A DNA stretch of 64,000 bases from Arenimonas terrae. Its GTDB lineage: Bacteria > Pseudomonadota > Gammaproteobacteria > Xanthomonadales > Xanthomonadaceae. The position numbers and the translations under genes were made by a program. Positions within the stretch are counted from its first letter, which is position 1, and every line of letters begins with the position of its first letter. Shown one piece after another: positions 1-64,000 of the stretch. Under the pieces are notes generated by a model. That model did no database searches. It saw only the letters and a program-made list of their open reading frames with translations, and was not told where the DNA came from. The DNA is taken from NCBI RefSeq assembly GCF_006265115.1, contig NZ_SMDR01000001.1, positions 1,240,001-1,304,000 of the forward strand. The letters run 5' to 3'.

Positions 1-494
1 GCGACGGTTCGCGGGTCTCCAAGGACTCCGCCCGCGTCACCGCCTACGGCACTGTCGACGAGGCCAATTCGGCGATCGGCCTGGTGCTGGCATGTGACAT
101 CCCGGAGGACGTGCGCGCGGTGCTGGTCTCGGTGCAGCACCAGATGTTCGACCTCGGCGGCGAGCTGTGCATTCCCGGCCATGCCGCCGTCTTCGACGCC
201 GACATCCAGCGGCTCGAGGACCAACTCGACGGCTTCAACGCCGACCTGCCGCCGCTCAAGGATTTCATCCTGCCCGGCGGCGGCCTGGCTGCCGCGCACT
301 GCCACCTGGCCCGCACCATCTGCCGCCGCGCCGAACGCGAGGCGGTGACGCTGTCGCACCATGACGCGGTGCGGCCCGAGGCGATCCGCTACCTCAACCG
401 CCTGTCGGACCTGCTGTTCGTGCTCGCTCGTGTGCTGGCCCGCGCCAGCGGCCACGGCGAGGTGCTCTGGAACCACGAGCGCCGCAAGGGCTAG
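1..494 (+). CDS. Cob(I)alamin adenosyltransferase, PduO type (5' end cut by window)
   Basis: The product transfers the 5'-deoxyadenosyl group of ATP to cob(I)alamin, making coenzyme B12 in the cytoplasm. The reading frame is open from the first complete codon at position 3, so the start lies outside the window; about 163 residues are visible of a usual 185-190. Recognisable family blocks are YGTVDEANSAIG near the visible N-terminus, FILPGGG in the middle, CRRAERE and YLNRLSDLLFVLAR near the C-terminus. The stop is 2 bases before the next gene, so the two are probably co-transcribed. The PduO/MMAB family assignment is secure; whether it serves B12 salvage or synthesis cannot be told here. Confidence 0.93.
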   Translation, partial: DGSRVSKDSARVTAYGTVDEANSAIGLVLACDIPEDVRAVLVSVQHQMFDLGGELCIPGHAAVFDADIQRLEDQLDGFNADLPPLKDFILPGGGLAAAHCHLARTICRRAEREAVTLSHHDAVRPEAIRYLNRLSDLLFVLARVLARASGHGEVLWNHERRKG

Positions 495-496
495 GC

Positions 497-1408
497 GTGC
501 TGTTCTATACCCACTCCGCCTGCCTGGCGCACGACCCGGGCGCCGGCCATCCGGAGTGCCCGGCCAGGCTGGAGGCGGTGCTGCATGCGGTGCGGGCCGC
601 CTTCCCGACCCACCCCTGGCGCGATGCGCCGCGCGCGCCGCGCGATGCGCTGCTGCGGGTGCACAGCGCCGCCCTGGTGGCGGACGTGCTCGACACGCCG
701 TTCCAGGGATCGCGTCGCCTCGACGAAGACACGGCGCTGTCCGCCGACTCGCCCGAAGCTGCACTGCGCGCCGCCGGCGCCGGCATCGCGGCGGTCGACG
801 CGGTGCTCGGCGGCGAAGCACGACTCGCCTTCTGCGCCGTGCGGCCCCCGGGCCACCACGCCACGGGCGACACCGCGATGGGCTTCTGCCTGTTCAACGC
901 CGTCGCGGTCGCCGCCGCGCATGCGCTGCATGTGCACGGCCTGCAGCGCGTCGCCATCGCCGACTTCGACGTGCACCACGGCAACGGCAGCCAGGACATC
1001 TTCGCGCGCGAGCCGCGGGTGATGTACGTGAGCTCGCACCAGTCGCCGCTGTATCCGAACACCGGCCTGGCCAGCGAGACCGGCGTGGGCAACCTCGCCA
1101 ACGCGCCGCTGGCGCCCGGCGCGGGCAGCGAGGCCTTCCGCGCGGCCTGGTCAGGCGCCCTGCTGCCGGCGCTGGACCGCTTCCGGCCGCAGCTGCTGCT
1201 GGTGTCGGCGGGTTTCGACGGCCATCGCCTCGACCCGCTGGCAGACCTGGCGCTGGAGGCCGACGACTACCGCTGGCTCGGCGCCGAACTGGCGACCCTG
1301 GCCGCCCGCCACGCCGATGGCCGCGTGGTCTCGATGCTCGAAGGTGGCTACAGCCTCGCGGCACTGCGCGCCTGCAGCGTGGCCCACCTGCAGGGCCTTG
1401 GCGCCTGA
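497..1408 (+). CDS. Histone deacetylase family protein (acetoin utilisation/acetylpolyamine amidohydrolase type)
   Basis: A 303-residue zinc-dependent deacetylase of the arginase/HDAC fold. The metal and active-site motifs are intact: RPPGHHA with the tandem His pair, DFDVHHGNG with the Asp-x-His zinc ligands, and SAGFDGHRLDPL with the second Asp ligand. Bacterial members act on acetylated small molecules or lysines in the cytoplasm; the substrate here is unknown. The start is a GTG at 497, directly after the stop of the adenosyltransferase gene, which suggests an operon. Length is typical of the short bacterial class. Confidence 0.9.
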   Translation: MLFYTHSACLAHDPGAGHPECPARLEAVLHAVRAAFPTHPWRDAPRAPRDALLRVHSAALVADVLDTPFQGSRRLDEDTALSADSPEAALRAAGAGIAAVDAVLGGEARLAFCAVRPPGHHATGDTAMGFCLFNAVAVAAAHALHVHGLQRVAIADFDVHHGNGSQDIFAREPRVMYVSSHQSPLYPNTGLASETGVGNLANAPLAPGAGSEAFRAAWSGALLPALDRFRPQLLLVSAGFDGHRLDPLADLALEADDYRWLGAELATLAARHADGRVVSMLEGGYSLAALRACSVAHLQGLGA

Positions 1409-1473
1409 ACCGTCCGTGTTGCCCCATCCGACGCCTTAAGCCAAGCTAGCGCGTCTTTTCCCGGGAAGTCTCC

Positions 1474-3690
1474 GTGCGCCGTCCAGCCCTCCGACTGTTG
1501 CCCGTCTGCCTGGCCATGGCCTGCGCCGCCCGCGCCCAGGAAGTTCCACCCGCGACCTGGGAGCTCTGCCCCGTTCCGGATTCCCTGCCGCTGTTCCAGC
1601 CGCTGCCCGGCTCCGACGCCGGCACGCCCCGCGACGGCGTGCCCACCGACGTCAGCGCCGAGAACCTGGACGTCAGCAAGGAAAAGGTCACCGTGCTCAC
1701 CGGCAAGGTCGAGCTCACGCGCGGCGACCAGTGGCTGGGCACCGAGAAGCTGACCTACCAGCACGAGGCCGAGACCTTCGTCACCGAGGGCGGCGTCAAG
1801 TACCAGGACCGCGGCCTGCGCTTCGTCGCCGAGAAGGCCGAAGGCGACCAGAAGGCCGACGTCATCCGCCTGGACAAGGTCCGCTACCAGTTCAACGACA
1901 ACCTGGGCAACGGCGTCGCCGACGTCATCACCCTGCGCGGCGACCAGGGCAGGCTGGACCAGGCCACCTATTCCACCTGCCCGCCGGGCCAGCGCCAGTG
2001 GGAGTTTTCCGCCAGCCGCATCGACATCGACCAGGAAGACGCGATGGGCAGCGCCCGCAACGCGACCCTGCGCCTGGGCGGCGTGCCGGTGCTGTGGCTG
2101 CCCTACATCCGCTTCCCGACCGACGACCGCCGCCGCACCGGCCTGCTGGCGCCGAAGGTGGGCTACGACGACCGCAACGGCTTCGAATACGAACAGCCGA
2201 TCTACCTCAACCTCGCGCCGAACTACGACGCCACCCTGTCGCCGCGCTGGCTCAGCGAGCGCGGCCTGATGCTGGGCGGCGAGTTCCGCTATCTGACGCG
2301 GCGCCACCGCGGCGAGTTCGAGGGCACCTGGCTACCGGACGACGACCTCACCGGCAGCGACCGCGGCCTGGCCTCCCTGCGCCACACCACCGGCCTGGGG
2401 CCGAACTGGTACGCATCGGCCAGCCTCAACCACGTCAGCGACGTGAACTATTTCGAGGACTTCGGCGATTCGCTGGCCTCGACGTCGGTCTCCACGGTGA
2501 CCAGCCGCGCCGGCGTCTACGGCCGCGGCCTGGGCTGGACCGCCAGCCTCTGGGCCCAGGACTGGCAGATCGCCAGCCCTGCCCTGTCGCCCGGCAACGA
2601 ACCCTACCGCCGCCTGCCGACCCTCGAGGCGGCCTGGTCGCGCCCGCTGGCCGACTGGCTGGAACTGGGCATCCGCGGCGAAGCCGTGCGCTTCCAGCAC
2701 GAGACCCTGGCCGGTGGCGAGCGCGTGGATATCCAGCCGCACCTGAGCCTGCCTTTCGGCGGCGCGGCCTGGTACGTGACGCCGGAACTGGCCTGGCGCT
2801 ACACCGCCTATTCGCTCGACAACAGCCTGGTGCCGCCGGGCGGCGACGACAGCCCCAGCCGCAGCGTGCCGATCATGAGCCTGGATGCCGGGGCCTTCTT
2901 CGAGCGCGATTTCGACTGGCGCGGCGGCAACTACCTGCAGACGCTCGAGCCGCGGCTGTTCTACCTGAAGGTGCCCTACCGCGACCAGGACGACCTGCCG
3001 CTGTTCGATACCCAGCCGCTGACCTTCGGCTGGCCCGGCCTGTTCCGCGACAACCGTTTCGGCGGCGCCGACCGCCAGGCCGACGCCGACCAGGTGACCC
3101 TGGCCCTGACCAGCCGCGTGCTCAGCGCCGACGACGGTCGCGAACTGATCAGCGCCGGCATCGGCCGCATCCACTATTTCGACCCGCCGCGCGTCACCGT
3201 GCCCGGCGCCCTGCCGCTGTCGGACGAAGGCTCCGCCTGGGTCGCCGAGGCCAGCCTGGCCCTGTCGCGCAACTGGAGCCTGAGCCTGGCCCAGCAGTGG
3301 GACCCGGACACCGAACGCACCACGCTGTCGGCCGTGCGCAGCCAGTGGCGCTTCGGCGAGGGCGGCCTGGTCAACGCCTCGTACCGCTACCGCGCCAACC
3401 TGCTCGAGCAGGCCGACGTCTCCTTCGTCGTGCCGATCAACCTGCGCTGGCGCGTGATGGGCCGCTGGAACTACTCGCTGCGCGATGGCGAAACGCTGGA
3501 AGCCCTGGGCGGCGTGGAATGGAAGAGCTGCTGCGTGGCCCTGCGCGTTCTGGGCCGGCGCTACATCCGCGAATTCGGCGGCGAAAGCAACACGGGCATT
3601 TACCTTGAGCTGGAGCTGAACGGAGTCGGCAGCCTGGGCCGCGACACGGCCCGTTTGCTTGATGATGCTATCCTTGATTACTCCCGTTGA
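1474..3690 (+). CDS. lptD: LPS-assembly protein LptD
   Basis: Outer-membrane beta-barrel that, with the lipoprotein LptE, inserts lipopolysaccharide into the outer leaflet. The 738-residue product starts with a GTG codon and a signal peptide ending near AARAQ (residue 22). An OstA-like periplasmic jellyroll follows (about residues 55-170), then the barrel. Cysteines match the family's disulfide pattern: C32, C169 and the adjacent pair C686-C687 in the last strands. It heads the conserved run with surA, pdxA, ksgA, apaG and apaH, and its maturation depends on the chaperone encoded next. Very confident. Confidence 0.97.
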   Translation: MRRPALRLLPVCLAMACAARAQEVPPATWELCPVPDSLPLFQPLPGSDAGTPRDGVPTDVSAENLDVSKEKVTVLTGKVELTRGDQWLGTEKLTYQHEAETFVTEGGVKYQDRGLRFVAEKAEGDQKADVIRLDKVRYQFNDNLGNGVADVITLRGDQGRLDQATYSTCPPGQRQWEFSASRIDIDQEDAMGSARNATLRLGGVPVLWLPYIRFPTDDRRRTGLLAPKVGYDDRNGFEYEQPIYLNLAPNYDATLSPRWLSERGLMLGGEFRYLTRRHRGEFEGTWLPDDDLTGSDRGLASLRHTTGLGPNWYASASLNHVSDVNYFEDFGDSLASTSVSTVTSRAGVYGRGLGWTASLWAQDWQIASPALSPGNEPYRRLPTLEAAWSRPLADWLELGIRGEAVRFQHETLAGGERVDIQPHLSLPFGGAAWYVTPELAWRYTAYSLDNSLVPPGGDDSPSRSVPIMSLDAGAFFERDFDWRGGNYLQTLEPRLFYLKVPYRDQDDLPLFDTQPLTFGWPGLFRDNRFGGADRQADADQVTLALTSRVLSADDGRELISAGIGRIHYFDPPRVTVPGALPLSDEGSAWVAEASLALSRNWSLSLAQQWDPDTERTTLSAVRSQWRFGEGGLVNASYRYRANLLEQADVSFVVPINLRWRVMGRWNYSLRDGETLEALGGVEWKSCCVALRVLGRRYIREFGGESNTGIYLELELNGVGSLGRDTARLLDDAILDYSR

Positions 3691-3730
3691 ACCCATGGCG
3701 CCGGCTCCCGGCGCCGGAGCCCGCCCCCGC

Positions 3731-5053
3731 ATGAAGAACGCCATCCACACCGCCCTGGCCGGCCTGCTGGTCCTGTGTTTCGCCGCGGCGCCCGCACCGG
3801 CGCCCGCCCAGGCGACCACCGCCCTCGACGGCATCGCCGCCGTGGTCGACGAGGACGTGATCCTGCGCAGCGAACTCGACCGCGCGGTCCAGAACATCAT
3901 CGCCCAGTACGCCAACCAGCCCGGCCAGCTGCCGCCGCGCGACGTGCTCGAACGCCAGGTGCTCGACCGCCTGGTGTTGATGCGCCTGCAGCTCGCCCGC
4001 GCCTCCGACACCGGCATCCGCATCAGCGACGCCGAGCTGGGCCAGGCCATCGAAAGCGTCGCCTCCCGCAACCGCATGACCCAGGACCAGCTGCGCCAGC
4101 GCCTGGCCGCCGACGGCATCGGCTACGAGGAGTTCCGCAGCAGCCTGCGGGAGGAAATGCTGATCGAGCGCCTGCGCCAGCGCTACATCCAGAGCCGTGT
4201 GCAGGTCAGCGAGACCGAAGTCGACCAGCTGCTCGCCCAGCGCGCCATCGGCGGCCCGGAAGTGCGCCTGGCCAACATCGTGGTCGCGCTGCCGGACGGC
4301 GCCACGCCGGAGCAGGTGGCCACCGCCCAGCGCAAGATCGAAGGCATCCGCGACGTCGTCAACCGCGGCGAGCTGGACTTCAGCGCCGCCGCGATCCGCT
4401 ACTCCGACGCGCAGAACGCGCTCGACGGCGGCGACATCGGCTGGCGCGGCTACGACGCCATCCCGCCGGCCTTCGTCGGCCTGATCCAGGGCATGAAGCC
4501 CGGCGACATCAGCCAGCCGATCCGCGGCCCGAACGGCTACCAGCTGATCAAGCTGGTGGAGACCCGCGAAGCGGGCCAGCAGACGCTGACCGAATACAAC
4601 GCCCAGGGCCTGATGGTCCGCGTCACCCCCACCGTGCCGGTCGAGGTCGCGCGCCAGAAGATCCAGGCGCTGCGCGACCGCATCGTCGCCGGCGAGGATT
4701 TCGCCACGATCGCCCGCGCCGAGTCCGACGACTCCATCAGCCGCGCGTCCGGCGGCGACATGGGCTGGTTCGCGATCAACGCCTGGGGCACCGCCATCGG
4801 CAACCAGGTGCAGATGCTTGCGGACGGCGAACTGTCGCAGCCGTTCCAGAGCGAGGTGGGCTGGCACATCGTGCGCCGCATCGCCAGCCGCACTCAGGAC
4901 GTGACCGAAAAGAACCGCCGCAACCAGGCCCGCGAGATCATCGGCCAACGCAAGGCCGAGGAAGAGTTCGAGCGTTTCCTGCGCCAGCTGCGTTCCGAAG
5001 CCTACGTCGAGAGCCGTCTCGAGGCTCCGGCGGCGCCCGCCGCGTCCTCCTGA
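3731..5053 (+). CDS. surA: Periplasmic chaperone/peptidyl-prolyl isomerase SurA
   Basis: Chaperone that escorts outer-membrane proteins, LptD among them, across the periplasm. I chose the ATG at 3731 because it gives a clean signal peptide (MKNAIHTALAGLLVLCFAAA, cut after AQA) and a 440-residue protein of usual length. An in-frame ATG at 3659 would overlap lptD and put a non-signal extension in front. After the SurA N-terminal domain come two parvulin (PPIC) modules, the first around GGDIGWRGYDAIPPAF and the second around GGDMGWFAINAWG, then a C-terminal helix. It lies 40 bases after lptD and 5 bases before pdxA. Confidence 0.96.
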   Translation: MKNAIHTALAGLLVLCFAAAPAPAPAQATTALDGIAAVVDEDVILRSELDRAVQNIIAQYANQPGQLPPRDVLERQVLDRLVLMRLQLARASDTGIRISDAELGQAIESVASRNRMTQDQLRQRLAADGIGYEEFRSSLREEMLIERLRQRYIQSRVQVSETEVDQLLAQRAIGGPEVRLANIVVALPDGATPEQVATAQRKIEGIRDVVNRGELDFSAAAIRYSDAQNALDGGDIGWRGYDAIPPAFVGLIQGMKPGDISQPIRGPNGYQLIKLVETREAGQQTLTEYNAQGLMVRVTPTVPVEVARQKIQALRDRIVAGEDFATIARAESDDSISRASGGDMGWFAINAWGTAIGNQVQMLADGELSQPFQSEVGWHIVRRIASRTQDVTEKNRRNQAREIIGQRKAEEEFERFLRQLRSEAYVESRLEAPAAPAASS

Positions 5054-5058
5054 TCCGC

Positions 5059-6030
5059 ATGCGGCCCCGCCTGGCCCTGGTTCCTGGCGAGCCGGGCGGC
5101 ATCGGGCCCGAACTGTGCGTGCGCCTGGCCCATCGGCCGGGCGCCGCCGACCTGATCGCCTACGCCGACCCCGACACCCTGCGGCAGGCCGCGGCCGCGA
5201 TCGGGCTGCCGCTGCGGCTGCGTGATCCTGGCCAGGCCGCCGGCCCGGGCGAACTGGCCCTGCATCCGGTTCCGCAGGCGCAGCCGGTCCGCTTCGGCCA
5301 CGCCGATCCGGCCAATGCCCCGGCGGTGATCGCCGCGCTCGAGACCGCCGGCGCCGCCTGCCTGGCCGGCGAACTGCAGGGCATGGTCACCGGCCCGGTG
5401 CACAAGGCCAGCATCAACGACGGCGGCATCGCCTACTCCGGCACCACCGAACTGCTGGCCCGCCAGGCCGGCGCCGAAGTGGTGATGATGCTGGCCAATC
5501 CCACGCTGCGGGTCGCGCTGGCGACCACCCATCTGCCGCTGCGCGCCGTGGCCGATGCCATCACCGGCGAGGGCCTGTCGCGCACCCTGCGCGTCATCGA
5601 CGCCGCCCTGCGCCGCGATTTCGGCCTGGCCAGGCCGTGCATCGCGGTGCTTGGCCTCAACCCGCACGCGGGCGAGGACGGCCACCTGGGCCGCGAGGAG
5701 CTGGACGTGATCATTCCGGCGCTGGATGCCCTGCGCGCGCAGGGCCTGGACCTGGCCGGCCCGTTGCCGGCGGACACCGCCTTCCTGCCGCGCAAGCTCG
5801 CCGGCTTCGACGCGGTGCTGGCGATGTACCATGACCAGGGCCTGCCGGTGCTCAAGCACAGCGGCTTCGAGCAGGCGGTCAACATCACCCTGGGCCTGCC
5901 CTACCCGCGCGTGGCCGTGGACCACGGCACCGCCCTGGAGCTGGCCGGGCGCGGCAGCGCCGACCCGTCCAGCCTGTTTGCCGCCGCCGACTTGTGCGCC
6001 CGGCTCGCGGCCCGCAGGATGCCGGCATGA
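5059..6030 (+). CDS. pdxA: 4-hydroxythreonine-4-phosphate dehydrogenase PdxA
   Basis: NAD-dependent enzyme of pyridoxal 5'-phosphate synthesis that oxidises 4-phosphohydroxy-L-threonine in the DXP-dependent route. The 323-residue protein starts at ATG 5059 with LALVPGEPGGIGPEL. It shows the substrate/metal blocks TGPVHKASIND and LGLNPHAGEDG, and MYHDQGLPVLKH with a metal-binding His. It sits tightly between surA and ksgA, the usual gammaproteobacterial place. Another gene of vitamin B6 metabolism, pdxH, is at about 56.1 kb. Confidence 0.96.
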   Translation: MRPRLALVPGEPGGIGPELCVRLAHRPGAADLIAYADPDTLRQAAAAIGLPLRLRDPGQAAGPGELALHPVPQAQPVRFGHADPANAPAVIAALETAGAACLAGELQGMVTGPVHKASINDGGIAYSGTTELLARQAGAEVVMMLANPTLRVALATTHLPLRAVADAITGEGLSRTLRVIDAALRRDFGLARPCIAVLGLNPHAGEDGHLGREELDVIIPALDALRAQGLDLAGPLPADTAFLPRKLAGFDAVLAMYHDQGLPVLKHSGFEQAVNITLGLPYPRVAVDHGTALELAGRGSADPSSLFAAADLCARLAARRMPA

Positions 6031-6040
6031 GCCAGACCCC

Positions 6041-6853
6041 ATGAGCACGTTCAAGGCGCCGCCGAAGAAGAATCTCGGCCAGCACTTCCTCAGCGACCGC
6101 AGCTACATCGACCGGATCGTGATGGCGGTGAACCCGAAGCCGGGCGACCGGCTGGTGGAGATCGGCCCCGGCCAGGGCGCGATCACCTTCCCGCTGCTGA
6201 AAAAACACGGCGAACTGACCGTGATCGAGTTCGACCGCGACCTGATCACACCGCTGATGGAAGCCTCGGAGGGCGTCGGCCGCCTGACCATCATCCACAA
6301 GGACGTGCTGCAGGTGGACTTCAGCCGGCTGGCCGGCGACGAAGGCCCGCTGCGCCTGGTCGGCAACCTGCCCTACAACATTTCCTCGCCGATCCTCTTC
6401 CACGCGCTCGAGCACGCCGGCGCGGTGCGCGACATGCACTTCATGCTGCAGAAGGAAGTGGTGGACCGCATGGCCTCCGGCCCCGGCAGCAAGGTCTACG
6501 GCCGGCTCAGCGTGATGCTGCAGGCGTACTGCACGGTCACCTCGCTGTTCGACGTGCCGCCCGGCGCGTTCCGGCCGCCGCCCAAGGTCGACTCGGCCGT
6601 GGTGCGGCTGGTGCCGCGCCCGGCCGCCGAGATCGGCATCGCCGACCCCGCGCTGTTCGAGCGCATCGTGCGCGACGCCTTCGGCCAGCGCCGCAAGACC
6701 CTGCGCAACGCCCTGCAGCAGGTCTGCACCGGCGCCGACATCGAGGCCGCGGGCCTGCGTCCCGACGCCCGCGCCGAACAGCTGGAAGTGGCTGAATTCA
6801 GGCAGCTCGCGACTTATCTGGGCTCGCTGCCCCCGGGCGCGCGTCCTGCGTAG
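6041..6853 (+). CDS. rsmA: 16S rRNA dimethyladenosine transferase RsmA/KsgA
   Basis: S-adenosylmethionine-dependent enzyme that dimethylates two adjacent adenosines near the 3' end of 16S rRNA during small-subunit assembly. The 270-residue product opens with KKNLGQHFLSD, has the SAM-binding loop EIGPGQGAIT and the catalytic NLPYNISSPI block, and ends with the conserved QRRKTLRNAL region. The ATG at 6041 is 10 bases after the pdxA stop. Loss of this enzyme gives kasugamycin resistance in other bacteria. Confidence 0.97.
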   Translation: MSTFKAPPKKNLGQHFLSDRSYIDRIVMAVNPKPGDRLVEIGPGQGAITFPLLKKHGELTVIEFDRDLITPLMEASEGVGRLTIIHKDVLQVDFSRLAGDEGPLRLVGNLPYNISSPILFHALEHAGAVRDMHFMLQKEVVDRMASGPGSKVYGRLSVMLQAYCTVTSLFDVPPGAFRPPPKVDSAVVRLVPRPAAEIGIADPALFERIVRDAFGQRRKTLRNALQQVCTGADIEAAGLRPDARAEQLEVAEFRQLATYLGSLPPGARPA

Positions 6854-6862
6854 AATGGCGGC

Positions 6863-7243
6863 ATGGATTCGCCCCTGCACGCCATCGAGGTCATCGTCGC
6901 CACCCGTTACCTGGACGACCAGTCGATTCCGGACGACGACCGCTACGTGTTCGCCTACACCATCCGCATCCACAACATCGGCCAGGTGCCGGCGCGGCTG
7001 GTCAGCCGCCACTGGCTGATCACCGACGCCAACGGCAAGGTGCAGGAAGTGCGCGGCGAAGGCGTAGTCGGCGAACAGCCCTGGCTGCGCCCGGGCGAAC
7101 ATTTCGAATACACCTCCGGCGCCGTGCTCGAGACGCCGCTGGGCACGATGCGCGGCAGCTACCAGATGCTCGCCGACGACGGCACCACCTTCGACGCGAT
7201 GATCGACCCGTTCACCCTGTCCATCCCGCGGACCCTGCACTGA
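6863..7243 (+). CDS. apaG: ApaG domain protein
   Basis: A 126-residue fibronectin-III-like beta-sandwich protein of the ApaG family. Typical motifs are the early [14 protein letters not shown] strand, [20 protein letters not shown], and the tail [10 protein letters not shown]. Its biochemical role is unsettled in the literature; the gene is nearly always next to ksgA and apaH, as here (9 bases after ksgA, 1 base before apaH). Confidence 0.95.
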
Positions 7244-7244
7244 C

Positions 7245-8087
7245 ATGGCCACTTACGCCATCGGCGACGTGCAGGGCTGCTACGACGCGCTGCAGCGCCT
7301 GCTCGAGAAGATCCGCTTTGATCCCGCCGCCGACCGCCTGTGGTTCTGCGGCGACCTGGTCAACCGCGGCGGCCAGTCGCTCGAGACGCTGCGGCTGATC
7401 CATTCGCTGGCGATCCACAGCACCATCGTACTGGGCAACCACGACCTGTCCCTGCTCGCCATCTCGACCCGGCGCGAGGCCGACCAGCGCAAGGTCAACC
7501 CGGACCTGCAGCGCGTGCTGTTCGCCGACGACCATGAGGTGCTGATCGGCTGGCTGCGCCGGCAGAAGCTGATGCATGTCGACCGCACGCTCGGTTTCGC
7601 CATGGTGCACGCCGGCCTGGCGCCGAAGTGGACGCTGAGCCTGGCCGAGGCGCGCGCCCGCGAGGTGGAGGAAAAACTCCAGGGCGACAGCTTCTTCAAG
7701 CTGGTGAAGAACATGTACGGCGACAAGCCGGCCTGGTCGCCCAAGCTCACCGGCGTCGACCGCTACCGCGCGATCATCAATGTCTTCACCCGCCTGCGGT
7801 ACTGCACGCCCAGCGGCCGCATCGGCTTCGAGGACAAGGGCCGGCCCGGCACCCAGAAGCCGGGCATGTATCCCTGGTTCGAGGTTCCCGGCCACGCGCC
7901 TCGCGAGCTGCCGGTGGTCTGCGGGCACTGGTCGACGCTGGGCCTGTTCATGGGCCTGGGCATCTACGCCATCGACACCGGCGCGGTCTGGGGCGGCAAG
8001 CTCACCGCGATGGAGCTGGGTCCCGAACTGCGCCTGCACCAGGTCGCCGGCCGCGAGGTCCCCGCCGGCACCCGCGCCGACGACTGA
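7245..8087 (+). CDS. apaH: Symmetrical bis(5'-nucleosyl)-tetraphosphatase ApaH
   Basis: Metallophosphatase that splits diadenosine tetraphosphate into two ADP and can remove Np4-type caps from RNA. The 280-residue protein has the calcineurin-like metal motifs GDVQGC, FCGDLVNRGG and GNHDLSLL, and the later His-containing block VCGHWSTLG. It is the last gene of the lptD-to-apaH run; the following 103 bases look like an intergenic boundary. Confidence 0.97.
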   Translation: MATYAIGDVQGCYDALQRLLEKIRFDPAADRLWFCGDLVNRGGQSLETLRLIHSLAIHSTIVLGNHDLSLLAISTRREADQRKVNPDLQRVLFADDHEVLIGWLRRQKLMHVDRTLGFAMVHAGLAPKWTLSLAEARAREVEEKLQGDSFFKLVKNMYGDKPAWSPKLTGVDRYRAIINVFTRLRYCTPSGRIGFEDKGRPGTQKPGMYPWFEVPGHAPRELPVVCGHWSTLGLFMGLGIYAIDTGAVWGGKLTAMELGPELRLHQVAGREVPAGTRADD

Positions 8088-8119
8088 GCACTGCGTCACA
8101 AAAACGCGGCCGCCACGCC

Positions 8120-8152
8120 GATAATTAGTGCCGTGCCTCGGTTTGGGCACGG
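8120..8152 (+). promoter_or_regulatory. Possible promoter -10 and leader hairpin ahead of the secreted protein gene
   Basis: GATAAT at 8120-8125 resembles a sigma-70 -10 box but no good -35 is seen at the right distance. It is followed by a 7-bp hairpin, CCGTGCC (8131-8137) with GGCACGG (8146-8152), which would lie in the leader of the gene starting at 8191. Function is inferred only. Confidence 0.3.
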
Positions 8153-8190
8153 TAAGGTTTCCACGTCCGTTCGCTGCAAGGAGTCGCCCC

Positions 8191-8655
8191 ATGTTCCGCA
8201 CCCTCTCCGCTCTGGCCCTGGCCGTGCTGCTGGCTGCCCCGGTCCTGGCCCAGACCGCCGACCCCGCCGCCCACATGGCCGGCCTGCAGGCCCAGCTGGC
8301 GCCCGGCAAGCAGGTTTTCACCGCCCGGCAGATGGCGCTCACGCCCGCCGAGGAAGCCGACTTCTGGCCGGTCTACGACGCCCACCAGAGCGAGCTGGCC
8401 GGCCTGGTCCAGCGCCGCCGCGAGGCCGCGGCCGCCTATGCGCGGCTGTCCACCCTGGACGAGGACGAGATCGCCGACCTCGCCGAGGAACTGGCCGAGA
8501 TCGACCTCGACGAGGCCCGTCTGAACGAAGAGACCTATTCGCGCCTGAGCCGCCTGCTGCCGGCCGCCAAGGCCCTGAAGTACCTGCAGCTCGAACGCCA
8601 GGTCTCGACCCTGCTGCGCTACGAGCTGGCCGCGACGGCGCCGCTGTCGAACTGA
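8191..8655 (+). CDS. Small secreted helical protein of unknown function
   Basis: A 154-residue protein from ATG 8191, chosen because it begins with a clear signal peptide (MFRTLSALALAVLLAAPVLA, cut before QT). The mature part is charged and helical, with an acidic heptad-like stretch LDEDEIADLAEELAEIDLDE around residues 90-110. The block FTARQMALTPAEEADFWPVY is reminiscent of the LTxxQ-like periplasmic Spy/CpxP group, but this is weak. It is probably periplasmic. It stands alone, converging on folA with one base between the stops. A possible stress-response chaperone, not demonstrated. Confidence 0.75.
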   Translation: MFRTLSALALAVLLAAPVLAQTADPAAHMAGLQAQLAPGKQVFTARQMALTPAEEADFWPVYDAHQSELAGLVQRRREAAAAYARLSTLDEDEIADLAEELAEIDLDEARLNEETYSRLSRLLPAAKALKYLQLERQVSTLLRYELAATAPLSN

Positions 8656-8656
8656 G

Positions 8657-9154
8657 CTAGGCGGCGCCGCGCCGGCGGTAGTCGACGAACTCGAACGCGA
8701 AGGCATGCCGCGCATCGGCGGCATGCGCTTCGCGCGCCTCCGGCTCCCATACCGCCGGATCCAGCGCCGGGAAGAAGGCATCGGCGTCCGCAACCGCGGT
8801 GTCGACGTGGGTGAGGTGCAGGCGCGACGCGGACGGCAGCGTCATCGCATAAATCTCGCCGCCGCCGATCACCATCAGGGTTTCGCCGGCGCAGAGCGAC
8901 TGCGCCGCCTGCAGCGAGGCCACCGCCTCCATGCCATCGAACGGCACCAGACCCGACCGCGTCAGCACCAGGTTGCGCCGCTCGGGCAGTGCGCGGCCCA
9001 GCGATTCGGCGGTCTTGCGGCCCATCAGCACGGTCTGGCCGCGGGTCAGCGCCTTGAAGCGCCTGAGGTCGTCCGGCAGGCGCCACGGAAGCTCATTGCC
9101 GCGGCCGATCGCGCCGCGGCGGTCCAGCGCCGCGACCAGGACCAGCGCGCTCAC
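8657..9154 (-). CDS. folA: Dihydrofolate reductase
   Basis: NADPH-dependent reduction of dihydrofolate to tetrahydrofolate, needed to recycle folate after the thymidylate synthase encoded just upstream. The 165-residue product starts at a GTG whose last bases overlap the thyA stop (GTGA), so the genes are translationally coupled. Family motifs are seen: [16 protein letters not shown] with the catalytic acidic residue, [10 protein letters not shown], and the nucleotide-binding IGGGEIY. Frame and length fit DHFR well. Confidence 0.96.
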
Positions 9155-9945
9155 ACCGCCACCGGCGCCTTGATGGCGGGATGCGGGTCGTAGCCTTCGA
9201 TCGCGATGTCTTCGTAGCGCATCGCGAACAGGTCGGTCGCTTCCGGCGCCAGCACCAGTTTCGGCAGCGGCCGCGGCGAACGCGCCAGCTGCTCGCGCGC
9301 CTGCTCGAAGTGGTTGCTGTACACGTGCGCATCGCCCAGCGTGTGCACGAAGTCGCCGACGCCCAGGCCGCAGTGGCGCGCGACCATGTGGGTCAGCAGC
9401 GCGTAGCTGGCGATGTTGAAGGGCACGCCCAGGAAAATGTCGGCCGAACGCTGGTAGAGCTGGCAGCTGAGTTTTCCGTCGGCCACGTAGAACTGGAACA
9501 TCGTGTGGCAGGGCATCAGCGCCATCTGCGGCAGTTCGGCCACGTTCCAGGCGCTGACGATCAGACGCCGGGAATCGGGATTGCGCCCGATCTCGTCCAC
9601 CACCCAGCGCAGCTGGTCGATCTCGCGGCCGTCCAGCCCGGTCCAGTGCCGCCACTGCTTGCCGTAGACGGGGCCGAGGTCGCCGTTGGCGTCGGCCCAC
9701 TCGTCCCAGATCGTGACCTTGTTCTCGCGCAGGTAGCCGATGTTGGTTTCGCCGCGGATGAACCACAGCAGCTCGTGGATGATCGAGCGCAGGTGCAGCT
9801 TCTTGGTGGTGACGAGCGGGAAACCTTCCGACAGGTCGAAGCGCATCTGCCAGCCGAACACCGAACGCGTTCCGGTGCCGGTGCGGTCCGACTTCTCCGC
9901 GCCATGCTCCATCACGTGCCGCAGCAGGCCGAGGTACTGGCGCAT
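9151..9945 (-). CDS. thyA: Thymidylate synthase ThyA
   Basis: Makes dTMP from dUMP with methylene-tetrahydrofolate, producing dihydrofolate. The 264-residue length equals that of the classical enterobacterial enzyme. Visible blocks are [18 protein letters not shown], the catalytic [13 protein letters not shown] with its Cys, [17 protein letters not shown] and GDAHVYSNH. The start ATG overlaps the lgt stop by one base and the stop overlaps the folA start, so lgt-thyA-folA form one coupled operon. Confidence 0.97.
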
Positions 9946-10829
9946 CAGGCGGCCTCGCGCGCGGCAGGGGCCAGCGTCGGCGAACGCCGCGACAGCCACA
10001 GCAGGAACAGGCCCAGCGCCACCAGCGGCAGCGACAGCACCTGGCCCATGGTCAGCCAGCCGAAGGCCAGGTAGCCCAGGTGCGCGTCGGGTTCGCGCAC
10101 GAACTCCACCACGAAGCGGAAGACGCCGTAGAGCAGCGCGAACAGGCCGGACACCGCATAACGCGGCCGCGGCTTGCGCGAATACCAGACCAGCACGGCC
10201 AGCATCACCACGCCCTCCAGCACCGCCTGGTAAAGCTGGGATGGATGCCGGGCGAAGCCGTCGAGCGCGCCGGAGGCGTGCAGCTCGCGCAGCTGTTCGG
10301 CCGGCAGCCGGGCGTACTCGGCCGGCAGGCTCGACGGGAACACCACGCCCCAGTCGGCGCCGGTCGGCTTGCCCCAGAGTTCGCCGCCGATGTAGTTGCC
10401 CAGCCGGCCGAAGCCCAGGCCGGCCGGCACCAGCGGCGCGACGAAGTCCATCACGTCGAAGTAGTGCAGCTTCTGCCGCCGGGTCCACCAGGCCGCCGCC
10501 AGCATCACGCCGATCAGGCCGCCGTGGAAGCTCATGCCGCCCTCGTTGATCTTGAGCAGCATCAGCGGATCGGCCAGGAAGGACTCGAAGCCGTAGAACA
10601 GCACGTAGCCCAGGCGCCCGCCGAGCACGACGCCGAGCATGCCGTAGAAGATCAGGTCACCGAAACCCTCGTCGTTCACGCCCGGCAGGCGCCCGGCCCG
10701 CACGCGCCGGCGGCCGAGCCACCAGGCGGCGCCGAAGCCCAGCAGGTACATCACGCCGTACCAGTGGATGCCGTGCGGCCAGAACGGCAGGGAAACGGCC
10801 AGCGGATCGATATCGTGCAGCAGGGTCAT
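9945..10829 (-). CDS. lgt: Prolipoprotein diacylglyceryl transferase Lgt
   Basis: Inner-membrane enzyme that transfers diacylglycerol from phosphatidylglycerol to the lipobox Cys of preprolipoproteins. The 294-residue protein is polytopic and carries the early [14 protein letters not shown] segment, [22 protein letters not shown] and the signature [13 protein letters not shown]. It is the first gene of the lgt-thyA-folA operon. Confidence 0.97.
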
Positions 10830-10883
10830 GCAGGCTCCAGGCGGGCGGGCGCGGACGGCGCTCGGGGGCGGCTGACGCGCGGG

Positions 10884-11606
10884 TCAGCCGTGCCGTTTCT
10901 GTTTTCGTTTCGCCAGGATGTTCAGGGCCTCGACGCCGGCCGAGAAGGCCATCGCGAAGTACAGGAACTTGCGGTCGATGTGGAATTCGAAGCCGTCGGC
11001 GATCAGGGCCACGCCGACCAGGATGATGAAGGACAGGGCCAGCATCTTCACGGTCGGGTGCTTGTCGATGAAGTCGCCGATCGGGTTGGCCGCGAACAGC
11101 ATCACCGCCACCGCGATCATGATCGCGGCGACCATCACCCAGCGGTTGTCGACCATGCCGACCGCGGTGATCACCGAGTCGAGCGAGAACACGATGTCGA
11201 TGATGGCGATCTGGGCGATGACGTAACCGAACACCGCGGACGGCTTGGTGCCGATGTCCTCTTCCTCGCCGCGGCCCTCGACCGAGTCGTGGATCTCCAT
11301 CGTGCCCTTGACCAGCAGGAACAGGCCGCCGGCGATCAGCACCAGGTCGCGCACCGAGAAGTCCTGGCCGAACAGGCTGAACAGGTTGTTCTGCATGCTG
11401 GCCAGGAAGGCCAGCGACAGCAGCAGCAGGATGCGGGTGATGCAGGCCAGGGCCAGGCCGAAGCGGCGCGCCTTCGGGCGCTGCTCCGGCGGCAGCTTGC
11501 TCACCGCGATGGAGATGAAGACCAGGTTGTCGATGCCCAGCACGATCTCGAGCGTGGCCAGGGTCAGCAGCGCGACCCAGATTTCAGTGCTGAACATCCA
11601 ATCCAT
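10884..11606 (-). CDS. TerC family integral membrane protein
   Basis: A 240-residue polytopic membrane protein with the paired TerC motifs LGIDNLVFISI near the N-terminus and FSLDSVITAVGM in the middle, whose acidic residues lie within membrane helices and are thought to bind metal ions. Family members take part in metal ion export, for example manganese, or in tellurite resistance. The substrate here is unknown. It lies 12 bases downstream of dgkA and 54 bases upstream of lgt. Confidence 0.9.
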   Translation of the reverse strand: MDWMFSTEIWVALLTLATLEIVLGIDNLVFISIAVSKLPPEQRPKARRFGLALACITRILLLLSLAFLASMQNNLFSLFGQDFSVRDLVLIAGGLFLLVKGTMEIHDSVEGRGEEEDIGTKPSAVFGYVIAQIAIIDIVFSLDSVITAVGMVDNRWVMVAAIMIAVAVMLFAANPIGDFIDKHPTVKMLALSFIILVGVALIADGFEFHIDRKFLYFAMAFSAGVEALNILAKRKQKRHG

Positions 11607-11618
11607 CGTGGCGAAGCC

Positions 11619-12005
11619 TCAATTCAGGTAACGGGGGCCGAGGATCAGGCCCCAGCAGATCAAAACGTTCATGTCGGCCAGGAACACCGCGGCCGAACCC
11701 ATGTCCTTGGCGCGGCCGGCGAGTTCGTGGTGCTCGGGGCCCCAGCGGTCCACGACCGCCTCGACCGCCGAGTTCAGCACCTCGATCACCAGCACCCCCA
11801 CCATCGAGCCGATCAGGATCGCCCGTTCGACGCCGTCCGCGCCCAGCCACAGGGCCAGGGGCGCCAGCACCACGAACAGGTAGACCTCGAGCCGGAACGA
11901 GGATTCCACGTCCCAGGTCGCGCGCAGGCCCTTCATCGACCACAGGAACGCCTGCCAGGCCCGGAACGGGCTGCGTGGAGCGTGGCTGCCGGTGCTGTCC
12001 GCCAT
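11619..12005 (-). CDS. dgkA: Diacylglycerol kinase DgkA
   Basis: Small trimeric inner-membrane enzyme that phosphorylates diacylglycerol to phosphatidic acid, recycling lipid left by osmoregulated glucan or LPS modification. The 128-residue product from ATG 12005 shows ESSFRLEVYLF, the signature EVLNSAVEAVVDR with its catalytic Glu, and a KDMGSAAVFLA segment. Three membrane helices are apparent. It starts the leftward dgkA-terC-lgt-thyA-folA series and is divergent from the DUF533 gene. Confidence 0.95.
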   Translation of the reverse strand: MADSTGSHAPRSPFRAWQAFLWSMKGLRATWDVESSFRLEVYLFVVLAPLALWLGADGVERAILIGSMVGVLVIEVLNSAVEAVVDRWGPEHHELAGRAKDMGSAAVFLADMNVLICWGLILGPRYLN

Positions 12006-12188
12006 GGCCGGGTCAATCCTGGGTCGCGGGGCGCGGGCCGGGGTTCGGCATGGCGGGGAAACTCGTTGTCGGGACGCGAGGCCGGCATTTTGCCACAGTC
12101 CGCCCCCGGCCCTTTCCTGACCTTGTGCACTGGGAAGGGGCGCCCCAACATCGGGATCATCCCCACTCCCCGAATCGAGGTTCCGCGC

Positions 12189-12860
12189 ATGTTCAACCCC
12201 GAAGCCCTGTTGGGCCAGCTGATGGGCGACGCCCTCTCCGGCCAGCTGGGCGGCCGCAAGCGCAAGAAGCACCGGTCCTCGGGCCTGGGCGGCCTGCTGG
12301 GCGGGTCCTCCGGTGGCTTCTCCGGCGCCACCAAGGCCAAGCTGGGACTGGGCCTGCTGGGCATCGCCGTGGCGGCCTACCAGCACTACCAGCAGCCGTC
12401 CGGCGGCGCCGCCGCACCCAATCCGCTGGCGGGAGGCGCGGTGCCGCCTCCACCGCCGGGACCGGTGGCCAGCCCGCCGCCCCCGCCCCCGCCCGCCGCG
12501 CCGAGCCCGGCCCGCACCGAGCAGGCCATGCACCTGCTGCGCGCCATGATCACCGCGGCCCACGCCGACGGCCTGATCGACGCCGGGGAGCGCGAAGCCA
12601 TCCTCGGCCGCGCCCGCGAAGCCGGCCTCGACGCCGAGAGCCTGCAGGCCCTGGACGCCGAGATCCGCGCGCCCTTCACCGTAGAGCAGCTGGTGGCGCG
12701 CACGCCCGCCAGCCTGCGGGCCGAGGTTTATGCCGCGGCGCTGATCGCCATCACCGCCGACACCGAGGCCGAACGCAGCTTCCTCGACCGCCTCGCCACC
12801 CAGCTGTCGCTGGACGAGGCGGCCCGCCGCGACATCCACGCCCAGCTCGGGCTCGACTGA
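12189..12860 (+). CDS. DUF533/YebE-like protein with TerB-like C-terminal domain
   Basis: A 223-residue protein with a Gly-rich basic N-terminus (LLGQLMGDALSG, GGRKRKKHRSSG), a hydrophobic segment KLGLGLLGIAVAAY (about residues 60-73), a Pro-rich linker (residues 90-112) and a helical C-terminal domain. The latter contains MITAAHADGLIDAGEREAIL, the acidic motif typical of TerB/DUF533 proteins. ATG 12189 gives this architecture; the open frame upstream is spurious. Probably inner-membrane attached. Function of the family is unknown. Confidence 0.85.
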   Translation: MFNPEALLGQLMGDALSGQLGGRKRKKHRSSGLGGLLGGSSGGFSGATKAKLGLGLLGIAVAAYQHYQQPSGGAAAPNPLAGGAVPPPPPGPVASPPPPPPPAAPSPARTEQAMHLLRAMITAAHADGLIDAGEREAILGRAREAGLDAESLQALDAEIRAPFTVEQLVARTPASLRAEVYAAALIAITADTEAERSFLDRLATQLSLDEAARRDIHAQLGLD

Positions 12861-12920
12861 CCCCCGCGGCCGGCCAGCCGGCCGCGACGTTCCTCTCTCC
12901 CCCGCACCAGGAGTCCGTCC

Positions 12921-13943
12921 ATGCACCAGTGGTTCCTCAGCTACAACGGCCAGCAGATGGGCCCGCTCGACCACGCCGCCGCGATCGCGCAGGCCGCGAA
13001 GAATCCGAACGGCCACTGCTGGCGCCAGGGTTTCGCCGAGTGGATCCCGATCGCCGCCTGCGCCGAGCTGCGCGCCGAATCCGCGCCCGGCACGATGCCC
13101 GCGCCGCTGCCGCCGCCGGCCGCGCTGGCGGGCACGCGCGCCGACATCATCGACTACCGGATCTACGGCGAGGACATGCAGTTCGTCGAGATCGAGCTCG
13201 ACCCGGGCGAAAGCGCGGTCGCAGAAGCGGGGTCGATGATGTACAAGGACGCGGTCGTGAACATGGAGACCGTGTTCGGCGACGGCGCCCAGTCGGGCGG
13301 CGCCGGCGGCGGCTTCATGGACAAGCTGGTCGGCGCCGGCAAGCGCCTGATCACCGGCGAGAGCCTGTTCACCACCGTGTTCTCGCACGCGGGCGGCGCC
13401 GGCAAGGCCAAGGTCGCGTTCGCGGCGCCCTACCCCGGCACCATCGTGCCGATGACGCTGAGCAACTACGGCGGCACCATCATCGCGCAGAAGGACAGCT
13501 TCCTGTGCGCGGCGCGCGGCGTGCAGATCGGCATCTTCTTCCAGAAGAAGGTGATGACGGCGCTGTTCGGCGGCGAGGGTTTCATCATGCAGAAGCTCAC
13601 CGGCGACGGCCTGGTCTTCGTGCACGCCGGCGGCACCATCATGGAGCGCGACCTGCAGCCCGGCGAGCGTATCGACGTGGACACCGGCTGCGTGGTGGCG
13701 ATGACCAGCACCGTGAATTTCGACGTCAAGCCGGTCGGCGGCGTGAAGTCGATGCTGTTCGGCGGCGAAGGCGTGTTCCTGGCCACGCTCACCGGCCCGG
13801 GCAAGGTCTGGATCCAGTCGCTGCCGTTCTCGCGCATGGCCGGCCGCATGATGGCCGCGGCCTACCAGAAGGGCGGCAGCCGCGACGAAGGTTCGGTGCT
13901 GGGCGGCCTGGGCGGCATCCTGTCGGGCGACCGCGGCTTCTGA
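12921..13943 (+). CDS. GYF_2 domain fused to an AIM24-family domain
   Basis: A 340-residue protein. Residues 1-52 (MHQWFLSYNGQQMGPLDHAA through WIPIAACAEL) match the GYF_2 fold, a short module thought to bind proline-rich peptides. Residues about 75-330 are the all-beta AIM24/DUF124 domain, with ELDPGESAVAEAGSMMYKD, the Gly-rich insert GGAGGGFMDKLVGAGKRLITGE, LSNYGGTIIAQKDSFLCAA and GGVKSMLFGGEGVFLATLTG. No signal peptide or membrane helix is seen. It lies 60 bases after the DUF533 gene, whose product has a polyproline linker that could be a GYF ligand; this is speculation. Function unknown. Confidence 0.85.
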   Translation: MHQWFLSYNGQQMGPLDHAAAIAQAAKNPNGHCWRQGFAEWIPIAACAELRAESAPGTMPAPLPPPAALAGTRADIIDYRIYGEDMQFVEIELDPGESAVAEAGSMMYKDAVVNMETVFGDGAQSGGAGGGFMDKLVGAGKRLITGESLFTTVFSHAGGAGKAKVAFAAPYPGTIVPMTLSNYGGTIIAQKDSFLCAARGVQIGIFFQKKVMTALFGGEGFIMQKLTGDGLVFVHAGGTIMERDLQPGERIDVDTGCVVAMTSTVNFDVKPVGGVKSMLFGGEGVFLATLTGPGKVWIQSLPFSRMAGRMMAAAYQKGGSRDEGSVLGGLGGILSGDRGF

Positions 13944-13949
13944 CCTGGC

Positions 13950-13982
13950 CCGCGGCGCCGGGCCTCCTGCCCGGCGCCGCGG
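13950..13982. terminator. Strong hairpin between convergent genes
   Basis: A perfect 14-bp stem, arms 13950-13963 and 13969-13982 (CCGCGGCGCCGGGC and its complement) around the loop CTCCT, fills the 42-base gap between the AIM24 gene and the lyase gene, which face each other. No T tract follows on either side, so it is a possible bidirectional terminator rather than a classical intrinsic one. Confidence 0.6.
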
Positions 13983-13985
13983 CGG

Positions 13986-16900
13986 TCATTGGCAGAGCTT
14001 GGGCTGGGACAGCAGCGCCACCGGCCGGTCCTGGACCCAGCGGCCGCTCAGCGCGCCGGTCAAGGTGGCGTCCACAGTCATGCGCGCGATGCCGCTGCCG
14101 GCGATTGTCCGGCGGCCGGTGCCCGCCGGCGTGCCCGTCAGCGGCACCGCCGCGGCCAGTGGCGAGAAGCCCGAGAACCACTGCAGGGCGAAGGTCTCGC
14201 TGCCCGGGGCGAAGCCCTTCTGGCCGTACAGCCAGCGCGGGTAGCCCTGCCCGTCGTACAGATAGGGAATGAACACCTCCTGCGGGTCAGCGCCGCCGGT
14301 GGCCTGGTAGCTGTAGCCGAATCCCGGCAGCGTCGGCGAGTACCAGTGCCCGGTGAGGTCGAGCGGCTGCCCGCCCGGCATCGGGCAGGTGCCGCCGCCG
14401 ATCCGCTGCATCGGCTCGGAGCCGCTGCGTCCGTCGAGGTTGTAGCTCAGGGTCATCGCCTCCGCCGCGGCGGGCGTCAGCACGAGCTCGCCGACGTCCA
14501 CCGCGTGCGTCAGCGCGCCGTTCCATGTCACCCGCAGCAGATCGGCGCGCCACGTGCCGTCGGCACCGGGCGTGCCGCCCTGGGCGTAATACCAGGTCGG
14601 CGTACCGTCCTCGAGATAGGCGTACCAGACGGCGACCCATTGGTCCGGCGCCCCCTGCGGGCCGGCGAAATCGACGAACAGGCCCTGGCCGCTGCGGGCC
14701 GGGTTGGCGTAATGGCCGGCGCGGAACGCCGGCCGCGTGCCCTGCGTCATGACCGTCGCGACCACCGTCCCGGAAACGGTGCCCGAGGTCGGATTGCTGG
14801 GCACGACGTAGTGCCGGCCGGGCTGCAGGTTCGCGCCGGACAACACCAGCGTCTCGTCGCCACCGGCGGTCGCGGCGCGGAATGCCGGCTGGCTGTTCCA
14901 CGGCGGCGCCGCAGCGATCGCCGGCGCCACCGGCGAGGCCTCTCGCGACACATGCAGGTCCAGGTTGCCGGTGCTGTCGCGCAGCGCGAACTGCACGGCG
15001 GTGGCGTGCGGCGGCACGTCGAAAAACAGGCGGTCATGCGACTGCCCGGGCCGCAGCATGACCGCGCGCACGGCGCCGTTGGCCAGCACGAAAGGCTCGA
15101 CGCTGCTGCCCGTGCGGGACAGGCGCACCGGCACCACGCCCACCGGCGCACCGGCGTCGGCATGCACCAGCACATAGCCGACGCGGTCCTCGCCTTCCAG
15201 CAGAGATGCATCGTCGTAGCCCACGCGCAGCCGGAACCCTTCGCCGGCCTCGACCTGCCCCGGACCGGTGGCGACCAGGGCATCCGGCGTTTCGGACGCC
15301 GCCAGCGCGATCGCGTACGCATCCACCTGCACCGCGACGCCCGGTCCCGCGACGGCCTGCGCCATCAGCCAGTAGCTGCCGACGGTCGCCTCCTCGAGCA
15401 CGGCGATCTCGCAGGCCACCAACGCCGGCCCGGCGTCGCTTCGGCAGCGCTCCTCGCCCGCGTCGGGCCGGCCGTTGCCGTTGAGGTCGCGGCCCAGCAT
15501 GAGGGCCATGCCGCCGGTTGAGCGCACGACGGCGCGCAGGCGAAACGTGCGGGGCAGACCGCCGGCCTGCGCGGCCGGAACCGACAGCCAGCGCACGAGG
15601 TTGGCGGCCGGTGCGTCGTAGGGATCGGCGGGCGTCGGATCCGCCGGGATGTCCTGCACCGTGCGCTGCGGCGCAACCAGCGGCGTCGCCGCGAACCGGG
15701 CAGCGGAAAGGGCCGGCAGGCCTTCCAGCGCCAGGTCGAAATGGTCGCGTTCCCGGCTCACCGTGCGGATCGCGTCGGCCGGTGGATCCAGCGGGTCGAC
15801 CGGCGTCGCGGAAACCTCCTCCCAGTGCGGGCCGTCGGCGTCCACCCAGTTGTGCTGGACGCGGTCGAGCAGGACCACGCGCTCGCCGCCGAAATTCACG
15901 GCGCCACCGGTCGAGCGTTCGCCGGGTTCGATCTCCATTACGACCGGCGTGCTGCCTGGGCGCGACAGGCTCAGGCGCCAGGGCACGGCCGAGGTGTCGA
16001 CGCTGGCGCTGAGCGCGGGCACGCCGGCGCCGCCCGCCTCGAGCACGTTGAGGAAGTAACTCTGCGCCTGGCCCGAGCTTTCGATTTCCAGGCGGTACTG
16101 GCCGACGGAACCGTCGTCGCCGGCCTGCTCGTCGACCACCCGGCGCGTCGCGCCCAGCGGCAGCAGGTTGTGCAGGCGCACGGCCTGGCCGTCGACCATG
16201 GCCGTGCTGACGTTGCCGGCAAGGGTCGGCGCCGTCAGGAAATGCATCAGGAAGGTCTTGCGGACCTCGTCCGCCGCCAGCCGCGGGCCCGCGTAGTCGC
16301 TGTAGCCGATCTGCCGGCAGTGCGAAGGCACGTAGGCCAGGGAATCGTCGCCGGAACGCGCCCGGTCGAAGACCACGAGGGCGTCGAGCTCGCGCAGGAA
16401 CAGGAACTCGCGCTCGATGCGCTCGGCGAACGGCCAGTCGTAGCGGCAGGGATCTTCGCTGCGCTGGGCGCGATAGGGCAGGCTCAGGTCAGTGGCCGCG
16501 TACAGGAAACGGGACTCGCGGTGCAGCCGCGTCACCTGCGCCAGTCCGTCGGGATTGCTGCGCCGGCGCTGCCCCTCCGGGATGGTGCGCGGTCCGCCGC
16601 TTTCCCAGCCGCGTTCGGCGCGCCCTTCGAACAGGAAGGTGTTGTGTCCGACCGCGGTGCCGCCGTCGACCAGGCCTTCGCCGCCCGGCCCGGCGATCAG
16701 GTCGGTGTAGGCCGTGGTTTCGCGGCTCACCCAGGCGCCGGCGCGCCAGAACTGGAAGCTGCCGGTATCGAGATGGCGGTGGCCCACCGCACCGGGCGAC
16801 GCCAGCTGCAGCATCACCACCGCATCGTCCGCGGCCCAGCCGGCGCGCGCCCAGACGTAGCCGGCGCCGGCGGCATGGTAGTCGGCGGGCAAGGCGCCGA

Positions 16901-17918
16901 AGCCCTCGCCCGCGCCGGTCGGCGCGCGGTAGCGCGCCCAGTACGGCAGCCTCGGCTGCAGCTCGGAGAACAGGCGGCGCGCATGCGCGGACTGCCGGGC
17001 GGACCCGGCTTCCGCCATGGCCAGCAGGAACATGCCGTAGTCGGTGGAGCGCGCGACTTCCGGGAAGCAGAGGAAAAACGCCTCGTCGTCGTTGAATGGC
17101 ATGAAGTAGCGGTAGTCGCCGGGGCAGCCCGGTTCGGACGGCGGTCCGGGGGTGGCGCCCGTCAGGCTGTAGGCGAGCTGGTACAGGGCTTCGGCGTGGA
17201 AGCCGGTCTCCGGATACGGATCGATGCCGTAGTCGCGCAGGCTCAGGAAAGGCACCACCGGATACGACAGCATGTAGCGCCCGTACTGCGTGCCTTCGCC
17301 GGCCACGCCGCCGACGCCGAACGCGGGCACGAAGCCGTCGATGAACCAGTCCCGGTACCGGGTGTCCAGCCCGTGCGCGAGGAAGTCCGGCGCGCGCGGG
17401 TTCTCATGCCAGGTCGCGATCGCCCAGTTGAGGTCGTTGCGCAGGTAGCCCCAGAAATAGTTGTTGGCCTCGTAGCCCTGCCCGCCCCAGTCCTTGGCGT
17501 TGAGTACGTCGAGATAGCCGTTCCAGCGGGTGATGACCGTCGCACGCTGCGACGCGCTCATGCTGGCATGGCACCAGTCGAACACCAGCGCGGCGGTTTC
17601 GCCGTACCAGCGCGCGTTGTCGCTGGACACGTTGCCGACGTCCGGCAGGGTGAAGCCCACCAGCCAGTCCACGGCCGCGGTGCAGCGCGCCGGATCGTCC
17701 GACAGCAGCGCCACGAAGGCGTTGCCCGCGTGGTCGTCGGCGGCCGGCATCTGGCCTTGGGCCGCGAGCCACTCCTCTGCCCGTTGCCGCTGGTCGGGCG
17801 ACGACAGCCACAGGCGCGGATGGCCAGTGGGAATTGCCGGAGCCGATTGCGCCATCGCCTGCGCTGTCGCCAATGTGGCGAGCAGCAGCGTCCCCACGCC
17901 TGCCGTCCATGTGTTCAT
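13986..17918 (-). CDS. Large secreted heparinase II/III-like protein with C-terminal beta-rich domains
   Basis: A 1310-residue exported protein from ATG 17918 (a GTG three codons upstream is also possible), with signal peptide MNTWTAGVGTLLLATLATAQAMAQ. The N-terminal part is an alpha-toroid as in alginate/heparin lyases (for example NYFWGYLRNDLNWAIATW). It is followed by a heparinase II/III beta domain with the motif GHRHLDTGSFQFWR near residue 378. A central region has an EF-like loop DLNGNGRPDAGEE. A pre-peptidase-like beta domain follows (FDVPPHATAVQFALRDSTGNLD). Residues about 1066-1310 are two Trp/Tyr-rich repeats, one with WYAYLEDGTPTWYY, of a type common in secreted Xanthomonadales proteins. 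Polysaccharide breakdown is likely; the substrate is unknown. Confidence 0.8.
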   Translation of the reverse strand: MNTWTAGVGTLLLATLATAQAMAQSAPAIPTGHPRLWLSSPDQRQRAEEWLAAQGQMPAADDHAGNAFVALLSDDPARCTAAVDWLVGFTLPDVGNVSSDNARWYGETAALVFDWCHASMSASQRATVITRWNGYLDVLNAKDWGGQGYEANNYFWGYLRNDLNWAIATWHENPRAPDFLAHGLDTRYRDWFIDGFVPAFGVGGVAGEGTQYGRYMLSYPVVPFLSLRDYGIDPYPETGFHAEALYQLAYSLTGATPGPPSEPGCPGDYRYFMPFNDDEAFFLCFPEVARSTDYGMFLLAMAEAGSARQSAHARRLFSELQPRLPYWARYRAPTGAGEGFGALPADYHAAGAGYVWARAGWAADDAVVMLQLASPGAVGHRHLDTGSFQFWRAGAWVSRETTAYTDLIAGPGGEGLVDGGTAVGHNTFLFEGRAERGWESGGPRTIPEGQRRRSNPDGLAQVTRLHRESRFLYAATDLSLPYRAQRSEDPCRYDWPFAERIEREFLFLRELDALVVFDRARSGDDSLAYVPSHCRQIGYSDYAGPRLAADEVRKTFLMHFLTAPTLAGNVSTAMVDGQAVRLHNLLPLGATRRVVDEQAGDDGSVGQYRLEIESSGQAQSYFLNVLEAGGAGVPALSASVDTSAVPWRLSLSRPGSTPVVMEIEPGERSTGGAVNFGGERVVLLDRVQHNWVDADGPHWEEVSATPVDPLDPPADAIRTVSRERDHFDLALEGLPALSAARFAATPLVAPQRTVQDIPADPTPADPYDAPAANLVRWLSVPAAQAGGLPRTFRLRAVVRSTGGMALMLGRDLNGNGRPDAGEERCRSDAGPALVACEIAVLEEATVGSYWLMAQAVAGPGVAVQVDAYAIALAASETPDALVATGPGQVEAGEGFRLRVGYDDASLLEGEDRVGYVLVHADAGAPVGVVPVRLSRTGSSVEPFVLANGAVRAVMLRPGQSHDRLFFDVPPHATAVQFALRDSTGNLDLHVSREASPVAPAIAAAPPWNSQPAFRAATAGGDETLVLSGANLQPGRHYVVPSNPTSGTVSGTVVATVMTQGTRPAFRAGHYANPARSGQGLFVDFAGPQGAPDQWVAVWYAYLEDGTPTWYYAQGGTPGADGTWRADLLRVTWNGALTHAVDVGELVLTPAAAEAMTLSYNLDGRSGSEPMQRIGGGTCPMPGGQPLDLTGHWYSPTLPGFGYSYQATGGADPQEVFIPYLYDGQGYPRWLYGQKGFAPGSETFALQWFSGFSPLAAAVPLTGTPAGTGRRTIAGSGIARMTVDATLTGALSGRWVQDRPVALLSQPKLCQ

Positions 17919-18040
17919 GCGGTCCACCGGATGTTTTCCCCGCCGCGTTCGATGCGGCCAGGAGGCCCTCGGCCTCCCATCCGGGGCCTACCCGGGCGCG
18001 GGCGCCCACCCGCCACGGCACCGCGGCGGATGTTCGATTC

Positions 18041-18056
18041 TGTGACCCGGATCACG
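18041..18056 (-). promoter_or_regulatory. CRP/Clp-like binding site upstream of the secreted lyase
   Basis: TGTGA (18041-18045), six bases, TCACG (18052-18056) matches the CRP consensus TGTGA-N6-TCACA at nine of ten positions. It lies 123 bases before the lyase start. The CRP homologue Clp controls extracellular enzymes in Xanthomonadaceae, which fits, but no promoter was identified beside it. Confidence 0.5.
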
Positions 18057-18085
18057 CGGCGGGCGCGCCGCCGCGTGGCGGCGGC

Positions 18086-18463
18086 TCAGCGGCGGCGCGG
18101 AGCCCCCGCCGGCTGGTAGAGGCTTAGGGTGTTGCGGTCCGGGTCGAGAAAGTCCAGCGTCAGCCCGCCGTCCGGCGCTTCGCTCACCGGCACCACGATC
18201 TCCACCCCTTTCGCCGCCAGCGCCTCGGCGTAGTCGTCGATGCCGCCGTCGAGGTTGAACACCACCACTGGGCTGTCGCCGGCGTTCGCCGGGCGGGCGA
18301 TGAAGACCAGGCTCAGGTCGCCGACCTGGCCCAGTCCGAACGTTCCATCATGGCCCTCGATCGCCTCGACCGGCAGGCCGAGGGTGTCGCGGTAAAAACC
18401 CAGCGCCCGGTCCAGCACGCTGACGAAAAAGACGATGGCGCCGACCTTGCAGTCCTTGAGCAT
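18086..18463 (-). CDS. VOC-superfamily (glyoxalase/bleomycin-resistance-like) protein
   Basis: A 125-residue single-module VOC protein. The opening VGAIVFFVSVLDRALGFYRD followed by TLGLPVE is the classic start of the fold, and DFLDPDRNTLSLYQP is the usual closing strand with its acidic residue. Members are dioxygenases, lyases or small-molecule binding proteins; no specific substrate can be read here. It starts 24 bases after the stop of the sigma factor gene, so the two are probably co-transcribed. Confidence 0.88.
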   Translation of the reverse strand: MLKDCKVGAIVFFVSVLDRALGFYRDTLGLPVEAIEGHDGTFGLGQVGDLSLVFIARPANAGDSPVVVFNLDGGIDDYAEALAAKGVEIVVPVSEAPDGGLTLDFLDPDRNTLSLYQPAGAPRRR

Positions 18464-18487
18464 GGGAGTCTCCTTTGTGGTTCCCGT

Positions 18488-19105
18488 CTATCCGTTGCCG
18501 CCGGGAGCCGGTGTGTGAGCGCCGCGGATCACGATCAGGTGGCCGTCGGCATCGTGGGTGCCCAGGCCGGCGCGGCCGGCCAGCGCCGCCTTGAGGGCGC
18601 GCCGCACCAGGCCGAACTGCAGTTCGACGGTGCGCGCCGGATCGCGCACATAGGCCAGGGCCTGCGCCTCGGCCCGCTGCGCCGGCGGCAGCTCGCCCAG
18701 GGCCCGACGGATGCGGCTCAGGCGCTGGCGGAAGGCGGTGTCGGCGATGCCCAGGATCCAGCGGATCTCGCCGGCATCCAGGCCGTGCAGGGCCAGCACC
18801 GCGACCCGGCGCGCGGAGGGCGGCAGCTGGCACAACAGCGGATTCGCCGCCGGGGCCGTCCCGCCATCGGGAACCGCCGCGGCGGCGGGTTCGTCCATCG
18901 CGGCCTCGCGGCGCCGGCGCCGCACCGCGCCGCGGGCCGCCATCGCCGCCTGCTGGCGCATCACGCCCTCCAGCCACGCCCCATCGTCGCGGCCGGCCTC
19001 CAGCGCCGCCAGCAGCGTGTCCTGCACCAGGTCCTCGGCCTCGTCCGCGCGGCGCGAGAGTCGGCGGGCGCATGCAAGGAGCGTGCGGTAAGCGTCGAGG
19101 TCCAT
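18488..19105 (-). CDS. Sigma-70 family (ECF-like) RNA polymerase sigma factor
   Basis: A 205-residue putative sigma factor. Region 2 is recognisable as RRADEAEDLVQDTLLAALEA, close to the ECF core-binding helix. Region 4 is LPPSARRVAVLALHGLDAGEIRWILGI with a helix-turn-helix ending at RLSRIRRAL. A tail of about 60 residues follows. No anti-sigma gene is adjacent; the partner gene encodes a VOC protein, a pairing seen with some ECF groups that carry C-terminal extensions. The start at ATG 19105 gives a normal length. Target promoters are unknown. Confidence 0.8.
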   Translation of the reverse strand: MDLDAYRTLLACARRLSRRADEAEDLVQDTLLAALEAGRDDGAWLEGVMRQQAAMAARGAVRRRRREAAMDEPAAAAVPDGGTAPAANPLLCQLPPSARRVAVLALHGLDAGEIRWILGIADTAFRQRLSRIRRALGELPPAQRAEAQALAYVRDPARTVELQFGLVRRALKAALAGRAGLGTHDADGHLIVIRGAHTPAPGGNG

Positions 19106-19160
19106 GGGCCGATCCTGCTCGATGCGCCGCGACGGAACGGGGACGCCGCCGCGCGCGGAC

Positions 19161-20150
19161 TCACTCCTCGCGGAAGATCGCGGTGCCGCGGCTGCCGTCG
19201 GTCTTGATCCAGCCGCGGTACATGCCGCTGGTATTGAAGGGCATGGCGATGTTGCCCTCCCGGTCGAGCGCGATCGCTCCGCCGTCGCCGCCCAGTCGCG
19301 GGATCTCGCCGTTGATGACTTCTTCGGCCGCGGCCGTCAGCGCATCGCCGCGCAATGCGACGCGCGCGCAGATCGAGGACGCCGCCGCGGTGCGGATGTA
19401 GAACTCGCCCCAGCCGGTGCCCGACACGCCGCAGCGATCGTCCGCCCAGGTGCCGGCGCCGATGATCGGCGCATCGCCGATGCGGCTCCAGCGCTTGTTG
19501 GTCATGCCTCCGGTGGAGGTCGCGGTGGCGATGTGGCCCTGAGCATCCAGCGCCACCGCGCCGACCGTGCCGAAATAGGTGCCGGGGGCCTGCGCCTGAC
19601 CGGCGCGCTCGCGCTTGCGCGCCTGTTCGAGCTGCTCGCGGCGGCGGTCGGTGTCGAACCATCGGTTGGCGACGCGCGCGATCTCCGGCCGGGAGTCGGC
19701 GAACGCCTCGGCCCCCACCCCGGCCAGCATCACATGCGGCGAATGCTCCATCACCGCCCGCGCCAGCCGGATCGGATTGCGCACCGTGGTGACGCCCGCC
19801 ACCGCGCCGGCGCGGCGCGTGTGCCCTTCCATGATCGCGGCGTCGAGCTCGTGCCCGCCCTCGGCGTTGAACACGGCGCCCTTGCCGGCGTTGAACCAAT
19901 GAGACTCCTCGAGGCTGATCACTGCCGCCGACACCGCATCCACCGCGCTGCCCCCGTTCTTGAGCACCTCGTTCCCCGCATCCAGCGCCGCGTCCAGCGC
20001 CTTGCGCACCTCGCGCTCGTCGTCGCGGCTCAGCGCGCTGCGCTCGATCACGCCGGCGCCCGCGTGGATGACCAGGGCGGTGCGGGGTTCATCGGCACGG
20101 GCGTTCATGGCGGTCAATCCCAGGATCGAAGCGAGGACGAGGCGGATCAT
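19161..20150 (-). CDS. Isoaspartyl peptidase/L-asparaginase (Ntn-hydrolase, exported)
   Basis: A 329-residue plant-type asparaginase that cleaves isoaspartyl dipeptides and asparagine. It has a signal peptide (MIRLVLASILGLTAMNARA), so it is likely periplasmic, unlike the cytoplasmic E. coli IaaA. The precursor autocleaves before a Thr nucleophile, here T195 in FGTVGAVALD. The substrate loops STGGMTNKRWSRIGDAPIIG and GTGWGEFYIRT are present. It lies 33 bases after the exporter permease gene on the same strand, possibly read-through. Confidence 0.92.
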   Translation of the reverse strand: MIRLVLASILGLTAMNARADEPRTALVIHAGAGVIERSALSRDDEREVRKALDAALDAGNEVLKNGGSAVDAVSAAVISLEESHWFNAGKGAVFNAEGGHELDAAIMEGHTRRAGAVAGVTTVRNPIRLARAVMEHSPHVMLAGVGAEAFADSRPEIARVANRWFDTDRRREQLEQARKRERAGQAQAPGTYFGTVGAVALDAQGHIATATSTGGMTNKRWSRIGDAPIIGAGTWADDRCGVSGTGWGEFYIRTAAASSICARVALRGDALTAAAEEVINGEIPRLGGDGGAIALDREGNIAMPFNTSGMYRGWIKTDGSRGTAIFREE

Positions 20151-20183
20151 GCGGGGCTCCGGCGGTTCGTGGACCGGTGCAGC

Positions 20184-21485
20184 TTACCCCTGATGCCGCA
20201 GCGCTTCGATGGGGTCCAGGCGCGCGGCCTTGCGCGCCGGGTAATAGCCGAAGAACAGGCCGGTGGCCACCGAGAACCCGGTGGCCAGCGCCACCACAGG
20301 CAGGTCCAGCTGCACCGGCAGCGCTCCGAACTTCTCGGCCAGCAGCGCGCCGCCCACGCCCATGGCGATGCCGATGAAGCCGCCGCCCAATGAGATCAGC
20401 ATCGCCTCGGCCAGGAACTGCGCCTGGATCTCGCGCGGCCCGGCGCCCACCGCCATGCGCAGGCCGATCTCGCGGATGCGCTCGGTCACCGACACCAGCA
20501 TGATGTTCATGATGCCGATGCCGCCGACGACCAGCGAGATGCTGGCCACGGCACCGAGCAGCAGCGACATCAGCCGGGTGGTCTGGGTGCGCGTGCTGAC
20601 GATCTCGGCGATGTTGCGCACCGCGAAATCGTCCTCGCCGCCCGGCGCGATGCGGTGGCGCTGGCGCAGCAGGGCATTGATCTCTTCCTCGACGAAGGCC
20701 AGGTCCTCGGCGCGACCCACTGACACCGAGATCTGCTGCACCGTGTCGGCCTGGCGCGGCGCCAGCGTCGCGGTCGCCGAGGTGGCGGCGGCCGTCGTGG
20801 AGGCCGTCGCGGAGGCGCTGCCCGCCGCGGCGCTGGCCAGGCGCCGGCGTCCCGTTTCGATCGGCACCAGGATCACGTCGTCGGCGTCATTGCCCCAATT
20901 GCCCTGCCCTTTCACCGCCAGCACGCCGACCACGCGCAGCGGCACGCGGCCCAGGCGCACGGTGGCGCCGATCGGGTCGGCGTCGCCGAACAGTTCGCGG
21001 CGCACGGTCTCGCCCAGCACCACGACCTTGGCCGCCGAGCTGTAGTCGCGCGGCGCGAAGCCCTCGCCCAAGGCCAGCGACCAGTCGTTGACCGGGAAAT
21101 AGTCCGCGGTGACGCCCTGCCAGCTGGTGGACCAGTTGTTCTCGGCGTAAACGACCTGGCCGCCGCCGCGGATGGTCGCGGAGACGTATTGCACTTCCGG
21201 TATCTCGCCGCGGATCGCCTCGGCGTCGTCGTCGGTCAGGCTGGCGGCACTGCCGGCGCCGCCGCGCACCGGCCCCTGCCGCGACGAAGCGGAGAACACC
21301 TCGAGCCGGTTCGAGCCCAGGCGTGAGATCATGGTGTCGAGCTCGGACTGCGTGCCGCGGCCGACCGACACCATCACGATCACCGCGGCGATGCCGATGA
21401 TCACGCCCAGCGCCGTGAGGATGCTTCGCAGCCAGTTGCCGCGCAGGGAAAAAACCGCGGAACGCAGCACGTCGGAAAAGGTCAT
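20184..21485 (-). CDS. MacB-like ABC transporter permease
   Basis: A 433-residue type VII ABC permease. N-terminal helix with SILTALGVIIGIAAVIVMVS, a large periplasmic domain, and three C-terminal helices with VVGGIGIMNIMLVSVTERIR, GLRMAVGA and GYYPARKAARLDPIEALR. In classical MacB the ATPase is fused in front; here it is a separate gene overlapping by 4 bases (ATGA). The periplasmic domain has an Ala/Ser/Thr low-complexity insert of about 35 residues (about residues 215-250). Works with the adaptor encoded at 22.2-23.7 kb and presumably a TolC-type channel elsewhere to export a peptide, antibiotic or lipid-like substrate. Confidence 0.92.
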   Translation of the reverse strand: MTFSDVLRSAVFSLRGNWLRSILTALGVIIGIAAVIVMVSVGRGTQSELDTMISRLGSNRLEVFSASSRQGPVRGGAGSAASLTDDDAEAIRGEIPEVQYVSATIRGGGQVVYAENNWSTSWQGVTADYFPVNDWSLALGEGFAPRDYSSAAKVVVLGETVRRELFGDADPIGATVRLGRVPLRVVGVLAVKGQGNWGNDADDVILVPIETGRRRLASAAAGSASATASTTAAATSATATLAPRQADTVQQISVSVGRAEDLAFVEEEINALLRQRHRIAPGGEDDFAVRNIAEIVSTRTQTTRLMSLLLGAVASISLVVGGIGIMNIMLVSVTERIREIGLRMAVGAGPREIQAQFLAEAMLISLGGGFIGIAMGVGGALLAEKFGALPVQLDLPVVALATGFSVATGLFFGYYPARKAARLDPIEALRHQG

Positions 21486-22195
21486 GCGGCGATCTCCTCG
21501 GGCGACCAGCCGTCGGGATGCATTTCGCCGTCGTGCATGACCACCACGCGGTCGGCATGGTCGGCGACGTGGCGGTCGTGGGTGATCAGCACGACGGTGC
21601 GGCCGCCGGCCTTGAGGCGCTTGAACAGCGCCAGGATCTCTTCGCCGGTGCGCGAGTCGAGCGCGCCGGTCGGTTCGTCGGCGAGCAGCAGTGGCGGCTG
21701 GTTGATCAGTGCGCGGGCGATCGCCACGCGCTGCTGCTGGCCGCCGGACAGTTCGCTGGGGCGGTGCCCGGCGCGTTCGGCCAGGCCGACCTCGGCCAGC
21801 GCGGCCAGGGCGCGCGGCGCGCGTTCGGCCACCGGCAGGCCGCTGTAGGCCAGCGGCATCATCACGTTCTCCAGCGCGGTCTGGCGCGAGAGCAGGTTGA
21901 AGCCCTGGAACACGAAGCCGATCTTCTCCAGCCGCAGGCGCGCGCGGCCGGCCGCGTCCAGTGTCGCCACGTCGACGCCGTCGCACAGATAGGTACCCGC
22001 GCTCGGCGAATCCAGGCAGCCGATCAGGTTCATCAGCGTGGACTTGCCCGAGCCCGAGGGACCCATGATCGCCAGGAATTCGCCGCGCGCGACCCGCAGG
22101 TCGACGCCGCGCAGCGCCACCACTTCGGCGGCGGTGCCGGGCGAGTAGACCTTGCCCAGGCCACGCAGCTCGATCACCGGAACCTCGCCGCTCAT
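21482..22195 (-). CDS. MacB/LolD-type ABC transporter ATP-binding protein
   Basis: A 237-residue ATPase with Walker A GPSGSGKST, signature LSGGQQQRVAIARAL, Walker B LLLADEPTGALD and switch His in LITHDRHVA. The sequence VYSPGTAAEVVALRGVDL is typical of the MacB/LolD group. Its start overlaps the adaptor stop and its stop overlaps the permease start, so all three are translationally coupled. Confidence 0.94.
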   Translation of the reverse strand: MSGEVPVIELRGLGKVYSPGTAAEVVALRGVDLRVARGEFLAIMGPSGSGKSTLMNLIGCLDSPSAGTYLCDGVDVATLDAAGRARLRLEKIGFVFQGFNLLSRQTALENVMMPLAYSGLPVAERAPRALAALAEVGLAERAGHRPSELSGGQQQRVAIARALINQPPLLLADEPTGALDSRTGEEILALFKRLKAGGRTVVLITHDRHVADHADRVVVMHDGEMHPDGWSPEEIAA

Positions 22196-23694
22196 GCCGC
22201 CGGGCGCTCCTGGCCGACGATCACCGCGTCGCCCTCGGCGAGTTCGCCCGAGACTTCGGTGACCGTGCCGTCGGAGGCGCCGACCCGCACGGTGACCGGC
22301 TGCGGCTGGCCGTCCACCAGCTTCCAGACCGTGCCGCGGCGCGCGGTGGCCAGCGCGCGCAGCTGGGCGTCCCAGGCCGACTGCTGTTCCGCCGACAGGC
22401 TGGCGCGGAAGCCGGCGAAGCTGCGCATCATCGCTTCGGCCATGCGCTGGCGCATCGCTTCGGGCGAAGGCGCGCCGGCGCTGGCGCCCGACGAGGGGCC
22501 GCCGCCCGGGCCGCGGCCGAAGCCGCCCCCGGTCGCCGGCGCCGACTGGCGAGCCGCCTGGCGGGCCGCGGCGCGTTCGCGCACTTCGGCCAGCGCCGCA
22601 TCGAAGGCCGCGCGCTGTTCGGTGGAAAGGGCCAGGCCATCGGCCACCTTCGGCAGCTCCTGCACCAGGCTGCCGCGGCCACCGCCATTGCCTGCGGCCG
22701 GGATCGCGGCCTCCGCGCCAGGCGGATTGAAGCGCAGCGCCGCATTCGGCACGCGCAGCACGTCGTCGCGCCGGCTGACCACGATCTCGGCGCTGGCGGT
22801 CATGCCCGGCAGCAGGCTCAGGTCGGCGTTCTCGACCTGCACGACCACTGGGTAGCTGATGACGTTGGAGGTGGACGTGGCCGACAGCCGCACCTGCTTC
22901 ACCTCGCCGCGGAACTGGCGGTCCGGGAAGGCGTCCACGGTGAAGGACACCGGCAGGCCTTCCTTGATCTGGCCGACATCGGCCTCGTCGATGCTCAGGT
23001 CGATCTGCATCTGGGCCAGGTCCTCGGCGATCTGGAACAGCACCGGCGTCTGGAAGCTGGCCGCCACGGTCTGGCCGGGCTCGACCGCGCGCAGCAGGAT
23101 CACGCCGTCCACCGGCGAGCGGATGGTGGTGTAGTCGACGTCGAGCTCGGCGTTGTCCACCGCGGCCTGGCGCTGCTGCACGGCGGCATTGGCCGAGACG
23201 ACGCGGGCGCGAGCCTGGTCGCGCGCGGCCAGGGCCAGATCGGCCTCGCTGCGCGCGATCAGCTGGCGCGTCAGCAGGTCGCGCTTGCGCGCGTAATCGG
23301 CCTCGGCGTTCTTCAGCGTGGCATTGGCCTCATTGACCGAGGCGCGGGCGCTGGCCAGGTCGGCCTGCGCCTGCTTGAGCCGGCTCTGGAACGGCGCCGG
23401 GTCGAGCATGGCGATCGCCTGCCCTTTGCTGACCCGGTCGTTGAAGTCCACCGCCACCGACTGCACCTGGCCCGAGACCTGGGAACCGACGTCCACCGTG
23501 GTGGTCGCGCGCAGCGTGCCGGTGGCCGAGATCACCACCCGCACTTCGCCGCGGTCCACCGCGCCGGTGCGGAAGCCGCCGCCCGCGCCCTGCCCGCGGC
23601 CGCCGAACCAGGCCCAGGCCAGGGCGACGGCCACCAGCAGGCCGAGGATGGTCAGGGCGCGGAATCCCCAGGATTTGGACTGCACGGGCGACAT
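22192..23694 (-). CDS. MacA/HlyD-like periplasmic adaptor with an unusual C-terminal insertion
   Basis: A 500-residue membrane-fusion protein, longer than usual MacA (about 370-400). It has an N-terminal membrane anchor (ALTILGLLVAVALAWAWF), a lipoyl/barrel part with SATGTLRATTTVDVGSQVSG, a coiled-coil hairpin (about residues 105-175) and a beta-barrel. Between the barrel strand VPNAALRFNPPG and the closing VWKLVDGQPQPVTV sits an extra segment of about 120 residues with two LTxxQ-like motifs, LALSTEQRAAFDA and ASLSAEQQSAWDA, and a Gly/Pro-rich linker. It probably connects the ABC transporter to an outer-membrane channel. Confidence 0.9.
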   Translation of the reverse strand: MSPVQSKSWGFRALTILGLLVAVALAWAWFGGRGQGAGGGFRTGAVDRGEVRVVISATGTLRATTTVDVGSQVSGQVQSVAVDFNDRVSKGQAIAMLDPAPFQSRLKQAQADLASARASVNEANATLKNAEADYARKRDLLTRQLIARSEADLALAARDQARARVVSANAAVQQRQAAVDNAELDVDYTTIRSPVDGVILLRAVEPGQTVAASFQTPVLFQIAEDLAQMQIDLSIDEADVGQIKEGLPVSFTVDAFPDRQFRGEVKQVRLSATSTSNVISYPVVVQVENADLSLLPGMTASAEIVVSRRDDVLRVPNAALRFNPPGAEAAIPAAGNGGGRGSLVQELPKVADGLALSTEQRAAFDAALAEVRERAAARQAARQSAPATGGGFGRGPGGGPSSGASAGAPSPEAMRQRMAEAMMRSFAGFRASLSAEQQSAWDAQLRALATARRGTVWKLVDGQPQPVTVRVGASDGTVTEVSGELAEGDAVIVGQERPAA

Positions 23695-23784
23695 CGGAAC
23701 TCCACGGGAATCAGGCGTACGAATCGAGGATAACGCCCGGGCCCCGCGACGGTTGACGCGTCGCGCCGCGGATGCCGGCGCGGT

Positions 23785-25089
23785 TCAGGCCGGCGTCACC
23801 TGCGGGAAGCGGATGGTCGCGGTGGTGCCGCGGCCGGGCGTGCTTTCCAGCCGCACCGGCCAGCCGTAGCGGCGCGACAGGCGCTGCACGATCGACAGGC
23901 CGATGCCCTGCCCGTCCTTCTTGCGGTCGCCGACCCGGACGAAGGGTTCGAACACCCGCGCCAGCTCCTCGGCATTCATGCCCACGCCGGTGTCGGTGAC
24001 GCTGATCGCGCCGCGGCGCACGGTGACCGTGACGCTGCCCTGGTCGGTGTAGTGGCAGGCGTTGCGCAGCAGGTTGCCGAGCATCACCGACAGCACCCGG
24101 GCCGGCGCGTGCAGGCCGAAGTCGGATTCCAGCACCAGCTCCAGCTGCACCGGCTTGCCGGTCAGCTGCAGCCTGGCCTTGTCCACTTCCTCGGCGACGA
24201 TCTCGCTGACGGCGAAGTCGTCGTCGGGCAGGCCGGTATCGCCTTCGCGGGCCAGGATCAGGAAGGCCTCGATCAGCGCCTCCATGTCGCGGCCGGCGCC
24301 CTGGATGCGGTTGAGCGCGCGGCGCGACGCCGGCGACAGGCCCTCGTCGCCGGCCATCATGTCGCCGGCGACGCGGATCACGGTCAGCGGCGTGCGCAGT
24401 TCGTGCGAGGCGTCGCGGGTGAAGTCGCGCTCGCGCTCGACGAAGCTCTCGATGCGGCTGGCGAAATCGTGCAGCGACGAGGCCAGCACCAGGGTCTCGC
24501 CCTCGACGTCCACCGGCAGGTTCTCCGGGCGCAGGGCGCTGGACTCGGGGTTCTTCGGATCCCAGCGCTGCACCTGGCCGGCCAGCCAGATCACCGGCGA
24601 GACCGCGCGTTTGGAGGCGCGGTAGGTTGACCAGGCGATGACGTAGATCACCACCAGCACGATCGCCAGCGGCGCCATGCCGAACCAGAAGGCCAGGCTG
24701 TCCACCTGTTCCTGCTTGAACAGCAGATAGAGCAGGTGGCCGTTGCCATCCTTCTCGACCAGGACCAGCGAACCGCCCTGCGAGCGCGGCAGGGCGTGGA
24801 AGCCGACCGGCAGGTTCTTGAGCGGCGCCGGCAGCACGTCCTTGCTGCCGCCGGCCGGAATCAGGAAGCCGGTCATGTTGTAGGTGTCGGGCACCTGCGA
24901 ACCGGGGTCGCGCTGCAGCCGCTGCCAGTAGTGTCCGGCCTCTTCCTGCAGCGCGCGCTGGATCAGCACGTGCTTGAGCACCGCCGAGGCGCCGTAGACA
25001 CCCAGCACGGCGGCGAAGGAAATCGCCGCCGCCTGCAGGATGAAGGCGACCCAGATCTTGCGGCGCAGTCCCGTGCGCTGGGTCGGCAT
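23785..25089 (-). CDS. Two-component sensor histidine kinase
   Basis: A 434-residue membrane kinase. It has two membrane helices (about residues 12-36 and 135-155) flanking a periplasmic sensor of about 100 residues. A short linker leads to the dimerisation domain with the phospho-acceptor H229 in ASHELRTPLT and an ATPase domain with NACHYTDQG, VTDTGVGM and GQGIGLSIVQRL. One base separates it from the response regulator gene. The exporter genes follow 90 bases downstream, so it probably senses envelope stress or the exporter substrate. Confidence 0.93.
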   Translation of the reverse strand: MPTQRTGLRRKIWVAFILQAAAISFAAVLGVYGASAVLKHVLIQRALQEEAGHYWQRLQRDPGSQVPDTYNMTGFLIPAGGSKDVLPAPLKNLPVGFHALPRSQGGSLVLVEKDGNGHLLYLLFKQEQVDSLAFWFGMAPLAIVLVVIYVIAWSTYRASKRAVSPVIWLAGQVQRWDPKNPESSALRPENLPVDVEGETLVLASSLHDFASRIESFVERERDFTRDASHELRTPLTVIRVAGDMMAGDEGLSPASRRALNRIQGAGRDMEALIEAFLILAREGDTGLPDDDFAVSEIVAEEVDKARLQLTGKPVQLELVLESDFGLHAPARVLSVMLGNLLRNACHYTDQGSVTVTVRRGAISVTDTGVGMNAEELARVFEPFVRVGDRKKDGQGIGLSIVQRLSRRYGWPVRLESTPGRGTTATIRFPQVTPA

Positions 25090-25090
25090 G

Positions 25091-25801
25091 TCAGGCGGGC
25101 GGCGCGTCGAGGTCGGCGATGCGGTAGCCGGCGGTCTGCACGGTGTGCAGCAGCGGGCGGTCGAAGGGCCGGTCGATGGCCTTGCGCAGGTTGTACAGGT
25201 GGCTGCGCAGGGTGTCGGAATCGGGCAGGCCGTCGCCCCAGATTTCGCGCTCGATGTCGCGGCGGGTGACCACGCGCGGCGATTCGCGCATCAGGATGGT
25301 GAGAAGGCGCAGGCCGATCGGCGAGAGCGCAATCTCCTGGCCGGCGCGGGTGACGCGCAGGCTGGCGGTGTCGAGCACCAGGTCGGCCACCTTCAGCACC
25401 TCGGCGCTGACCTGGCGGCGGTCGCGGCGGATCAGGGCGCGCACCCGGGCCTCGAGCTCCTGGATGGCGAAAGGTTTGACCAGGTAGTCGTCGGCGCCGG
25501 CCTCGAGGCCGTTGACCTTGTCGTTGAGGGTGTCGCGGGCGGTGAGCATCAGCACCGGCGTGGACTTCTTGGCCTCGTTGCGCAGGCGCCGGCAAACCTC
25601 CAGGCCGTCCAGCCGCGGCAGCATCAGGTCGAGCACGATCACGTCGTAGCTGTTGTCGGCCGCAAGCCGGTAGCCGTCCATGCCGTCGCCGGCATAGTCG
25701 ACCCCGAAGCCCTTGGACTCCAGGTACTCGCCGACCATCTCGGACAGATTGCGGTTGTCTTCCACGACCAGGATCAGGCCGGAGGGGTCGTCGCGTCGCA
25801 T
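25091..25801 (-). CDS. OmpR/PhoB-family response regulator
   Basis: A 236-residue regulator from ATG 25801. The in-frame ATG 30 bases upstream lies in a repeat likely to be an operator, so I preferred the shorter form. The receiver domain has the acidic pair in VVEDN, phospho-acceptor D58 in IVLDLMLPRLDG and the conserved Lys in LVKPF. The C-terminal winged helix contains LSPIGLRLLTILM, VTRRDIEREIWGD and HLYNLRKAID. It heads a leftward operon of regulator, kinase and MacAB-like exporter. Confidence 0.94.
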   Translation of the reverse strand: MRRDDPSGLILVVEDNRNLSEMVGEYLESKGFGVDYAGDGMDGYRLAADNSYDVIVLDLMLPRLDGLEVCRRLRNEAKKSTPVLMLTARDTLNDKVNGLEAGADDYLVKPFAIQELEARVRALIRRDRRQVSAEVLKVADLVLDTASLRVTRAGQEIALSPIGLRLLTILMRESPRVVTRRDIEREIWGDGLPDSDTLRSHLYNLRKAIDRPFDRPLLHTVQTAGYRIADLDAPPA

Positions 25802-25819
25802 GGGGCTCTCCTCGCAGGA

Positions 25820-25850
25820 TGTGAAGACCATGTCTTCAGCTTTGTGAAGA
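25820..25850 (-). promoter_or_regulatory. Repeated TGTGAAGA motif upstream of the response regulator
   Basis: On the plus strand TGTGAAGA occurs at 25820-25827 and 25843-25850, 23 bases apart, with the inverse TCTTCA at 25833-25838 between them. Two same-phase half-sites about two helical turns apart are the usual layout for OmpR-family binding, so this may be an autoregulatory operator of the regulator gene that starts at 25801. Inference only. Confidence 0.45.
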
Positions 25851-25941
25851 TTACACGCCCTGGCCGGTGAGGCCGCCGTGAAGCCCTCGCGAGGGCCGCG
25901 TCACGGCTAGGCTATGGCCATCCTTCCCTGCCGCCCCCGCC

Positions 25942-26289
25942 ATGCCCACCTTCAGCGCCTACGCCACGCCGATCCTGCTGCTGCTCGCCTCGAACGTGTT
26001 CATGACCTTCGCCTGGTACGGGCACCTCAAGTACAAGGCCAGCCCGCTCTGGATCGTGATCTTCGCCAGCTGGGGCATCGCCTTCTTCGAGTACTGCCTG
26101 CAGGTGCCGGCCAACCGCCTGGGCCATGCGGTCTACAGCGCGCCGCAGCTCAAGGGCATCCAGGAGATCCTGACGCTGCTGGTGTTCGCGGGGTTCTCGA
26201 TCTGGTACCTGGGCGAGCAGATCAAGTGGAACCATGTCGCGGGCTTCGCCCTGATCATCGTCGCGGCGTTCCTGATCTTCCTTGAGTGA
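25942..26289 (+). CDS. DMT-family small membrane protein (DUF486)
   Basis: A 115-residue protein with four membrane helices, beginning PILLLLASNVFMTFAWYGHL and ending FALIIVAAFLIFLE. The block FFEYCLQVPANRLGH is highly characteristic of the DUF486 family, part of the drug/metabolite transporter superfamily. No substrate is known. It is divergent from the response regulator and convergent with the DUF962 gene. Confidence 0.9.
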   Translation: MPTFSAYATPILLLLASNVFMTFAWYGHLKYKASPLWIVIFASWGIAFFEYCLQVPANRLGHAVYSAPQLKGIQEILTLLVFAGFSIWYLGEQIKWNHVAGFALIIVAAFLIFLE

Positions 26290-26314
26290 ACCCGGCGGAA
26301 CCGGTTCCTGTCGG

Positions 26315-26620
26315 TCAGAACGGAATCTTGCCGGTCAGCATGTCCTTGAACATCACCCAGTCGCCCGCGAACGAATAGAACGGGTGCTTGAAGGTGGCCG
26401 GCTTGTTGTGCTCGAAAAAGAAGTGCCCGATCCAGGCGAAGGCGTAGCCGCTGACCAGGGCCGCCAGCAGCCACCAGGCGTTGAGCGTCACCGCCGCGGC
26501 CGCGAAAAAACCCAGGGCCATGCAGCTGCCGACGAAGTGCAGGCGGCGGCAGGTGCGGTTGGAATGTTCGGCCAGGTAGTAGGGGTAGAAGTCGCTGAAG
26601 GTGGCGAAGGCCTGGCTCAT
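26315..26620 (-). CDS. DUF962/Mpo1-like membrane protein
   Basis: A 101-residue protein with two membrane helices and a conserved His pattern: LHFVGSCMALGFF and GHFFFEHNKPATFKHPFYS. This is the DUF962 signature; the yeast homologue Mpo1 is an iron-dependent dioxygenase in phytosphingosine alpha-oxidation, with these His residues as metal ligands. Whether the bacterial form has that activity is unknown. Confidence 0.9.
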   Translation of the reverse strand: MSQAFATFSDFYPYYLAEHSNRTCRRLHFVGSCMALGFFAAAAVTLNAWWLLAALVSGYAFAWIGHFFFEHNKPATFKHPFYSFAGDWVMFKDMLTGKIPF

Positions 26621-26676
26621 GGCGGAACTCCGGAACGACTGGGCCGATTGTTCGCCAAGCCCGGCCCGCGGGCAAG

Positions 26677-27489
26677 TCAGCGCGCCTTTTCCTCGGCCTT
26701 GGCGCGGTTCCAGTAGGCGTCCTGCGCCTCCAGGGACAGGTCCGAAAGCGCTACCGCGTCCGCGGCCGCCAGCTGCTCCATGCGCCGGAAACGGCGTTCG
26801 AACTTGTGGTTGGCGCGGCGCAGCGCCGTGCCGAAGTCCACCTTGCCATGGCGGGTGAGGTTGGCGACCACGAACAGCACGTCGCCCAGCTCGTCCTCCA
26901 GCCGGTCGCGCGCGCCCTCGTCGCCGGCCGCCACGGCGGCGAACTCGGCCCGCACTTCCTCGATCTCCTCATGCAGCTTGGCGATCACCGGCGTCGGGTC
27001 GGGCCAGTCGAAGCCGACGGTGGCGGCGCGCTTCTGCAGCTTCACCGCGCGCTGCCATTCCGGCAGGCCGCGGGCGATGCCGGCCAGCACGCTCGTATCG
27101 GTGTCGCCGCGCCCGGCGCGCTCCTGCCGCTTCAGTTCTTCCCAGTTCGCCAGCTGCGCCTCAGCGTCCGCCTGGGCGGCGACGTCGCCGAACACATGCG
27201 GGTGCCGGCGCACCATCTTGTCGTTGATCGCCGCGGCGACGTCGGCGAAGGCGAAGTGCCCGGCCTCCTCGGCCATGCGGGCATGGAAGACCACCTGCAG
27301 CAGCAGGTCGCCCAGCTCGTCGCGCAGCTCGTGCATGTCGCCGCGCTGGATCGCGTCGGCCACTTCGTAGGCCTCTTCGATCGTGTACGGCGCGATCGTC
27401 GAGAAATCCTGCTTCACGTCCCAGGGGCAGCCGCGCTCGGGGTCGCGCAGGCGGGCCATGATCGCGATCAGTTCGTCGATCTCAGCCAT
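26677..27489 (-). CDS. mazG: Nucleoside triphosphate pyrophosphohydrolase MazG
   Basis: Hydrolyses NTPs to NMP and pyrophosphate, cleaning aberrant nucleotides and moderating the stringent response. ATG 27489 gives 270 residues with the first MazG domain (LRDPERGCPWDVKQ, LRDELGDLLLQVVFHARMA with the EExxD-type metal ligands) and the second one (LEDELGDVLFVVANLTRHG), as in the full two-domain enzyme. Its start overlaps the end of cysQ by 8 bases. Confidence 0.95.
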   Translation of the reverse strand: MAEIDELIAIMARLRDPERGCPWDVKQDFSTIAPYTIEEAYEVADAIQRGDMHELRDELGDLLLQVVFHARMAEEAGHFAFADVAAAINDKMVRRHPHVFGDVAAQADAEAQLANWEELKRQERAGRGDTDTSVLAGIARGLPEWQRAVKLQKRAATVGFDWPDPTPVIAKLHEEIEEVRAEFAAVAAGDEGARDRLEDELGDVLFVVANLTRHGKVDFGTALRRANHKFERRFRRMEQLAAADAVALSDLSLEAQDAYWNRAKAEEKAR

Positions 27490-28279
27490 GCGGCGGATCC
27501 AGCCATTCGCGCCAGGGCAGCCCGGCATCGCCCAGGGCGATGAAGTCGGGGTTGAGGATGTTTTCCTTGCGGTTGTAGTCCAGCGGCCTGCCGTCCAGAC
27601 GCAGCACCACGCCGCCGGCGCCCTCCAGCACGCACTGCGCGGCGGCGGTATCCCACTCGCTGGTCGGGCCGAAGCGCGGGTAGACGTCGATGCGGCCCTC
27701 GGCGATGCGGCAGAACTTCAGCGACGAACCCAGGCCGTGGCGCTCGGTCTCGCCCATGCGCTGCAGGGCCGCGGCGGTGCGCTCGTCCAGGTGCGAACGG
27801 CTGGCGGCGACGCGCAGCGGTGCGGTAGCCGGGCGGCGCGTGAGCAGGGCGATGTCGCCGCCGGCTTCGCGCAGGAAGGCGCCGGCGCCGCGCTCGGCGT
27901 GCAGCAGGTAGTCGAACACCGGGGCGTAGACCACGCCGAGCACCGGCACGCCGTCCTCGACCAGGGCGATGTTGACGGTGAACTCGCCGTTCTTCTTGAC
28001 GAACTCGCGGGTGCCGTCGAGCGGGTCCACCAGCCAGTGCCGGTTCCAGGTGCGGCGCACCGACCACGGGATGTCGGCGTCCTCCTCGCTCAGCACCGGG
28101 ATGTCGGGCGCGAGCGCGCGCAGGCCCTCGACGATGATCCGGTGCGAGGCCAGGTCGGCCTGGGTCAGCGGCGAGTTGTCGTCCTTGTGTTCGACGTCGA
28201 AGTCCTGGGCGTAGACCTCGAGGATGGCGGCGCCGGCGGCCGTGGCCAGGCGCAGGCAGGCTTCGCGCAGCTCGCTCAC
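27482..28279 (-). CDS. cysQ: 3'(2'),5'-bisphosphate nucleotidase CysQ
   Basis: Converts the sulfate-assimilation by-product adenosine 3',5'-bisphosphate to AMP; member of the inositol monophosphatase superfamily. The 265-residue product has the metal motifs SEEDADIPW and WLVDPLDGTREF followed by FTVNIALV, and a late SEWDTAAAQCVLEGAGG block. The start is a GTG embedded in the nudE stop (GTGA), so nudE-cysQ-mazG read as one coupled unit. Confidence 0.94.
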   Translation of the reverse strand: MSELREACLRLATAAGAAILEVYAQDFDVEHKDDNSPLTQADLASHRIIVEGLRALAPDIPVLSEEDADIPWSVRRTWNRHWLVDPLDGTREFVKKNGEFTVNIALVEDGVPVLGVVYAPVFDYLLHAERGAGAFLREAGGDIALLTRRPATAPLRVAASRSHLDERTAAALQRMGETERHGLGSSLKFCRIAEGRIDVYPRFGPTSEWDTAAAQCVLEGAGGVVLRLDGRPLDYNRKENILNPDFIALGDAGLPWREWLDPPHG

Positions 28280-28818
28280 GGGCGCATCCCCAGCACTTCG
28301 CGCACGATGAACAGCGCGGCCAGCGAGCGGCCTTCCGAACAGTCCTCGAGCAGCATCAGCTCATGCAGCCGGTCCAGGCGCCAGGGCACGACTTCGAGCT
28401 CCTCGGGTTCGTCGCCGGGCAGGCGCTCCGGATACAGGTCTTCGGCGAGCACGAGGTGGATCTCGTGATTCATGTAGGTCGGCGCCAGGCTGATCGAGCG
28501 CAGGCGGGTGAGCTTGCGGGCGCCGAAGCCGACTTCTTCCTTCAGCTCGCGGTTGGCGGCGTCGAGCACGTCCTCGCCCGGATCCATGCGGCCCTTGGGC
28601 AGGCCCAACTCGTAGCGGTGCATGCCGGCGGCGTACTCGCGGATCAGCAGCACGGTGCCGGGTTCGGGCACGGCGGCGATGATCACCGAGCCGTGGCCGC
28701 CGCTCTTGAGACGCTCGTAGCGCCGGCGCTCGCCGTTGCTGAATTCCAGGTCGATCACCTCGCGCCGGCCTTCGCTGCCGTGCTCCTCGCGACCGTGGAT
28801 GATCGGCAGCGGGCGCAT
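28276..28818 (-). CDS. nudE: Nudix hydrolase NudE (ADP compounds hydrolase)
   Basis: A 180-residue Nudix enzyme hydrolysing ADP-ribose, NADH and diadenosine polyphosphates. The Nudix box is complete: GRMDPGEDVLDAANRELKEE followed by VGF. The adjacent genes cysQ and mazG are the usual neighbours of nudE. The N-terminal EVIDLEFSNGERRRYERL and the region ISLAPTYMNHEIHL support NudE over other Nudix families. Confidence 0.92.
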   Translation of the reverse strand: MRPLPIIHGREEHGSEGRREVIDLEFSNGERRRYERLKSGGHGSVIIAAVPEPGTVLLIREYAAGMHRYELGLPKGRMDPGEDVLDAANRELKEEVGFGARKLTRLRSISLAPTYMNHEIHLVLAEDLYPERLPGDEPEELEVVPWRLDRLHELMLLEDCSEGRSLAALFIVREVLGMRP

Positions 28819-28939
28819 CAGCGACGGGCCTCGGGACGCGGGCAGGAAAGAAGGTCGGGCATGCCGGGATTCTAGCGGCTGCCCGGCCCGCCGTCGCGCC
28901 GCCGTGGACAGGGCCGGCCCCGGCGCGGATCATCCGCGC

Positions 28940-30316
28940 ATGGACACCCTAGATCCCGCCCGCCTCGCCGAGGCCGAGGCCTGGCGCGCCCGCGACCTGG
29001 CCGTCGTCTGGCACCCCTGCACCCAGATGAAGGAACACCCCGGCACCCTGCCCCTGGTGCCGATCCGGCGCGGCCGCGGCGCCTGGCTCGAAGGCGTGGA
29101 CGGCCGGCGCTACCTCGACGCCGTCAGCAGCTGGTGGACCAACCTGTTCGGCCACGGCGAACCGCGCATCGCTGCGGCGATCGCGGCCCAGGCGCACGAA
29201 CTCGAACACGTCATCTACGCCGGCTTCTCGCACGCGCCCGGCCTGGCCCTGGCCGAGGCGCTGGTGGCGAAGGCGCCGGCCGGGCTGGAGCGCGTGTTCT
29301 ACGGCGACAACGGCTCGGCCGCGGTCGAGATCGCGCTGAAGATGAGCTTCCACAGCCACGCCAACCGCGGCGATGCCGGCCGCACCCGCTTCATCGCCAT
29401 CGGCAACGGCTACCACGGCGAGACGCTGGGCGCGCTGTCGATGGCCGATATCCCTCTCTACCGCCGCGTCTACGCGCCCCTGCTGCTGGAGCCGCTGTTC
29501 GCCCCCTCGCCCGATGCCTGGGAGGCCGAACCCGGCGAGTCCGCCGAAGCCTGCGCCCTGCGCCGCGCCGGCGAACTCGAGGCCCTCTTCGCGGCGAACG
29601 AGGGCCAGGTCTGCGCGCTGATCCTCGAGCCGCTGGTGCAGTGCGCCGGTGGCATGCGCATGTACCACCCGGCCTATCTGCGCCGCGCCCGCGAGATCTG
29701 CGACGCGCACGGCGCGCACCTGATCGCCGACGAGATCGCCGTGGGCTTCGGCCGCACCGGCACCCTGTTCGCCTGTGAGCAGGCCGGCATCTCGCCCGAT
29801 TTCCTGTGCCTGTCCAAGGGCCTGACCGGCGGCTTCCTGCCGATGTCGGCGGTGCTGACCACGGCCGCGGTCTACGACGCCTTCCTCGACGACTCGCGCG
29901 AGCGCGCCTTCCTGCATTCGCACAGCTACACCGGCAATCCGCTCGGCTGCGCCGCGGCCCTGGCCTCGCTGGCGATCTTCGACAGCGACGACGTGCTGGC
30001 GCGCAACCGCGGCACGGCCGCGCGCATGGCCGAACTCGCGGCGCCGCTGGCGCAGCATCCGCAGGTCGGCGAAGTGCGCCAGACCGGCATGATCCTAGCC
30101 TTCGAGCTCGTCGCGAACCGGCGCACTCGCCGGCCCTATCCCGCCGCAGACCGGCGCGGCCTGCGGGCCTACCGCCACGCGATCGAGCGCGGCGTGGTGC
30201 TGCGCCCGCTCGGCGACATCCTGTACTGGATGCCGCCCTACTGCGTCGGCGAAGAGGAACTCGCGCATCTTTCGGCAGTCACAGCCTCCGCCATCGAGGA
30301 GGCCTGCCGCCCATGA
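28940..30316 (+). CDS. bioA: Adenosylmethionine-8-amino-7-oxononanoate aminotransferase BioA
   Basis: PLP enzyme of biotin synthesis that aminates KAPA to DAPA using S-adenosylmethionine as donor. From ATG 28940 it is 458 residues. Motifs include VWHPCTQMKEH, DAVSSWWTNLFGH, YGDNGSAAVEIALKM, the cofactor-binding LIADEIAVGFGRTG and the Schiff-base Lys in LSKGLTGG. The long open frame upstream of this ATG reads into a divergent gene and is spurious. It overlaps rsmE (ATGA) and is divergent from nudE; no other bio gene is in the window. Confidence 0.96.
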   Translation: MDTLDPARLAEAEAWRARDLAVVWHPCTQMKEHPGTLPLVPIRRGRGAWLEGVDGRRYLDAVSSWWTNLFGHGEPRIAAAIAAQAHELEHVIYAGFSHAPGLALAEALVAKAPAGLERVFYGDNGSAAVEIALKMSFHSHANRGDAGRTRFIAIGNGYHGETLGALSMADIPLYRRVYAPLLLEPLFAPSPDAWEAEPGESAEACALRRAGELEALFAANEGQVCALILEPLVQCAGGMRMYHPAYLRRAREICDAHGAHLIADEIAVGFGRTGTLFACEQAGISPDFLCLSKGLTGGFLPMSAVLTTAAVYDAFLDDSRERAFLHSHSYTGNPLGCAAALASLAIFDSDDVLARNRGTAARMAELAAPLAQHPQVGEVRQTGMILAFELVANRRTRRPYPAADRRGLRAYRHAIERGVVLRPLGDILYWMPPYCVGEEELAHLSAVTASAIEEACRP

Positions 30317-31047
30317 GGACGATCCGCTGTTTCGTCGACCAGCCGCTCGCGATCGGCCAGGTCCTGACCCTGCCCGAAGACGCCAGCGCCCATCTGTTGC
30401 GCGTGCTGCGCCTGGCGCCCGGCGACGAGGTCGTGCTGTTCAACGGCGACGGCGCCGACTACGGCGCGCGGCTGCTGTCGGCCGCCAAGCGCGGCGCCGA
30501 GGCCGAGGTGCATTCCCGCCACGATGCCGGCCGCGAGTCGCCGCTGCGCATCACCCTGGCCCAGGGCATCGCCCGCGGCGAGAAGATGGACCTGGTGCTG
30601 CAGAAGGCCACCGAGCTGGGCGTGGCCGCGATCGCACCGATCGTCACCGAGCGCACTGAAGTGAAACTCGACGCCGAACGCGCCGGCAAGCGCCTGGCGC
30701 ACTGGCGCGGCGTGCTGGCCGCGGCCTGCGGCCAGAGCGGCCGCGCCCGCCTGCCGGCATTGTCCGAACCGGTGGCGTTGGCCACCTATGCCGCCGGCGA
30801 GTCCGCCGACCTCAAGCTGGTGCTCGACCCGCAGGGCAGCCTCGCGCTGTCGGCGCTGCCGCTTCAGTCGGGCCAATCGGTCGCACTGGTGGTCGGCCCG
30901 GAAGGCGGCCTCTCCGAACGCGACCTCGCCACCCTGCGCGCCGCCGGCTTCCAGGGCCTGAAGCTCGGCCCCCGCATCCTGCGCACCGAAACCGCCGGCC
31001 TCACCGCCATCGCCGCCCTGCAAACCCTCCACGGCGACCTGGGCTGA
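30313..31047 (+). CDS. rsmE: 16S rRNA m3U1498 methyltransferase RsmE
   Basis: SPOUT-class methyltransferase modifying U1498 of 16S rRNA. The 244-residue protein has an N-terminal PUA-like part (DASAHLLRVLRLAPGDEVVL), the substrate segment KATELGVAAIAPIVTERTEV, and the SAM-binding trefoil knot VVGPEGGLSERD and LGPRILRTETA. Translation is coupled to bioA through a 4-base overlap. It converges on chpC with the tandem repeat in between. Confidence 0.96.
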   Translation: MRTIRCFVDQPLAIGQVLTLPEDASAHLLRVLRLAPGDEVVLFNGDGADYGARLLSAAKRGAEAEVHSRHDAGRESPLRITLAQGIARGEKMDLVLQKATELGVAAIAPIVTERTEVKLDAERAGKRLAHWRGVLAAACGQSGRARLPALSEPVALATYAAGESADLKLVLDPQGSLALSALPLQSGQSVALVVGPEGGLSERDLATLRAAGFQGLKLGPRILRTETAGLTAIAALQTLHGDLG

Positions 31048-31077
31048 CAACACCTCCGGACGCCACCCGAACGAAAG

Positions 31078-31303
31078 CCCCCTTGGTAAGGGGGCGCGCC
31101 GACAGGCGCGGGGATTGGAAGTGATGAGTCGGGGCCCGCGATCCGCGCAGCGGATCGTGGGAGTTCCTGGGCGAATGCCCGGGAACTACTCCCCCTTAGT
31201 AAGGGGGGCGCGCCAAAGGCGCCGGGGATTGGATGCCTGGCGTCGGGGCCCGAGATTTGCGAAGCAAATCTTGGGAGTTTCGGGGCGCCCGCCCCGAAAC
31301 TAC
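31078..31303. repeat. Two tandem 113-bp hairpin-rich repeat units
   Basis: Unit A is 31078-31190 and unit B 31191-31303. Each contains, in the same order, CCCCCTT/AAGGGGG, a GGCGCG-type hairpin, a 9-bp hairpin (31138-31158 in A, 31251-31271 in B) and an 11-bp hairpin ending in AACT. Although the two copies differ, the stems stay paired: GATCCGC/GCGGATC in A becomes GATTTGC/GCAAATC in B. The last bases overlap the chpC stop. The position between convergent rsmE and chpC suggests a role in transcription termination or mRNA protection. Probably a dispersed genomic repeat family. Confidence 0.8.
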
Positions 31304-31776
31304 GCCGCCTGACTGCTGTTGCCGAGCGCCTTCTGGATCAGCAGCTCGATGCTCAGCAGGTCGGGCACGGCGGCCGGGTCGTCGTTGAGCGTGACGCGCG
31401 AGTGCACGCCCAGCGGCAGTTCCTTGATGTCGTGCGATTCCACCAGCGCCGTGGTGGACACGGTGACCAGGCGCGGGAAGCCCTGCGACAGCACCGCGAA
31501 GAAGGGCAGCTTGCTGTTGCCGCCCAGGGCCTTGAGCACGGCGACCTTGGCGCCGAGATGGCCGTCCTCGTTCGACCAGCCGGCCAGGCGCGAGAACGAC
31601 AGCAGCGGCAGGCGCCAGCCGCGCCAGCGCACGCGGCCGAGCAGCCAGTCCGGCGCGTTCTCCACCGCCTCGGGCTCGGAGTACGTGATGACCTCGGCCA
31701 CGCTGGCGTTCGGCAGCAGCAGCCGGCCATTGGTGACCGTGATCAGGACGCCTCGGATGTCGCGCTGGGAACTCAT
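31300..31776 (-). CDS. chpC: CheW-like protein ChpC
   Basis: A 158-residue CheW-domain adaptor. Key segments are LLLPNASVAEVITYSEPEAV, the WLLGRVRWRGWRLPLLSF strand pair and a terminal helix. In type IV pilus systems ChpC is a second CheW homologue besides PilI, thought to link the sensor kinase to further receptors. It is the last gene of the pilG-to-chpC operon, 14 bases after chpB. Confidence 0.9.
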   Translation of the reverse strand: MSSQRDIRGVLITVTNGRLLLPNASVAEVITYSEPEAVENAPDWLLGRVRWRGWRLPLLSFSRLAGWSNEDGHLGAKVAVLKALGGNSKLPFFAVLSQGFPRLVTVSTTALVESHDIKELPLGVHSRVTLNDDPAAVPDLLSIELLIQKALGNSSQAA

Positions 31777-31790
31777 GGGTATCTCCTAGA

Positions 31791-33488
31791 TCAGGTCCAG
31801 CGCTCGACGATCAGTCGGGCCAGTTCGGACGGCTCGGCCACTTCGGCGCCGGCGGCGATCACCGATTCGGCGGCGCTGGCGTCGAAGCAGGTCGCCGGGG
31901 TCTGCGCCAGCACGCGCGCGCCCGATGCCTTGAGCGCCAACACGGCCGGAACCACCGACGCCGCCGCACCGCTGAGCAGCAGCACCATGCTGTCGGCCGC
32001 CGGCAGCGCCGACACGATCGAGGGAAGATCGCCGCCCTGGGTGAAGGTGAAGTTGCCGTCGCCATGACGGATGCCGACGCCGGGCGGCAGCACCGCCACG
32101 CGACCGGAGAAGGCCAGTTTGCCTTCCAGGGCAAGGTCGAGCGGAAGGCGGCTGGCCTTGGCCAGCTGGCCGACGAGGCGATCGTGCTTGCCCGTATCCA
32201 GGTGCTGGTAAAGCAGCACAGGCACCGGCAGGGTGGGCGGCAGGGCCGACAACAGCTGGCGGACCGCATCGGGGCCGCCCAGGCCGGCAAACACCAGCAG
32301 GGCGCCGTTGTTGATCACGGACTCGTGCACGCTTTCGGCGTCGGCCAGGCTCAGCCCGGCACCGCGGCCGGACTTCGGAGCCTGCCCGCCGGCGGATACG
32401 GCCTCCTCCACGGCGGCGCCGGCTTCGATCTCGGCATCCATGGGAATCAGCTCGAGTGCACCGAATCCGGAGCTGCGTGCCGCCGGTGCGGTCGGCGCGG
32501 GCTTGCCCGGCGAGTCGGCCACCGGCGCCTGGACGGAACTCGAAAAATCCGGCTCTTTCGGTACCTGGCGCTGCTCGCTGGCTTCGTAGGCATCGAGCTG
32601 CGCCGCCAGGGCGGCGACATCGTCGTCCATGCCCTCGGCCAGGGCGACGTCGTCTTCGCTGAAGGACGAGAAGCTCACCGGTCCGTCGGCCAGTTCGACG
32701 TCGGCGAGCAGCGGCTCGTCGGCCAGGTCGAGCGAGTCGGTGTCGTCGGCGACCGTCAGGCGCGCGCCCTCTTCAGGCAGGGCGGAAAGGTCGATGTCCA
32801 TGGACTGTGGATCAAAGTCGAGGCTGTCGTCCAGGCCGGGCACGCCGCGCGGCGTGGTTTCGACCTGGGCATCGGCACGGCCCATCGCCTGCTCCAGGTC
32901 GCCCAGGTCCAGCTCCAGCTCGGCATCGTCCAGGCCGGGCTCGGCAACGGCGGGCTCCACCTCGGCGGTTTCGACCGGCACGTCGGCCAGGGAAGGCGTG
33001 CTCGGCACCCATTCGGACAGGTCCAGCGATTCGGCCGCGTAGTCTTCGAGCTTCTCGTGCGCCATTTCCTGCGCCGGCGTCGGCGGCGCGCCGGGCTGGG
33101 GCGAGAGGTCGAATTCGGGCAGGTGATCGGCGCCGCCGGGCGCCGGCGGCAGCAGGTCGCCGCCCACCAGCTTGGCGGCCAGGTGCCGGGCCCAGCGCGC
33201 AAGGTCCCAACCGTCGAGCTGGCGGGTCACCTCGGCGTCGTCGTACATCACCTCGACGCCTGGCGCGGCCAACAGGTCGTCGAAGCGCGAAAGCGCATCC
33301 TCGACCGCAGGCTCCAGGCTGACCAGGACCACCGAGGGCTTCTCGCCCGCGACGGTGCCGGGATCGAGTTCGGCCGGGTCGCCTTCGGCGACCAGCTGCG
33401 CGCCCAGTTCCGCCAGCGCACGGCGGAGCTGGTCACGCGCGTCGCCCGGGCGGGCCAGCAGCGCAACACGAACCGGCGACTCAAGCAT
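31791..33488 (-). CDS. chpB: ChpB, CheB-like protein with apparently degenerate methylesterase domain
   Basis: A 565-residue product in the chpB position. The N-terminal part (RVALLARPGDARDQLRRALA) looks like a receiver-type fold without the usual phospho-Asp motif. An acidic, low-complexity linker follows (about residues 130-370). Residues about 390-565 align by eye with the CheB methylesterase domain. The active-site Ser-Thr-Gly-Gly region reads FAGLGGPDAVRQLL without the Ser. The His is kept in LLYQHLDTGKH. The catalytic Asp loop (GMGNDG in active CheB) reads SGAAASVV. Two of three catalytic residues therefore seem lost. It probably binds or regulates PilJ or ChpA without demethylating. 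Overlaps chpA by 8 bases. Confidence 0.8.
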   Translation of the reverse strand: MLESPVRVALLARPGDARDQLRRALAELGAQLVAEGDPAELDPGTVAGEKPSVVLVSLEPAVEDALSRFDDLLAAPGVEVMYDDAEVTRQLDGWDLARWARHLAAKLVGGDLLPPAPGGADHLPEFDLSPQPGAPPTPAQEMAHEKLEDYAAESLDLSEWVPSTPSLADVPVETAEVEPAVAEPGLDDAELELDLGDLEQAMGRADAQVETTPRGVPGLDDSLDFDPQSMDIDLSALPEEGARLTVADDTDSLDLADEPLLADVELADGPVSFSSFSEDDVALAEGMDDDVAALAAQLDAYEASEQRQVPKEPDFSSSVQAPVADSPGKPAPTAPAARSSGFGALELIPMDAEIEAGAAVEEAVSAGGQAPKSGRGAGLSLADAESVHESVINNGALLVFAGLGGPDAVRQLLSALPPTLPVPVLLYQHLDTGKHDRLVGQLAKASRLPLDLALEGKLAFSGRVAVLPPGVGIRHGDGNFTFTQGGDLPSIVSALPAADSMVLLLSGAAASVVPAVLALKASGARVLAQTPATCFDASAAESVIAAGAEVAEPSELARLIVERWT

Positions 33489-36400
33489 TGACCGGCTCCA
33501 TGCCCAGCATCTCGAACACGTTCCGCATCAGCTCGACTTCCTGGTAGGGCTTGCCGAGATAGCGGTTGACGCCGATGTCGAAGGCGCGCTGGCGGTGCTT
33601 CTCGCCGGTGCGCGAGGTGATCATGATGATCGGCACGTCCTTCAGGCGCGGGTCCGACTTCATGTTCTGGGCCAGCTCGTAGCCGTCCATGCGCGGCATC
33701 TCGATATCGAGCAGCATCAGGTCGGGCACGCGCTCGGCCATCTTCTCGATGGCGTCCACGCCGTCCTTCGCCGTGAGCACCTCGAAGTTGTGGCGCTCGA
33801 GCACGCGGCCGGTGACCTTGCGCATGGTGATCGAGTCGTCCACCACCATCACCGCCGGGATGCGGCGGGCGACCGGGGCCGGCGCGGCCGCGGCCAGTTC
33901 GACGCTGCGGTCGATGCTGGCCTGGCGGCGCACCAGCGGCGCGACGTCGAGGATCACGACGACGCGGCCGTCGCCCATGATGGTCGCGCCGAAGATGCCC
34001 GGGATCGAGTTGACCTGCGGACCCACCGGCTTGACCACGATTTCCTTGCTGCCCAGCACCTGGTCGATGCAGATCGCGGCGCGCAGGTCGCCGGAGCGGG
34101 CCAGCAGCAGCGGCATCTGCAGGCTGTCCTGCGCCTTGGCCGGGGCATGGCCGATCAGGCGGCCCAGGTCGTGGATGGCGTAGGACTCGCCGGCGTAGGT
34201 GAAGGCCGGAGTGTCGGTGGCGAGCTGCTTGTCGAGCTCGGCGCGGCTCATGCGGCCCACGCCCTGCACCGACGCGATCGGCACCGCGAAGCTGGTGTCG
34301 CCGATCTTGACGAACACCGCCTGCGTGACCGCGAGCGTGAACGGCAGGCGGATGGTGAAGGTACTGCCCTTGCCGACTTCGGATTCGATGCTGAGCGAGC
34401 CGCCGAGCTGGCGGATTTCGCTGTACACCACGTCCATGCCGACGCCGCGGCCGGCCAGGCGGCTGACCGACTGGGCGGTGGAGAAGCCGGTCTCGAGGAT
34501 GAAGCCGTAGAGCGTCTGGTCGGAGACTTCGGCGTCGGCCTTGAGCAGGCCGCGCTCGATCGCCTTCTTCCGGATCGCTTCCTTGTCCAGGCCCTTGCCG
34601 TCGTCGCTGACCTTGAGCACGACTTCGGAACCTTCGCGCTGCACCTGGATGCGGACGGTGCCCTCTTCCGGCTTCTTGAGCTTGCGGCGGTCGGCCGGCA
34701 CTTCCAGGCCGTGCGCGATCGCATTGCGCAGCATGTGTTCGAGCGGCGCGGTCATGCGGTCGAGCACGTTGCGGTCCATTTCGCCGCTGGCGCCGTCGAC
34801 CTTCAGGTTGACCTGCTTGCCGGTCTCGCTGCCCGACTGGCGCAGCACGCGGCGCAGGCGCGGAACCAGCGCGTCGAAGGGCACCATGCGCGTGCGCATG
34901 AGGCCTTCCTGCAGGTCCGAGCTCACGCGCGACTGCTGCAGCAGCAGGGTTTCGTACTGGCGGGTCAGGTCGTCGAGCGAACCCTGCAGGCTGACCAGGT
35001 CGGCTGCGGACTCGGACAGCGAACGCGACAGCTGCTGCTGGGTGGTGAAACGGTCGAGCTCCAGCGGATCGAAGGTCTCGTCGCCGGTGTCGCCCTCGCG
35101 CTGGTAGCGCGCGATGATCTGCGCCTCGGTCTCGATGTCGAGCTTGCGCAGCTGCTCGCGCAGTCGCGTGGTGGTCTGGCCAAGTTCGCCGAGGTTGGCG
35201 CGGAACGCGCCGAGCTGCTGTTCGAGGCGGGCGCGGTAGATGGCCACCTCGCCGGCGTAGTTGACCAGGCGGTCGAGCAGGTCGGCGCGGATGCGGACCT
35301 GTTCCTGCGGCGCGCGGACGCCGCTGCCATCGTCTTCTTCGCCCAGTCCTTCGATCGGCGCCGACAGCGGCGCCATCTCGTTGGCGGCGCCGGTACGCGG
35401 TGCCAGCACCGGACGGACGACGGCGGCTTCCTCGGCGGCGGCAGCCTTGCGGTCCAGCGCCGTTTCGGTCGCCGCGGGGCGCGCCTGGGCCGGTGCCGGC
35501 GCGGCGGTACCGGTGACCTCGAGCGGACGGCCCTTGGCCAGGGCGTCGATCTGCGCGATCAGGTTCGCCGGCAGCACGATGGCCTTGCGCTCGCCGACAC
35601 GCGTGACCATGCCGTGCAGGCGGTCGAAGGCGCGTTCGAGCACGACGACTCCGGTCTGGTCGAGTTCGCGGCGGCCTTCGGCCACCACTTCGAGCAGGGA
35701 CTCCATCGCATGGCCGAGTTCGCCGACCGGGTAGATGCCGGCCATGCGCGCACCGCCCTTGAGCGTATGCAGGTCGCGCTGCAGGCCGATGACGAGCTCG
35801 CGATCGGTGGTGTTGTCGCGCAGGCTGGCCAGCAGCCCATCGGAATGGTCGAGCAGGTCGCCCGACTCTTCCAGGAAGATGTCCAACAGGTCGACGTCGA
35901 TATCGCTGGTGTCGAGTTCGGCGTCCGGATCATCCGGATCCAGGGCCAGCGGGACCTGGGAGGCGGATTCGTCCTGGCCGTCGTCGAGTTCGGCTTCGAC
36001 GGTTTCGGCCACGACGGCGGCTTCGACAGGCGCGGCCTCTTCGACCGCCTCGGCGGGTTCGACGGCTTCCACGACCTCCACGACCTCGAAGTCCAGGACG
36101 TCGAGGGTGGAGACTTCGATCGTTTCGACCGGGAGCTCGGCGACAGACTCCGGCGCAGCGGCGACCGCCGCATCGGGAGAGGTCAGGGCCTCGAGTTCGT
36201 CCAGGCTCAGGCCATAGAAATCGTCTGCCGGCGCCGGGGCCGCGATGGCGGCGGCGGCTTCGGCAGCGGCAGCGGCGGCTTCGGCAGCGGCGGCTTCGGC
36301 AGCGGCGGCTTCGGCAGCGGCGGCTTCGGCAGCGGCGGCTTCGGCTGCAGCAGCTTCGGCAGCAGCGGCTTCGGCAGCGGCGGCTTCGGCAGCGGCGGCT

Positions 36401-39400
36401 TCGGCAGCGGCGGCTTCGGCAGCGGCAGCTTCGGCAGCGGCAGCTTCGGCAGCGGCAGCTTCGGCAGCGGCAGCTTCGGCGGCGGCAGCTTCGGCGGCGG
36501 CAGCTTCGGCGGCAGCGGCTTCGGCGGCAGCGGCTTCGGCGGCAGCGGCTTCGGCCGCAGCGGCTTCAGCAGCAGCGGCTTCAGCGGCAGCGGCTTCGGC
36601 GGCAGCGGCTTCGGCGGCAGCAGCTTCAGCGGCAGCGGCTTCGGCGGCAGCAGCTTCAGCGGCAGCGGCTTCGGCGGCAGCGGCTTCAGCAGCAGCGGCT
36701 TCGGCGGCAGCGGCTTCGGCGGCAGCGGCTTCCGCAGCAGCGGCTTCGGCAGCGGCGGCTTCGGCAGCGGCAGCTTCGGCAGCGGCAGCTTCGGCGGCGG
36801 CAGCTTCGGCTTCAGCGGCGGCAGCTTGCTGCTGCAGCGCCGCTTCAGCCGCGGCGAGCTCGTCCGAGGACAGGCCCAGCGCATCCAGATCGGTCTCGCT
36901 CACCGTGAACGCCGGCACGTCGGCCGCAGCCTCCGCGGGCGCTTCGATGAAGGCGTCGAGCGACAGCAGCTCGCGTTCGCCCAGTTCGGAAGCGCCTGCA
37001 TCGGCGTGGGAGGCCGGCACTTCCTCGTAGGTGAACTCGGGCAGGCCCGACAGGTCCGGCGCTTCCATCGGAACGGCGGTCGGCAGCACGCCGACCGGCT
37101 CTTCCGGATGCATCGGCACGACCGGGCTGGTGGCTTCGGGCAGCACGTCGCGCAGGCGCGCGGTGCGCTGCGCAAGCTCGGCATAACTCGACAGCACGGG
37201 GCGCGGGCGCTCCAGCGCCGTGATCACCTCGCGGATCGCAGCGGCGGCCGCAGCCACCACCGCCACGCCCTCGGCGTCCGGCAGTCTCTGGCCGGCGAGC
37301 GAGCGCTTCATGAAGCCTTCGAGCGGCGCGGTGACGTCGGTGAGCGCGGTGACTTCGGTCATCGCGAACGCGCCATTCATCGTATGCACGGCGCGCAGCA
37401 GCGGGTCGGTGACCGGCTGCGGGCCCGCGGCCGCGCAGGCGGCCAGCCAGGCGTCCACCGTTTCCAGGTGCCCGGCGACTTCGGGCTTGAGGATCTCGAA
37501 CAGCACCGGGTCGATCGCGAACTCGTCGCCTTCGACCTCCGCCGCTTCGACAGCCAGCTCCGGCGCAGGTTCCGGCTCCGCCGCGACGACCGGGGCAGGC
37601 ACGACCGCCTCGACGGCAGGCGCCGCGGCCTTCGGGGCCGAGGCAGCGGAAGGCGCCACCGACACCGGCTGGTAGAAAGCTTCTTCGCCGGCGGCGACAC
37701 GGTCGGCCAGCTGCTGGATGCCTTCGAGGTCGGCGTGGACGGTCTCGCCCTGCAGCGCGGCGCGCAGCAGCGGCAGGGTGTTGAAGGCGTTCTCGATCAG
37801 CGACACCACCGCCGGGCTGGCCGGACGCGTGCCGTCGAGCACGCGGTTGAGCATGCTCTCGACCTTCCAGCTGAACTCGCCCAGGGTCTTGGCGCCGACC
37901 AGGCGGCCGCTGCCCTTGAGCGTATGGAACACGCGGCGGATCGGCCGCAGCTGCTCCATGTTGTCGGGCTGCCGGCGCCAGGTCGGCAGCAGCTGCTCGA
38001 GATTGCCGATCTCTTCCTGGAATTCTTCCAGGAAAACTTCGCGGATCTCGTCGTCGATTTCGTCGCTGCTGCCGTCGAAGCCGGGAATGGGCGGGAGTGC
38101 AGGCACGGCGGCCGCCGGGGCCGGCACTTCGACCTGGGCGGGAACGGAGACGGCTTCGACCGGAACGGCCGCTTCGGCCGGAACCGGCGCGGCTTCGGCC
38201 GGTTCGACCGCGGGTTCGGAGAAGGGGTCGAACACGAGGTCGGCCACCGGTTCGGCGGTGGGCTCGGCCGCCGCGATCACGGCCGGATCGATCGCACCCT
38301 CGGGCAGGCTGAAGGCGTCGGTGAGCTCGATGGCCTCGGCGCTGGCCACCGGCGGTTCGACCGCGGGCGCCGGTGTTTCGGGCACCGGGGCAGGCACCGG
38401 AGCGGGCGTCGGCGCGGCTGCCGGCGGCGGCGCGGCGGCGGCCGGGCGCGCGGCGGGCGCGGCCGCAAGTTCTTCCGCAGGCAGCGGCCAGTAGCCCAGC
38501 GCTTCCAGGTTCTGGCGGGCGATCTCGAGGATCTGCTCGCGCTTCGGGCGCCGATCGCGCAGGGCCTCCAGGTAGTACTCCAGGCCGGCCAGGGCATCGG
38601 CGAGGCGGTCCATCTGCTGGCCGTTGGGCACGCGATGGCGGCGCAGCAGTTCGCTTTCGGTAAATCGACGCACGCCGGCGAGGTACTGGGGTGCGTCCTC
38701 GATTTCGAGGATGCGCAGCGCTCCGGCCACTTCCTCGAGCAGGCGCGGCACGTCGGCGAGCTGGGCGTGGTCCCAGTGGGTTTCGACGAAGGCGACGAAA
38801 CACTGGCGGGCCTGGGCGAAGTTGGCGATCGCCTCCTTCACCAGCACCTCGAGCACCTTGCGGGCTTCGGTGCTGGGCAGGCTCGGTTCTTCGGCGGCGG
38901 CCGCGCCCTCGGGGTCGGCATCGGCTTCGCCGAGGCGCGCCACCTGGTCGTCGAGCGAGGCTTCGACGTAAAGCAGGGCGCCGGCGATATCCAGCAGTGC
39001 GGACTCATCGGCGGCGCGCTGGCCGCTGACGATGGCGTGGATGGCGGTGCGCTGGTCCTGGACGACCCGGCGCGGCACGCCGAGTCCCAGCATGCCGAGC
39101 GTGTCGGCGACGCGGTCGAGTGCCTCGACCTGGTCGTTGAGGCCGGCCGCCGGGGCATCGGGCGTGCGCAGGTGCAGGTCGAGCGCGTCCTTGACGCGCA
39201 GCAGGTCTTCCTTGATCGCACCGGCGACGGTGGACAGCAGGGCGCGGTTGCGGCCGCTGAGGCTGCCGCGGGCATGCGCCAGCTCGGATTCGCTGGGCAG
39301 GTATTCGCCCAGGCCGAACACCTGGCGGATCTCGCCGATGCGGCCGTGGTCGGTCGGCGCGTGCGCGACGAAATACAGAAGCTGCCGCGTCAGCTCCAGC

Positions 39401-40191
39401 GGCGGATCGCTGCGGAAGGCGGCGTCGCCGCCCTCGGCCAGGCGCTTGATCTCGCGCTCGACCTTGGCCAGCGCCTGCTTGAGCGGCTTGCTGGCTTCGA
39501 AGGCGTTCTTGGCCAGCGCGTCAAGCGTGCCGGCGGCGACCCAGAACAGCCGGCGCGCATGCTCGGCGTCGGTGATCGGCACCAGCTGTTCGCAGACGTC
39601 GGTCAGGTCGCGGATCGTGGCCGGGCTGTTGTCGTCCTTGAGCCAGCGCAGCAGCGCCGTCTGGAACAGGTTGCGCAGGGTGTCGGCGCGGCGCTTGAGC
39701 TGCTCGGGCGGCAGCGGCTCGGCGGGCCCGCCAGCGGAGGCCGGCAGGGGGCGCGACAGGTCGGGAGAGAACAGCACCGATTCCGACAGACCCTTCTCGC
39801 CGCGCGGTTCGCGCAGCTCGTTGAGCAGGGGCAGCAGGACGATGGGGATGTCGCGGTGGCCGCTCTGCAGCCGCTCGAGGTAGTCGGGCAGCTGCACAAT
39901 GCCGCGCATCAGCGCGGCGTAGCCGGTTTCCCGCTCGGCGACGCGGCCTTCGACCAGCGCCTTCGCAAGCTGCTCCATCTCCTCGGCGACCATGGCCGCG
40001 CCGTACAGCTCGACCATGCGCAGCGTGCCCTGCACCTGGTGCAGGTAGTTGGCGCAGGCCTTGAGCTGCCCCGGGTCCTCGCCGTCCTCGACGTAGGCTT
40101 CGAGCGCCTGGCGCGCCTGGCGCAAGGTCTCGTCGAGCTCGGGCTTGACCCAGGTGAGCGTGGTGAAATCGATGTTTTCGTGCAGCCTCAT
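33481..40191 (-). CDS. chpA: ChpA/PilL, giant hybrid CheA-type histidine kinase of the Pil-Chp system
   Basis: A 2236-residue cytoplasmic kinase controlling twitching motility and surface responses. Domains in order: an Hpt-like module with H51 (HQVQG); two helical modules without a recognisable phospho-His; Hpt with H756 (HTLKGSG); Hpt-like with H936 (HTMNGA); an Ala/Glu tract (about 1121-1316); Hpt with H1475 (HTLKGGARMAG). Then come the dimerisation domain (VRIRADLLDRLVNYAGE), an ATPase domain (MLRNAIAHGLEVP, GRGVGMDVV), a CheW domain and a receiver with D2162 (LLDIEMPRMDG). Length is comparable to ChpA/PilL of pseudomonads and xanthomonads. Its start follows pilJ by 76 bases. Confidence 0.95.
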   Translation of the reverse strand: MRLHENIDFTTLTWVKPELDETLRQARQALEAYVEDGEDPGQLKACANYLHQVQGTLRMVELYGAAMVAEEMEQLAKALVEGRVAERETGYAALMRGIVQLPDYLERLQSGHRDIPIVLLPLLNELREPRGEKGLSESVLFSPDLSRPLPASAGGPAEPLPPEQLKRRADTLRNLFQTALLRWLKDDNSPATIRDLTDVCEQLVPITDAEHARRLFWVAAGTLDALAKNAFEASKPLKQALAKVEREIKRLAEGGDAAFRSDPPLELTRQLLYFVAHAPTDHGRIGEIRQVFGLGEYLPSESELAHARGSLSGRNRALLSTVAGAIKEDLLRVKDALDLHLRTPDAPAAGLNDQVEALDRVADTLGMLGLGVPRRVVQDQRTAIHAIVSGQRAADESALLDIAGALLYVEASLDDQVARLGEADADPEGAAAAEEPSLPSTEARKVLEVLVKEAIANFAQARQCFVAFVETHWDHAQLADVPRLLEEVAGALRILEIEDAPQYLAGVRRFTESELLRRHRVPNGQQMDRLADALAGLEYYLEALRDRRPKREQILEIARQNLEALGYWPLPAEELAAAPAARPAAAAPPPAAAPTPAPVPAPVPETPAPAVEPPVASAEAIELTDAFSLPEGAIDPAVIAAAEPTAEPVADLVFDPFSEPAVEPAEAAPVPAEAAVPVEAVSVPAQVEVPAPAAAVPALPPIPGFDGSSDEIDDEIREVFLEEFQEEIGNLEQLLPTWRRQPDNMEQLRPIRRVFHTLKGSGRLVGAKTLGEFSWKVESMLNRVLDGTRPASPAVVSLIENAFNTLPLLRAALQGETVHADLEGIQQLADRVAAGEEAFYQPVSVAPSAASAPKAAAPAVEAVVPAPVVAAEPEPAPELAVEAAEVEGDEFAIDPVLFEILKPEVAGHLETVDAWLAACAAAGPQPVTDPLLRAVHTMNGAFAMTEVTALTDVTAPLEGFMKRSLAGQRLPDAEGVAVVAAAAAAIREVITALERPRPVLSSYAELAQRTARLRDVLPEATSPVVPMHPEEPVGVLPTAVPMEAPDLSGLPEFTYEEVPASHADAGASELGERELLSLDAFIEAPAEAAADVPAFTVSETDLDALGLSSDELAAAEAALQQQAAAAEAEAAAAEAAAAEAAAAEAAAAEAAAAEAAAAEAAAAEAAAAEAAAAEAAAAEAAAAEAAAAEAAAAEAAAAEAAAAEAAAAEAAAAEAAAAEAAAAEAAAAEAAAAEAAAAEAAAAEAAAAEAAAAEAAAAEAAAAEAAAAEAAAAEAAAAEAAAAEAAAAEAAAAEAAAAEAAAAEAAAAAAEAAAAIAAPAPADDFYGLSLDELEALTSPDAAVAAAPESVAELPVETIEVSTLDVLDFEVVEVVEAVEPAEAVEEAAPVEAAVVAETVEAELDDGQDESASQVPLALDPDDPDAELDTSDIDVDLLDIFLEESGDLLDHSDGLLASLRDNTTDRELVIGLQRDLHTLKGGARMAGIYPVGELGHAMESLLEVVAEGRRELDQTGVVVLERAFDRLHGMVTRVGERKAIVLPANLIAQIDALAKGRPLEVTGTAAPAPAQARPAATETALDRKAAAAEEAAVVRPVLAPRTGAANEMAPLSAPIEGLGEEDDGSGVRAPQEQVRIRADLLDRLVNYAGEVAIYRARLEQQLGAFRANLGELGQTTTRLREQLRKLDIETEAQIIARYQREGDTGDETFDPLELDRFTTQQQLSRSLSESAADLVSLQGSLDDLTRQYETLLLQQSRVSSDLQEGLMRTRMVPFDALVPRLRRVLRQSGSETGKQVNLKVDGASGEMDRNVLDRMTAPLEHMLRNAIAHGLEVPADRRKLKKPEEGTVRIQVQREGSEVVLKVSDDGKGLDKEAIRKKAIERGLLKADAEVSDQTLYGFILETGFSTAQSVSRLAGRGVGMDVVYSEIRQLGGSLSIESEVGKGSTFTIRLPFTLAVTQAVFVKIGDTSFAVPIASVQGVGRMSRAELDKQLATDTPAFTYAGESYAIHDLGRLIGHAPAKAQDSLQMPLLLARSGDLRAAICIDQVLGSKEIVVKPVGPQVNSIPGIFGATIMGDGRVVVILDVAPLVRRQASIDRSVELAAAAPAPVARRIPAVMVVDDSITMRKVTGRVLERHNFEVLTAKDGVDAIEKMAERVPDLMLLDIEMPRMDGYELAQNMKSDPRLKDVPIIMITSRTGEKHRQRAFDIGVNRYLGKPYQEVELMRNVFEMLGMEPVNA
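36276..36821 (-). repeat. EAAAA-coding 15-bp tandem repeat inside chpA
   Basis: On the coding (minus) strand the unit is GCC GCC GCT GCC GAA with synonymous Ala variants. Glu codons occur at exactly 15-base spacing from 36805-36807 down to 36280-36282: 36 Glu (residues 1129 to 1304) with no insertion or deletion. An irregular Glu stands just outside each end. Every Glu codon is GAA, while Ala codons vary among GCC, GCT, GCA and GCG. The protein segment should be a long acidic alpha-helix. Confidence 0.97.
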
Positions 40192-40267
40192 GCCGAGGTC
40201 CTGTCAGGGTGTGGACGCCGGGAGGAACGTCCGCACCGGAGTGATGCCAGGGGCAAGCCGGGGTGGG

Positions 40268-42313
40268 TCAACCCGGCAGCTTGAAGTCCGCGACCGAACG
40301 GCGCAGGTCGGCGGCCAGCTGGGCGAGGTTTCCGATCGACTCCGCCGTCTGGTTCGCGCCTTGCGACGTCTGGGTGGTGATCTCCTGAATCACGCTCATG
40401 GTGGCCGTGATGTTGGTCGCCGCGGTGGACTGCTGGCGGGCCGCCTGGGAGATGTTCTGGATGAGGTCGGCGAGGTCGTTGGACACCTTTTCAATCTCGC
40501 CCAGGGCCAGGCCCGCGTCCTCGGCGAGTCGGGCACCGGCCACCACTTCCGCGGTGGTCTGTTCCATCGAGCTCACGGCTTCGTTGGTGTCGGACTGAAT
40601 GGTCTGCACCAGGGCCTCGATTCGCTTGGTCGCGTTCGAGGCGCGCTCCGCGAGTCGCTGCACTTCGTCGGCCACGACCGCGAAGCCTCGGCCCGCTTCA
40701 CCGGCGGAGGCCGCCTGGATCGCGGCGTTCAGCGCGAGGATGTTGGTCTGCTCCGAGATGTCGTTGATCAGTTCCACGATCGAGCCGATTTCCTGGGAGC
40801 TTTCGCCCAGTCGCTTGATTCGCTTCGAGGTTTCCTGGATCTGGTCACGGATGTTGTCCATGCCCTGGATCGTCTGGCGCACCACTTCGGCGCCCTTGGC
40901 GGCGATCTGCACGGAGCGCTGCGCCACGTCGGCCGATTCGGCGGAGTTCTTCGACACCTCGTCGATGGAGCTCGCGATCTCGTTGATCTGGGCCGAGGCG
41001 CTGGTGATCTGCTGCGCCTGGTGTTCCGCCGCTTCCGCCAGGTGCATCGCGGTGGCCTGGGTTTCCTGGGCCGCCGCGGCGACCTGCACCGCGGTTTCGT
41101 TAATCGTCGACACCAGGGATCGCAGCGCTTCGACCGCGAAGTTGATGGAGTCGGCGATCGCGCCGGTGATGTCCTCGGTGACGGTGGCCTTTACGGTCAG
41201 GTCGCCTTCGGCGAGCGAACCCATTTCGTCCAGCAGGCGCAGAATCGCCTCCTGGTTACGCTGGTTCAGCTCCTGGGTGGTGCCGAGGCGGCGACGCTGG
41301 TCGCGGAAGATGGTGAACAGCAGTCCCAGCAGGCCGATGACCGCGCCGGCGCCGCCGGCGACCGCCCAGTAGTTATTGGGGAAGACGCGCTGGAGATTGA
41401 TGGAGTCGAAGCTGGCGAACAGCGCCTGGCTGTTCTCGAGCAGCACGTTGGACTCTTCCGAGATCTGGGTCGCCGCGCCCTGCACTTCGGCCAGGTCGGC
41501 GGAGGCGCCGAGCACGGTGTCCAGGTCGCCCTGGGCCTCGGTGTAGAGGGTTTCCACCGCGGCCAGCGCGGCCAGGCCGGCCGGGCTGGTGATGCGGTTC
41601 ACGCCCAGTTCGGCGTTGCCTTCCTTGAAGCCCTGCAGCACCTGCGCGAACACGGTGGCGTCGCGCGAGAGCGCGTCGGCCGCCGAGACGGTGTTCTCGC
41701 CGCCGGCGACGATTTCCGTCACGCGGCGGGACATGCGGTCGGCCAGCACGATCTGGCGGTTGGCGATGGAGATCTGCGAGGCCGGGGCGTTGGCGTCGGA
41801 GAGCGAGCGCACCACTTCGTCGAGCTGGAAGGCCAGTCGCGGCACGCGGGCGGTGAACTGCGCCGCGGTGTCGGAGAGGTTGAGCACGTCTTCCTCGGAC
41901 TGGGTGATTCGCTCGGCGGCGGCGGCCATCGGGGTCCAGGTGTCGGTCACCTTGGCCAGGGCGCTGCTGACGCCGATGGCGTTGTTGTCGCCTTCGTAGC
42001 CGTCGACGCCCTCGGTGTCGCTGCCGGTACGCAGCGCGCCGACGATCGAGTCGATGCGCGACTTGGTCGCCTTGAACTCGGTGAAGGCGTCGGCGTTGCC
42101 GTCGACCGCCTCCTGGGTGTACTTCGCGAGCTGCTGCGAGAGCACCTGCAGGTCCGCCGTCAGGCCTCGCGCGTTGTTTTCCTTGTTGTTGAGGAAAGCC
42201 GCGTAGAGGAAGTTGGCGCCGAACACCAGCAGCGAGATGATCAGGATGAACGCCCAGAAGCCCAGGCCGAAATTAGTTAGCTTGTCGGTGAACGAGCGCG
42301 CATTAGTGCTCAT
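40268..42313 (-). CDS. pilJ: Methyl-accepting chemotaxis protein PilJ
   Basis: Transmembrane receptor of the Pil-Chp system, 681 residues. TM1 is about residues 16-40 ([21 protein letters not shown]). A helical PilJ-type periplasmic sensor follows, then TM2 around [21 protein letters not shown], a HAMP-like linker and the cytoplasmic signalling rod. The rod's tip has [20 protein letters not shown] then [18 protein letters not shown]. It transmits pilus-derived signals through PilI and ChpC to ChpA. Located between pilI and chpA. Confidence 0.95.
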
Positions 42314-42368
42314 GACTGGACCTCAACCCCTGTTTAAAGACCAACATTTGAAGTACTTGAGTGGCCAC

Positions 42369-42929
42369 TTAGGCGGTGGCCTGGCGGAATTCGGGAGTAC
42401 GCGTGAGCAGGGACATGTTGAACACGCCCCAGGTCTGTTCGGCCAGCCGGTAGGCCTGGCCGACGAAATGACCGTAACGGCCATCGTTCTCGCCGGACAG
42501 CTCGGCCCGGTGCGAATCGTTGAAGGTACGCTGGCCGAACAGCTCGTCGATGATCACCGCGACGTTGCCGCCGGCCTGGCGCACCACCAGGCAGCGCTGG
42601 CCTTCGTGCACGACCGTGCGCTCGCCTTCCAGGAACTGCTTGAGGTCGACCACGGGCAGCAGGCTGCCGCGCACGTTGGCGACGCCGAGCATCCAGGTAT
42701 GCGAGCCCGGGACCGGTGTCACGGGCGGAAGCGGCAGGATCTCGACCACTTCGTCGAAGGACGACACCAGGCGGCGCTGGCCCAGGCGGAAACCGACGCC
42801 GCGCCAGTGGCCCGGCGCCTCGACCATTTCCGGCCGGCCCGCGACGTGGGCGAGGGAACGCTCCTCGTAGTCGAGCAGGGTCTCGAAGGGGCCGGAGCGC
42901 TTGTTCTGCGAGGGCGAGGTCTTGGCCAT
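42369..42929 (-). CDS. pilI: CheW-like adaptor PilI
   Basis: A 186-residue CheW homologue coupling PilJ to ChpA. ATG 42929 was chosen because it follows the pilG stop by only 7 bases and gives the usual PilI N-terminus with SGPFETLLDYEERSLAH. Typical core segments are WRGVGFRLGQRRLVSSFDEV, WMLGVANVRGSLLPVVDLKQ and VIIDELFGQRTF. Part of the pilG-pilI-pilJ-chpA-chpB-chpC operon. Confidence 0.93.
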   Translation of the reverse strand: MAKTSPSQNKRSGPFETLLDYEERSLAHVAGRPEMVEAPGHWRGVGFRLGQRRLVSSFDEVVEILPLPPVTPVPGSHTWMLGVANVRGSLLPVVDLKQFLEGERTVVHEGQRCLVVRQAGGNVAVIIDELFGQRTFNDSHRAELSGENDGRYGHFVGQAYRLAEQTWGVFNMSLLTRTPEFRQATA

Positions 42930-42936
42930 GGCGGAA

Positions 42937-43326
42937 TCAGCCGGCCGGAACGTACTTGCGGATGGCCGAAAGCAGCTCATCGCGGGTGAAGGGCTTGGTC
43001 AGGTACTGCTCCGAGCCGACGATGCGGCCGCGCGCCTTGTCGAACAGGCCGTCCTTGGACGACAGCATGATCACGGGCGTGCCCTTGAACATCTGGTTGT
43101 TCTTGATCAACGCACAGGTCTGATAACCATCGAGCCGCGGCATCATGATGTCGACGAAGACGATCTGCGGCTGGTGGTCGGCGATCTTGGCGAGCGCCTC
43201 GAAGCCGTCGGTCGCCGTCACCACATCGCAACCCTCCTTCTTGAGCAGGGTCTCGGCGGTCCGGCGGATCGTCTTCGAGTCGTCAATGACCATGACCCGC
43301 AAGCCGGCCAGGTGGTTTTCGTCCAT
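42937..43326 (-). CDS. pilG: Twitching motility response regulator PilG
   Basis: A 129-residue stand-alone receiver. The sequence VMVIDDSKTIRRTAETLLKK, phospho-acceptor D59 in VFVDIMMPRLDGYQTCALIK, and SSKDGLFDKARGRIVGS then YLTKPF are close to PilG and distinct from PilH. It promotes pilus extension through the assembly machinery. ATG 43326 is preceded by GGGGAG; an ATG four codons upstream is the alternative start. First gene of the operon; no pilH follows it. Confidence 0.95.
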   Translation of the reverse strand: MDENHLAGLRVMVIDDSKTIRRTAETLLKKEGCDVVTATDGFEALAKIADHQPQIVFVDIMMPRLDGYQTCALIKNNQMFKGTPVIMLSSKDGLFDKARGRIVGSEQYLTKPFTRDELLSAIRKYVPAG

Positions 43327-43392
43327 CTCACTCCCCATAACAATGCAGTCCCTGGCTGCGCGGGCGCCGTCCGGCAGCCCGCAGATTCCTAG

Positions 43393-43423
43393 CTTATATC
43401 CCAGCCGCGCCCAAATGTGTCAA
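43393..43423 (-). promoter_or_regulatory. Sigma-70-like promoter of the pilG-chpC operon
   Basis: On the minus strand TTGACA (43423-43418) is a perfect -35 and TATAAG (43398-43393) a good -10, separated by 19 bases; the overlapping GATATA gives a 17-base spacing. Transcription would begin near 43386, about 60 bases before the pilG start. It lies in the divergent gap with gshB. Confidence 0.65.
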
Positions 43424-43491
43424 GCGCGTCCCGGTTCGAACGTGACCGCCTGCACGGTCCACCGGAGGCCCTGCTAGGCTAGGCGCCCGGG

Positions 43492-44469
43492 ATGACGGAG
43501 ATGCAGGCGCCGATGGCACTGGACGTGGCCGTGGTGATGGACCCGATCGGCAAGATCAAGATCGGCAAGGATACAAGCTTCGCGATGATGCTTGAGGCCC
43601 AGCGTCGCGGGCACCGCCTGCACTACGTGGTCCCAGGCGGCCTGTCGCTCGATGGCGCGAGGCCGATGGCCCGCCTCGCCCCGGCCCAGGTCCGGGACGA
43701 TCCGGCCGACTGGTACTGCCTGGGCGCGGTGTCCACGCGGCCGCTGGCCGAGATGGACGTGGTGCTGATGCGCACCGACCCGCCGGTGGACGCGGACTAC
43801 CTGCACGACAGCCACATCCTTTCCCTGGCCCAGGACGCGGGCGTGCTGGTGGTCAACGACCCCCGCGGCCTTCGCGACCTGAACGAGAAGCTCGGCGCCC
43901 TGCTCTTCCCCCAGTGCTGCCCGCCGACCCGGGTGTCCCGGGACGCGGCCGAACTCAAGGCCTTCGTGGCCGAACACGGGGACGCGGTACTCAAACCCCT
44001 GGACGGCATGGGCGGCCGCTCGATCTTCCGGGTCCGGGCCGGCGACCCGAACCTGAACGTGATCCTGGAAACCCTGACCGAAAGCGGCCGCCACCTGGCC
44101 CTGGCCCAGCGCTACCTGCCGGAAATCACCGACGGCGACAAGCGCATCCTGCTGGTGGACGGTGAGCCTGTGCCGTACTGCCTGGCGCGCATCCCGCAGG
44201 GCGACGAGTTCCGCGGCAACCTGGCCGCGGGCGGCCGCGGCGAGGGCCGGCCCCTGTCGGACCGCGACCGCTGGATCGCCGCCCAGGTCGGCCCCGAGCT
44301 CAAGCGCCGGGGCATGCTCTTCGTCGGCCTGGACGTGATCGGCGACTGGCTGACCGAGGTCAACGTCACCAGCCCGACCTGCGTGCGCGAGCTCGACGCC
44401 CAGTTCGGCCTGAACATCGCCGGCCAGCTGTTCGACGCCATCGAGGCCCGCCGGGCCGGCCGCGGCTGA
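43492..44469 (+). CDS. gshB: Glutathione synthetase GshB
   Basis: ATP-grasp ligase joining gamma-glutamylcysteine and glycine. The 325-residue form begins at ATG 43492; in-frame ATGs at 43501 and 43513 are also possible, the latter nearest the family core ALDVAVVMDPIGKIKIGKDTS. Motifs: LMRTDPPVDADYLH, VLKPLDGMGGRSIFR of the ATP-grasp, and FVGLDVIGDWLTEVNVTSPT. It is divergent from pilG and 1 base ahead of tonB, an order common in gammaproteobacteria. Confidence 0.95.
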   Translation: MTEMQAPMALDVAVVMDPIGKIKIGKDTSFAMMLEAQRRGHRLHYVVPGGLSLDGARPMARLAPAQVRDDPADWYCLGAVSTRPLAEMDVVLMRTDPPVDADYLHDSHILSLAQDAGVLVVNDPRGLRDLNEKLGALLFPQCCPPTRVSRDAAELKAFVAEHGDAVLKPLDGMGGRSIFRVRAGDPNLNVILETLTESGRHLALAQRYLPEITDGDKRILLVDGEPVPYCLARIPQGDEFRGNLAAGGRGEGRPLSDRDRWIAAQVGPELKRRGMLFVGLDVIGDWLTEVNVTSPTCVRELDAQFGLNIAGQLFDAIEARRAGRG

Positions 44470-44470
44470 G

Positions 44471-45340
44471 ATGGCGGCCGTCGTTCCCGGCCAGATCGGC
44501 CCCGCCGAGCGGCTCAGTGCCACCCTGGCGCTGTCCCTGGTCGCTTTCGGGGTGCTGATCCTGGGCGTGGGCTTCGCCCGGGATGCCGCCGCCCCGGTCA
44601 CCCCGACCCTGGACGTGATCCTGACCGAGACCCGCAGCGACGAGGCCCCGGAGGACGCGGACTTCATCGCCCAGGCCAACAACCAGGGCGGCGGCGACCA
44701 GGACCGGGCGCAACGCCCGCGCGAAGAGCAGCTGGCCCCGGTGCCCAAGCCCGACCCGGGCCTGTCCCCGGAAGTCCTGATCGCCCAGGCCCCGCCGCCC
44801 GAACCGGAACCGACCCCGCGCCTGCTGACCACCACCGGCGCCAGCGACCGCGCCCTGCCCCTGCCCAAGGACCAGCGCGACACCGAGCCCAGCGCCCTGC
44901 CCCAGGGCCGCGAACTGATCGAGCAGAACATGGAGATGGCGCGCCTGGCCGCCGAGATCGAGCGCCGCCAGGAGCTGCTGGCCAAGCGCCCCCGCCGCAA
45001 GTTCGTCACCGCCAGCACCCGCGAATACGAATACGCGACCTATCTGCGGGCCTGGGTCGCCAAGGTCGAACGCGTCGGCAACCTCAACTACCCCGACGAG
45101 GCGCGCCGCCGCGGCCTGGGCGGGCGCCTGGTGATCACCGTGGCCGTGCAGCGCGACGGCAGCATCGAGGAGATCGTGCTCAACCGCAGCAGCGGCCTGG
45201 GCGTGCTCGACCAGGCGGCGATGCGCAGCGTGCGCCTGGCCGAACCCTTCCCGCCGCTGCCGGCGACCAAGGAAAACATCGACGTGCTGCACATCACCCG
45301 CACCTTCGACTACCTCAACGGCACGGTCGCCACCGAATAG
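44471..45340 (+). CDS. tonB: TonB-family energy transducer
   Basis: A 289-residue inner-membrane protein with one N-terminal helix (about residues 17-37, LALSLVAFGVLILGVGF). A long Pro- and charge-rich periplasmic region (about 40-200) follows, then a C-terminal TonB domain with YPDEARRRGLGGRLVITVAV and SGLGVLDQAAMRSV. It would couple proton motive force from ExbBD, not in this window, to outer-membrane transporters. Often annotated TonB next to gshB and pilG. Confidence 0.9.
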   Translation: MAAVVPGQIGPAERLSATLALSLVAFGVLILGVGFARDAAAPVTPTLDVILTETRSDEAPEDADFIAQANNQGGGDQDRAQRPREEQLAPVPKPDPGLSPEVLIAQAPPPEPEPTPRLLTTTGASDRALPLPKDQRDTEPSALPQGRELIEQNMEMARLAAEIERRQELLAKRPRRKFVTASTREYEYATYLRAWVAKVERVGNLNYPDEARRRGLGGRLVITVAVQRDGSIEEIVLNRSSGLGVLDQAAMRSVRLAEPFPPLPATKENIDVLHITRTFDYLNGTVATE

Positions 45341-45344
45341 TGCG

Positions 45345-46295
45345 TCAGCCCATCAGCGCAGCGATCACCGCCATGCGCATCGGCAGGCCATTGGCGACCT
45401 GCTGCAGGATCACCGACTGCGGACCGTCGGCGACGCCGCCATCGATCTCGACGCCGCGGTTCATCGGCCCCGGGTGCATGACGATCGCATCGGGTTTCGC
45501 CAGCGCCAGCCGTGCCGGGCTCAGGCCGTAGTCCTTGTAATAGCCCTCTAGCGAGGGCACCAGGCCTTCGTCCATGCGCTCGCGCTGCAGGCGCAGCATG
45601 ATCGCCGCGTCCACGCCGGCCACCGCCTGGTCGAAGTCATGGAAGACCCGGCAGCCCTGCAGCACGTCGTCGCCCGGCAGCAGGTTGGCGGGGCCGCAGA
45701 CGCGGATCTCGCCGCAGCCCAGCGCGCGCAGCGCGTGCAGGTCCGATCGGGCGACGCGCGAATGTTTCAGGTCGCCGGCGATCAGCACGGCCAGGCGCGA
45801 GAAATCGGCGCCCTTGTGCTGGCGCAGCGTGAGCATGTCGAGCAGGCCCTGGGTCGGGTGCGCGGACCGGCCGTCGCCTGCGTTGATGATGCGGGTGCCC
45901 GGCGCGGCGCCGGCGGCCAGTGCGGCGACGGCGCCGTTGTCGGCGTGGCGGATCACGAAGCTGTCCACGCCCATCGCCTCGAGCGTGCGCAGGGTGTCGA
46001 GCGCGCTTTCGCCCTTCTTGGTGGACGAGGTCGCGAGGTCGAAGTTCAGCACGTCCATGCCCAGGCGGGTCGCCGCCAGCTGGAAGCTGCTGCGGGTGCG
46101 CGTGGAGGTTTCGAAGAACAGCGTGCACAGGCTACGCCCGGCCAGGCGGTCGCGCAGCGCGGTGCCGCGGTGGGCGTGCGGACGCAGCGCCTCGGCGGCG
46201 TCGAGCAACCCGGTGATCGTCGCGGCCGGCAGGCCTTCCAGGGTCAGCAGGTGGCGCAGGCGGCCGTCGGGTTGCAGCTGCAGGTCGTGGCTCAT
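45345..46295 (-). CDS. pyrB: Aspartate carbamoyltransferase catalytic subunit PyrB
   Basis: Second step of pyrimidine synthesis, forming carbamoyl aspartate. The 316-residue protein from ATG 46295 has the carbamoyl phosphate loop FFETSTRTRSSFQLAA, the neighbouring-subunit loop ATSSTKKGES, SRVARSDLHALRALG and the closing MHPGPMNRGVEID. No regulatory subunit pyrI is adjacent. The start overlaps the ruvX stop by 4 bases; the gene is convergent with tonB. Confidence 0.96.
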   Translation of the reverse strand: MSHDLQLQPDGRLRHLLTLEGLPAATITGLLDAAEALRPHAHRGTALRDRLAGRSLCTLFFETSTRTRSSFQLAATRLGMDVLNFDLATSSTKKGESALDTLRTLEAMGVDSFVIRHADNGAVAALAAGAAPGTRIINAGDGRSAHPTQGLLDMLTLRQHKGADFSRLAVLIAGDLKHSRVARSDLHALRALGCGEIRVCGPANLLPGDDVLQGCRVFHDFDQAVAGVDAAIMLRLQRERMDEGLVPSLEGYYKDYGLSPARLALAKPDAIVMHPGPMNRGVEIDGGVADGPQSVILQQVANGLPMRMAVIAALMG

Positions 46296-46759
46296 GGGGC
46301 GGCGGGCTCGGAATCCAGGGAAAGGCGGGAATGGGGCTCGGACAGCCAGCGCTCGAGGATGACCACGGCGGCGAGCGCATCGAGCTGCGCGGCCTGGTGC
46401 TTCTTGCGGGCGCCGGCGGCGCGGCCGGCGGCGAAACGCTGGGCGGCCTCGATCGAGCTGCGGCGTTCGTCCACCTGCTGCACCGGCAGCGAGTAGCGCT
46501 TGGCGAGGGCACGGGCGAAACCGCGGGCGCGCTGTCGGATGGGCTGGTCGCCGCCGTCGAGCGTGGCCGGATCGCCGACCACCAGGCCGTCGGGCCGCCA
46601 CTCCTGCACCCAGCGGTCCAGGCGCGCCCAATCCGGGCCGCTGTCGAACACATCGAGCACGCCAAGCTCGCGGGCGCTGGCCGACACCGTGTTGCCGACC
46701 GCCACTCCGATGCGGCGCGCGCCGACGTCGAAGCCCAGCAGGGTGGTCAGCGTCGTCAT
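46292..46759 (-). CDS. ruvX: Holliday junction resolvase-like RuvX (YqgF)
   Basis: A 155-residue RNase H-fold protein implicated in 5' processing of pre-16S rRNA and proposed as a Holliday junction resolvase. Catalytic acidic motifs are GFDVGARRIGVAVGN and VDERRSSIEA, with LDALAAVVILERWL near the end. Coupled by 4-base overlaps to algH upstream and pyrB downstream. Confidence 0.95.
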   Translation of the reverse strand: MTTLTTLLGFDVGARRIGVAVGNTVSASARELGVLDVFDSGPDWARLDRWVQEWRPDGLVVGDPATLDGGDQPIRQRARGFARALAKRYSLPVQQVDERRSSIEAAQRFAAGRAAGARKKHQAAQLDALAAVVILERWLSEPHSRLSLDSEPAAP

Positions 46760-47331
46760 GCGTGGCCCGCGTATCCGGTCAGCCGCGCCAGGTCCACACC
46801 GGCGCTGAACGCCGCGGCCTGCCAGCGCTGGTCCAGCGGGCGATGGAACAGGATGTCGCGGTCGGCCGGCACGGTCAGCCAGCTGTTCTCGGCAAGTTCG
46901 GCCTCGAGCTGGCCCGCGGTCCAGCCGGCATAACCCAGCGCGACCAGGACATTGCCCGGGCCGTCGCCACCGGCCATCGCGGTCAGGATGTCGCGCGAGG
47001 TCGTCACCGCCAGCCCGTCGCCGAAGCGCAGGGTGGAGCTCCAGTCGCGCGGGTCGTCGTGCAGGACGAAGCCGCGGTCCGGCTGCACCGGGCCGCCGGC
47101 GACCAGGGGCACGGCGGCCAGGCCTTCGTCCGCGGACAGCTCCATCTGCGCCAGCAGTTCGCCCAGTGTGTAGTCGGCGACGCGGTTGATGACGATGCCC
47201 ATGGCGCCCTCGGCATCGTGCTGGCAGATCAGGGTCACCGAACGCTGGAAGTTCGGGTCTTCCAGCGCCGGCATGGCGATCAGGAAGTGGTTGGCCAGGA
47301 AGTTTCCGGCGGGGGTCGGGGTGCGCGACAT
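46756..47331 (-). CDS. algH: UPF0301 (AlgH/YqgE) family protein
   Basis: A 191-residue protein with NFLANHFLIAMPALEDPNF, GAMGIVINRVADYTLGELL, LVAGGPVQPDRGFVLHD and VALGYAGWTAGQLEAELAE, all typical of AlgH/YqgE. AlgH was first noted as an alginate regulator in pseudomonads but its molecular role is not established. ATG 47331 chosen; an ATG three codons earlier is possible. It heads algH-ruvX-pyrB, a conserved order. Confidence 0.93.
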   Translation of the reverse strand: MSRTPTPAGNFLANHFLIAMPALEDPNFQRSVTLICQHDAEGAMGIVINRVADYTLGELLAQMELSADEGLAAVPLVAGGPVQPDRGFVLHDDPRDWSSTLRFGDGLAVTTSRDILTAMAGGDGPGNVLVALGYAGWTAGQLEAELAENSWLTVPADRDILFHRPLDQRWQAAAFSAGVDLARLTGYAGHA

Positions 47332-47375
47332 GGCCGGCATTCTACCGCGCCCGGCGCGGCCGGCCGGCGCCGGAA

Positions 47376-47402
47376 ACGAAAAACGCCGGGCAAGCCCGGC
47401 GT
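47376..47402 (-). terminator. Rho-independent terminator of the pilT-pilU transcript
   Basis: On the minus strand the stem CGCCGGG-CTTG-CCCGGCG (outer pairs extend it to nine) is followed by a TTTTTCGTTT tract. It lies 24 bases after the pilU stop. This is the clearest intrinsic terminator in the window. Confidence 0.8.
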
Positions 47403-47425
47403 CTTCCGAGTGCCTGGCCGGAGGC

Positions 47426-48556
47426 CTACTTGACCTCGGACAGCTCCACGCCGTCCAGACCCTGCGACAGGGTGCGGGCGTCGCCACCCTGGGCCAGCTT
47501 GATCTTCAGGCGCACTTCGTTCGCGGAGTCGGCGAAACGCAGGGCGTCCTCGTAGCTGATCTCGCCGGCCTGGTAGAGCTCGAACAGGGCCTGGTCGAAG
47601 GTCTTCATGCCCAGGTTGGTCGACTCCTTCATCACGTCCTTGATCTTGTGGATCTCGCCGTCGCGGATGTAGTCCTGCACCAGCGGCGTGCCCAGCAGGA
47701 TCTCCATGGCCACGCGGCGCGCCTTGCCATCCGGGGTGGGGATCAGCTGCTGCGCGACCACGCCCTTGAGGTTCATGGACAGGTCCATGAGCAGCTGGCT
47801 GCGGCGGTCTTCCGGGAAGAAGTTGATGATGCGGTCCATCGCCTGGTTGGCGTTGTTCGCGTGCAGCGTGCACAGCACCAGATGGCCGGTCTCGGCGAAG
47901 GCGATGGCGTGGTCCATGCCCTCGCGGGTACGCACCTCGCCGATCATGATCACGTCGGGCGCCTGGCGCAGGGTGTTCTTCAGCGCCGCCTCCCAGCTGT
48001 CGGTGTCGATGCCGACCTCGCGCTGGGTGATGATGCAGCCCTCGTGCTTGTGCACGAACTCGATCGGGTCCTCGATCGTGATGATGTGGCCCGAGGAGTT
48101 CATGTTGCGGTAGCCGATCATCGCCGCCAGCGAGGTCGACTTGCCGGTACCGGTCGCGCCGACGAACAGGATGATGCCGCGCTTGGTCATCGCCAGGGTC
48201 TTGATGACAGCCGGCAGGTTCAGCTCCTCGACCGTCGGGATGCGCGTCTCGATGCGGCGCAGCACCATGCCGACCTGGTTGCGCTGGTAGAAGCAGGACA
48301 CACGGAAGCGGCCGACGCCGGAGACGCCGATCGCGAAGTTGCACTCGTGGGTCTTTTCGAACTCCTCGCGCTGCGAGGGATTCATCACGTTCAGCACCAG
48401 GTCGCGCGACTGCTGCGGCGTGAGCGGGTTCTGGGTGATCGGCGAGAGCTTGCCGTTGACCTTCATCGACGGCGGAACGCCGGCCGTGATGAACAGGTCC
48501 GAGGCCTTCTTGTGCGCCATCAGCTTCAGGAAGGAGGTGAAGTCGATGCTGCTCAT
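47426..48556 (-). CDS. pilU: Type IV pilus retraction accessory ATPase PilU
   Basis: A 376-residue hexameric ATPase of the PilT family that assists retraction under load. Walker A is GATGTGKST; the Asp box TIEDPIEFVHKH, DVIMIGEVRTREGMDHA and GHLVLCTLHANNANQAMDRI are typical. N-terminal SFLKLMAHKKASDLFITAG and an acidic C-terminal tail identify PilU rather than PilT. Follows pilT by 82 bases on the same strand. Confidence 0.95.
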   Translation of the reverse strand: MSSIDFTSFLKLMAHKKASDLFITAGVPPSMKVNGKLSPITQNPLTPQQSRDLVLNVMNPSQREEFEKTHECNFAIGVSGVGRFRVSCFYQRNQVGMVLRRIETRIPTVEELNLPAVIKTLAMTKRGIILFVGATGTGKSTSLAAMIGYRNMNSSGHIITIEDPIEFVHKHEGCIITQREVGIDTDSWEAALKNTLRQAPDVIMIGEVRTREGMDHAIAFAETGHLVLCTLHANNANQAMDRIINFFPEDRRSQLLMDLSMNLKGVVAQQLIPTPDGKARRVAMEILLGTPLVQDYIRDGEIHKIKDVMKESTNLGMKTFDQALFELYQAGEISYEDALRFADSANEVRLKIKLAQGGDARTLSQGLDGVELSEVK

Positions 48557-48638
48557 GCGTGCTCCTGTGGTGCACCCGGGGCCTTGGCCCGGGTGCGGTG
48601 TTCATGCGGCGTCCTGCCAGCCCCCACCGGCCGTGACG

Positions 48639-49682
48639 TCATTCGAAAAGCTTCTTTTCCTTGGCGTATTCCTTGGCCTGCAGCTTCGTCACCAGGCCGC
48701 GCTTGACCATGTCCTGCAGGCACTGGTCGAGCGTCTGCATGCCATAGGCCTGGCCGGTCTGGATCGACGAGTACATCTGGGCGACCTTGTCCTCGCGGAT
48801 CAGGTTCCGGATGGCCGGGGTCGCGATCATGATCTCGTGCGCCGCGACGCGGCCGCCGCCGACCTTCTTGAGCAGCGACTGCGAAATGACCGCACGCAGC
48901 GACTCCGACAGCATCGAGCGCACCATCGGCTTCTCGCCGGCCGGGAACACGTCGATGATGCGGTCGATGGTCTTGGCCGCCGACGAGGTGTGCAGGGTGG
49001 CGAACACCAGGTGGCCGGTCTCCGCGGCGGTCAGCGCCAGGCGGATGGTTTCCAGGTCGCGCATTTCGCCGACCAGGATGTAGTCGGGGTCTTCGCGCAG
49101 GGCCGAACGCAGGGCCTCGTTGAAGCCGTGCGTGTCGCGGTGGACTTCGCGCTGGTTCACCAGGCACTTCTGCGAGGTATGCACGAACTCGATCGGGTCC
49201 TCGACGGTGAGGATGTGGCCGAACTCGTTCTTGTTGACGCTGTCGACCATGGCGGCCAGCGTCGTGGACTTGCCCGAGCCGGTTGGGCCGGTCACCAGGA
49301 CCAGGCCCTGGGGCTGCTGCACGAGTTCGGAGAAGATCTTCGGCGCCGCCAGCTCCTCGAGCGTCAGGATCTGGCTGGGAATGGTGCGGAACACCGCGCC
49401 GGCGCCGCGGTTCTGGTTGAAGGCGTTGACGCGGAAGCGCGCCAGGCCGGGAATTTCGAAGGAGAAGTCGACCTCGAGGAATTCCTCGTAGTCGCGCCGC
49501 TGCTTGTCCGACATGATGTCGTACACCAGCGCGTGCACCTGCTTGTGGTCCAGGGCGGGGATGTTGATGCGGCGGACGTCGCCGTCGACGCGGATCATGG
49601 GCGGCAGGCCGGCCGACAGGTGCAGGTCGGAGGCCTTGTTCTTGACCGAGAATGCCAGAAGTTCGGCGATGTCCATCTTCAA
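48639..49682 (-). CDS. pilT: Type IV pilus retraction ATPase PilT
   Basis: The main motor for pilus depolymerisation, 347 residues. Visible are the N-terminal IAELLAFSVKNKASDLHLSA, Walker A GPTGSGKSTTLA, the Asp box TVEDPIEFVH, GEMRDLETIRLALTAAETGH with the Walker B region, and the AIRNLIREDK motif near the C-terminus required for retraction. Gene order pilU-pilT divergent from yggS-proC is widely conserved in gammaproteobacteria. Confidence 0.97.
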   Translation of the reverse strand: MKMDIAELLAFSVKNKASDLHLSAGLPPMIRVDGDVRRINIPALDHKQVHALVYDIMSDKQRRDYEEFLEVDFSFEIPGLARFRVNAFNQNRGAGAVFRTIPSQILTLEELAAPKIFSELVQQPQGLVLVTGPTGSGKSTTLAAMVDSVNKNEFGHILTVEDPIEFVHTSQKCLVNQREVHRDTHGFNEALRSALREDPDYILVGEMRDLETIRLALTAAETGHLVFATLHTSSAAKTIDRIIDVFPAGEKPMVRSMLSESLRAVISQSLLKKVGGGRVAAHEIMIATPAIRNLIREDKVAQMYSSIQTGQAYGMQTLDQCLQDMVKRGLVTKLQAKEYAKEKKLFE

Positions 49683-49761
49683 ATCCCCTTAGCGGCGCAT
49701 CCAATTAATGAATAGGCGATCGCGTGCCCCCGGGGCAGTATAGCGCTATCCACAGAGGTCA

Positions 49762-50451
49762 ATGCCATCCATGGAATCGTTCGCCCGGACCCTGCACGGC
49801 GTCTTGCAAGGTATTGAAAACGCGGCAACCTTGTCCGGCCGGCCAGGGGCGGTGAAGCTGCTGGCGGTGTCCAAGACCCGGCCCGCGGAAGCGGTGCGCG
49901 CCCTCGCCGCCGTGGGCCAGCGCGCCTTCGGCGAGAACTATGTTCAGGAAGGTGTGGCCAAGCGGCAGGCGCTGGCCGACCTGGACCTGGAGTGGCACCT
50001 GATCGGCCACCTGCAGTCGAACAAGAGCCGCGAGGCCGCCGAGCATTTCGACTGGGTGCACTCGCTCGACCGCCCCAAGCTGGTGGACGCCCTCGGCCAG
50101 GCGCGGCCGGCCGACCGGCCGCCGCTGAATGTCCTGATCCAGGTGAATGTCGACGGTGAAGCCAGCAAGTCCGGCTGCGCACCCGCCGACGTAATGGCCC
50201 TGGCCGGGCGCATTGCCGCGGCGCCCCGGCTGCGGCTGCGCGGGCTGATGGCCATCCCCGAGCCGCACCCCGATCCGGCCCACCGGCGGGACGCGTTCCG
50301 CCGCCTGAAGGCGCTGCAGGACCGGCTGGCCGCCGCGCATCCTTCGGTGGACACGCTGTCCATGGGCATGAGCGACGACTACGCGTTGGCCATCGCCGAG
50401 GGCTCGACCCTGGTGCGCATCGGCACCGCCCTGTTCGGCCGGCGTGACTGA
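49762..50451 (+). CDS. yggS: YggS-family PLP homeostasis protein
   Basis: A 229-residue PLP-binding TIM-barrel protein without known catalysis that balances vitamin B6 and amino-acid pools. The cofactor Lys lies in KLLAVSKTRPAEAV; FGENYVQEG, WHLIGHLQSNKSRE, and LSMGMSDDYALAIAEGSTLV are diagnostic. Divergent from pilT, followed by proC. Confidence 0.95.
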   Translation: MPSMESFARTLHGVLQGIENAATLSGRPGAVKLLAVSKTRPAEAVRALAAVGQRAFGENYVQEGVAKRQALADLDLEWHLIGHLQSNKSREAAEHFDWVHSLDRPKLVDALGQARPADRPPLNVLIQVNVDGEASKSGCAPADVMALAGRIAAAPRLRLRGLMAIPEPHPDPAHRRDAFRRLKALQDRLAAAHPSVDTLSMGMSDDYALAIAEGSTLVRIGTALFGRRD

Positions 50452-50479
50452 GGCCACTCCTTTCCTTTACGGTGCCGGC

Positions 50480-51301
50480 ATGGACAGACACCCCATAACA
50501 TTCATCGGCGGCGGCAACATGGCCCGCAGCCTGATCGGCGGCCTGATCGCCCGCGGCCACGCGCCCGAAGCGCTGCGCGTGGCCGAACCGGTCGAAGCCT
50601 TGCGCGAGGCCCTGGCCAGCGACTTCGGGGTGCGCGTGCGCGCCACCGGCGTCGAAGCCGCGGCAGGCGCCGGCACCTGGCTGCTGGCGGTCAAACCCCA
50701 GGTGATGCGCAGCGTCTGCGAATCCCTGGCGCCGCTGGCGCAGGCCCAGCGTCCGCTGCTGGTCTCGATCGCCGCCGGCATCACCACCGCCCAGATCGAC
50801 CAATGGCTGGGCGGCGACCAGGCGGTGGTGCGGAGCATGCCCAACACGCCCGCCCTGCTCGGGGCGGGCGCCACTGGCCTGTTTGCCAACGGCCGGGTGT
50901 CGCTGGCGCAGCGCAAGGCCGCCGAAACCCTGATGCAGGCCGCAGGCATCACCGCCTGGATCCCCGACGAGGGGCTGATGGATGCGGTCACCGCCGTCTC
51001 CGGCAGCGGCCCGGCCTACGCGTTCCTGCTGGCCGAGGCGATGCAGGCCGCCGGCGTAGCCCAGGGCCTGGCGCCGGAAACCGCCCGCGTGCTGGTGCTG
51101 CAGACCCTGCTGGGCGCCGCGCGCATGCTCAGCGAATCGGGCGAACCGGCGGCCGTGCTGCGCCAGCGGGTCACCTCGCCCGGCGGCACCACCCAGGCGG
51201 CGCTGGAAACCTTCGAGGCCAGCGGCTTCCGCCAGCTGGTGGACCAGGCCATCGCCGCGGCCACGCGCCGGGGCCGGGAGCTGGCCGCTGGAAACGGCTG
51301 A
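50480..51301 (+). CDS. proC: Pyrroline-5-carboxylate reductase ProC
   Basis: Last step of proline synthesis. ATG 50480 gives a 273-residue protein starting directly at the Rossmann motif ITFIGGGNMARSLIGGL; an earlier in-frame start would overlap yggS and add an unrelated leader. Other motifs are VKPQVM, VVRSMPNTPALLGAGATGL and VTAVSGSGPAYAFLLAEAM, then TSPGGTTQAAL. Works in the cytoplasm with NAD(P)H. Confidence 0.96.
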   Translation: MDRHPITFIGGGNMARSLIGGLIARGHAPEALRVAEPVEALREALASDFGVRVRATGVEAAAGAGTWLLAVKPQVMRSVCESLAPLAQAQRPLLVSIAAGITTAQIDQWLGGDQAVVRSMPNTPALLGAGATGLFANGRVSLAQRKAAETLMQAAGITAWIPDEGLMDAVTAVSGSGPAYAFLLAEAMQAAGVAQGLAPETARVLVLQTLLGAARMLSESGEPAAVLRQRVTSPGGTTQAALETFEASGFRQLVDQAIAAATRRGRELAAGNG

Positions 51302-51373
51302 TCGTCACGCGCCGTGGATGACAGACCGCGGCCGCGGCGAGATGATGCCTTCCCGCCCCAAGGAGGTCAGGCC

Positions 51374-51817
51374 ATGCGTCGTTCGCACTTCCTTCTGTTC
51401 TCCATCCTGGTGTCCGGACTGCTGTTCGCCCTGCCCGCGCTGGGCCAGAACTCGGTCCGCTCCGGCGAGCTCGTCGTGCACTACAACGCCGTGCCGACCA
51501 CCAGCCTGACGGCGGACGTCGCGCGCCAGTACGGCATCACCCGTTCGGCCAACCGCGCCCTGGTCAATGTCTCGGTCCGCCGCGGCGAGCCCGGCGCCGA
51601 CCAGGCGGTGCCGGCCACGGTCACCGTCGCCGCCACCAACCTCAACGGCCAGCGTTCGGAGCTGCGCGTGCGCGAAGTGCGCGAGGGCGAGGCGATCTAC
51701 TACCTGGCCGAGGCGCGCATCCAGGGCCAGGAAACGCTGAACTTCGAAGTCCAGGTCAGCACCGAGGGCGCCGCGCCGATCAAGGCCAGCTTCCGCCAGG
51801 AGTTCTTCCCCCAGTGA
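51374..51817 (+). CDS. DUF4426 exported protein
   Basis: A 147-residue protein from ATG 51374, which is preceded by a perfect AGGAGG at 51361-51366. A signal peptide (RRSHFLLFSILVSGLLFALP, cut after LGQ) is followed by a small beta-sandwich domain with VHYNAVPTTSLTADVARQYG and RALVNVSVRRGEPG, as in the DUF4426 family. Likely periplasmic. Its place after yggS-proC is conserved in related bacteria. Function unknown. Confidence 0.85.
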   Translation: MRRSHFLLFSILVSGLLFALPALGQNSVRSGELVVHYNAVPTTSLTADVARQYGITRSANRALVNVSVRRGEPGADQAVPATVTVAATNLNGQRSELRVREVREGEAIYYLAEARIQGQETLNFEVQVSTEGAAPIKASFRQEFFPQ

Positions 51818-52497
51818 GCCTGCTGCTGGTTCGCCACGGACAGGCGAGCTACGGCGCCGCCGACTACGACAACCTGTCCGAGCGCGGGCACGAACAGTCG
51901 CGCCGGCTGGGCGAGTGGCTGGCCCGCGGCGGGCACCGCTTCAAGGCGGTGGTGGTGGGCGGCATGCGCCGGCACCGGCAGACCGCCGAGGGCGTGGCCG
52001 CGGCCTTCGCCGCCCAGGGCCTGGACCTGCCGGAACCGGTCGCCGACGAAGGCTTCGCGGAATTCGACCATCAGGCTGTCTTCAGCACCTGGCTGACCCG
52101 CAACGCCGACCACCCGGTCGCCATCGCCAGCCGCAGCGGCAGGCCGCGCGACGTCGGCGCGATGCTGCAGGCCGCGCTGCTGGCCTGGGCGCGCGACGAA
52201 CTGCCGGACCTGCCGGAATCCTGGGCCACGTTCGGCGCGCGCGTGCACGCCGCCGGCGAGCGGCTCGAGGCCCTGGCCGGCGACGGCGAGGCCCTGGTGC
52301 TGAGCTCGGGCGGCGTGATCTCGCGCCTGGCCCAGATCGCCCTGGACGTGCCCGACCACCGCGCCGTCGAACTGAACCTGGCGCTGCGCAACAGTGCGCT
52401 GAGCGAATTCCACCCGCACGCCGGCCGCCTGCGCCTGGGCAGCTGGAACGCGCTGCCGCACCTGCACGGCGAACGCGAGCTGTGGACGTACTACTGA
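51814..52497 (+). CDS. Histidine phosphatase family protein
   Basis: A 227-residue phosphoglycerate-mutase-like phosphatase. The catalytic motif is [12 protein letters not shown] at the N-terminus; [11 protein letters not shown] supplies the second conserved Arg region, and [13 protein letters not shown] lies where the second catalytic His region is expected but without an obvious His. The start GTG overlaps the DUF4426 stop (GTGA). The substrate is unknown; neighbouring lipid genes suggest a metabolic role. Confidence 0.82.
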
Positions 52498-52528
52498 CCC
52501 GGCGCGCCAGCGCCTCCGCGAGAATCCG

Positions 52529-53800
52529 ATGACCGCATCGCGCCCCGCCACGCTGTTCCCCTTTTCCGACCGCTCGCGCGAGCTGCAGGCGAAGGTCGCC
52601 GCCTTCATCGCCGAGAAGGTGATGCCGGCCGAAGCGCAGTTCGCCGCGCACGCCGCCGACCCGGCCACGCGCTGGACGATTCCGCCGGGACTCGAGGCGC
52701 TCAAGGCCGAGGCGAAGGCCGCCGGCCTCTGGAACCTGTTCCTGCCCGACCCGGAGCGCGGTTCGGGGCTGAGCAACCTCGACTACGCGCCGATCGCCGA
52801 GCTCACCGGCCGCTCGCTGCATGCGCCCGAAGTCTTCAACTGCAGCGCGCCCGACACCGGCAACATGGAGGTGCTGCTGCACTTCGCCACGCCGGAACAG
52901 CAGGCGCCGTGGCTGCCGAAGCTCCTGGCCGGCGAGATCCGCTCGGCCTTCGCGATGACCGAACCCGATGTCGCCAGCTCCGACGCCACCAACATCGCCC
53001 TGCCGATCGTGCGCGAAGGCGATCAGTACGTGATCAACGGCCGCAAGTGGTGGACCACGGGCGCGGGCGACCCGCGCTGCCGGATCCTGATCGTGATGGG
53101 CGTGACCGACCCGGACGCGCCGGCGCACCGGCGGCAGTCGATGGTGCTGGTGCCGATGGATACGCCGGGCGTGCGCGTGGTGCGCCCGCTCACCGTGTTC
53201 GGCTACGACGACGCGCCGCATGGCCATGTCGAGCTCGAATTCACCAACGTGCGCGTGCCGGTGGCCAACCGCCTGCGCGAGTCCGGCAGCGGTTTCGAGA
53301 TTGCCCAGGCGCGGCTGGGGCCGGGCCGCATCCACCACTGCATGCGTCTGATCGGCCTGGCGCAGCGGGCGCTGGAGGCGATGGTCGAACGCGCCCGCAC
53401 GCGCGAAGCCTTCGGCCGGCCGATCGGCCAGCACGGCATGGCGCAGGAGGCGATCGCGCTGAGCCGCTGCGAGATCGAACAGGCGCGGCTGCTGACGCTG
53501 CAGGCGGCCGCGGCGCTGGATGCGCACGGGCTGCATGGGAAAAAGGCGCAGGGGTCCACGTCGTCCAGCGATCAGGTCGATGTGCAGCGTGCCCGCGATC
53601 TTGTCGGAATGATCAAGATCGTCGCCCCGCGCATGGCCTGCGCCGTGATCGACCGGGCGATGCAGGTGCACGGCGCCGGCGGCCTGTCGCAGGACCACTT
53701 CCTGGCCCAGGCCTATGCCGGCGCGCGTTCCCTGCGCCTGGCCGACGGCCCCGACGAGGTGCACATCGCCTCGCTGGCGCGTTCGATGCTCAAGGGCTGA
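52529..53800 (+). CDS. Acyl-CoA dehydrogenase (ACAD10/11-like)
   Basis: A 423-residue flavoprotein oxidising an acyl-CoA. Substrate/FAD motifs are [38 protein letters not shown] and the C-terminal [20 protein letters not shown]. The last resembles the ACAD10/11 group, which acts together with an aminoglycoside-phosphotransferase-like domain; a gene for such a domain lies two genes downstream. Probably used for branched or hydroxylated fatty acids. Starts 31 bases after the phosphatase stop. Confidence 0.93.
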
Positions 53801-53802
53801 GC

Positions 53803-54303
53803 ATGCCGTTCACGCCGATCCATCTCGGGCCGGGCCTGGTGTTCAAGGCGATCGGCGGGCGCCGTTTCAGCTTCATGGTGTTCGGCGGCGCGCAGGTGCT
53901 GATGGACATCGAGCCGCTGGTCGGCATCCTGCGCGGCTGGGACGTGCTGCACGGCTACACGCACACCGTGCCGGGTGCGCTGGTGATCGGCACGATCGCC
54001 GGAATCATCGGGCGACCGATCAGCGAGTTCGCCTTGCGGTTGCTGCGGATCGCGCACCCGCCTTTCACCTGGGCTTCCTCGTTCGCGGGCGCCTACGTCG
54101 GCACCTTCTCCCACGTCGCGCTCGACGCGGTGATGCACGCCGACATGACCCCCTTCTGGCCGCTGCTGGCCGGCAACCCCTGGCTCAGCGCCGTATCCAT
54201 CGAAACGCTGCACCTGATCTGCTTCGCCGCCGGCGGACTGGGGCTCGCCCTGGTCGGCGGCCAGGCGCTGGCACGACGCGCGAACGGAACCCCGCCCCGA
54301 TGA
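53803..54303 (+). CDS. Small polytopic membrane protein, putative metal-dependent hydrolase-like
   Basis: A 166-residue protein with about four membrane helices. MPFTPIHLGPGLVFKAIG with an early His, HGYTHTVPGALVIG and TFSHVALDAVMHAD give a His/Asp pattern similar to the YdjM/DUF4184 membrane-hydrolase superfamily. This assignment is tentative. It fits tightly between the acyl-CoA dehydrogenase (2 bases) and the phosphotransferase (4-base overlap), so it belongs to the same operon. Confidence 0.75.
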   Translation: MPFTPIHLGPGLVFKAIGGRRFSFMVFGGAQVLMDIEPLVGILRGWDVLHGYTHTVPGALVIGTIAGIIGRPISEFALRLLRIAHPPFTWASSFAGAYVGTFSHVALDAVMHADMTPFWPLLAGNPWLSAVSIETLHLICFAAGGLGLALVGGQALARRANGTPPR

Positions 54304-55319
54304 CCGACAAACTCGCCCTGCCCGCCGAAAGCCTGGCGACCTATCTCGAAGCACAGGTCGACGGCTTCCGCGGGCCGCTCACCGCCACCAAGTTCAAGGG
54401 CGGCCAGTCGAACCCGACCTACCTGGTCGAAGCCGCGAGCGGGAAATACGTGCTGCGCCGCAAGCCGCCGGGCCAGCTGCTGCCGTCCGCGCATGCGGTG
54501 GACCGCGAGTTCCGCGTGCTGGTCGCCCTGCACGGCGGCCCGGTGCCGGTGGCCCGGCCGCTGCACCTGTGCACGGACGAGTCGGTGATCGGCTCGATGT
54601 TCTACCTGATGCAGTTCGTCGAGGGCCGCATCTTCTGGGACCCGTCCCTGCCCGAGGCCACGCCGGCGGAACGCGGCGCGACCTACGACGCGATCATCGC
54701 CGCGATGGCGGCGCTGCATTCGGTGGACCCCGCCGCGGTCGGCCTGTCGGACTACGGCAAACCCGGCAACTACTTCGAACGCCAGCTCAAGCGCTGGGGC
54801 GAGCAGTACCGCGCGAGCGAAACACGTCCGATCCCGGCGATGGACGCACTGATCCAGACGCTGCCGGCCCGCTGCCCCGCCGACGACGGCAGCGTGGCGC
54901 TGACGCACGGCGACTTCCGCATCGACAACCTGATGTTCGACCCCGTGCAGCCGCGCGTGACCGCCATCGTCGACTGGGAGCTGAGCACGCTCGGCCACCC
55001 GCTGGCCGACCTCGGCTACTTCTGCATGGCGCTGCGGCTGCCGCGCAATCCGGCCTTGCCCGGCCTGGCCGGGCTCGACCGCGCCGCGCTCGGCATTCCC
55101 GACGAAGCGGCGCTGCTGGCGCGTTATTCGCAGCTCACCGGCCGCGCCATTCCCGCCGACTGGCCCTTCGTGCTGGCCTTCAGCTTCTTCCGCCTCGCCG
55201 CCATCGCCCAGGGCGTGGCCAAACGCGCCGAACAAGGCAACGCCTCGAGCGAACAGGCGATGCAGGCCGGGCGCATGACCGAGATGCTGGCGCAGCTGGG
55301 GCTCCAGGCCCTCGACTGA
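54300..55319 (+). CDS. Phosphotransferase family protein (ACAD11 N-terminal-like, APH fold)
   Basis: A 339-residue APH-fold kinase. KFKGGQSNPTYLVEA and YVLRRKPPGQLLPSAHAVDRE form the nucleotide loop and Lys; LTHGDFRIDNLMFD is the catalytic Brenner motif with Asp; AIVDWELSTLGHPLADLGY is the metal site. In ACAD10/11 such a domain phosphorylates 4-hydroxyacyl-CoA before dehydrogenase action; the dehydrogenase here is a separate protein. That substrate is inferred from family and context, not shown by the sequence. Confidence 0.88.
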   Translation: MTDKLALPAESLATYLEAQVDGFRGPLTATKFKGGQSNPTYLVEAASGKYVLRRKPPGQLLPSAHAVDREFRVLVALHGGPVPVARPLHLCTDESVIGSMFYLMQFVEGRIFWDPSLPEATPAERGATYDAIIAAMAALHSVDPAAVGLSDYGKPGNYFERQLKRWGEQYRASETRPIPAMDALIQTLPARCPADDGSVALTHGDFRIDNLMFDPVQPRVTAIVDWELSTLGHPLADLGYFCMALRLPRNPALPGLAGLDRAALGIPDEAALLARYSQLTGRAIPADWPFVLAFSFFRLAAIAQGVAKRAEQGNASSEQAMQAGRMTEMLAQLGLQALD

Positions 55320-55320
55320 A

Positions 55321-56115
55321 TCAGCGCAGCGCCCAGCGGCGGATGTGCGCCGCCATCTCCCGCACGCCGTCGGTCAGCGCCGCCGGCCCGGGCTGCAGGA
55401 TGACCGGCGACTTGATCTCGTGCAGTTCGCCGTCGCGCACGGCGGGCACGTTCTCCCAGCCCGGACGCGCGGACACTTTGCCGGGCTGGAACTTCTTGCC
55501 GCACCAGGAGCCGAACACGATGTCGGGCGCGCGCGCGATGATTTCCGTGTCGTCGGGCAGGATGCGGTTCTTCGCCAGGGATTCGGTCGCGCGTTCCGGG
55601 AAGATGTCGTCGCCGCCGGCGAGCCGCACCAGCTCCGCGACCCAGCGGATGCCGGTGATGCGCGGCTCGTCCCATTCCTCGAAATAGACCTTCGGCCGGC
55701 GCGGCAGCGTGACTGACACCTCCCCGATGGCGTCGAGCCCGCGCTTGAGTTCATCGGCATAGGCATCGGCGCGCTCGCCGGCGCCGACCAGCGCGCCCAA
55801 TCGCCGCACGTAATCCAGGATCTCCGCCACGCTGCGATGGTTGCTGATCCAGACTTCCACACCCTGCCGGATCAGCTCGGCGGCGATGTCGGCCTGGATG
55901 TCGGAGAACCCCACGACAAAATCCGGCTGCAGCTTGAGGATCTCGCCGATCTTCGCCGACGTGAAGGCGCTGACCTTGGGCTTCTCCTTGCGCGCCCTGG
56001 CGGGTCGCACCGTGAAGCCGCTGATGCCAACGATGCGGTCCTGTTCGCCCAGCGCGTACAGGACTTCGGTCGGCTCCTCGGTCAGGCAGACGATGCGGCG
56101 CGGGCCGAAACTCAC
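55321..56115 (-). CDS. BtuF-like cobalamin/siderophore-binding protein without a signal peptide
   Basis: A 264-residue periplasmic-binding-protein fold of the BtuF/FepB class, with [56 protein letters not shown] and [16 protein letters not shown]. The start is GTG 56115, within the pdxH stop (GTGA), and the fold begins at once with no signal sequence. It is therefore probably cytoplasmic, or the upstream coding was lost. No BtuC or BtuD gene is near. Converges on the phosphotransferase gene with a single base between the stops. Confidence 0.8.
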
Positions 56116-56705
56116 GGATACAGCATCCGCTTGGCCCAGGCGCCGTCCACGCGCTCGTAGTGCTGGCGCTCGTGCAGCCGGAACCGCGCGCCGTACCAGA
56201 ACTCGATCATCTCGGGCACCACGCGGAAGCCCGACCAGTGCGGCGGGCGCGGCACCTCGATGCCCTCGAACTTCTTCTCGAAGGCGTCGATGCGCGCCTC
56301 GAAGGTGTCGCGCGAATCCAGCGTCTGCGACTGCAGCGAGGCCCAGGCGCCGATCTGGCTGGGGCGCGGCCGCGAGGCGAAGTAGGCGTCGGCTTCGGCC
56401 AGGTCCACCGGCTCCACCGTGCCCTCGATTTTCACCTGCACCTGGTCGCGCAGCGTCTTCCACAGGAACAGCAGGGCGGCGTGCGGGTTCTCGGTCAGCT
56501 GGCGGCCCTTGCGGCTCTGGTAGTTGGTGTAAAAGACGAAGCCGCGCGGATCGAAGGCCTTCAGCAGCACGGTGCGCGCGGCCGGGCGGCCCTGCGCGTC
56601 GGCGGTGGCCAGCGTCATGGCCGTGGCGTCGGGATCGCCGGCCGCCTTGGCCTGTTCGATCAGCTGGGCGAAGGTGGCCAGGGCTTCGGCGTACAGGTCG
56701 GTCAT
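56112..56705 (-). CDS. pdxH: Pyridoxamine 5'-phosphate oxidase PdxH
   Basis: FMN enzyme making PLP from PNP or PMP. The 197-residue protein has [52 protein letters not shown] and the C-terminal [19 protein letters not shown] then [10 protein letters not shown]. Together with pdxA it belongs to the DXP-dependent vitamin B6 route. Length is slightly short of the E. coli enzyme (218) at the N-terminus. Confidence 0.95.
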
Positions 56706-56772
56706 CGGGCGTCCTCGGTTCGGCGCGGGATGATCGTCATGGCCGTCCCGCCTTTTCGCTATTGTCCTCCCA

Positions 56773-57585
56773 ATGCCGCCCGTCCTGCACCCCGCGCCGG
56801 GATTTTCGCCAGGCTTCGTCGCCGACCGGCTCGACGAAGCGCTGTCGCTGCGCGGCCGGGTGCCCGTCTACGGCGTGGCCGGCCTGCCCGGCACCGGCAA
56901 GTCGACCCTGGCCGCGCAGATGGTCCGGCTCGCGGACGCGCGCGGCATCGATGCGCTGGCGCTGTCCATCGATGACTTCTATCTCGGGCGCGGCGCCCGC
57001 CGCGGGCTCGCGCGCCGGGTGCATCCGCTGCTGGCCCGGCGCGGTCCGCCGGGCACCCACGACCTGCCCCTGGCCCTGGCCACGCTGGACGCGCTGCGCC
57101 GCGGCGACGCTGTCGCCCTGCCCCGATTCGACAAACTCGCCGACACCCGGCGGCCGCCCTCGCGCTGGATCCAGCCGGCGCGCCTGCCGCAGCTGCTGGT
57201 CTTCGAAGGCTGGTTCCTGAAAACACCGCCCGAATCGGACGCGGCGCTGCGCGCGCCGATCAATGCGCTGGAGCGCGAACACGATGCCGACGGCCGCTGG
57301 CGCCAGTGGTGCAATTCCGCACTCGGCGATTACGCGCCGCTCTGGCAACGCCTGGACTGGCTGACCTGGCTGCAGCCGCCCGGGTTCGAGACCGTGCCTG
57401 GCTGGCGCTGGCAGCAGGAGCGCCGGATGCAGTCGCAGCGCCCGGGCCATGCGGCGATGAGCCGTGCCCAGGTCGGGGACTTCCTGCAGGGCTTCGAGCG
57501 GGTGGGCCGGCAGGCGCTGCGCACGCTGCCGGCCCTCGCCGACCGGGTGGTCGCGCTGGACGCGCGACGGCGGCCGATCAGCTGA
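56773..57585 (+). CDS. P-loop kinase, D-glycerate 3-kinase-like
   Basis: A 270-residue protein with Walker [12 protein letters not shown] and a following [11 protein letters not shown], the pattern of the uridine kinase/glycerate 3-kinase (YggC/Tda10) group. [29 protein letters not shown] and LLVFEGWFL support this. The substrate is uncertain. Divergent from pdxH; its 3' end overlaps the dodecin gene on the other strand by 8 bases. Confidence 0.82.
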
Positions 57586-57790
57586 CGACGAAGCTCACGC
57601 GCATGTTCACGCGCCACTCGGTCACGCTGCCGGCATCGTCGGTGATGACCTTGATGTCGTTGACCCAGGCGCCCTTGATGTTCTTCACGCTCTTGGCGAC
57701 CTTCTTGAGTCCGCCCTGCACGGCGTCCTCGATGCCTTTCTTGGAGGAGGACGAAACTTCGATCACCTTGGTGACGGTAGCCGTTGCCAT
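57578..57790 (-). CDS. Dodecin family flavin-binding protein
   Basis: A 70-residue protein that forms hollow dodecamers storing flavins. The whole chain fits: VTKVIEVSSSSKKGIEDAVQ, KNIKGAWVNDIKVI with the flavin-stacking Trp, and [11 protein letters not shown]. Starts at ATG 57790. It is convergent and overlapping with the kinase gene and 40 bases after the epimerase-like gene. Confidence 0.93.
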   Translation of the reverse strand: MATATVTKVIEVSSSSKKGIEDAVQGGLKKVAKSVKNIKGAWVNDIKVITDDAGSVTEWRVNMRVSFVVS

Positions 57791-57830
57791 GATCTGCTCC
57801 TGAGGGGTGGCCCGGAACGGGCCCGACCGA

Positions 57831-58679
57831 CTATACGCCCGGCCCCGCCAGCAGGGCGCCGTAACCGGCGCGGTAGTCGGGATGGGCCGGCGCCCAGCCG
57901 CTGGCCCGCAGGCGGGCGTTGCGCAGGCGGCGACCGGTGACCGCCCCGGTCGCCGCGGGAACCGCCGGCAGACCCTGCTTCGAACGCAGCCAGTCCAGGA
58001 CCTCCGACTCGAGCGCGGGCAGGTCGTCGCTGCCGACATAGCAGGCGTGCGGCGCGTCCGCATCCAGCAGGTGCGACAGCGCCGCGGCGGCGTCGTCGAC
58101 GTGCAGGCGGTTGGTCCAGTGCGGCCGGCCCGGTTCGCCGGCGCGGGCCTTGCGCAGCATCATCTCGCGGCCGGGCCCGTAGAGGCCCGACAGCCGCAGC
58201 GCGATGCCGCCGCCGTGCGGCGCGAGGGCCTCTTCCGCCTGGCGCAGGACGCGGCCGTTGAAGGCCGGCGGCTCCGCCGGCGACGCCTCGTCCACCCACT
58301 CGCCGGCGTCCTGGCCGTACACCGCGGTGGACGAGACGAAGATCAGCCGCGGTGCCTCGCAGGCATCCATCAGCCGGCGCAGGCCGTCGAGGTAGAGCGC
58401 GCGGTAGGCGGCTTCGTCGCGCTGGTCCGGCGCCGCGCAGAACACCAGCGCGTCCACGCGCCGCGGCAGGCGCGCGAGGCCTTCGCCGCTGGCGAGGTCG
58501 GCACGCAGCGTGCGGATGCCCGGCGCCATCGCCAGCTCGCGGCGGCGCAAGGCGATCACATCGTTCCCCATGTCGGCGCGGCGCAAGGCCAGGCGTCCGC
58601 CGACGTCGCCGGCGCCGGCGATCACCAGCACGCGGCCCGCAGCGCCAGCCTGGGCGCGGTTTTTCGACGATGCAGCCAT
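57831..58679 (-). CDS. NAD-dependent epimerase/dehydratase-like SDR (YeeZ type)
   Basis: A 282-residue extended SDR protein. The dinucleotide loop is [15 protein letters not shown] rather than the usual GxxGxx[19 protein letters not shown] contains the SST and Tyr region and is typical of YeeZ-like proteins; [17 protein letters not shown] and [12 protein letters not shown] follow. Substrate unknown. Divergent from aroK. Confidence 0.87.
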
Positions 58680-58703
58680 GGCGGGATGCTAGCATCGTGA
58701 CCC

Positions 58704-59246
58704 ATGAATCCCGCCCCCAACCTCGTCCTGGTCGGCCCGATGGGCGCCGGCAAGACCTCGATCGGCAAGCGCCTGGCGGCGCGGCTGGGCCTGGCCTTCG
58801 TGGACTGCGACCACCGCCTGGAGGAAGTGACGGGCGCGCCGGTGCCGCTGATCTTCGAGTGCGAGGGCGAAGCCGGCTTCCGCGCGCGCGAAACCGCCCT
58901 GATCGCCGAACTGATGCGCGGCCACGGCCAGCTGGTGGCCACCGGCGGCGGCGCCGTGCTGGCCGAGGACAACCGCCGGCGGCTGCGCGAGCGGGGTTTC
59001 GTGGTGCACCTGCAGGTCAGCGTCTCGCAGCAGATCGAACGCCTGGCGCGCGACCGCAGCCGGCCGCTGCTGGCTTTCGGCGACAAGCGGGCCCGGCTGG
59101 AATCGCTGGCGGTCGAACGCGGACCGATCTACGACGCCGTCGCCGATCTGGCCTTCGACGCCGACGGGCTGACCGTGCCGATCGCCGCCGAACGCCTCGG
59201 CGCCCTGCTCGAACAGCGCTGGCAGCGCAGCGAGGTGGCGGCATGA
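58704..59246 (+). CDS. aroK: Shikimate kinase AroK
   Basis: Phosphorylates shikimate at the 3-OH. The 180-residue protein has Walker [16 protein letters not shown], substrate residues in [12 protein letters not shown] and FRARETALI, and the [14 protein letters not shown] loop. Overlaps aroB by 4 bases (ATGA), the usual aroKB operon. Confidence 0.96.
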
Positions 59247-60322
59247 GCACGGTGCGCGAACTGCAGGTCGAGCTGGGCGCCCGCGCCTATCCGATCCGCA
59301 TCGGCCGCGGTCTGCTCGACGACGGCGCCGGCCTGGCCGCGCGCGTTCCTGGCCGCCACGCCCTGGTCGTCACCGACCGCAACGTCGCGCCGCACTACCT
59401 GGCGCGGGTCGAAGCCGCACTGGCGGGGAAGTCTTTCGGCAAGCTGGTGCTGCCGCCGGGCGAACAGGAAAAAACCCTCGCGCGCTTCGGCGACGTGATG
59501 GCGGCCCTGGCCGCACTCGGCGCCAGCCGCGATGCGACCGTGATCGCGCTCGGCGGCGGCGTGGTCGGCGACCTCGCCGGGTTCGCCGCGGCCTGCTGGA
59601 TGCGCGGCGTCGGTTTCGTGCAGCTGCCGACCACGCTGCTGGCGATGGTCGACTCCTCGGTCGGCGGCAAGACCGCGGTGGACCTGCCGCAGGGCAAGAA
59701 CCTGGTCGGCGCCTTCCACCAGCCGTCGGCGGTGTTCGCCGATACGGCCACGCTCGACACGCTGCCCGGGCGCGAGCTGCGCGCCGGCCTGGCCGAGGTC
59801 GTGAAATACGGGGCCATCGCCGACCCGGTCTTCTTCGACTGGCTGGAAGCGAACGCCGAAGCGCTGCTGGCCCGCGACCCGGAGGCGCTGGCTGAGGCGA
59901 TCGCCGTCAGCTGCGCACACAAGGCCGGCATCGTCGCGCGCGACGAGACCGAGCAGGGCGAGCGCATGCTGCTCAACTTCGGGCACACCTTCGGCCACGC
60001 CATCGAAACCGAGCAGGGTTACGGCGGGCTGCTGCACGGCGAGGCGGTCGCGGTCGGCATGGTGCTGGCCGCTCGGCTGTCGGCCGATCTGGGCCGGGCG
60101 CCCTGGTCCGATACGGCGCGCCTGGCCACGCTGCTCGAGCGCCTGGAGCTGCCGGTGGCGCTGCCGCCGGGTCTTTCCGGCGACGCGCTGCTGGCGCGCA
60201 TGAAGCTCGACAAGAAGGCGGTCTCCGGTGCGCTGCGGCTGATCCTCTGGTCGGGCCTGGGTCGCGCCGAAGTCGCCAGCGCCGTACCCGAAGCCGACAT
60301 CCGCGCGGTCCTCGACGCCTGA
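59243..60322 (+). CDS. aroB: 3-dehydroquinate synthase AroB
   Basis: Second step of the shikimate pathway; NAD- and zinc-dependent. The 359-residue protein from ATG 59243 has [59 protein letters not shown] and the metal site [12 protein letters not shown] and [11 protein letters not shown]. Translationally coupled to aroK. The long frame in front of this ATG is not coding. Confidence 0.96.
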
Positions 60323-60323
60323 G

Positions 60324-60357
60324 GCTTGCTGCGCAAGCAGGTCACCTGCTCGTTTTC
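60324..60357 (+). terminator. Possible terminator after aroB
   Basis: GCTTGC-TGC-GCAAGC (60324-60338) lies two bases after the aroB stop, followed by the palindrome CAGGTCACCTG and a short T run (cgtttt). A modest intrinsic terminator candidate. Confidence 0.4.
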
Positions 60358-60375
60358 GGGTGATCTGGCGTGCGC

Positions 60376-60494
60376 CGCCGCAGACCAGAGGGGGTACCTG
60401 CCCGCTCGGGCGTAAGCGGCATCCTGCCCAACTCACTCGCGGCCCTTGCGGGCATCCTGCCCTCCACTTCAGGCACCCCCTCCGGTCTGCGGCG
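60376..60494. repeat. Inverted repeat element flanking short direct repeats
   Basis: Arms 60376-60395 and 60475-60494 are complementary over 19 of 20 positions: CGCCGCAGACC and GAGGGGGT, with one mismatch between them. The 79-base interior carries GGCATCCTGCCC twice (about 60418 and 60451). It belongs to a 660-base gap between aroB and the WGR gene in which I see no convincing gene on either strand. The part at 60500-60690 between this element and the next repeat shows nothing recognisable. Probably a dispersed, RNA-structured repeat. Confidence 0.65.
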
Positions 60495-60690
60495 TCGCCA
60501 CGACTCATCCTGGCGAGCCGAGGGGACAAGCGCGTGCCCCCAGAAGGCACGAAGCTCGCTGCTTGGATGGAAGTGGCTTCGGGGCAGACCCGGGCGAGCC
60601 GCAGCTCGAAAGCAGAGACGCCAATCGCTTTGCCCAAGCGAGCTTCACGGATTCGATAACCCGGCCCGGCTGGTCCGCAGGCCGTCGTGC

Positions 60691-60780
60691 GTGAGGTCTC
60701 TTCCCGGGGCTTCGAAAACAGGGACGTTTTCGAAGAGCCTCCATGGATGGATTCACGGCGTCCCCGGGAAGAGACCTCAC
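60691..60780. repeat. Cloverleaf-like inverted repeat element
   Basis: The outer arms, 60691-60709 (GTGAGGTCTCTTCCCGGGG) and 60762-60780, are perfectly complementary over 19 bp. Inside is a second perfect stem, CTTCGAAAAC (60710-60719) with GTTTTCGAAG (60726-60735) around AGGGAC. A short CCATGG palindrome follows at about 60741. The whole can fold as a branched structure. Likely a dispersed repeat or miniature element. Confidence 0.75.
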
Positions 60781-60863
60781 GTACGGCGGACTACCGCCAA
60801 GGACGATCCCGGCACCGACGCCTGACGTACGGCGGCACGTCGCCAAGCACGATCCCGGCACCA
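60779..60863. repeat. Direct repeat with 46-bp period
   Basis: ACGTACGGCGG begins at 60779 and again at 60825; the shared pattern continues as CGCCAAG-ACGATCCCGGCACC in both copies. Each copy can form a small GGCG/CGCC hairpin. It adjoins the cloverleaf element, so this may be the tail of one composite repeat. Confidence 0.6.
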
Positions 60864-60982
60864 CGCCCGATCCGGGTGGGGATCGACTACGGAAGTGAGC
60901 GGGCCGCTGGGCCTGCTGACGGCGCAGGTCCGGAGCGTGGAGGCGTCCGGAACGGCCCGCCAGCGGCTACAATGGCGCCCCT

Positions 60983-61237
60983 ATGCGCCTGCTGCTGCAG
61001 CAAAAACCGCTCGCTGGAGAAGCCCCCAAGTACGTCCAGCTGATCCTCCAGCAGGACCTGCTGGGCGGCTGGACCCTGCTGCGCGAGTCCGGCCAGATCG
61101 GCGGCAAGGCCCAGCTCAAGCGCGAACAGTACCTGGAGCGCGACGCCGCCCTGGCGGCCTTCGAGAAGGCCCGCGACGCCCAGGTGCGCAAGGGATTCCT
61201 GGTGATGTTCGCCCAGGGTGCGGACGCACCCCGATGA
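60983..61237 (+). CDS. WGR-domain miniprotein
   Basis: An 84-residue protein almost wholly a WGR domain: [20 protein letters not shown] then SGQIGG, and a helix [19 protein letters not shown]. The conserved Trp is present but the WGR triplet itself is replaced, here by ESG. WGR domains occur in poly(ADP-ribose) polymerases and MolR-like proteins, where they bind DNA ends or nucleic acid. A free-standing form is less well studied. It is on the hemE strand, 64 bases upstream of its start. Function unknown. Confidence 0.8.
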
Positions 61238-61301
61238 GTCCGCCCCGCGGACGCGCCCCGATGACAACCGTGCGGACGCCCCGCACCGATGGATTGACGC
61301 C

Positions 61302-62369
61302 GTGACCCCGAAGAACGACCGCTTCCTGCGTGCCCTGCGCCGCGAACCCGTGGACTGCACCCCGGTGTGGCTGATGCGCCAGGCCGGCCGCTACCTGCCG
61401 GAGTACCGCGCCACCCGCCAGCAGGCCGGGAGCTTCATGGGCCTGGCGACGAACCCCGAACTGGCCTGCGAAGTCACCCTGCAGCCGCTGCGCCGCTACC
61501 AACTCGACGCGGCCATCCTGTTCTCCGACATCCTCACCGTGCCCGACGCCATGGGCCTGGGCCTGTATTTCGCCGACGGCGAAGGCCCGAAGTTCGAGCG
61601 TCCGGTGCGCACGCCGGCCGACATCGCGAAGCTGGCGGTGCCCGACATGGCCAGCTCGCTGCGCTACGTGATGGATGCAGTGAGCCTGATCCGCCGCGAG
61701 CTCGACGGCAGCGTCCCGCTGATCGGTTTTTCAGGCAGCCCCTGGACCCTGGCCTGCTACATGGTCGAGGGCGGCGGCAGCAAGGATTTCGCCCGCATCA
61801 AGTCGATGGCGCTGAACGAACCGGCGGCCCTGCACCGGCTGCTCGAGGTCACCACCGACGCCGTGATCGCCTACCTCGCCGCCCAGCGCGAAGCCGGGGC
61901 GCAGGCGCTGCAGGTGTTCGACACCTGGGGCGGCGTGCTGGCCCCACACGTCTACCGCGAGTTCTCGCTGCGCTACCTGCAGCGCATCGCCGCCGAACTG
62001 CCGCGCGGTGACGGCGCCGAGCGCACGCCGCTGATCCTGTTCGGCAAGGGCAATGCGCCCTACCTGGAAGAGCTCGCCGCCACCGGCGCCGAAGGCCTGG
62101 GCGTGGACTGGACCGTGTCGCTGGGCGAGGCTCGCCGCCGCACCGGCGGCCGCGTGGCGCTGCAGGGCAACCTGGACCCGGTGACGCTGTACGCCTCGCC
62201 CGAAGGCATCCGCGCCGAAGCCGCGCGGGCGCTGGACGACTACGCCGCCGCCAACGGCGGTTCGCGCGACGGCCACATCTTCAACCTCGGCCACGGCATG
62301 AGCCCGGACATGGATCCCGAACACGTGCGCGTGCTCGTGGATGCCGTGCACGCGCACAGCCGCCGCTAG
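61302..62369 (+). CDS. hemE: Uroporphyrinogen decarboxylase HemE
   Basis: Decarboxylates uroporphyrinogen III to coproporphyrinogen III in heme synthesis. GTG 61302 gives the usual 355 residues, starting [12 protein letters not shown]; an upstream ATG at 61218 would add a non-homologous leader. Signature [15 protein letters not shown], the substrate-binding Asp in [15 protein letters not shown], and [16 protein letters not shown] are all present. Its stop shares a CTAG with the stop of the convergent kinase gene. Confidence 0.96.
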
Positions 62370-63985
62370 TCGCCCGCGGCGGCCGCCAGCGCGCCGGCGA
62401 GCATGTCGCCGGTGACCGGTTTGCGCAGGAATCCGTCCATGCCGGCGGCGCGTGCGGCCGGCTCGGCATCGAGGTCGGAGCGCGCGGTCAGCGCCAGCAT
62501 CGGCAGCCGGTGGCCGCGGGCCCGCACCAGGCGCGCCAGCGCGAAGCCGTCGATGCCCGGCAGGTCGAGGTCGAGCAGGGCGAGGTCGAAGCCGCCGGCC
62601 TCAAGCTCGGCCAGCGCCGCCAGGCCCTGCGGCGCATGCACCACGCAATGGCCCTGGCGCTGCAGCAGCGCGGTCACCACTTCGGCCACCAGCGGTTCGT
62701 CTTCGACCAACAGCACGCGTCGGGACGCGGCCGCCGGCGGCGGCGGCGTCGCGACCGGCCCCGACGATGCCGCGGCCAGCGGAAGCTCGACCTGGAAACA
62801 GGCGCCGCGGCCGGCTTCGCTGTGCACGCGGATGGCGCCACCCATCGCCACCGCCAGCTCCTGGCTGATCGCCAGGCCCAGGCCGCTGCCGGCCTTCGCA
62901 CCGGGCTCGAACCGCTGGAACAGCCGCGCCTGCCGATCGGGATCCAGCCCCGGCCCGGTGTCCTCGACCTCGAGCACGATGCCCCGCGGCGCCATCGGCC
63001 GCACCCTCAGCCGCACTACGCCGCTTTCGCAGAACTTGATGGCGTTGTGGCCGAGGTTGAACAGGATCTGGCGCAGGCGCGTGGCGTCGCCCTCGAGTGC
63101 GGCCGGCAGCGCGGGATCGCAGTGCAGGCTCAGCCGCAGCGGCTTGGCTTCGGCCAGCGGCTGCAGCAGGCCGGCGACATCCTGCAATAGCGGCCGCAGT
63201 TCGAACGACGCCGATTCCAGCTGCAGCCGGCCGGCTTCGATGCAGGCCAGGTCGAGCGCGTCGTTGACCAGGCGCAGCAGGTGTCGGCCGGCGCGCTGGA
63301 TCGCCTCGACCTGGGCACGCTGGCGCGGCTCCAGCGCGCTGCCCTGCAGCAGTTCGGCCATGCCGAGCACGCCGGTCATCGGCGTACGGATCTCGTGACC
63401 CAGGGTCGCGAGGAAGCGGGTCTTGGCGTCGGAATGCTGTTCGGCCAATGCCTGCCGCTCGCGGCTCAGCACCAGCGCCTGCCGCCGCGCGCGCCGCGCG
63501 CGGTGCCACGCCGCCAGCCAGGCCATGAAGGCGAGCAGGCCCAGGCCGGCCGCCAGCAGCGCCGCGGGCGTGCGCCACCACACCGGTTCGACCAGCAGTT
63601 CCAGCGCCTGCTCCGGCCGCCAGCCCCCGCCGGAGTCCGCGACCTGGATCCGCAGGCGGTGGCGACCCGGAAGCACCTGCTGGTAGAGGCGCGCCTGCCC
63701 CGGCGGCAGTTCGATCCAGCCCGCGTCGTGGCCCTCGAGCCAGTAGCGATGGCGCAGGCCCTGCCGTGGCGCGGACAGCCGGAGGTCGCGGTCACCCTGG
63801 CGCAGGCGCAGCCAGCGATCGCCGGCCGGCAGCTCGACGGCTCGCCCGTCGCGATGCACCTGCGCCACGGGCAGCGGCGGCAGCGGCGTGCCGGCGAAGG
63901 CGAGGCCGCCGGCCAGCAGGCCGCACAGCCAGAGCAGCCAGCGCCCCAGGGCCTGCGTGCACGCAACATTGGGTTTCACCGCCAT
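62366..63985 (-). CDS. Compact hybrid sensor histidine kinase with Y_Y_Y domain
   Basis: A 539-residue membrane kinase. It has a signal/anchor sequence ([20 protein letters not shown]). Residues about 40-135 are a Y_Y_Y-like beta domain ([38 protein letters not shown]). One membrane helix follows (about 138-160), then the dimerisation domain with H197 in [20 protein letters not shown], an ATPase domain ([31 protein letters not shown]), and a receiver with D472 in [11 protein letters not shown]. Homologues usually carry a large beta-propeller before the Y_Y_Y domain; it is absent here. Complete within the window. Confidence 0.88.
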
Positions 63986-64000
63986 CCACCCCCCGTTAAC

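Follow-up and report, generated by a model that had tools for sequence, protein, structure and literature searches.

The pilus kinase ChpA raises the questions of why it has many Hpt modules and how these are kept apart. (EAAAK)n repeats are known as engineered rigid helical linkers. According to PMC5378345, charged single alpha-helix (SAH) domains are present in many prokaryotic proteins, and in those of myosins about 76% of residues are charged, the two signs being equal. A long periodic tract like the one described below is not mentioned in the available portions of two papers on ChpA/CheA architecture (PMC12632253, PMC10542144), and as far as titles and the starts of abstracts tell, no paper listed in searches of the open-licence literature concerns such a tract in ChpA.

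The window, a stretch of 64,000 nt from Arenimonas terrae, carries a gene which by its domain set and its gene company (PilJ, CheW-like and response-regulator genes) encodes a Pil-Chp kinase. The Pfam search of the protein gave Hpt (four stretches), H-kinase_dim, HATPase_c, CheW and Response_reg, and none of the best 25 of 87 NCBIfam families was above cut-off. The computed domains of the cluster identify a response regulator, a CheW protein, PilJ, a CheB_methylest protein and a second CheW protein, presumably corresponding in turn, from the first CheW protein on, to PilI-like, PilJ, ChpB-like and ChpC-like members. The protein thus resembles ChpA of Pil-Chp in being a multi-Hpt CheA with H-kinase_dim, HATPase_c, CheW and a C-terminal receiver in a similar gene cluster, and differs in having a long periodic tract in the linker between HptB and HptC. 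One open frame spans the entire gene, repeat tract included. The features are:

33481..40191, minus strand: chpA, encoding a 2236 aa multi-Hpt CheA-type kinase with a receiver at the C-terminus
37657..38055, minus strand: HptA region, residues 713-845, a segment picked by hand and then matched in relatives
37057..37419, minus strand: HptB region, residues 925-1045, also hand-picked and matched in relatives, with HTMNG as the His motif
35920..37056, minus strand: HptB-HptC linker, residues 1046-1424, the repeat-bearing linker of ChpA
36268..36807, minus strand: 36 exact EAAAA units, residues 1129-1308, 180 aa in exact register without interruption
36175..36216, minus strand: short motif YGLSLDELEALTSP, residues 1326-1339, shortly past the EAAAA tract and common to Arenimonas and near kin (pattern present in 13 of 80 relatives)
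35512..35919, minus strand: HptC, residues 1425-1560, the final Hpt ahead of the kinase core, matched in relatives; residues 1434-1525 are the strongest Pfam Hpt stretch of ChpA

Tandem Repeats Finder described the tract with period 15, 36.9 copies, 93% matches, 0% indels and a score of 721, the top of 21 rows. The periodicity proposed in the first-pass annotation is real, with 36 Glu at exact five-residue spacing and only Ala between them, while the extent given there (36276-36821, about 190 residues) is shifted by about one unit. The proposed net charge near -36 also held, as the 36 Glu are the only charged residues. Pfam and the mapped Hpt regions bear out that the tract separates the upstream Hpt regions from the Hpt preceding the kinase core; it lies in a single linker, between the second and third mapped Hpt regions.

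At the DNA level GAA is, as proposed, the single Glu codon of the tract (36 of 36), against 100 GAA and 99 GAG in the remainder of chpA. The Ala codons are GCC 87, GCT 54, GCG 2 and GCA 1 within the tract, and GCC 176, GCT 16, GCG 109 and GCA 10 elsewhere in the gene. Only 11 distinct 15-mers are present, and identical 15-mers are adjacent 14 times where 4.4 are expected, a value reached in none of 2000 shuffles. Adjacent units show 33 silent and no amino-acid differences. At least seven distinct substitution types occur, all of them silent (P ~2e-4 to 5e-4 by a simple neutral count); since units share history, tests counting them as independent overstate. The array is the result of local duplication and homogenisation together with silent change, and not of freely drifted DNA. 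The earlier picture of drifting DNA under a conserved protein pattern hence survives in that all unit differences are silent, but simple drift does not describe an array that is homogenised and turning over. With head-to-tail units, a period that is a multiple of three and local duplication, the tract resembles a coding minisatellite. It shares the 15-bp in-frame units, block duplication and silent unit variants of such loci, but in ChpA the identity of the unit is swapped between lineages while the helix-favouring make-up is retained.

In the nearest relative, A. daejeonensis, represented by a single chromosome record of 3.03 Mb, there are 4 + 31 EAAAA units, and its silent variants are ordered differently from those of the window, hence we conclude that the array turns over. 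A similar number of units in another variant order also leaves an assembly artefact in the window unsupported. In the A. daejeonensis record the tract is in a different frame from the flanking domains, with frame shifts before and after it, which may be either sequencing errors or mutations. Completeness is given as 86% for the genome that shares these coordinates (G003), as might be expected of a sequence with many indel errors. The 15-bp in-frame units, the block-wise duplications and the different array order in this relative are what would be expected if frequent changes of tract length adjusted signalling within populations in the style of a contingency locus; in-frame units are however by themselves unable to switch a gene off, and we consider this reading very improbable.

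Among readable close cases, the window counted in, 55 of 62 HptB-HptC linkers hold a long periodic tract. The same periodicity test found tracts in 0 of 53, 0 of 63 and 0 of 24 cases of the other three ChpA linkers, which are shorter (medians of 73, 83 and 45 aa versus 339.5 aa). The sample comprises one genome per species. The HptB-HptC linker is between 149 and 845 aa long and its periodic tracts measure 71-357 aa, in support of the suggested length-variable region; it should be noted that tract lengths are unions of 60-residue windows which overshoot the ends (243 for the 180 residues of the window), and that short-read assemblies may mis-size a repeat tract. The units found at this site are EAAAA, xAEEAR, EAER[LVIA], a 10-mer and a 13-mer, with best repeat lags of 5, 6, 8, 10, 12, 13 and 15 and none of 7, 11 or 14. 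Three xAEEAR-bearing Arenimonas (L016-L018) form one starred clade amid EAAAA species (nesting branch support 91, unstarred), and L016 has both kinds of unit. Judged from these sequences, the repeat unit appears to have been replaced within Arenimonas.

Seven of the 62 close linkers have no tract, or a weak one, by the periodicity test, and of 11 further family members that were drawn nine lack it; hence not every ChpA needs a rod. Five tract-less cases (L109, L118, L121, L123 and L126) have a long acidic linker which by eye looks disordered. Replacement of the tract by unstructured sequence in relatives, without phenotype, was named in the first-pass annotation as counting against it, and these relatives seem to bear this out in part. 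Among 80 more distant loci 12 tracts were found, 9 of them before HptC and some non-helical (EP, VELTEP). The expansion of EP and VELTEP repeats ahead of HptC in other members of the order suggests a site that is tolerant and prone to slippage. These findings, along with the range of linker lengths, the differing units and the reordered silent variants of A. daejeonensis, would suit a neutral expansion, in which in-frame minisatellites grow in a tolerant acidic linker of a GC-rich genome where Glu and Ala codons are common, the helix being a functionless by-product. We regard this as rather unlikely. The three other linkers, although shorter, are free of tracts. Further, Pro makes up 1.0% of residues within tracts against 6.5% in the remaining linker, and Gly 1.1% against 3.5%. 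Most arrays show few amino-acid changes from unit to unit: pN/pS was under 0.3 for 37 of the 41 and above 0.3 for four (1.86 in L059). The array limits followed the protein pattern, and this biases pN downwards.

AlphaFold2 predicted the tract and its immediate flanks as one helix:

36259..36867, minus strand: residues 1109-1311, predicted as one helix of 203 residues without a break

With a rise of 0.15 nm per residue it would be ~30 nm long, in agreement with the long straight helix first envisaged. In the model of the window fragment (7 sequences) the 10-residue blocks 191-380 have pLDDT of 75-89 with both ends lower (60, 52), and the HptC blocks reach 83-95. For one EAERL relative the model gave an unbroken helix of 236 residues. 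Both models have a coil-rod-coil layout with low-confidence flanking coil, the linker outside the rod being mostly at pLDDT ~30-56; it should be noted that AlphaFold2 may be biased towards helix where Ala and Glu abound. A crude helix-coil estimate with 0 C parameters gave 0.88 helix for (EAAAA)36. The same estimate with ion pairs added gave 0.78 for xAEEAR, but 0.13, 0.01 and 0.03 for EAERL, EAERV and the 10-mer, respectively, and given these low values, rods of the last three units rest on one AlphaFold2 model. Against solved structures the window tract had just two weak matches (E 0.06 and 0.31). The EAER rod had 12 up to E 1, the best at 1.2e-5 (collagen VI alpha 3 chain), and none was judged a relative.

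A coiled coil was rejected for the tract: at 96-106 degrees per residue, 0 of 55 tracts had a hydrophobic face above 95 of 100 shuffles, and the positive controls (PilJ helices from the window, typed heptad and hendecad sequences) were all positive. The test largely restates the lags, as by arithmetic strict repetition every 5 or 6 residues leaves no signal of a helix face. Like charged SAHs, e.g. of myosins, the tract is poor in Pro and Gly and seam-free, and it is predicted by AlphaFold2 to form a long helix, presumably a monomeric spacer. The EAER, xAEEAR and 10-mer tracts of relatives, with many Arg, also share the Glu-Arg pairs at i+3/i+4. The window tract on the other hand lacks such an opposite-charge network; it has no basic residue and no opposite-charge pairs at i+3/i+4, and thus no salt bridge. 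It shares with (EAAAK)n linkers an Ala-rich helical repeat of five residues that puts a Glu in each fifth position, but it is natural, without Lys and far longer (36 units).

Net charge is negative in 55 of 55 tracts (median -37), and repeat-free linkers may be strongly acidic as well (-103 in L031, -91 in L036), as would be expected if acidic charge were the function and the linker, regardless of shape, a polyanionic bristle or adaptor serving to bind a basic partner or to maintain ChpA in solution. Pure charge would however need no Arg, in which the EAER, xAEEAR and 10-mer tracts are rich, and some tracts are near-neutral (L064 -3, L062 -6), hence we find this explanation improbable.

We suggest that the tract is probably a monomeric helical spacer that is rebuilt by repeat turnover and is no fixed-length ruler. 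The earlier alternative of a rigid spacer or a length-variable region may be a false choice, as the comparison suggests both, the helix being an AlphaFold2 prediction. The idea of setting reach by exact length was not supported, and we think a ruler unlikely with linkers of such unequal size. The seam-free alpha helix of ~200 residues (~30 nm), presumably monomeric, would lie between two flexible acidic stretches of ChpA and separate the N-terminal half (N-terminal region, HptA and HptB) from HptC and the catalytic part. It could serve to restrict how readily HptA and HptB contact the kinase core directly; phosphoryl groups would then reach these two via response regulators, leaving them as an outlying phosphate store. 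Units of 15 bp would be gained and lost in frame by slippage or unequal recombination, changing the length with the frame intact. As relatives carry other repeat units of similar composition at the site, what matters may be the presence of a rod and not its exact sequence or length, and selection may maintain a physical state (helical, acidic, seam-free).

More tentatively, we speculate that in ChpA of the Lysobacteraceae one linker is selected for a long seam-free acidic helix, a need met repeatedly by new units (EAAAA, xAEEAR, EAERx, the 10-mer and the 13-mer), so that the rod would persist although every part of it is exchanged. The EAAAA version would be a salt-bridge-free, purely anionic natural rod with one charge per ~0.75 nm, set apart from charged SAHs. 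If such a family of rods exists, its many natural lengths and chemistries would offer a ready test of distance versus rigidity between Hpt modules and a source of natural rigid linkers, and it would clearly exemplify selection acting on a physical property amid fast sequence turnover.

ChpA of the window, a CheA-type pilus-control kinase with several Hpt regions, carries a strictly periodic EAAAA tract in the linker between HptB and HptC, the last Hpt region before the kinase core. Its Pfam domains are Hpt (4 stretches), H-kinase_dim, HATPase_c, CheW and Response_reg, and the surrounding gene order is that of a pil-chp cluster:

33481-40191, minus strand: chpA, 2236 aa
36268-36807, minus strand: 36 exact EAAAA units, ChpA residues 1129-1308
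42937-43338, minus strand: response regulator gene
42369-42980, minus strand: gene for a CheW protein
40268-42313, minus strand: gene for a protein with PilJ and MCPsignal domains
31791-33488, minus strand: gene for a CheB_methylest protein
31300-31776, minus strand: gene for a second CheW protein

Adjoining the chpC-like gene is a 114-bp tandem repeat of about 2 copies (31077-31310, 77-79% matches) containing short inverted pieces, e.g. CCCCCTTAGTAAGGGGG. Antisense to the entire chpA runs an open frame of 2370 aa (33172-40284, plus strand), and in the relatives L123, L129 and L143, too, chpA is exceeded in length by another open frame, the longest there. Such frames are likely an effect of codon bias, but gene finders may err here. 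Directly after the tract (36175-36216) stands the motif YG[LM]S-ELEA-T-P, perhaps a docking peptide, which is present in 13 of 80 relatives, including L031, a locus without a repeat tract.

Tandem Repeats Finder, which detects the array independently of the protein, gave a period of 15, 36.9 copies, 93% matches and 0% indels at the DNA level. Glu is GAA at 36 of 36 codons; the Ala codons are GCC or GCT almost throughout, while in the rest of chpA GCG is common and GCT rare. Only 11 distinct 15-mers occur, and equal ones lie side by side in 14 adjacent pairs compared to 4.4 after shuffling (0 of 2000 shuffles as high), a clustering that points to growth and evening-out of the array via local duplication. 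Adjacent units differ by 33 silent and no amino-acid changes. At least 7 distinct substitution types are found, every one silent, for which the chance without protein selection is 2e-4 to 5e-4, a figure to be read with the shared history of the units in mind. Such silent-only variation is thus unlikely unless the protein is under selection.

The nearest relative by tree, Arenimonas daejeonensis (97% identity across 601 columns), has 4 + 31 EAAAA units with Glu as GAA in 35 of 35. Its silent variants are ordered differently, with runs of types rare or absent in the window, which implies array turnover on a species time scale with the EAAAA unit retained. In this record (L020, 5935-7050) the tract is out of frame with HptB and HptC, one frame shift lying on each side, either by sequencing error or by mutation.

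Relatives were the best 80 of 114 loci from a search of genome contigs with the 129-aa HptC stretch, their titles being mostly Lysobacteraceae or its genera. Seven regions of the window protein were mapped onto them and the four linkers excised. The HptB-HptC linker was readable in 62 of 81 proteins (80 relatives plus the window); of the other 19, two have a frame break in the linker (L020, L027), and in 17 no upstream HptB was found, namely L057 and 16 with a contig end inside this linker. A tract was called in linkers of at least 60 aa when a 60-residue window gave at least 60% self-match at any lag of 2-15. By this test 55/62 HptB-HptC linkers hold a periodic tract, a proportion valid for near kin only, as relatives were picked by HptC closeness. 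The identical test found none in the other three linkers of the same proteins (0/53, 0/63 and 0/24), though with median lengths of 73, 83 and 45 aa, compared with 339.5 aa for the HptB-HptC linker, these offer a tract fewer chances. Best lags were 5 (24 tracts), 15 (15), 10 (9), 6, 12 and 13 (2 each) and 8 (1). The 81 proteins were labelled EAERx (39), 10-mer (12), EAAAA (9, including the window), xAEEAR (5), 13-mer (2), 8-mer (1), xEAEA (1) and none (12, six being cut-off contigs). In the near kin, most repeats are built of Glu, Ala, Arg and Leu, a composition that favours helix; the residues within tracts are A 31%, E 31%, R 14%, L 9% and P 1%.

A contig ends inside chpA in 18 of 80 loci, and 16 of these ends fall in the HptB-HptC linker (P about 2e-11, assuming ends spread evenly along the gene). 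The tract thus seems to break assemblies, which makes its length uncertain in such genomes. Three contigs, with the titles Rhizobium, Rubrivivax and Actinomycetota (L009, L013, L057), carry chpA genes that are close to those of Lysobacteraceae, L009 and L057 also by tree, and are probably mis-binned metagenome contigs. At E 1e-30, HptC went unmatched in seven of 27 same-genus genomes; G007 and G026, both among the seven, are listed as 100% complete and are small (2.2 and 2.1 Mb), so they may have lost Pil-Chp.

On a tree of conserved regions (80 rows; L013 was omitted as its core is missing) the unit labels require 22 changes against a shuffled mean of 38.6, a count that none of 200 shuffles reached; with the six cut-off rows unlabelled, 17 changes suffice. 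The EAAAA label alone did not cluster beyond chance on this tree (7 changes against 7.8 on average after shuffling), in part owing to the cut-off and xAEEAR rows that sit among the EAAAA rows. The xAEEAR-bearing L016-L018 form a single starred clade within Arenimonas, nested among EAAAA species by a branch with support 91 that is not starred, and L016 holds both units.

Further out, a match was present in 77/81 genomes of the order sample and 42/96 of the class sample, and a subset of 80 loci (60 order, 20 class) was drawn. The identical test found 12 tracts in 11 of these loci, and 9 of the 12 tracts lie in the linker preceding HptC, although HptB was not identified in every case. Tracts occurred in 2/11 loci of the window's family (L120, EAERx; L129, IEAEA), in 0/7 of the genus coded g3, perhaps Xanthomonas or kin, and before HptC in 7/49 of other families of the order, including an EQER 5-mer (L143), AEAE, TEAE, VELTEP and EP, and in 0/20 of the class sample. 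The linker before HptC is thus a repeat hotspot in the order.

The 55 near-kin tracts have a median length of 223 aa (range 71-357, overshooting at the ends). None of the 55 showed hydrophobic periodicity at 96-106 degrees exceeding 95 of 100 shuffles; where units are strictly of 5 or 6 residues, this negative is a matter of arithmetic and restates the unit length. The test did detect the PilJ helices of the window, whose signal none of 500 shuffles matched, as well as heptad and hendecad sequences typed in as controls. AlphaFold2, given window residues 925-1560 and six relatives, predicted a single helix at 1109-1311 (pLDDT 75-89 in every block except the two ends) flanked on both sides by coil (about 31-56), with HptC blocks at 83-95; at a pTM of 0.32 domain placement is meaningless. 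The EAER-type Vulcaniibacterium protein (L063, with five relatives) gave the same coil-helix-coil layout, with a single 236-residue helix (pLDDT 76-94, blocks 181-400; pTM 0.28). A crude helix-coil estimate with 0 C values spoke for a helix in EAAAA (0.88) and, once ion pairs were added, in xAEEAR (0.78), but against one in EAERL (0.13), EAERV (0.01) and the 10-mer (0.03). The EAAAA helix might be stabilised by Ala alone and those of other units by Glu-Arg pairs.

The tract is most likely a semi-rigid monomeric spacer, which would hold the N-terminal half (HptA, HptB) about 30 nm from HptC and the core in the window, and roughly 10-50 nm in relatives. This spread of lengths makes an exact ruler unlikely. 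From what is known of ChpA in general, the rod may limit direct phosphorylation of HptA and HptB, with exchange passing via response regulators.

EAAAK-type helical linkers and coding minisatellites are both known. Single-helix spacers are known too, in prokaryotes also according to PMC5378345. Searches of open-licence literature turned up no paper that describes a rod of repeats in ChpA. If true, two features would be new: a linker position that stays fixed as its units are exchanged, and a rod that is wholly anionic and has no salt bridges.
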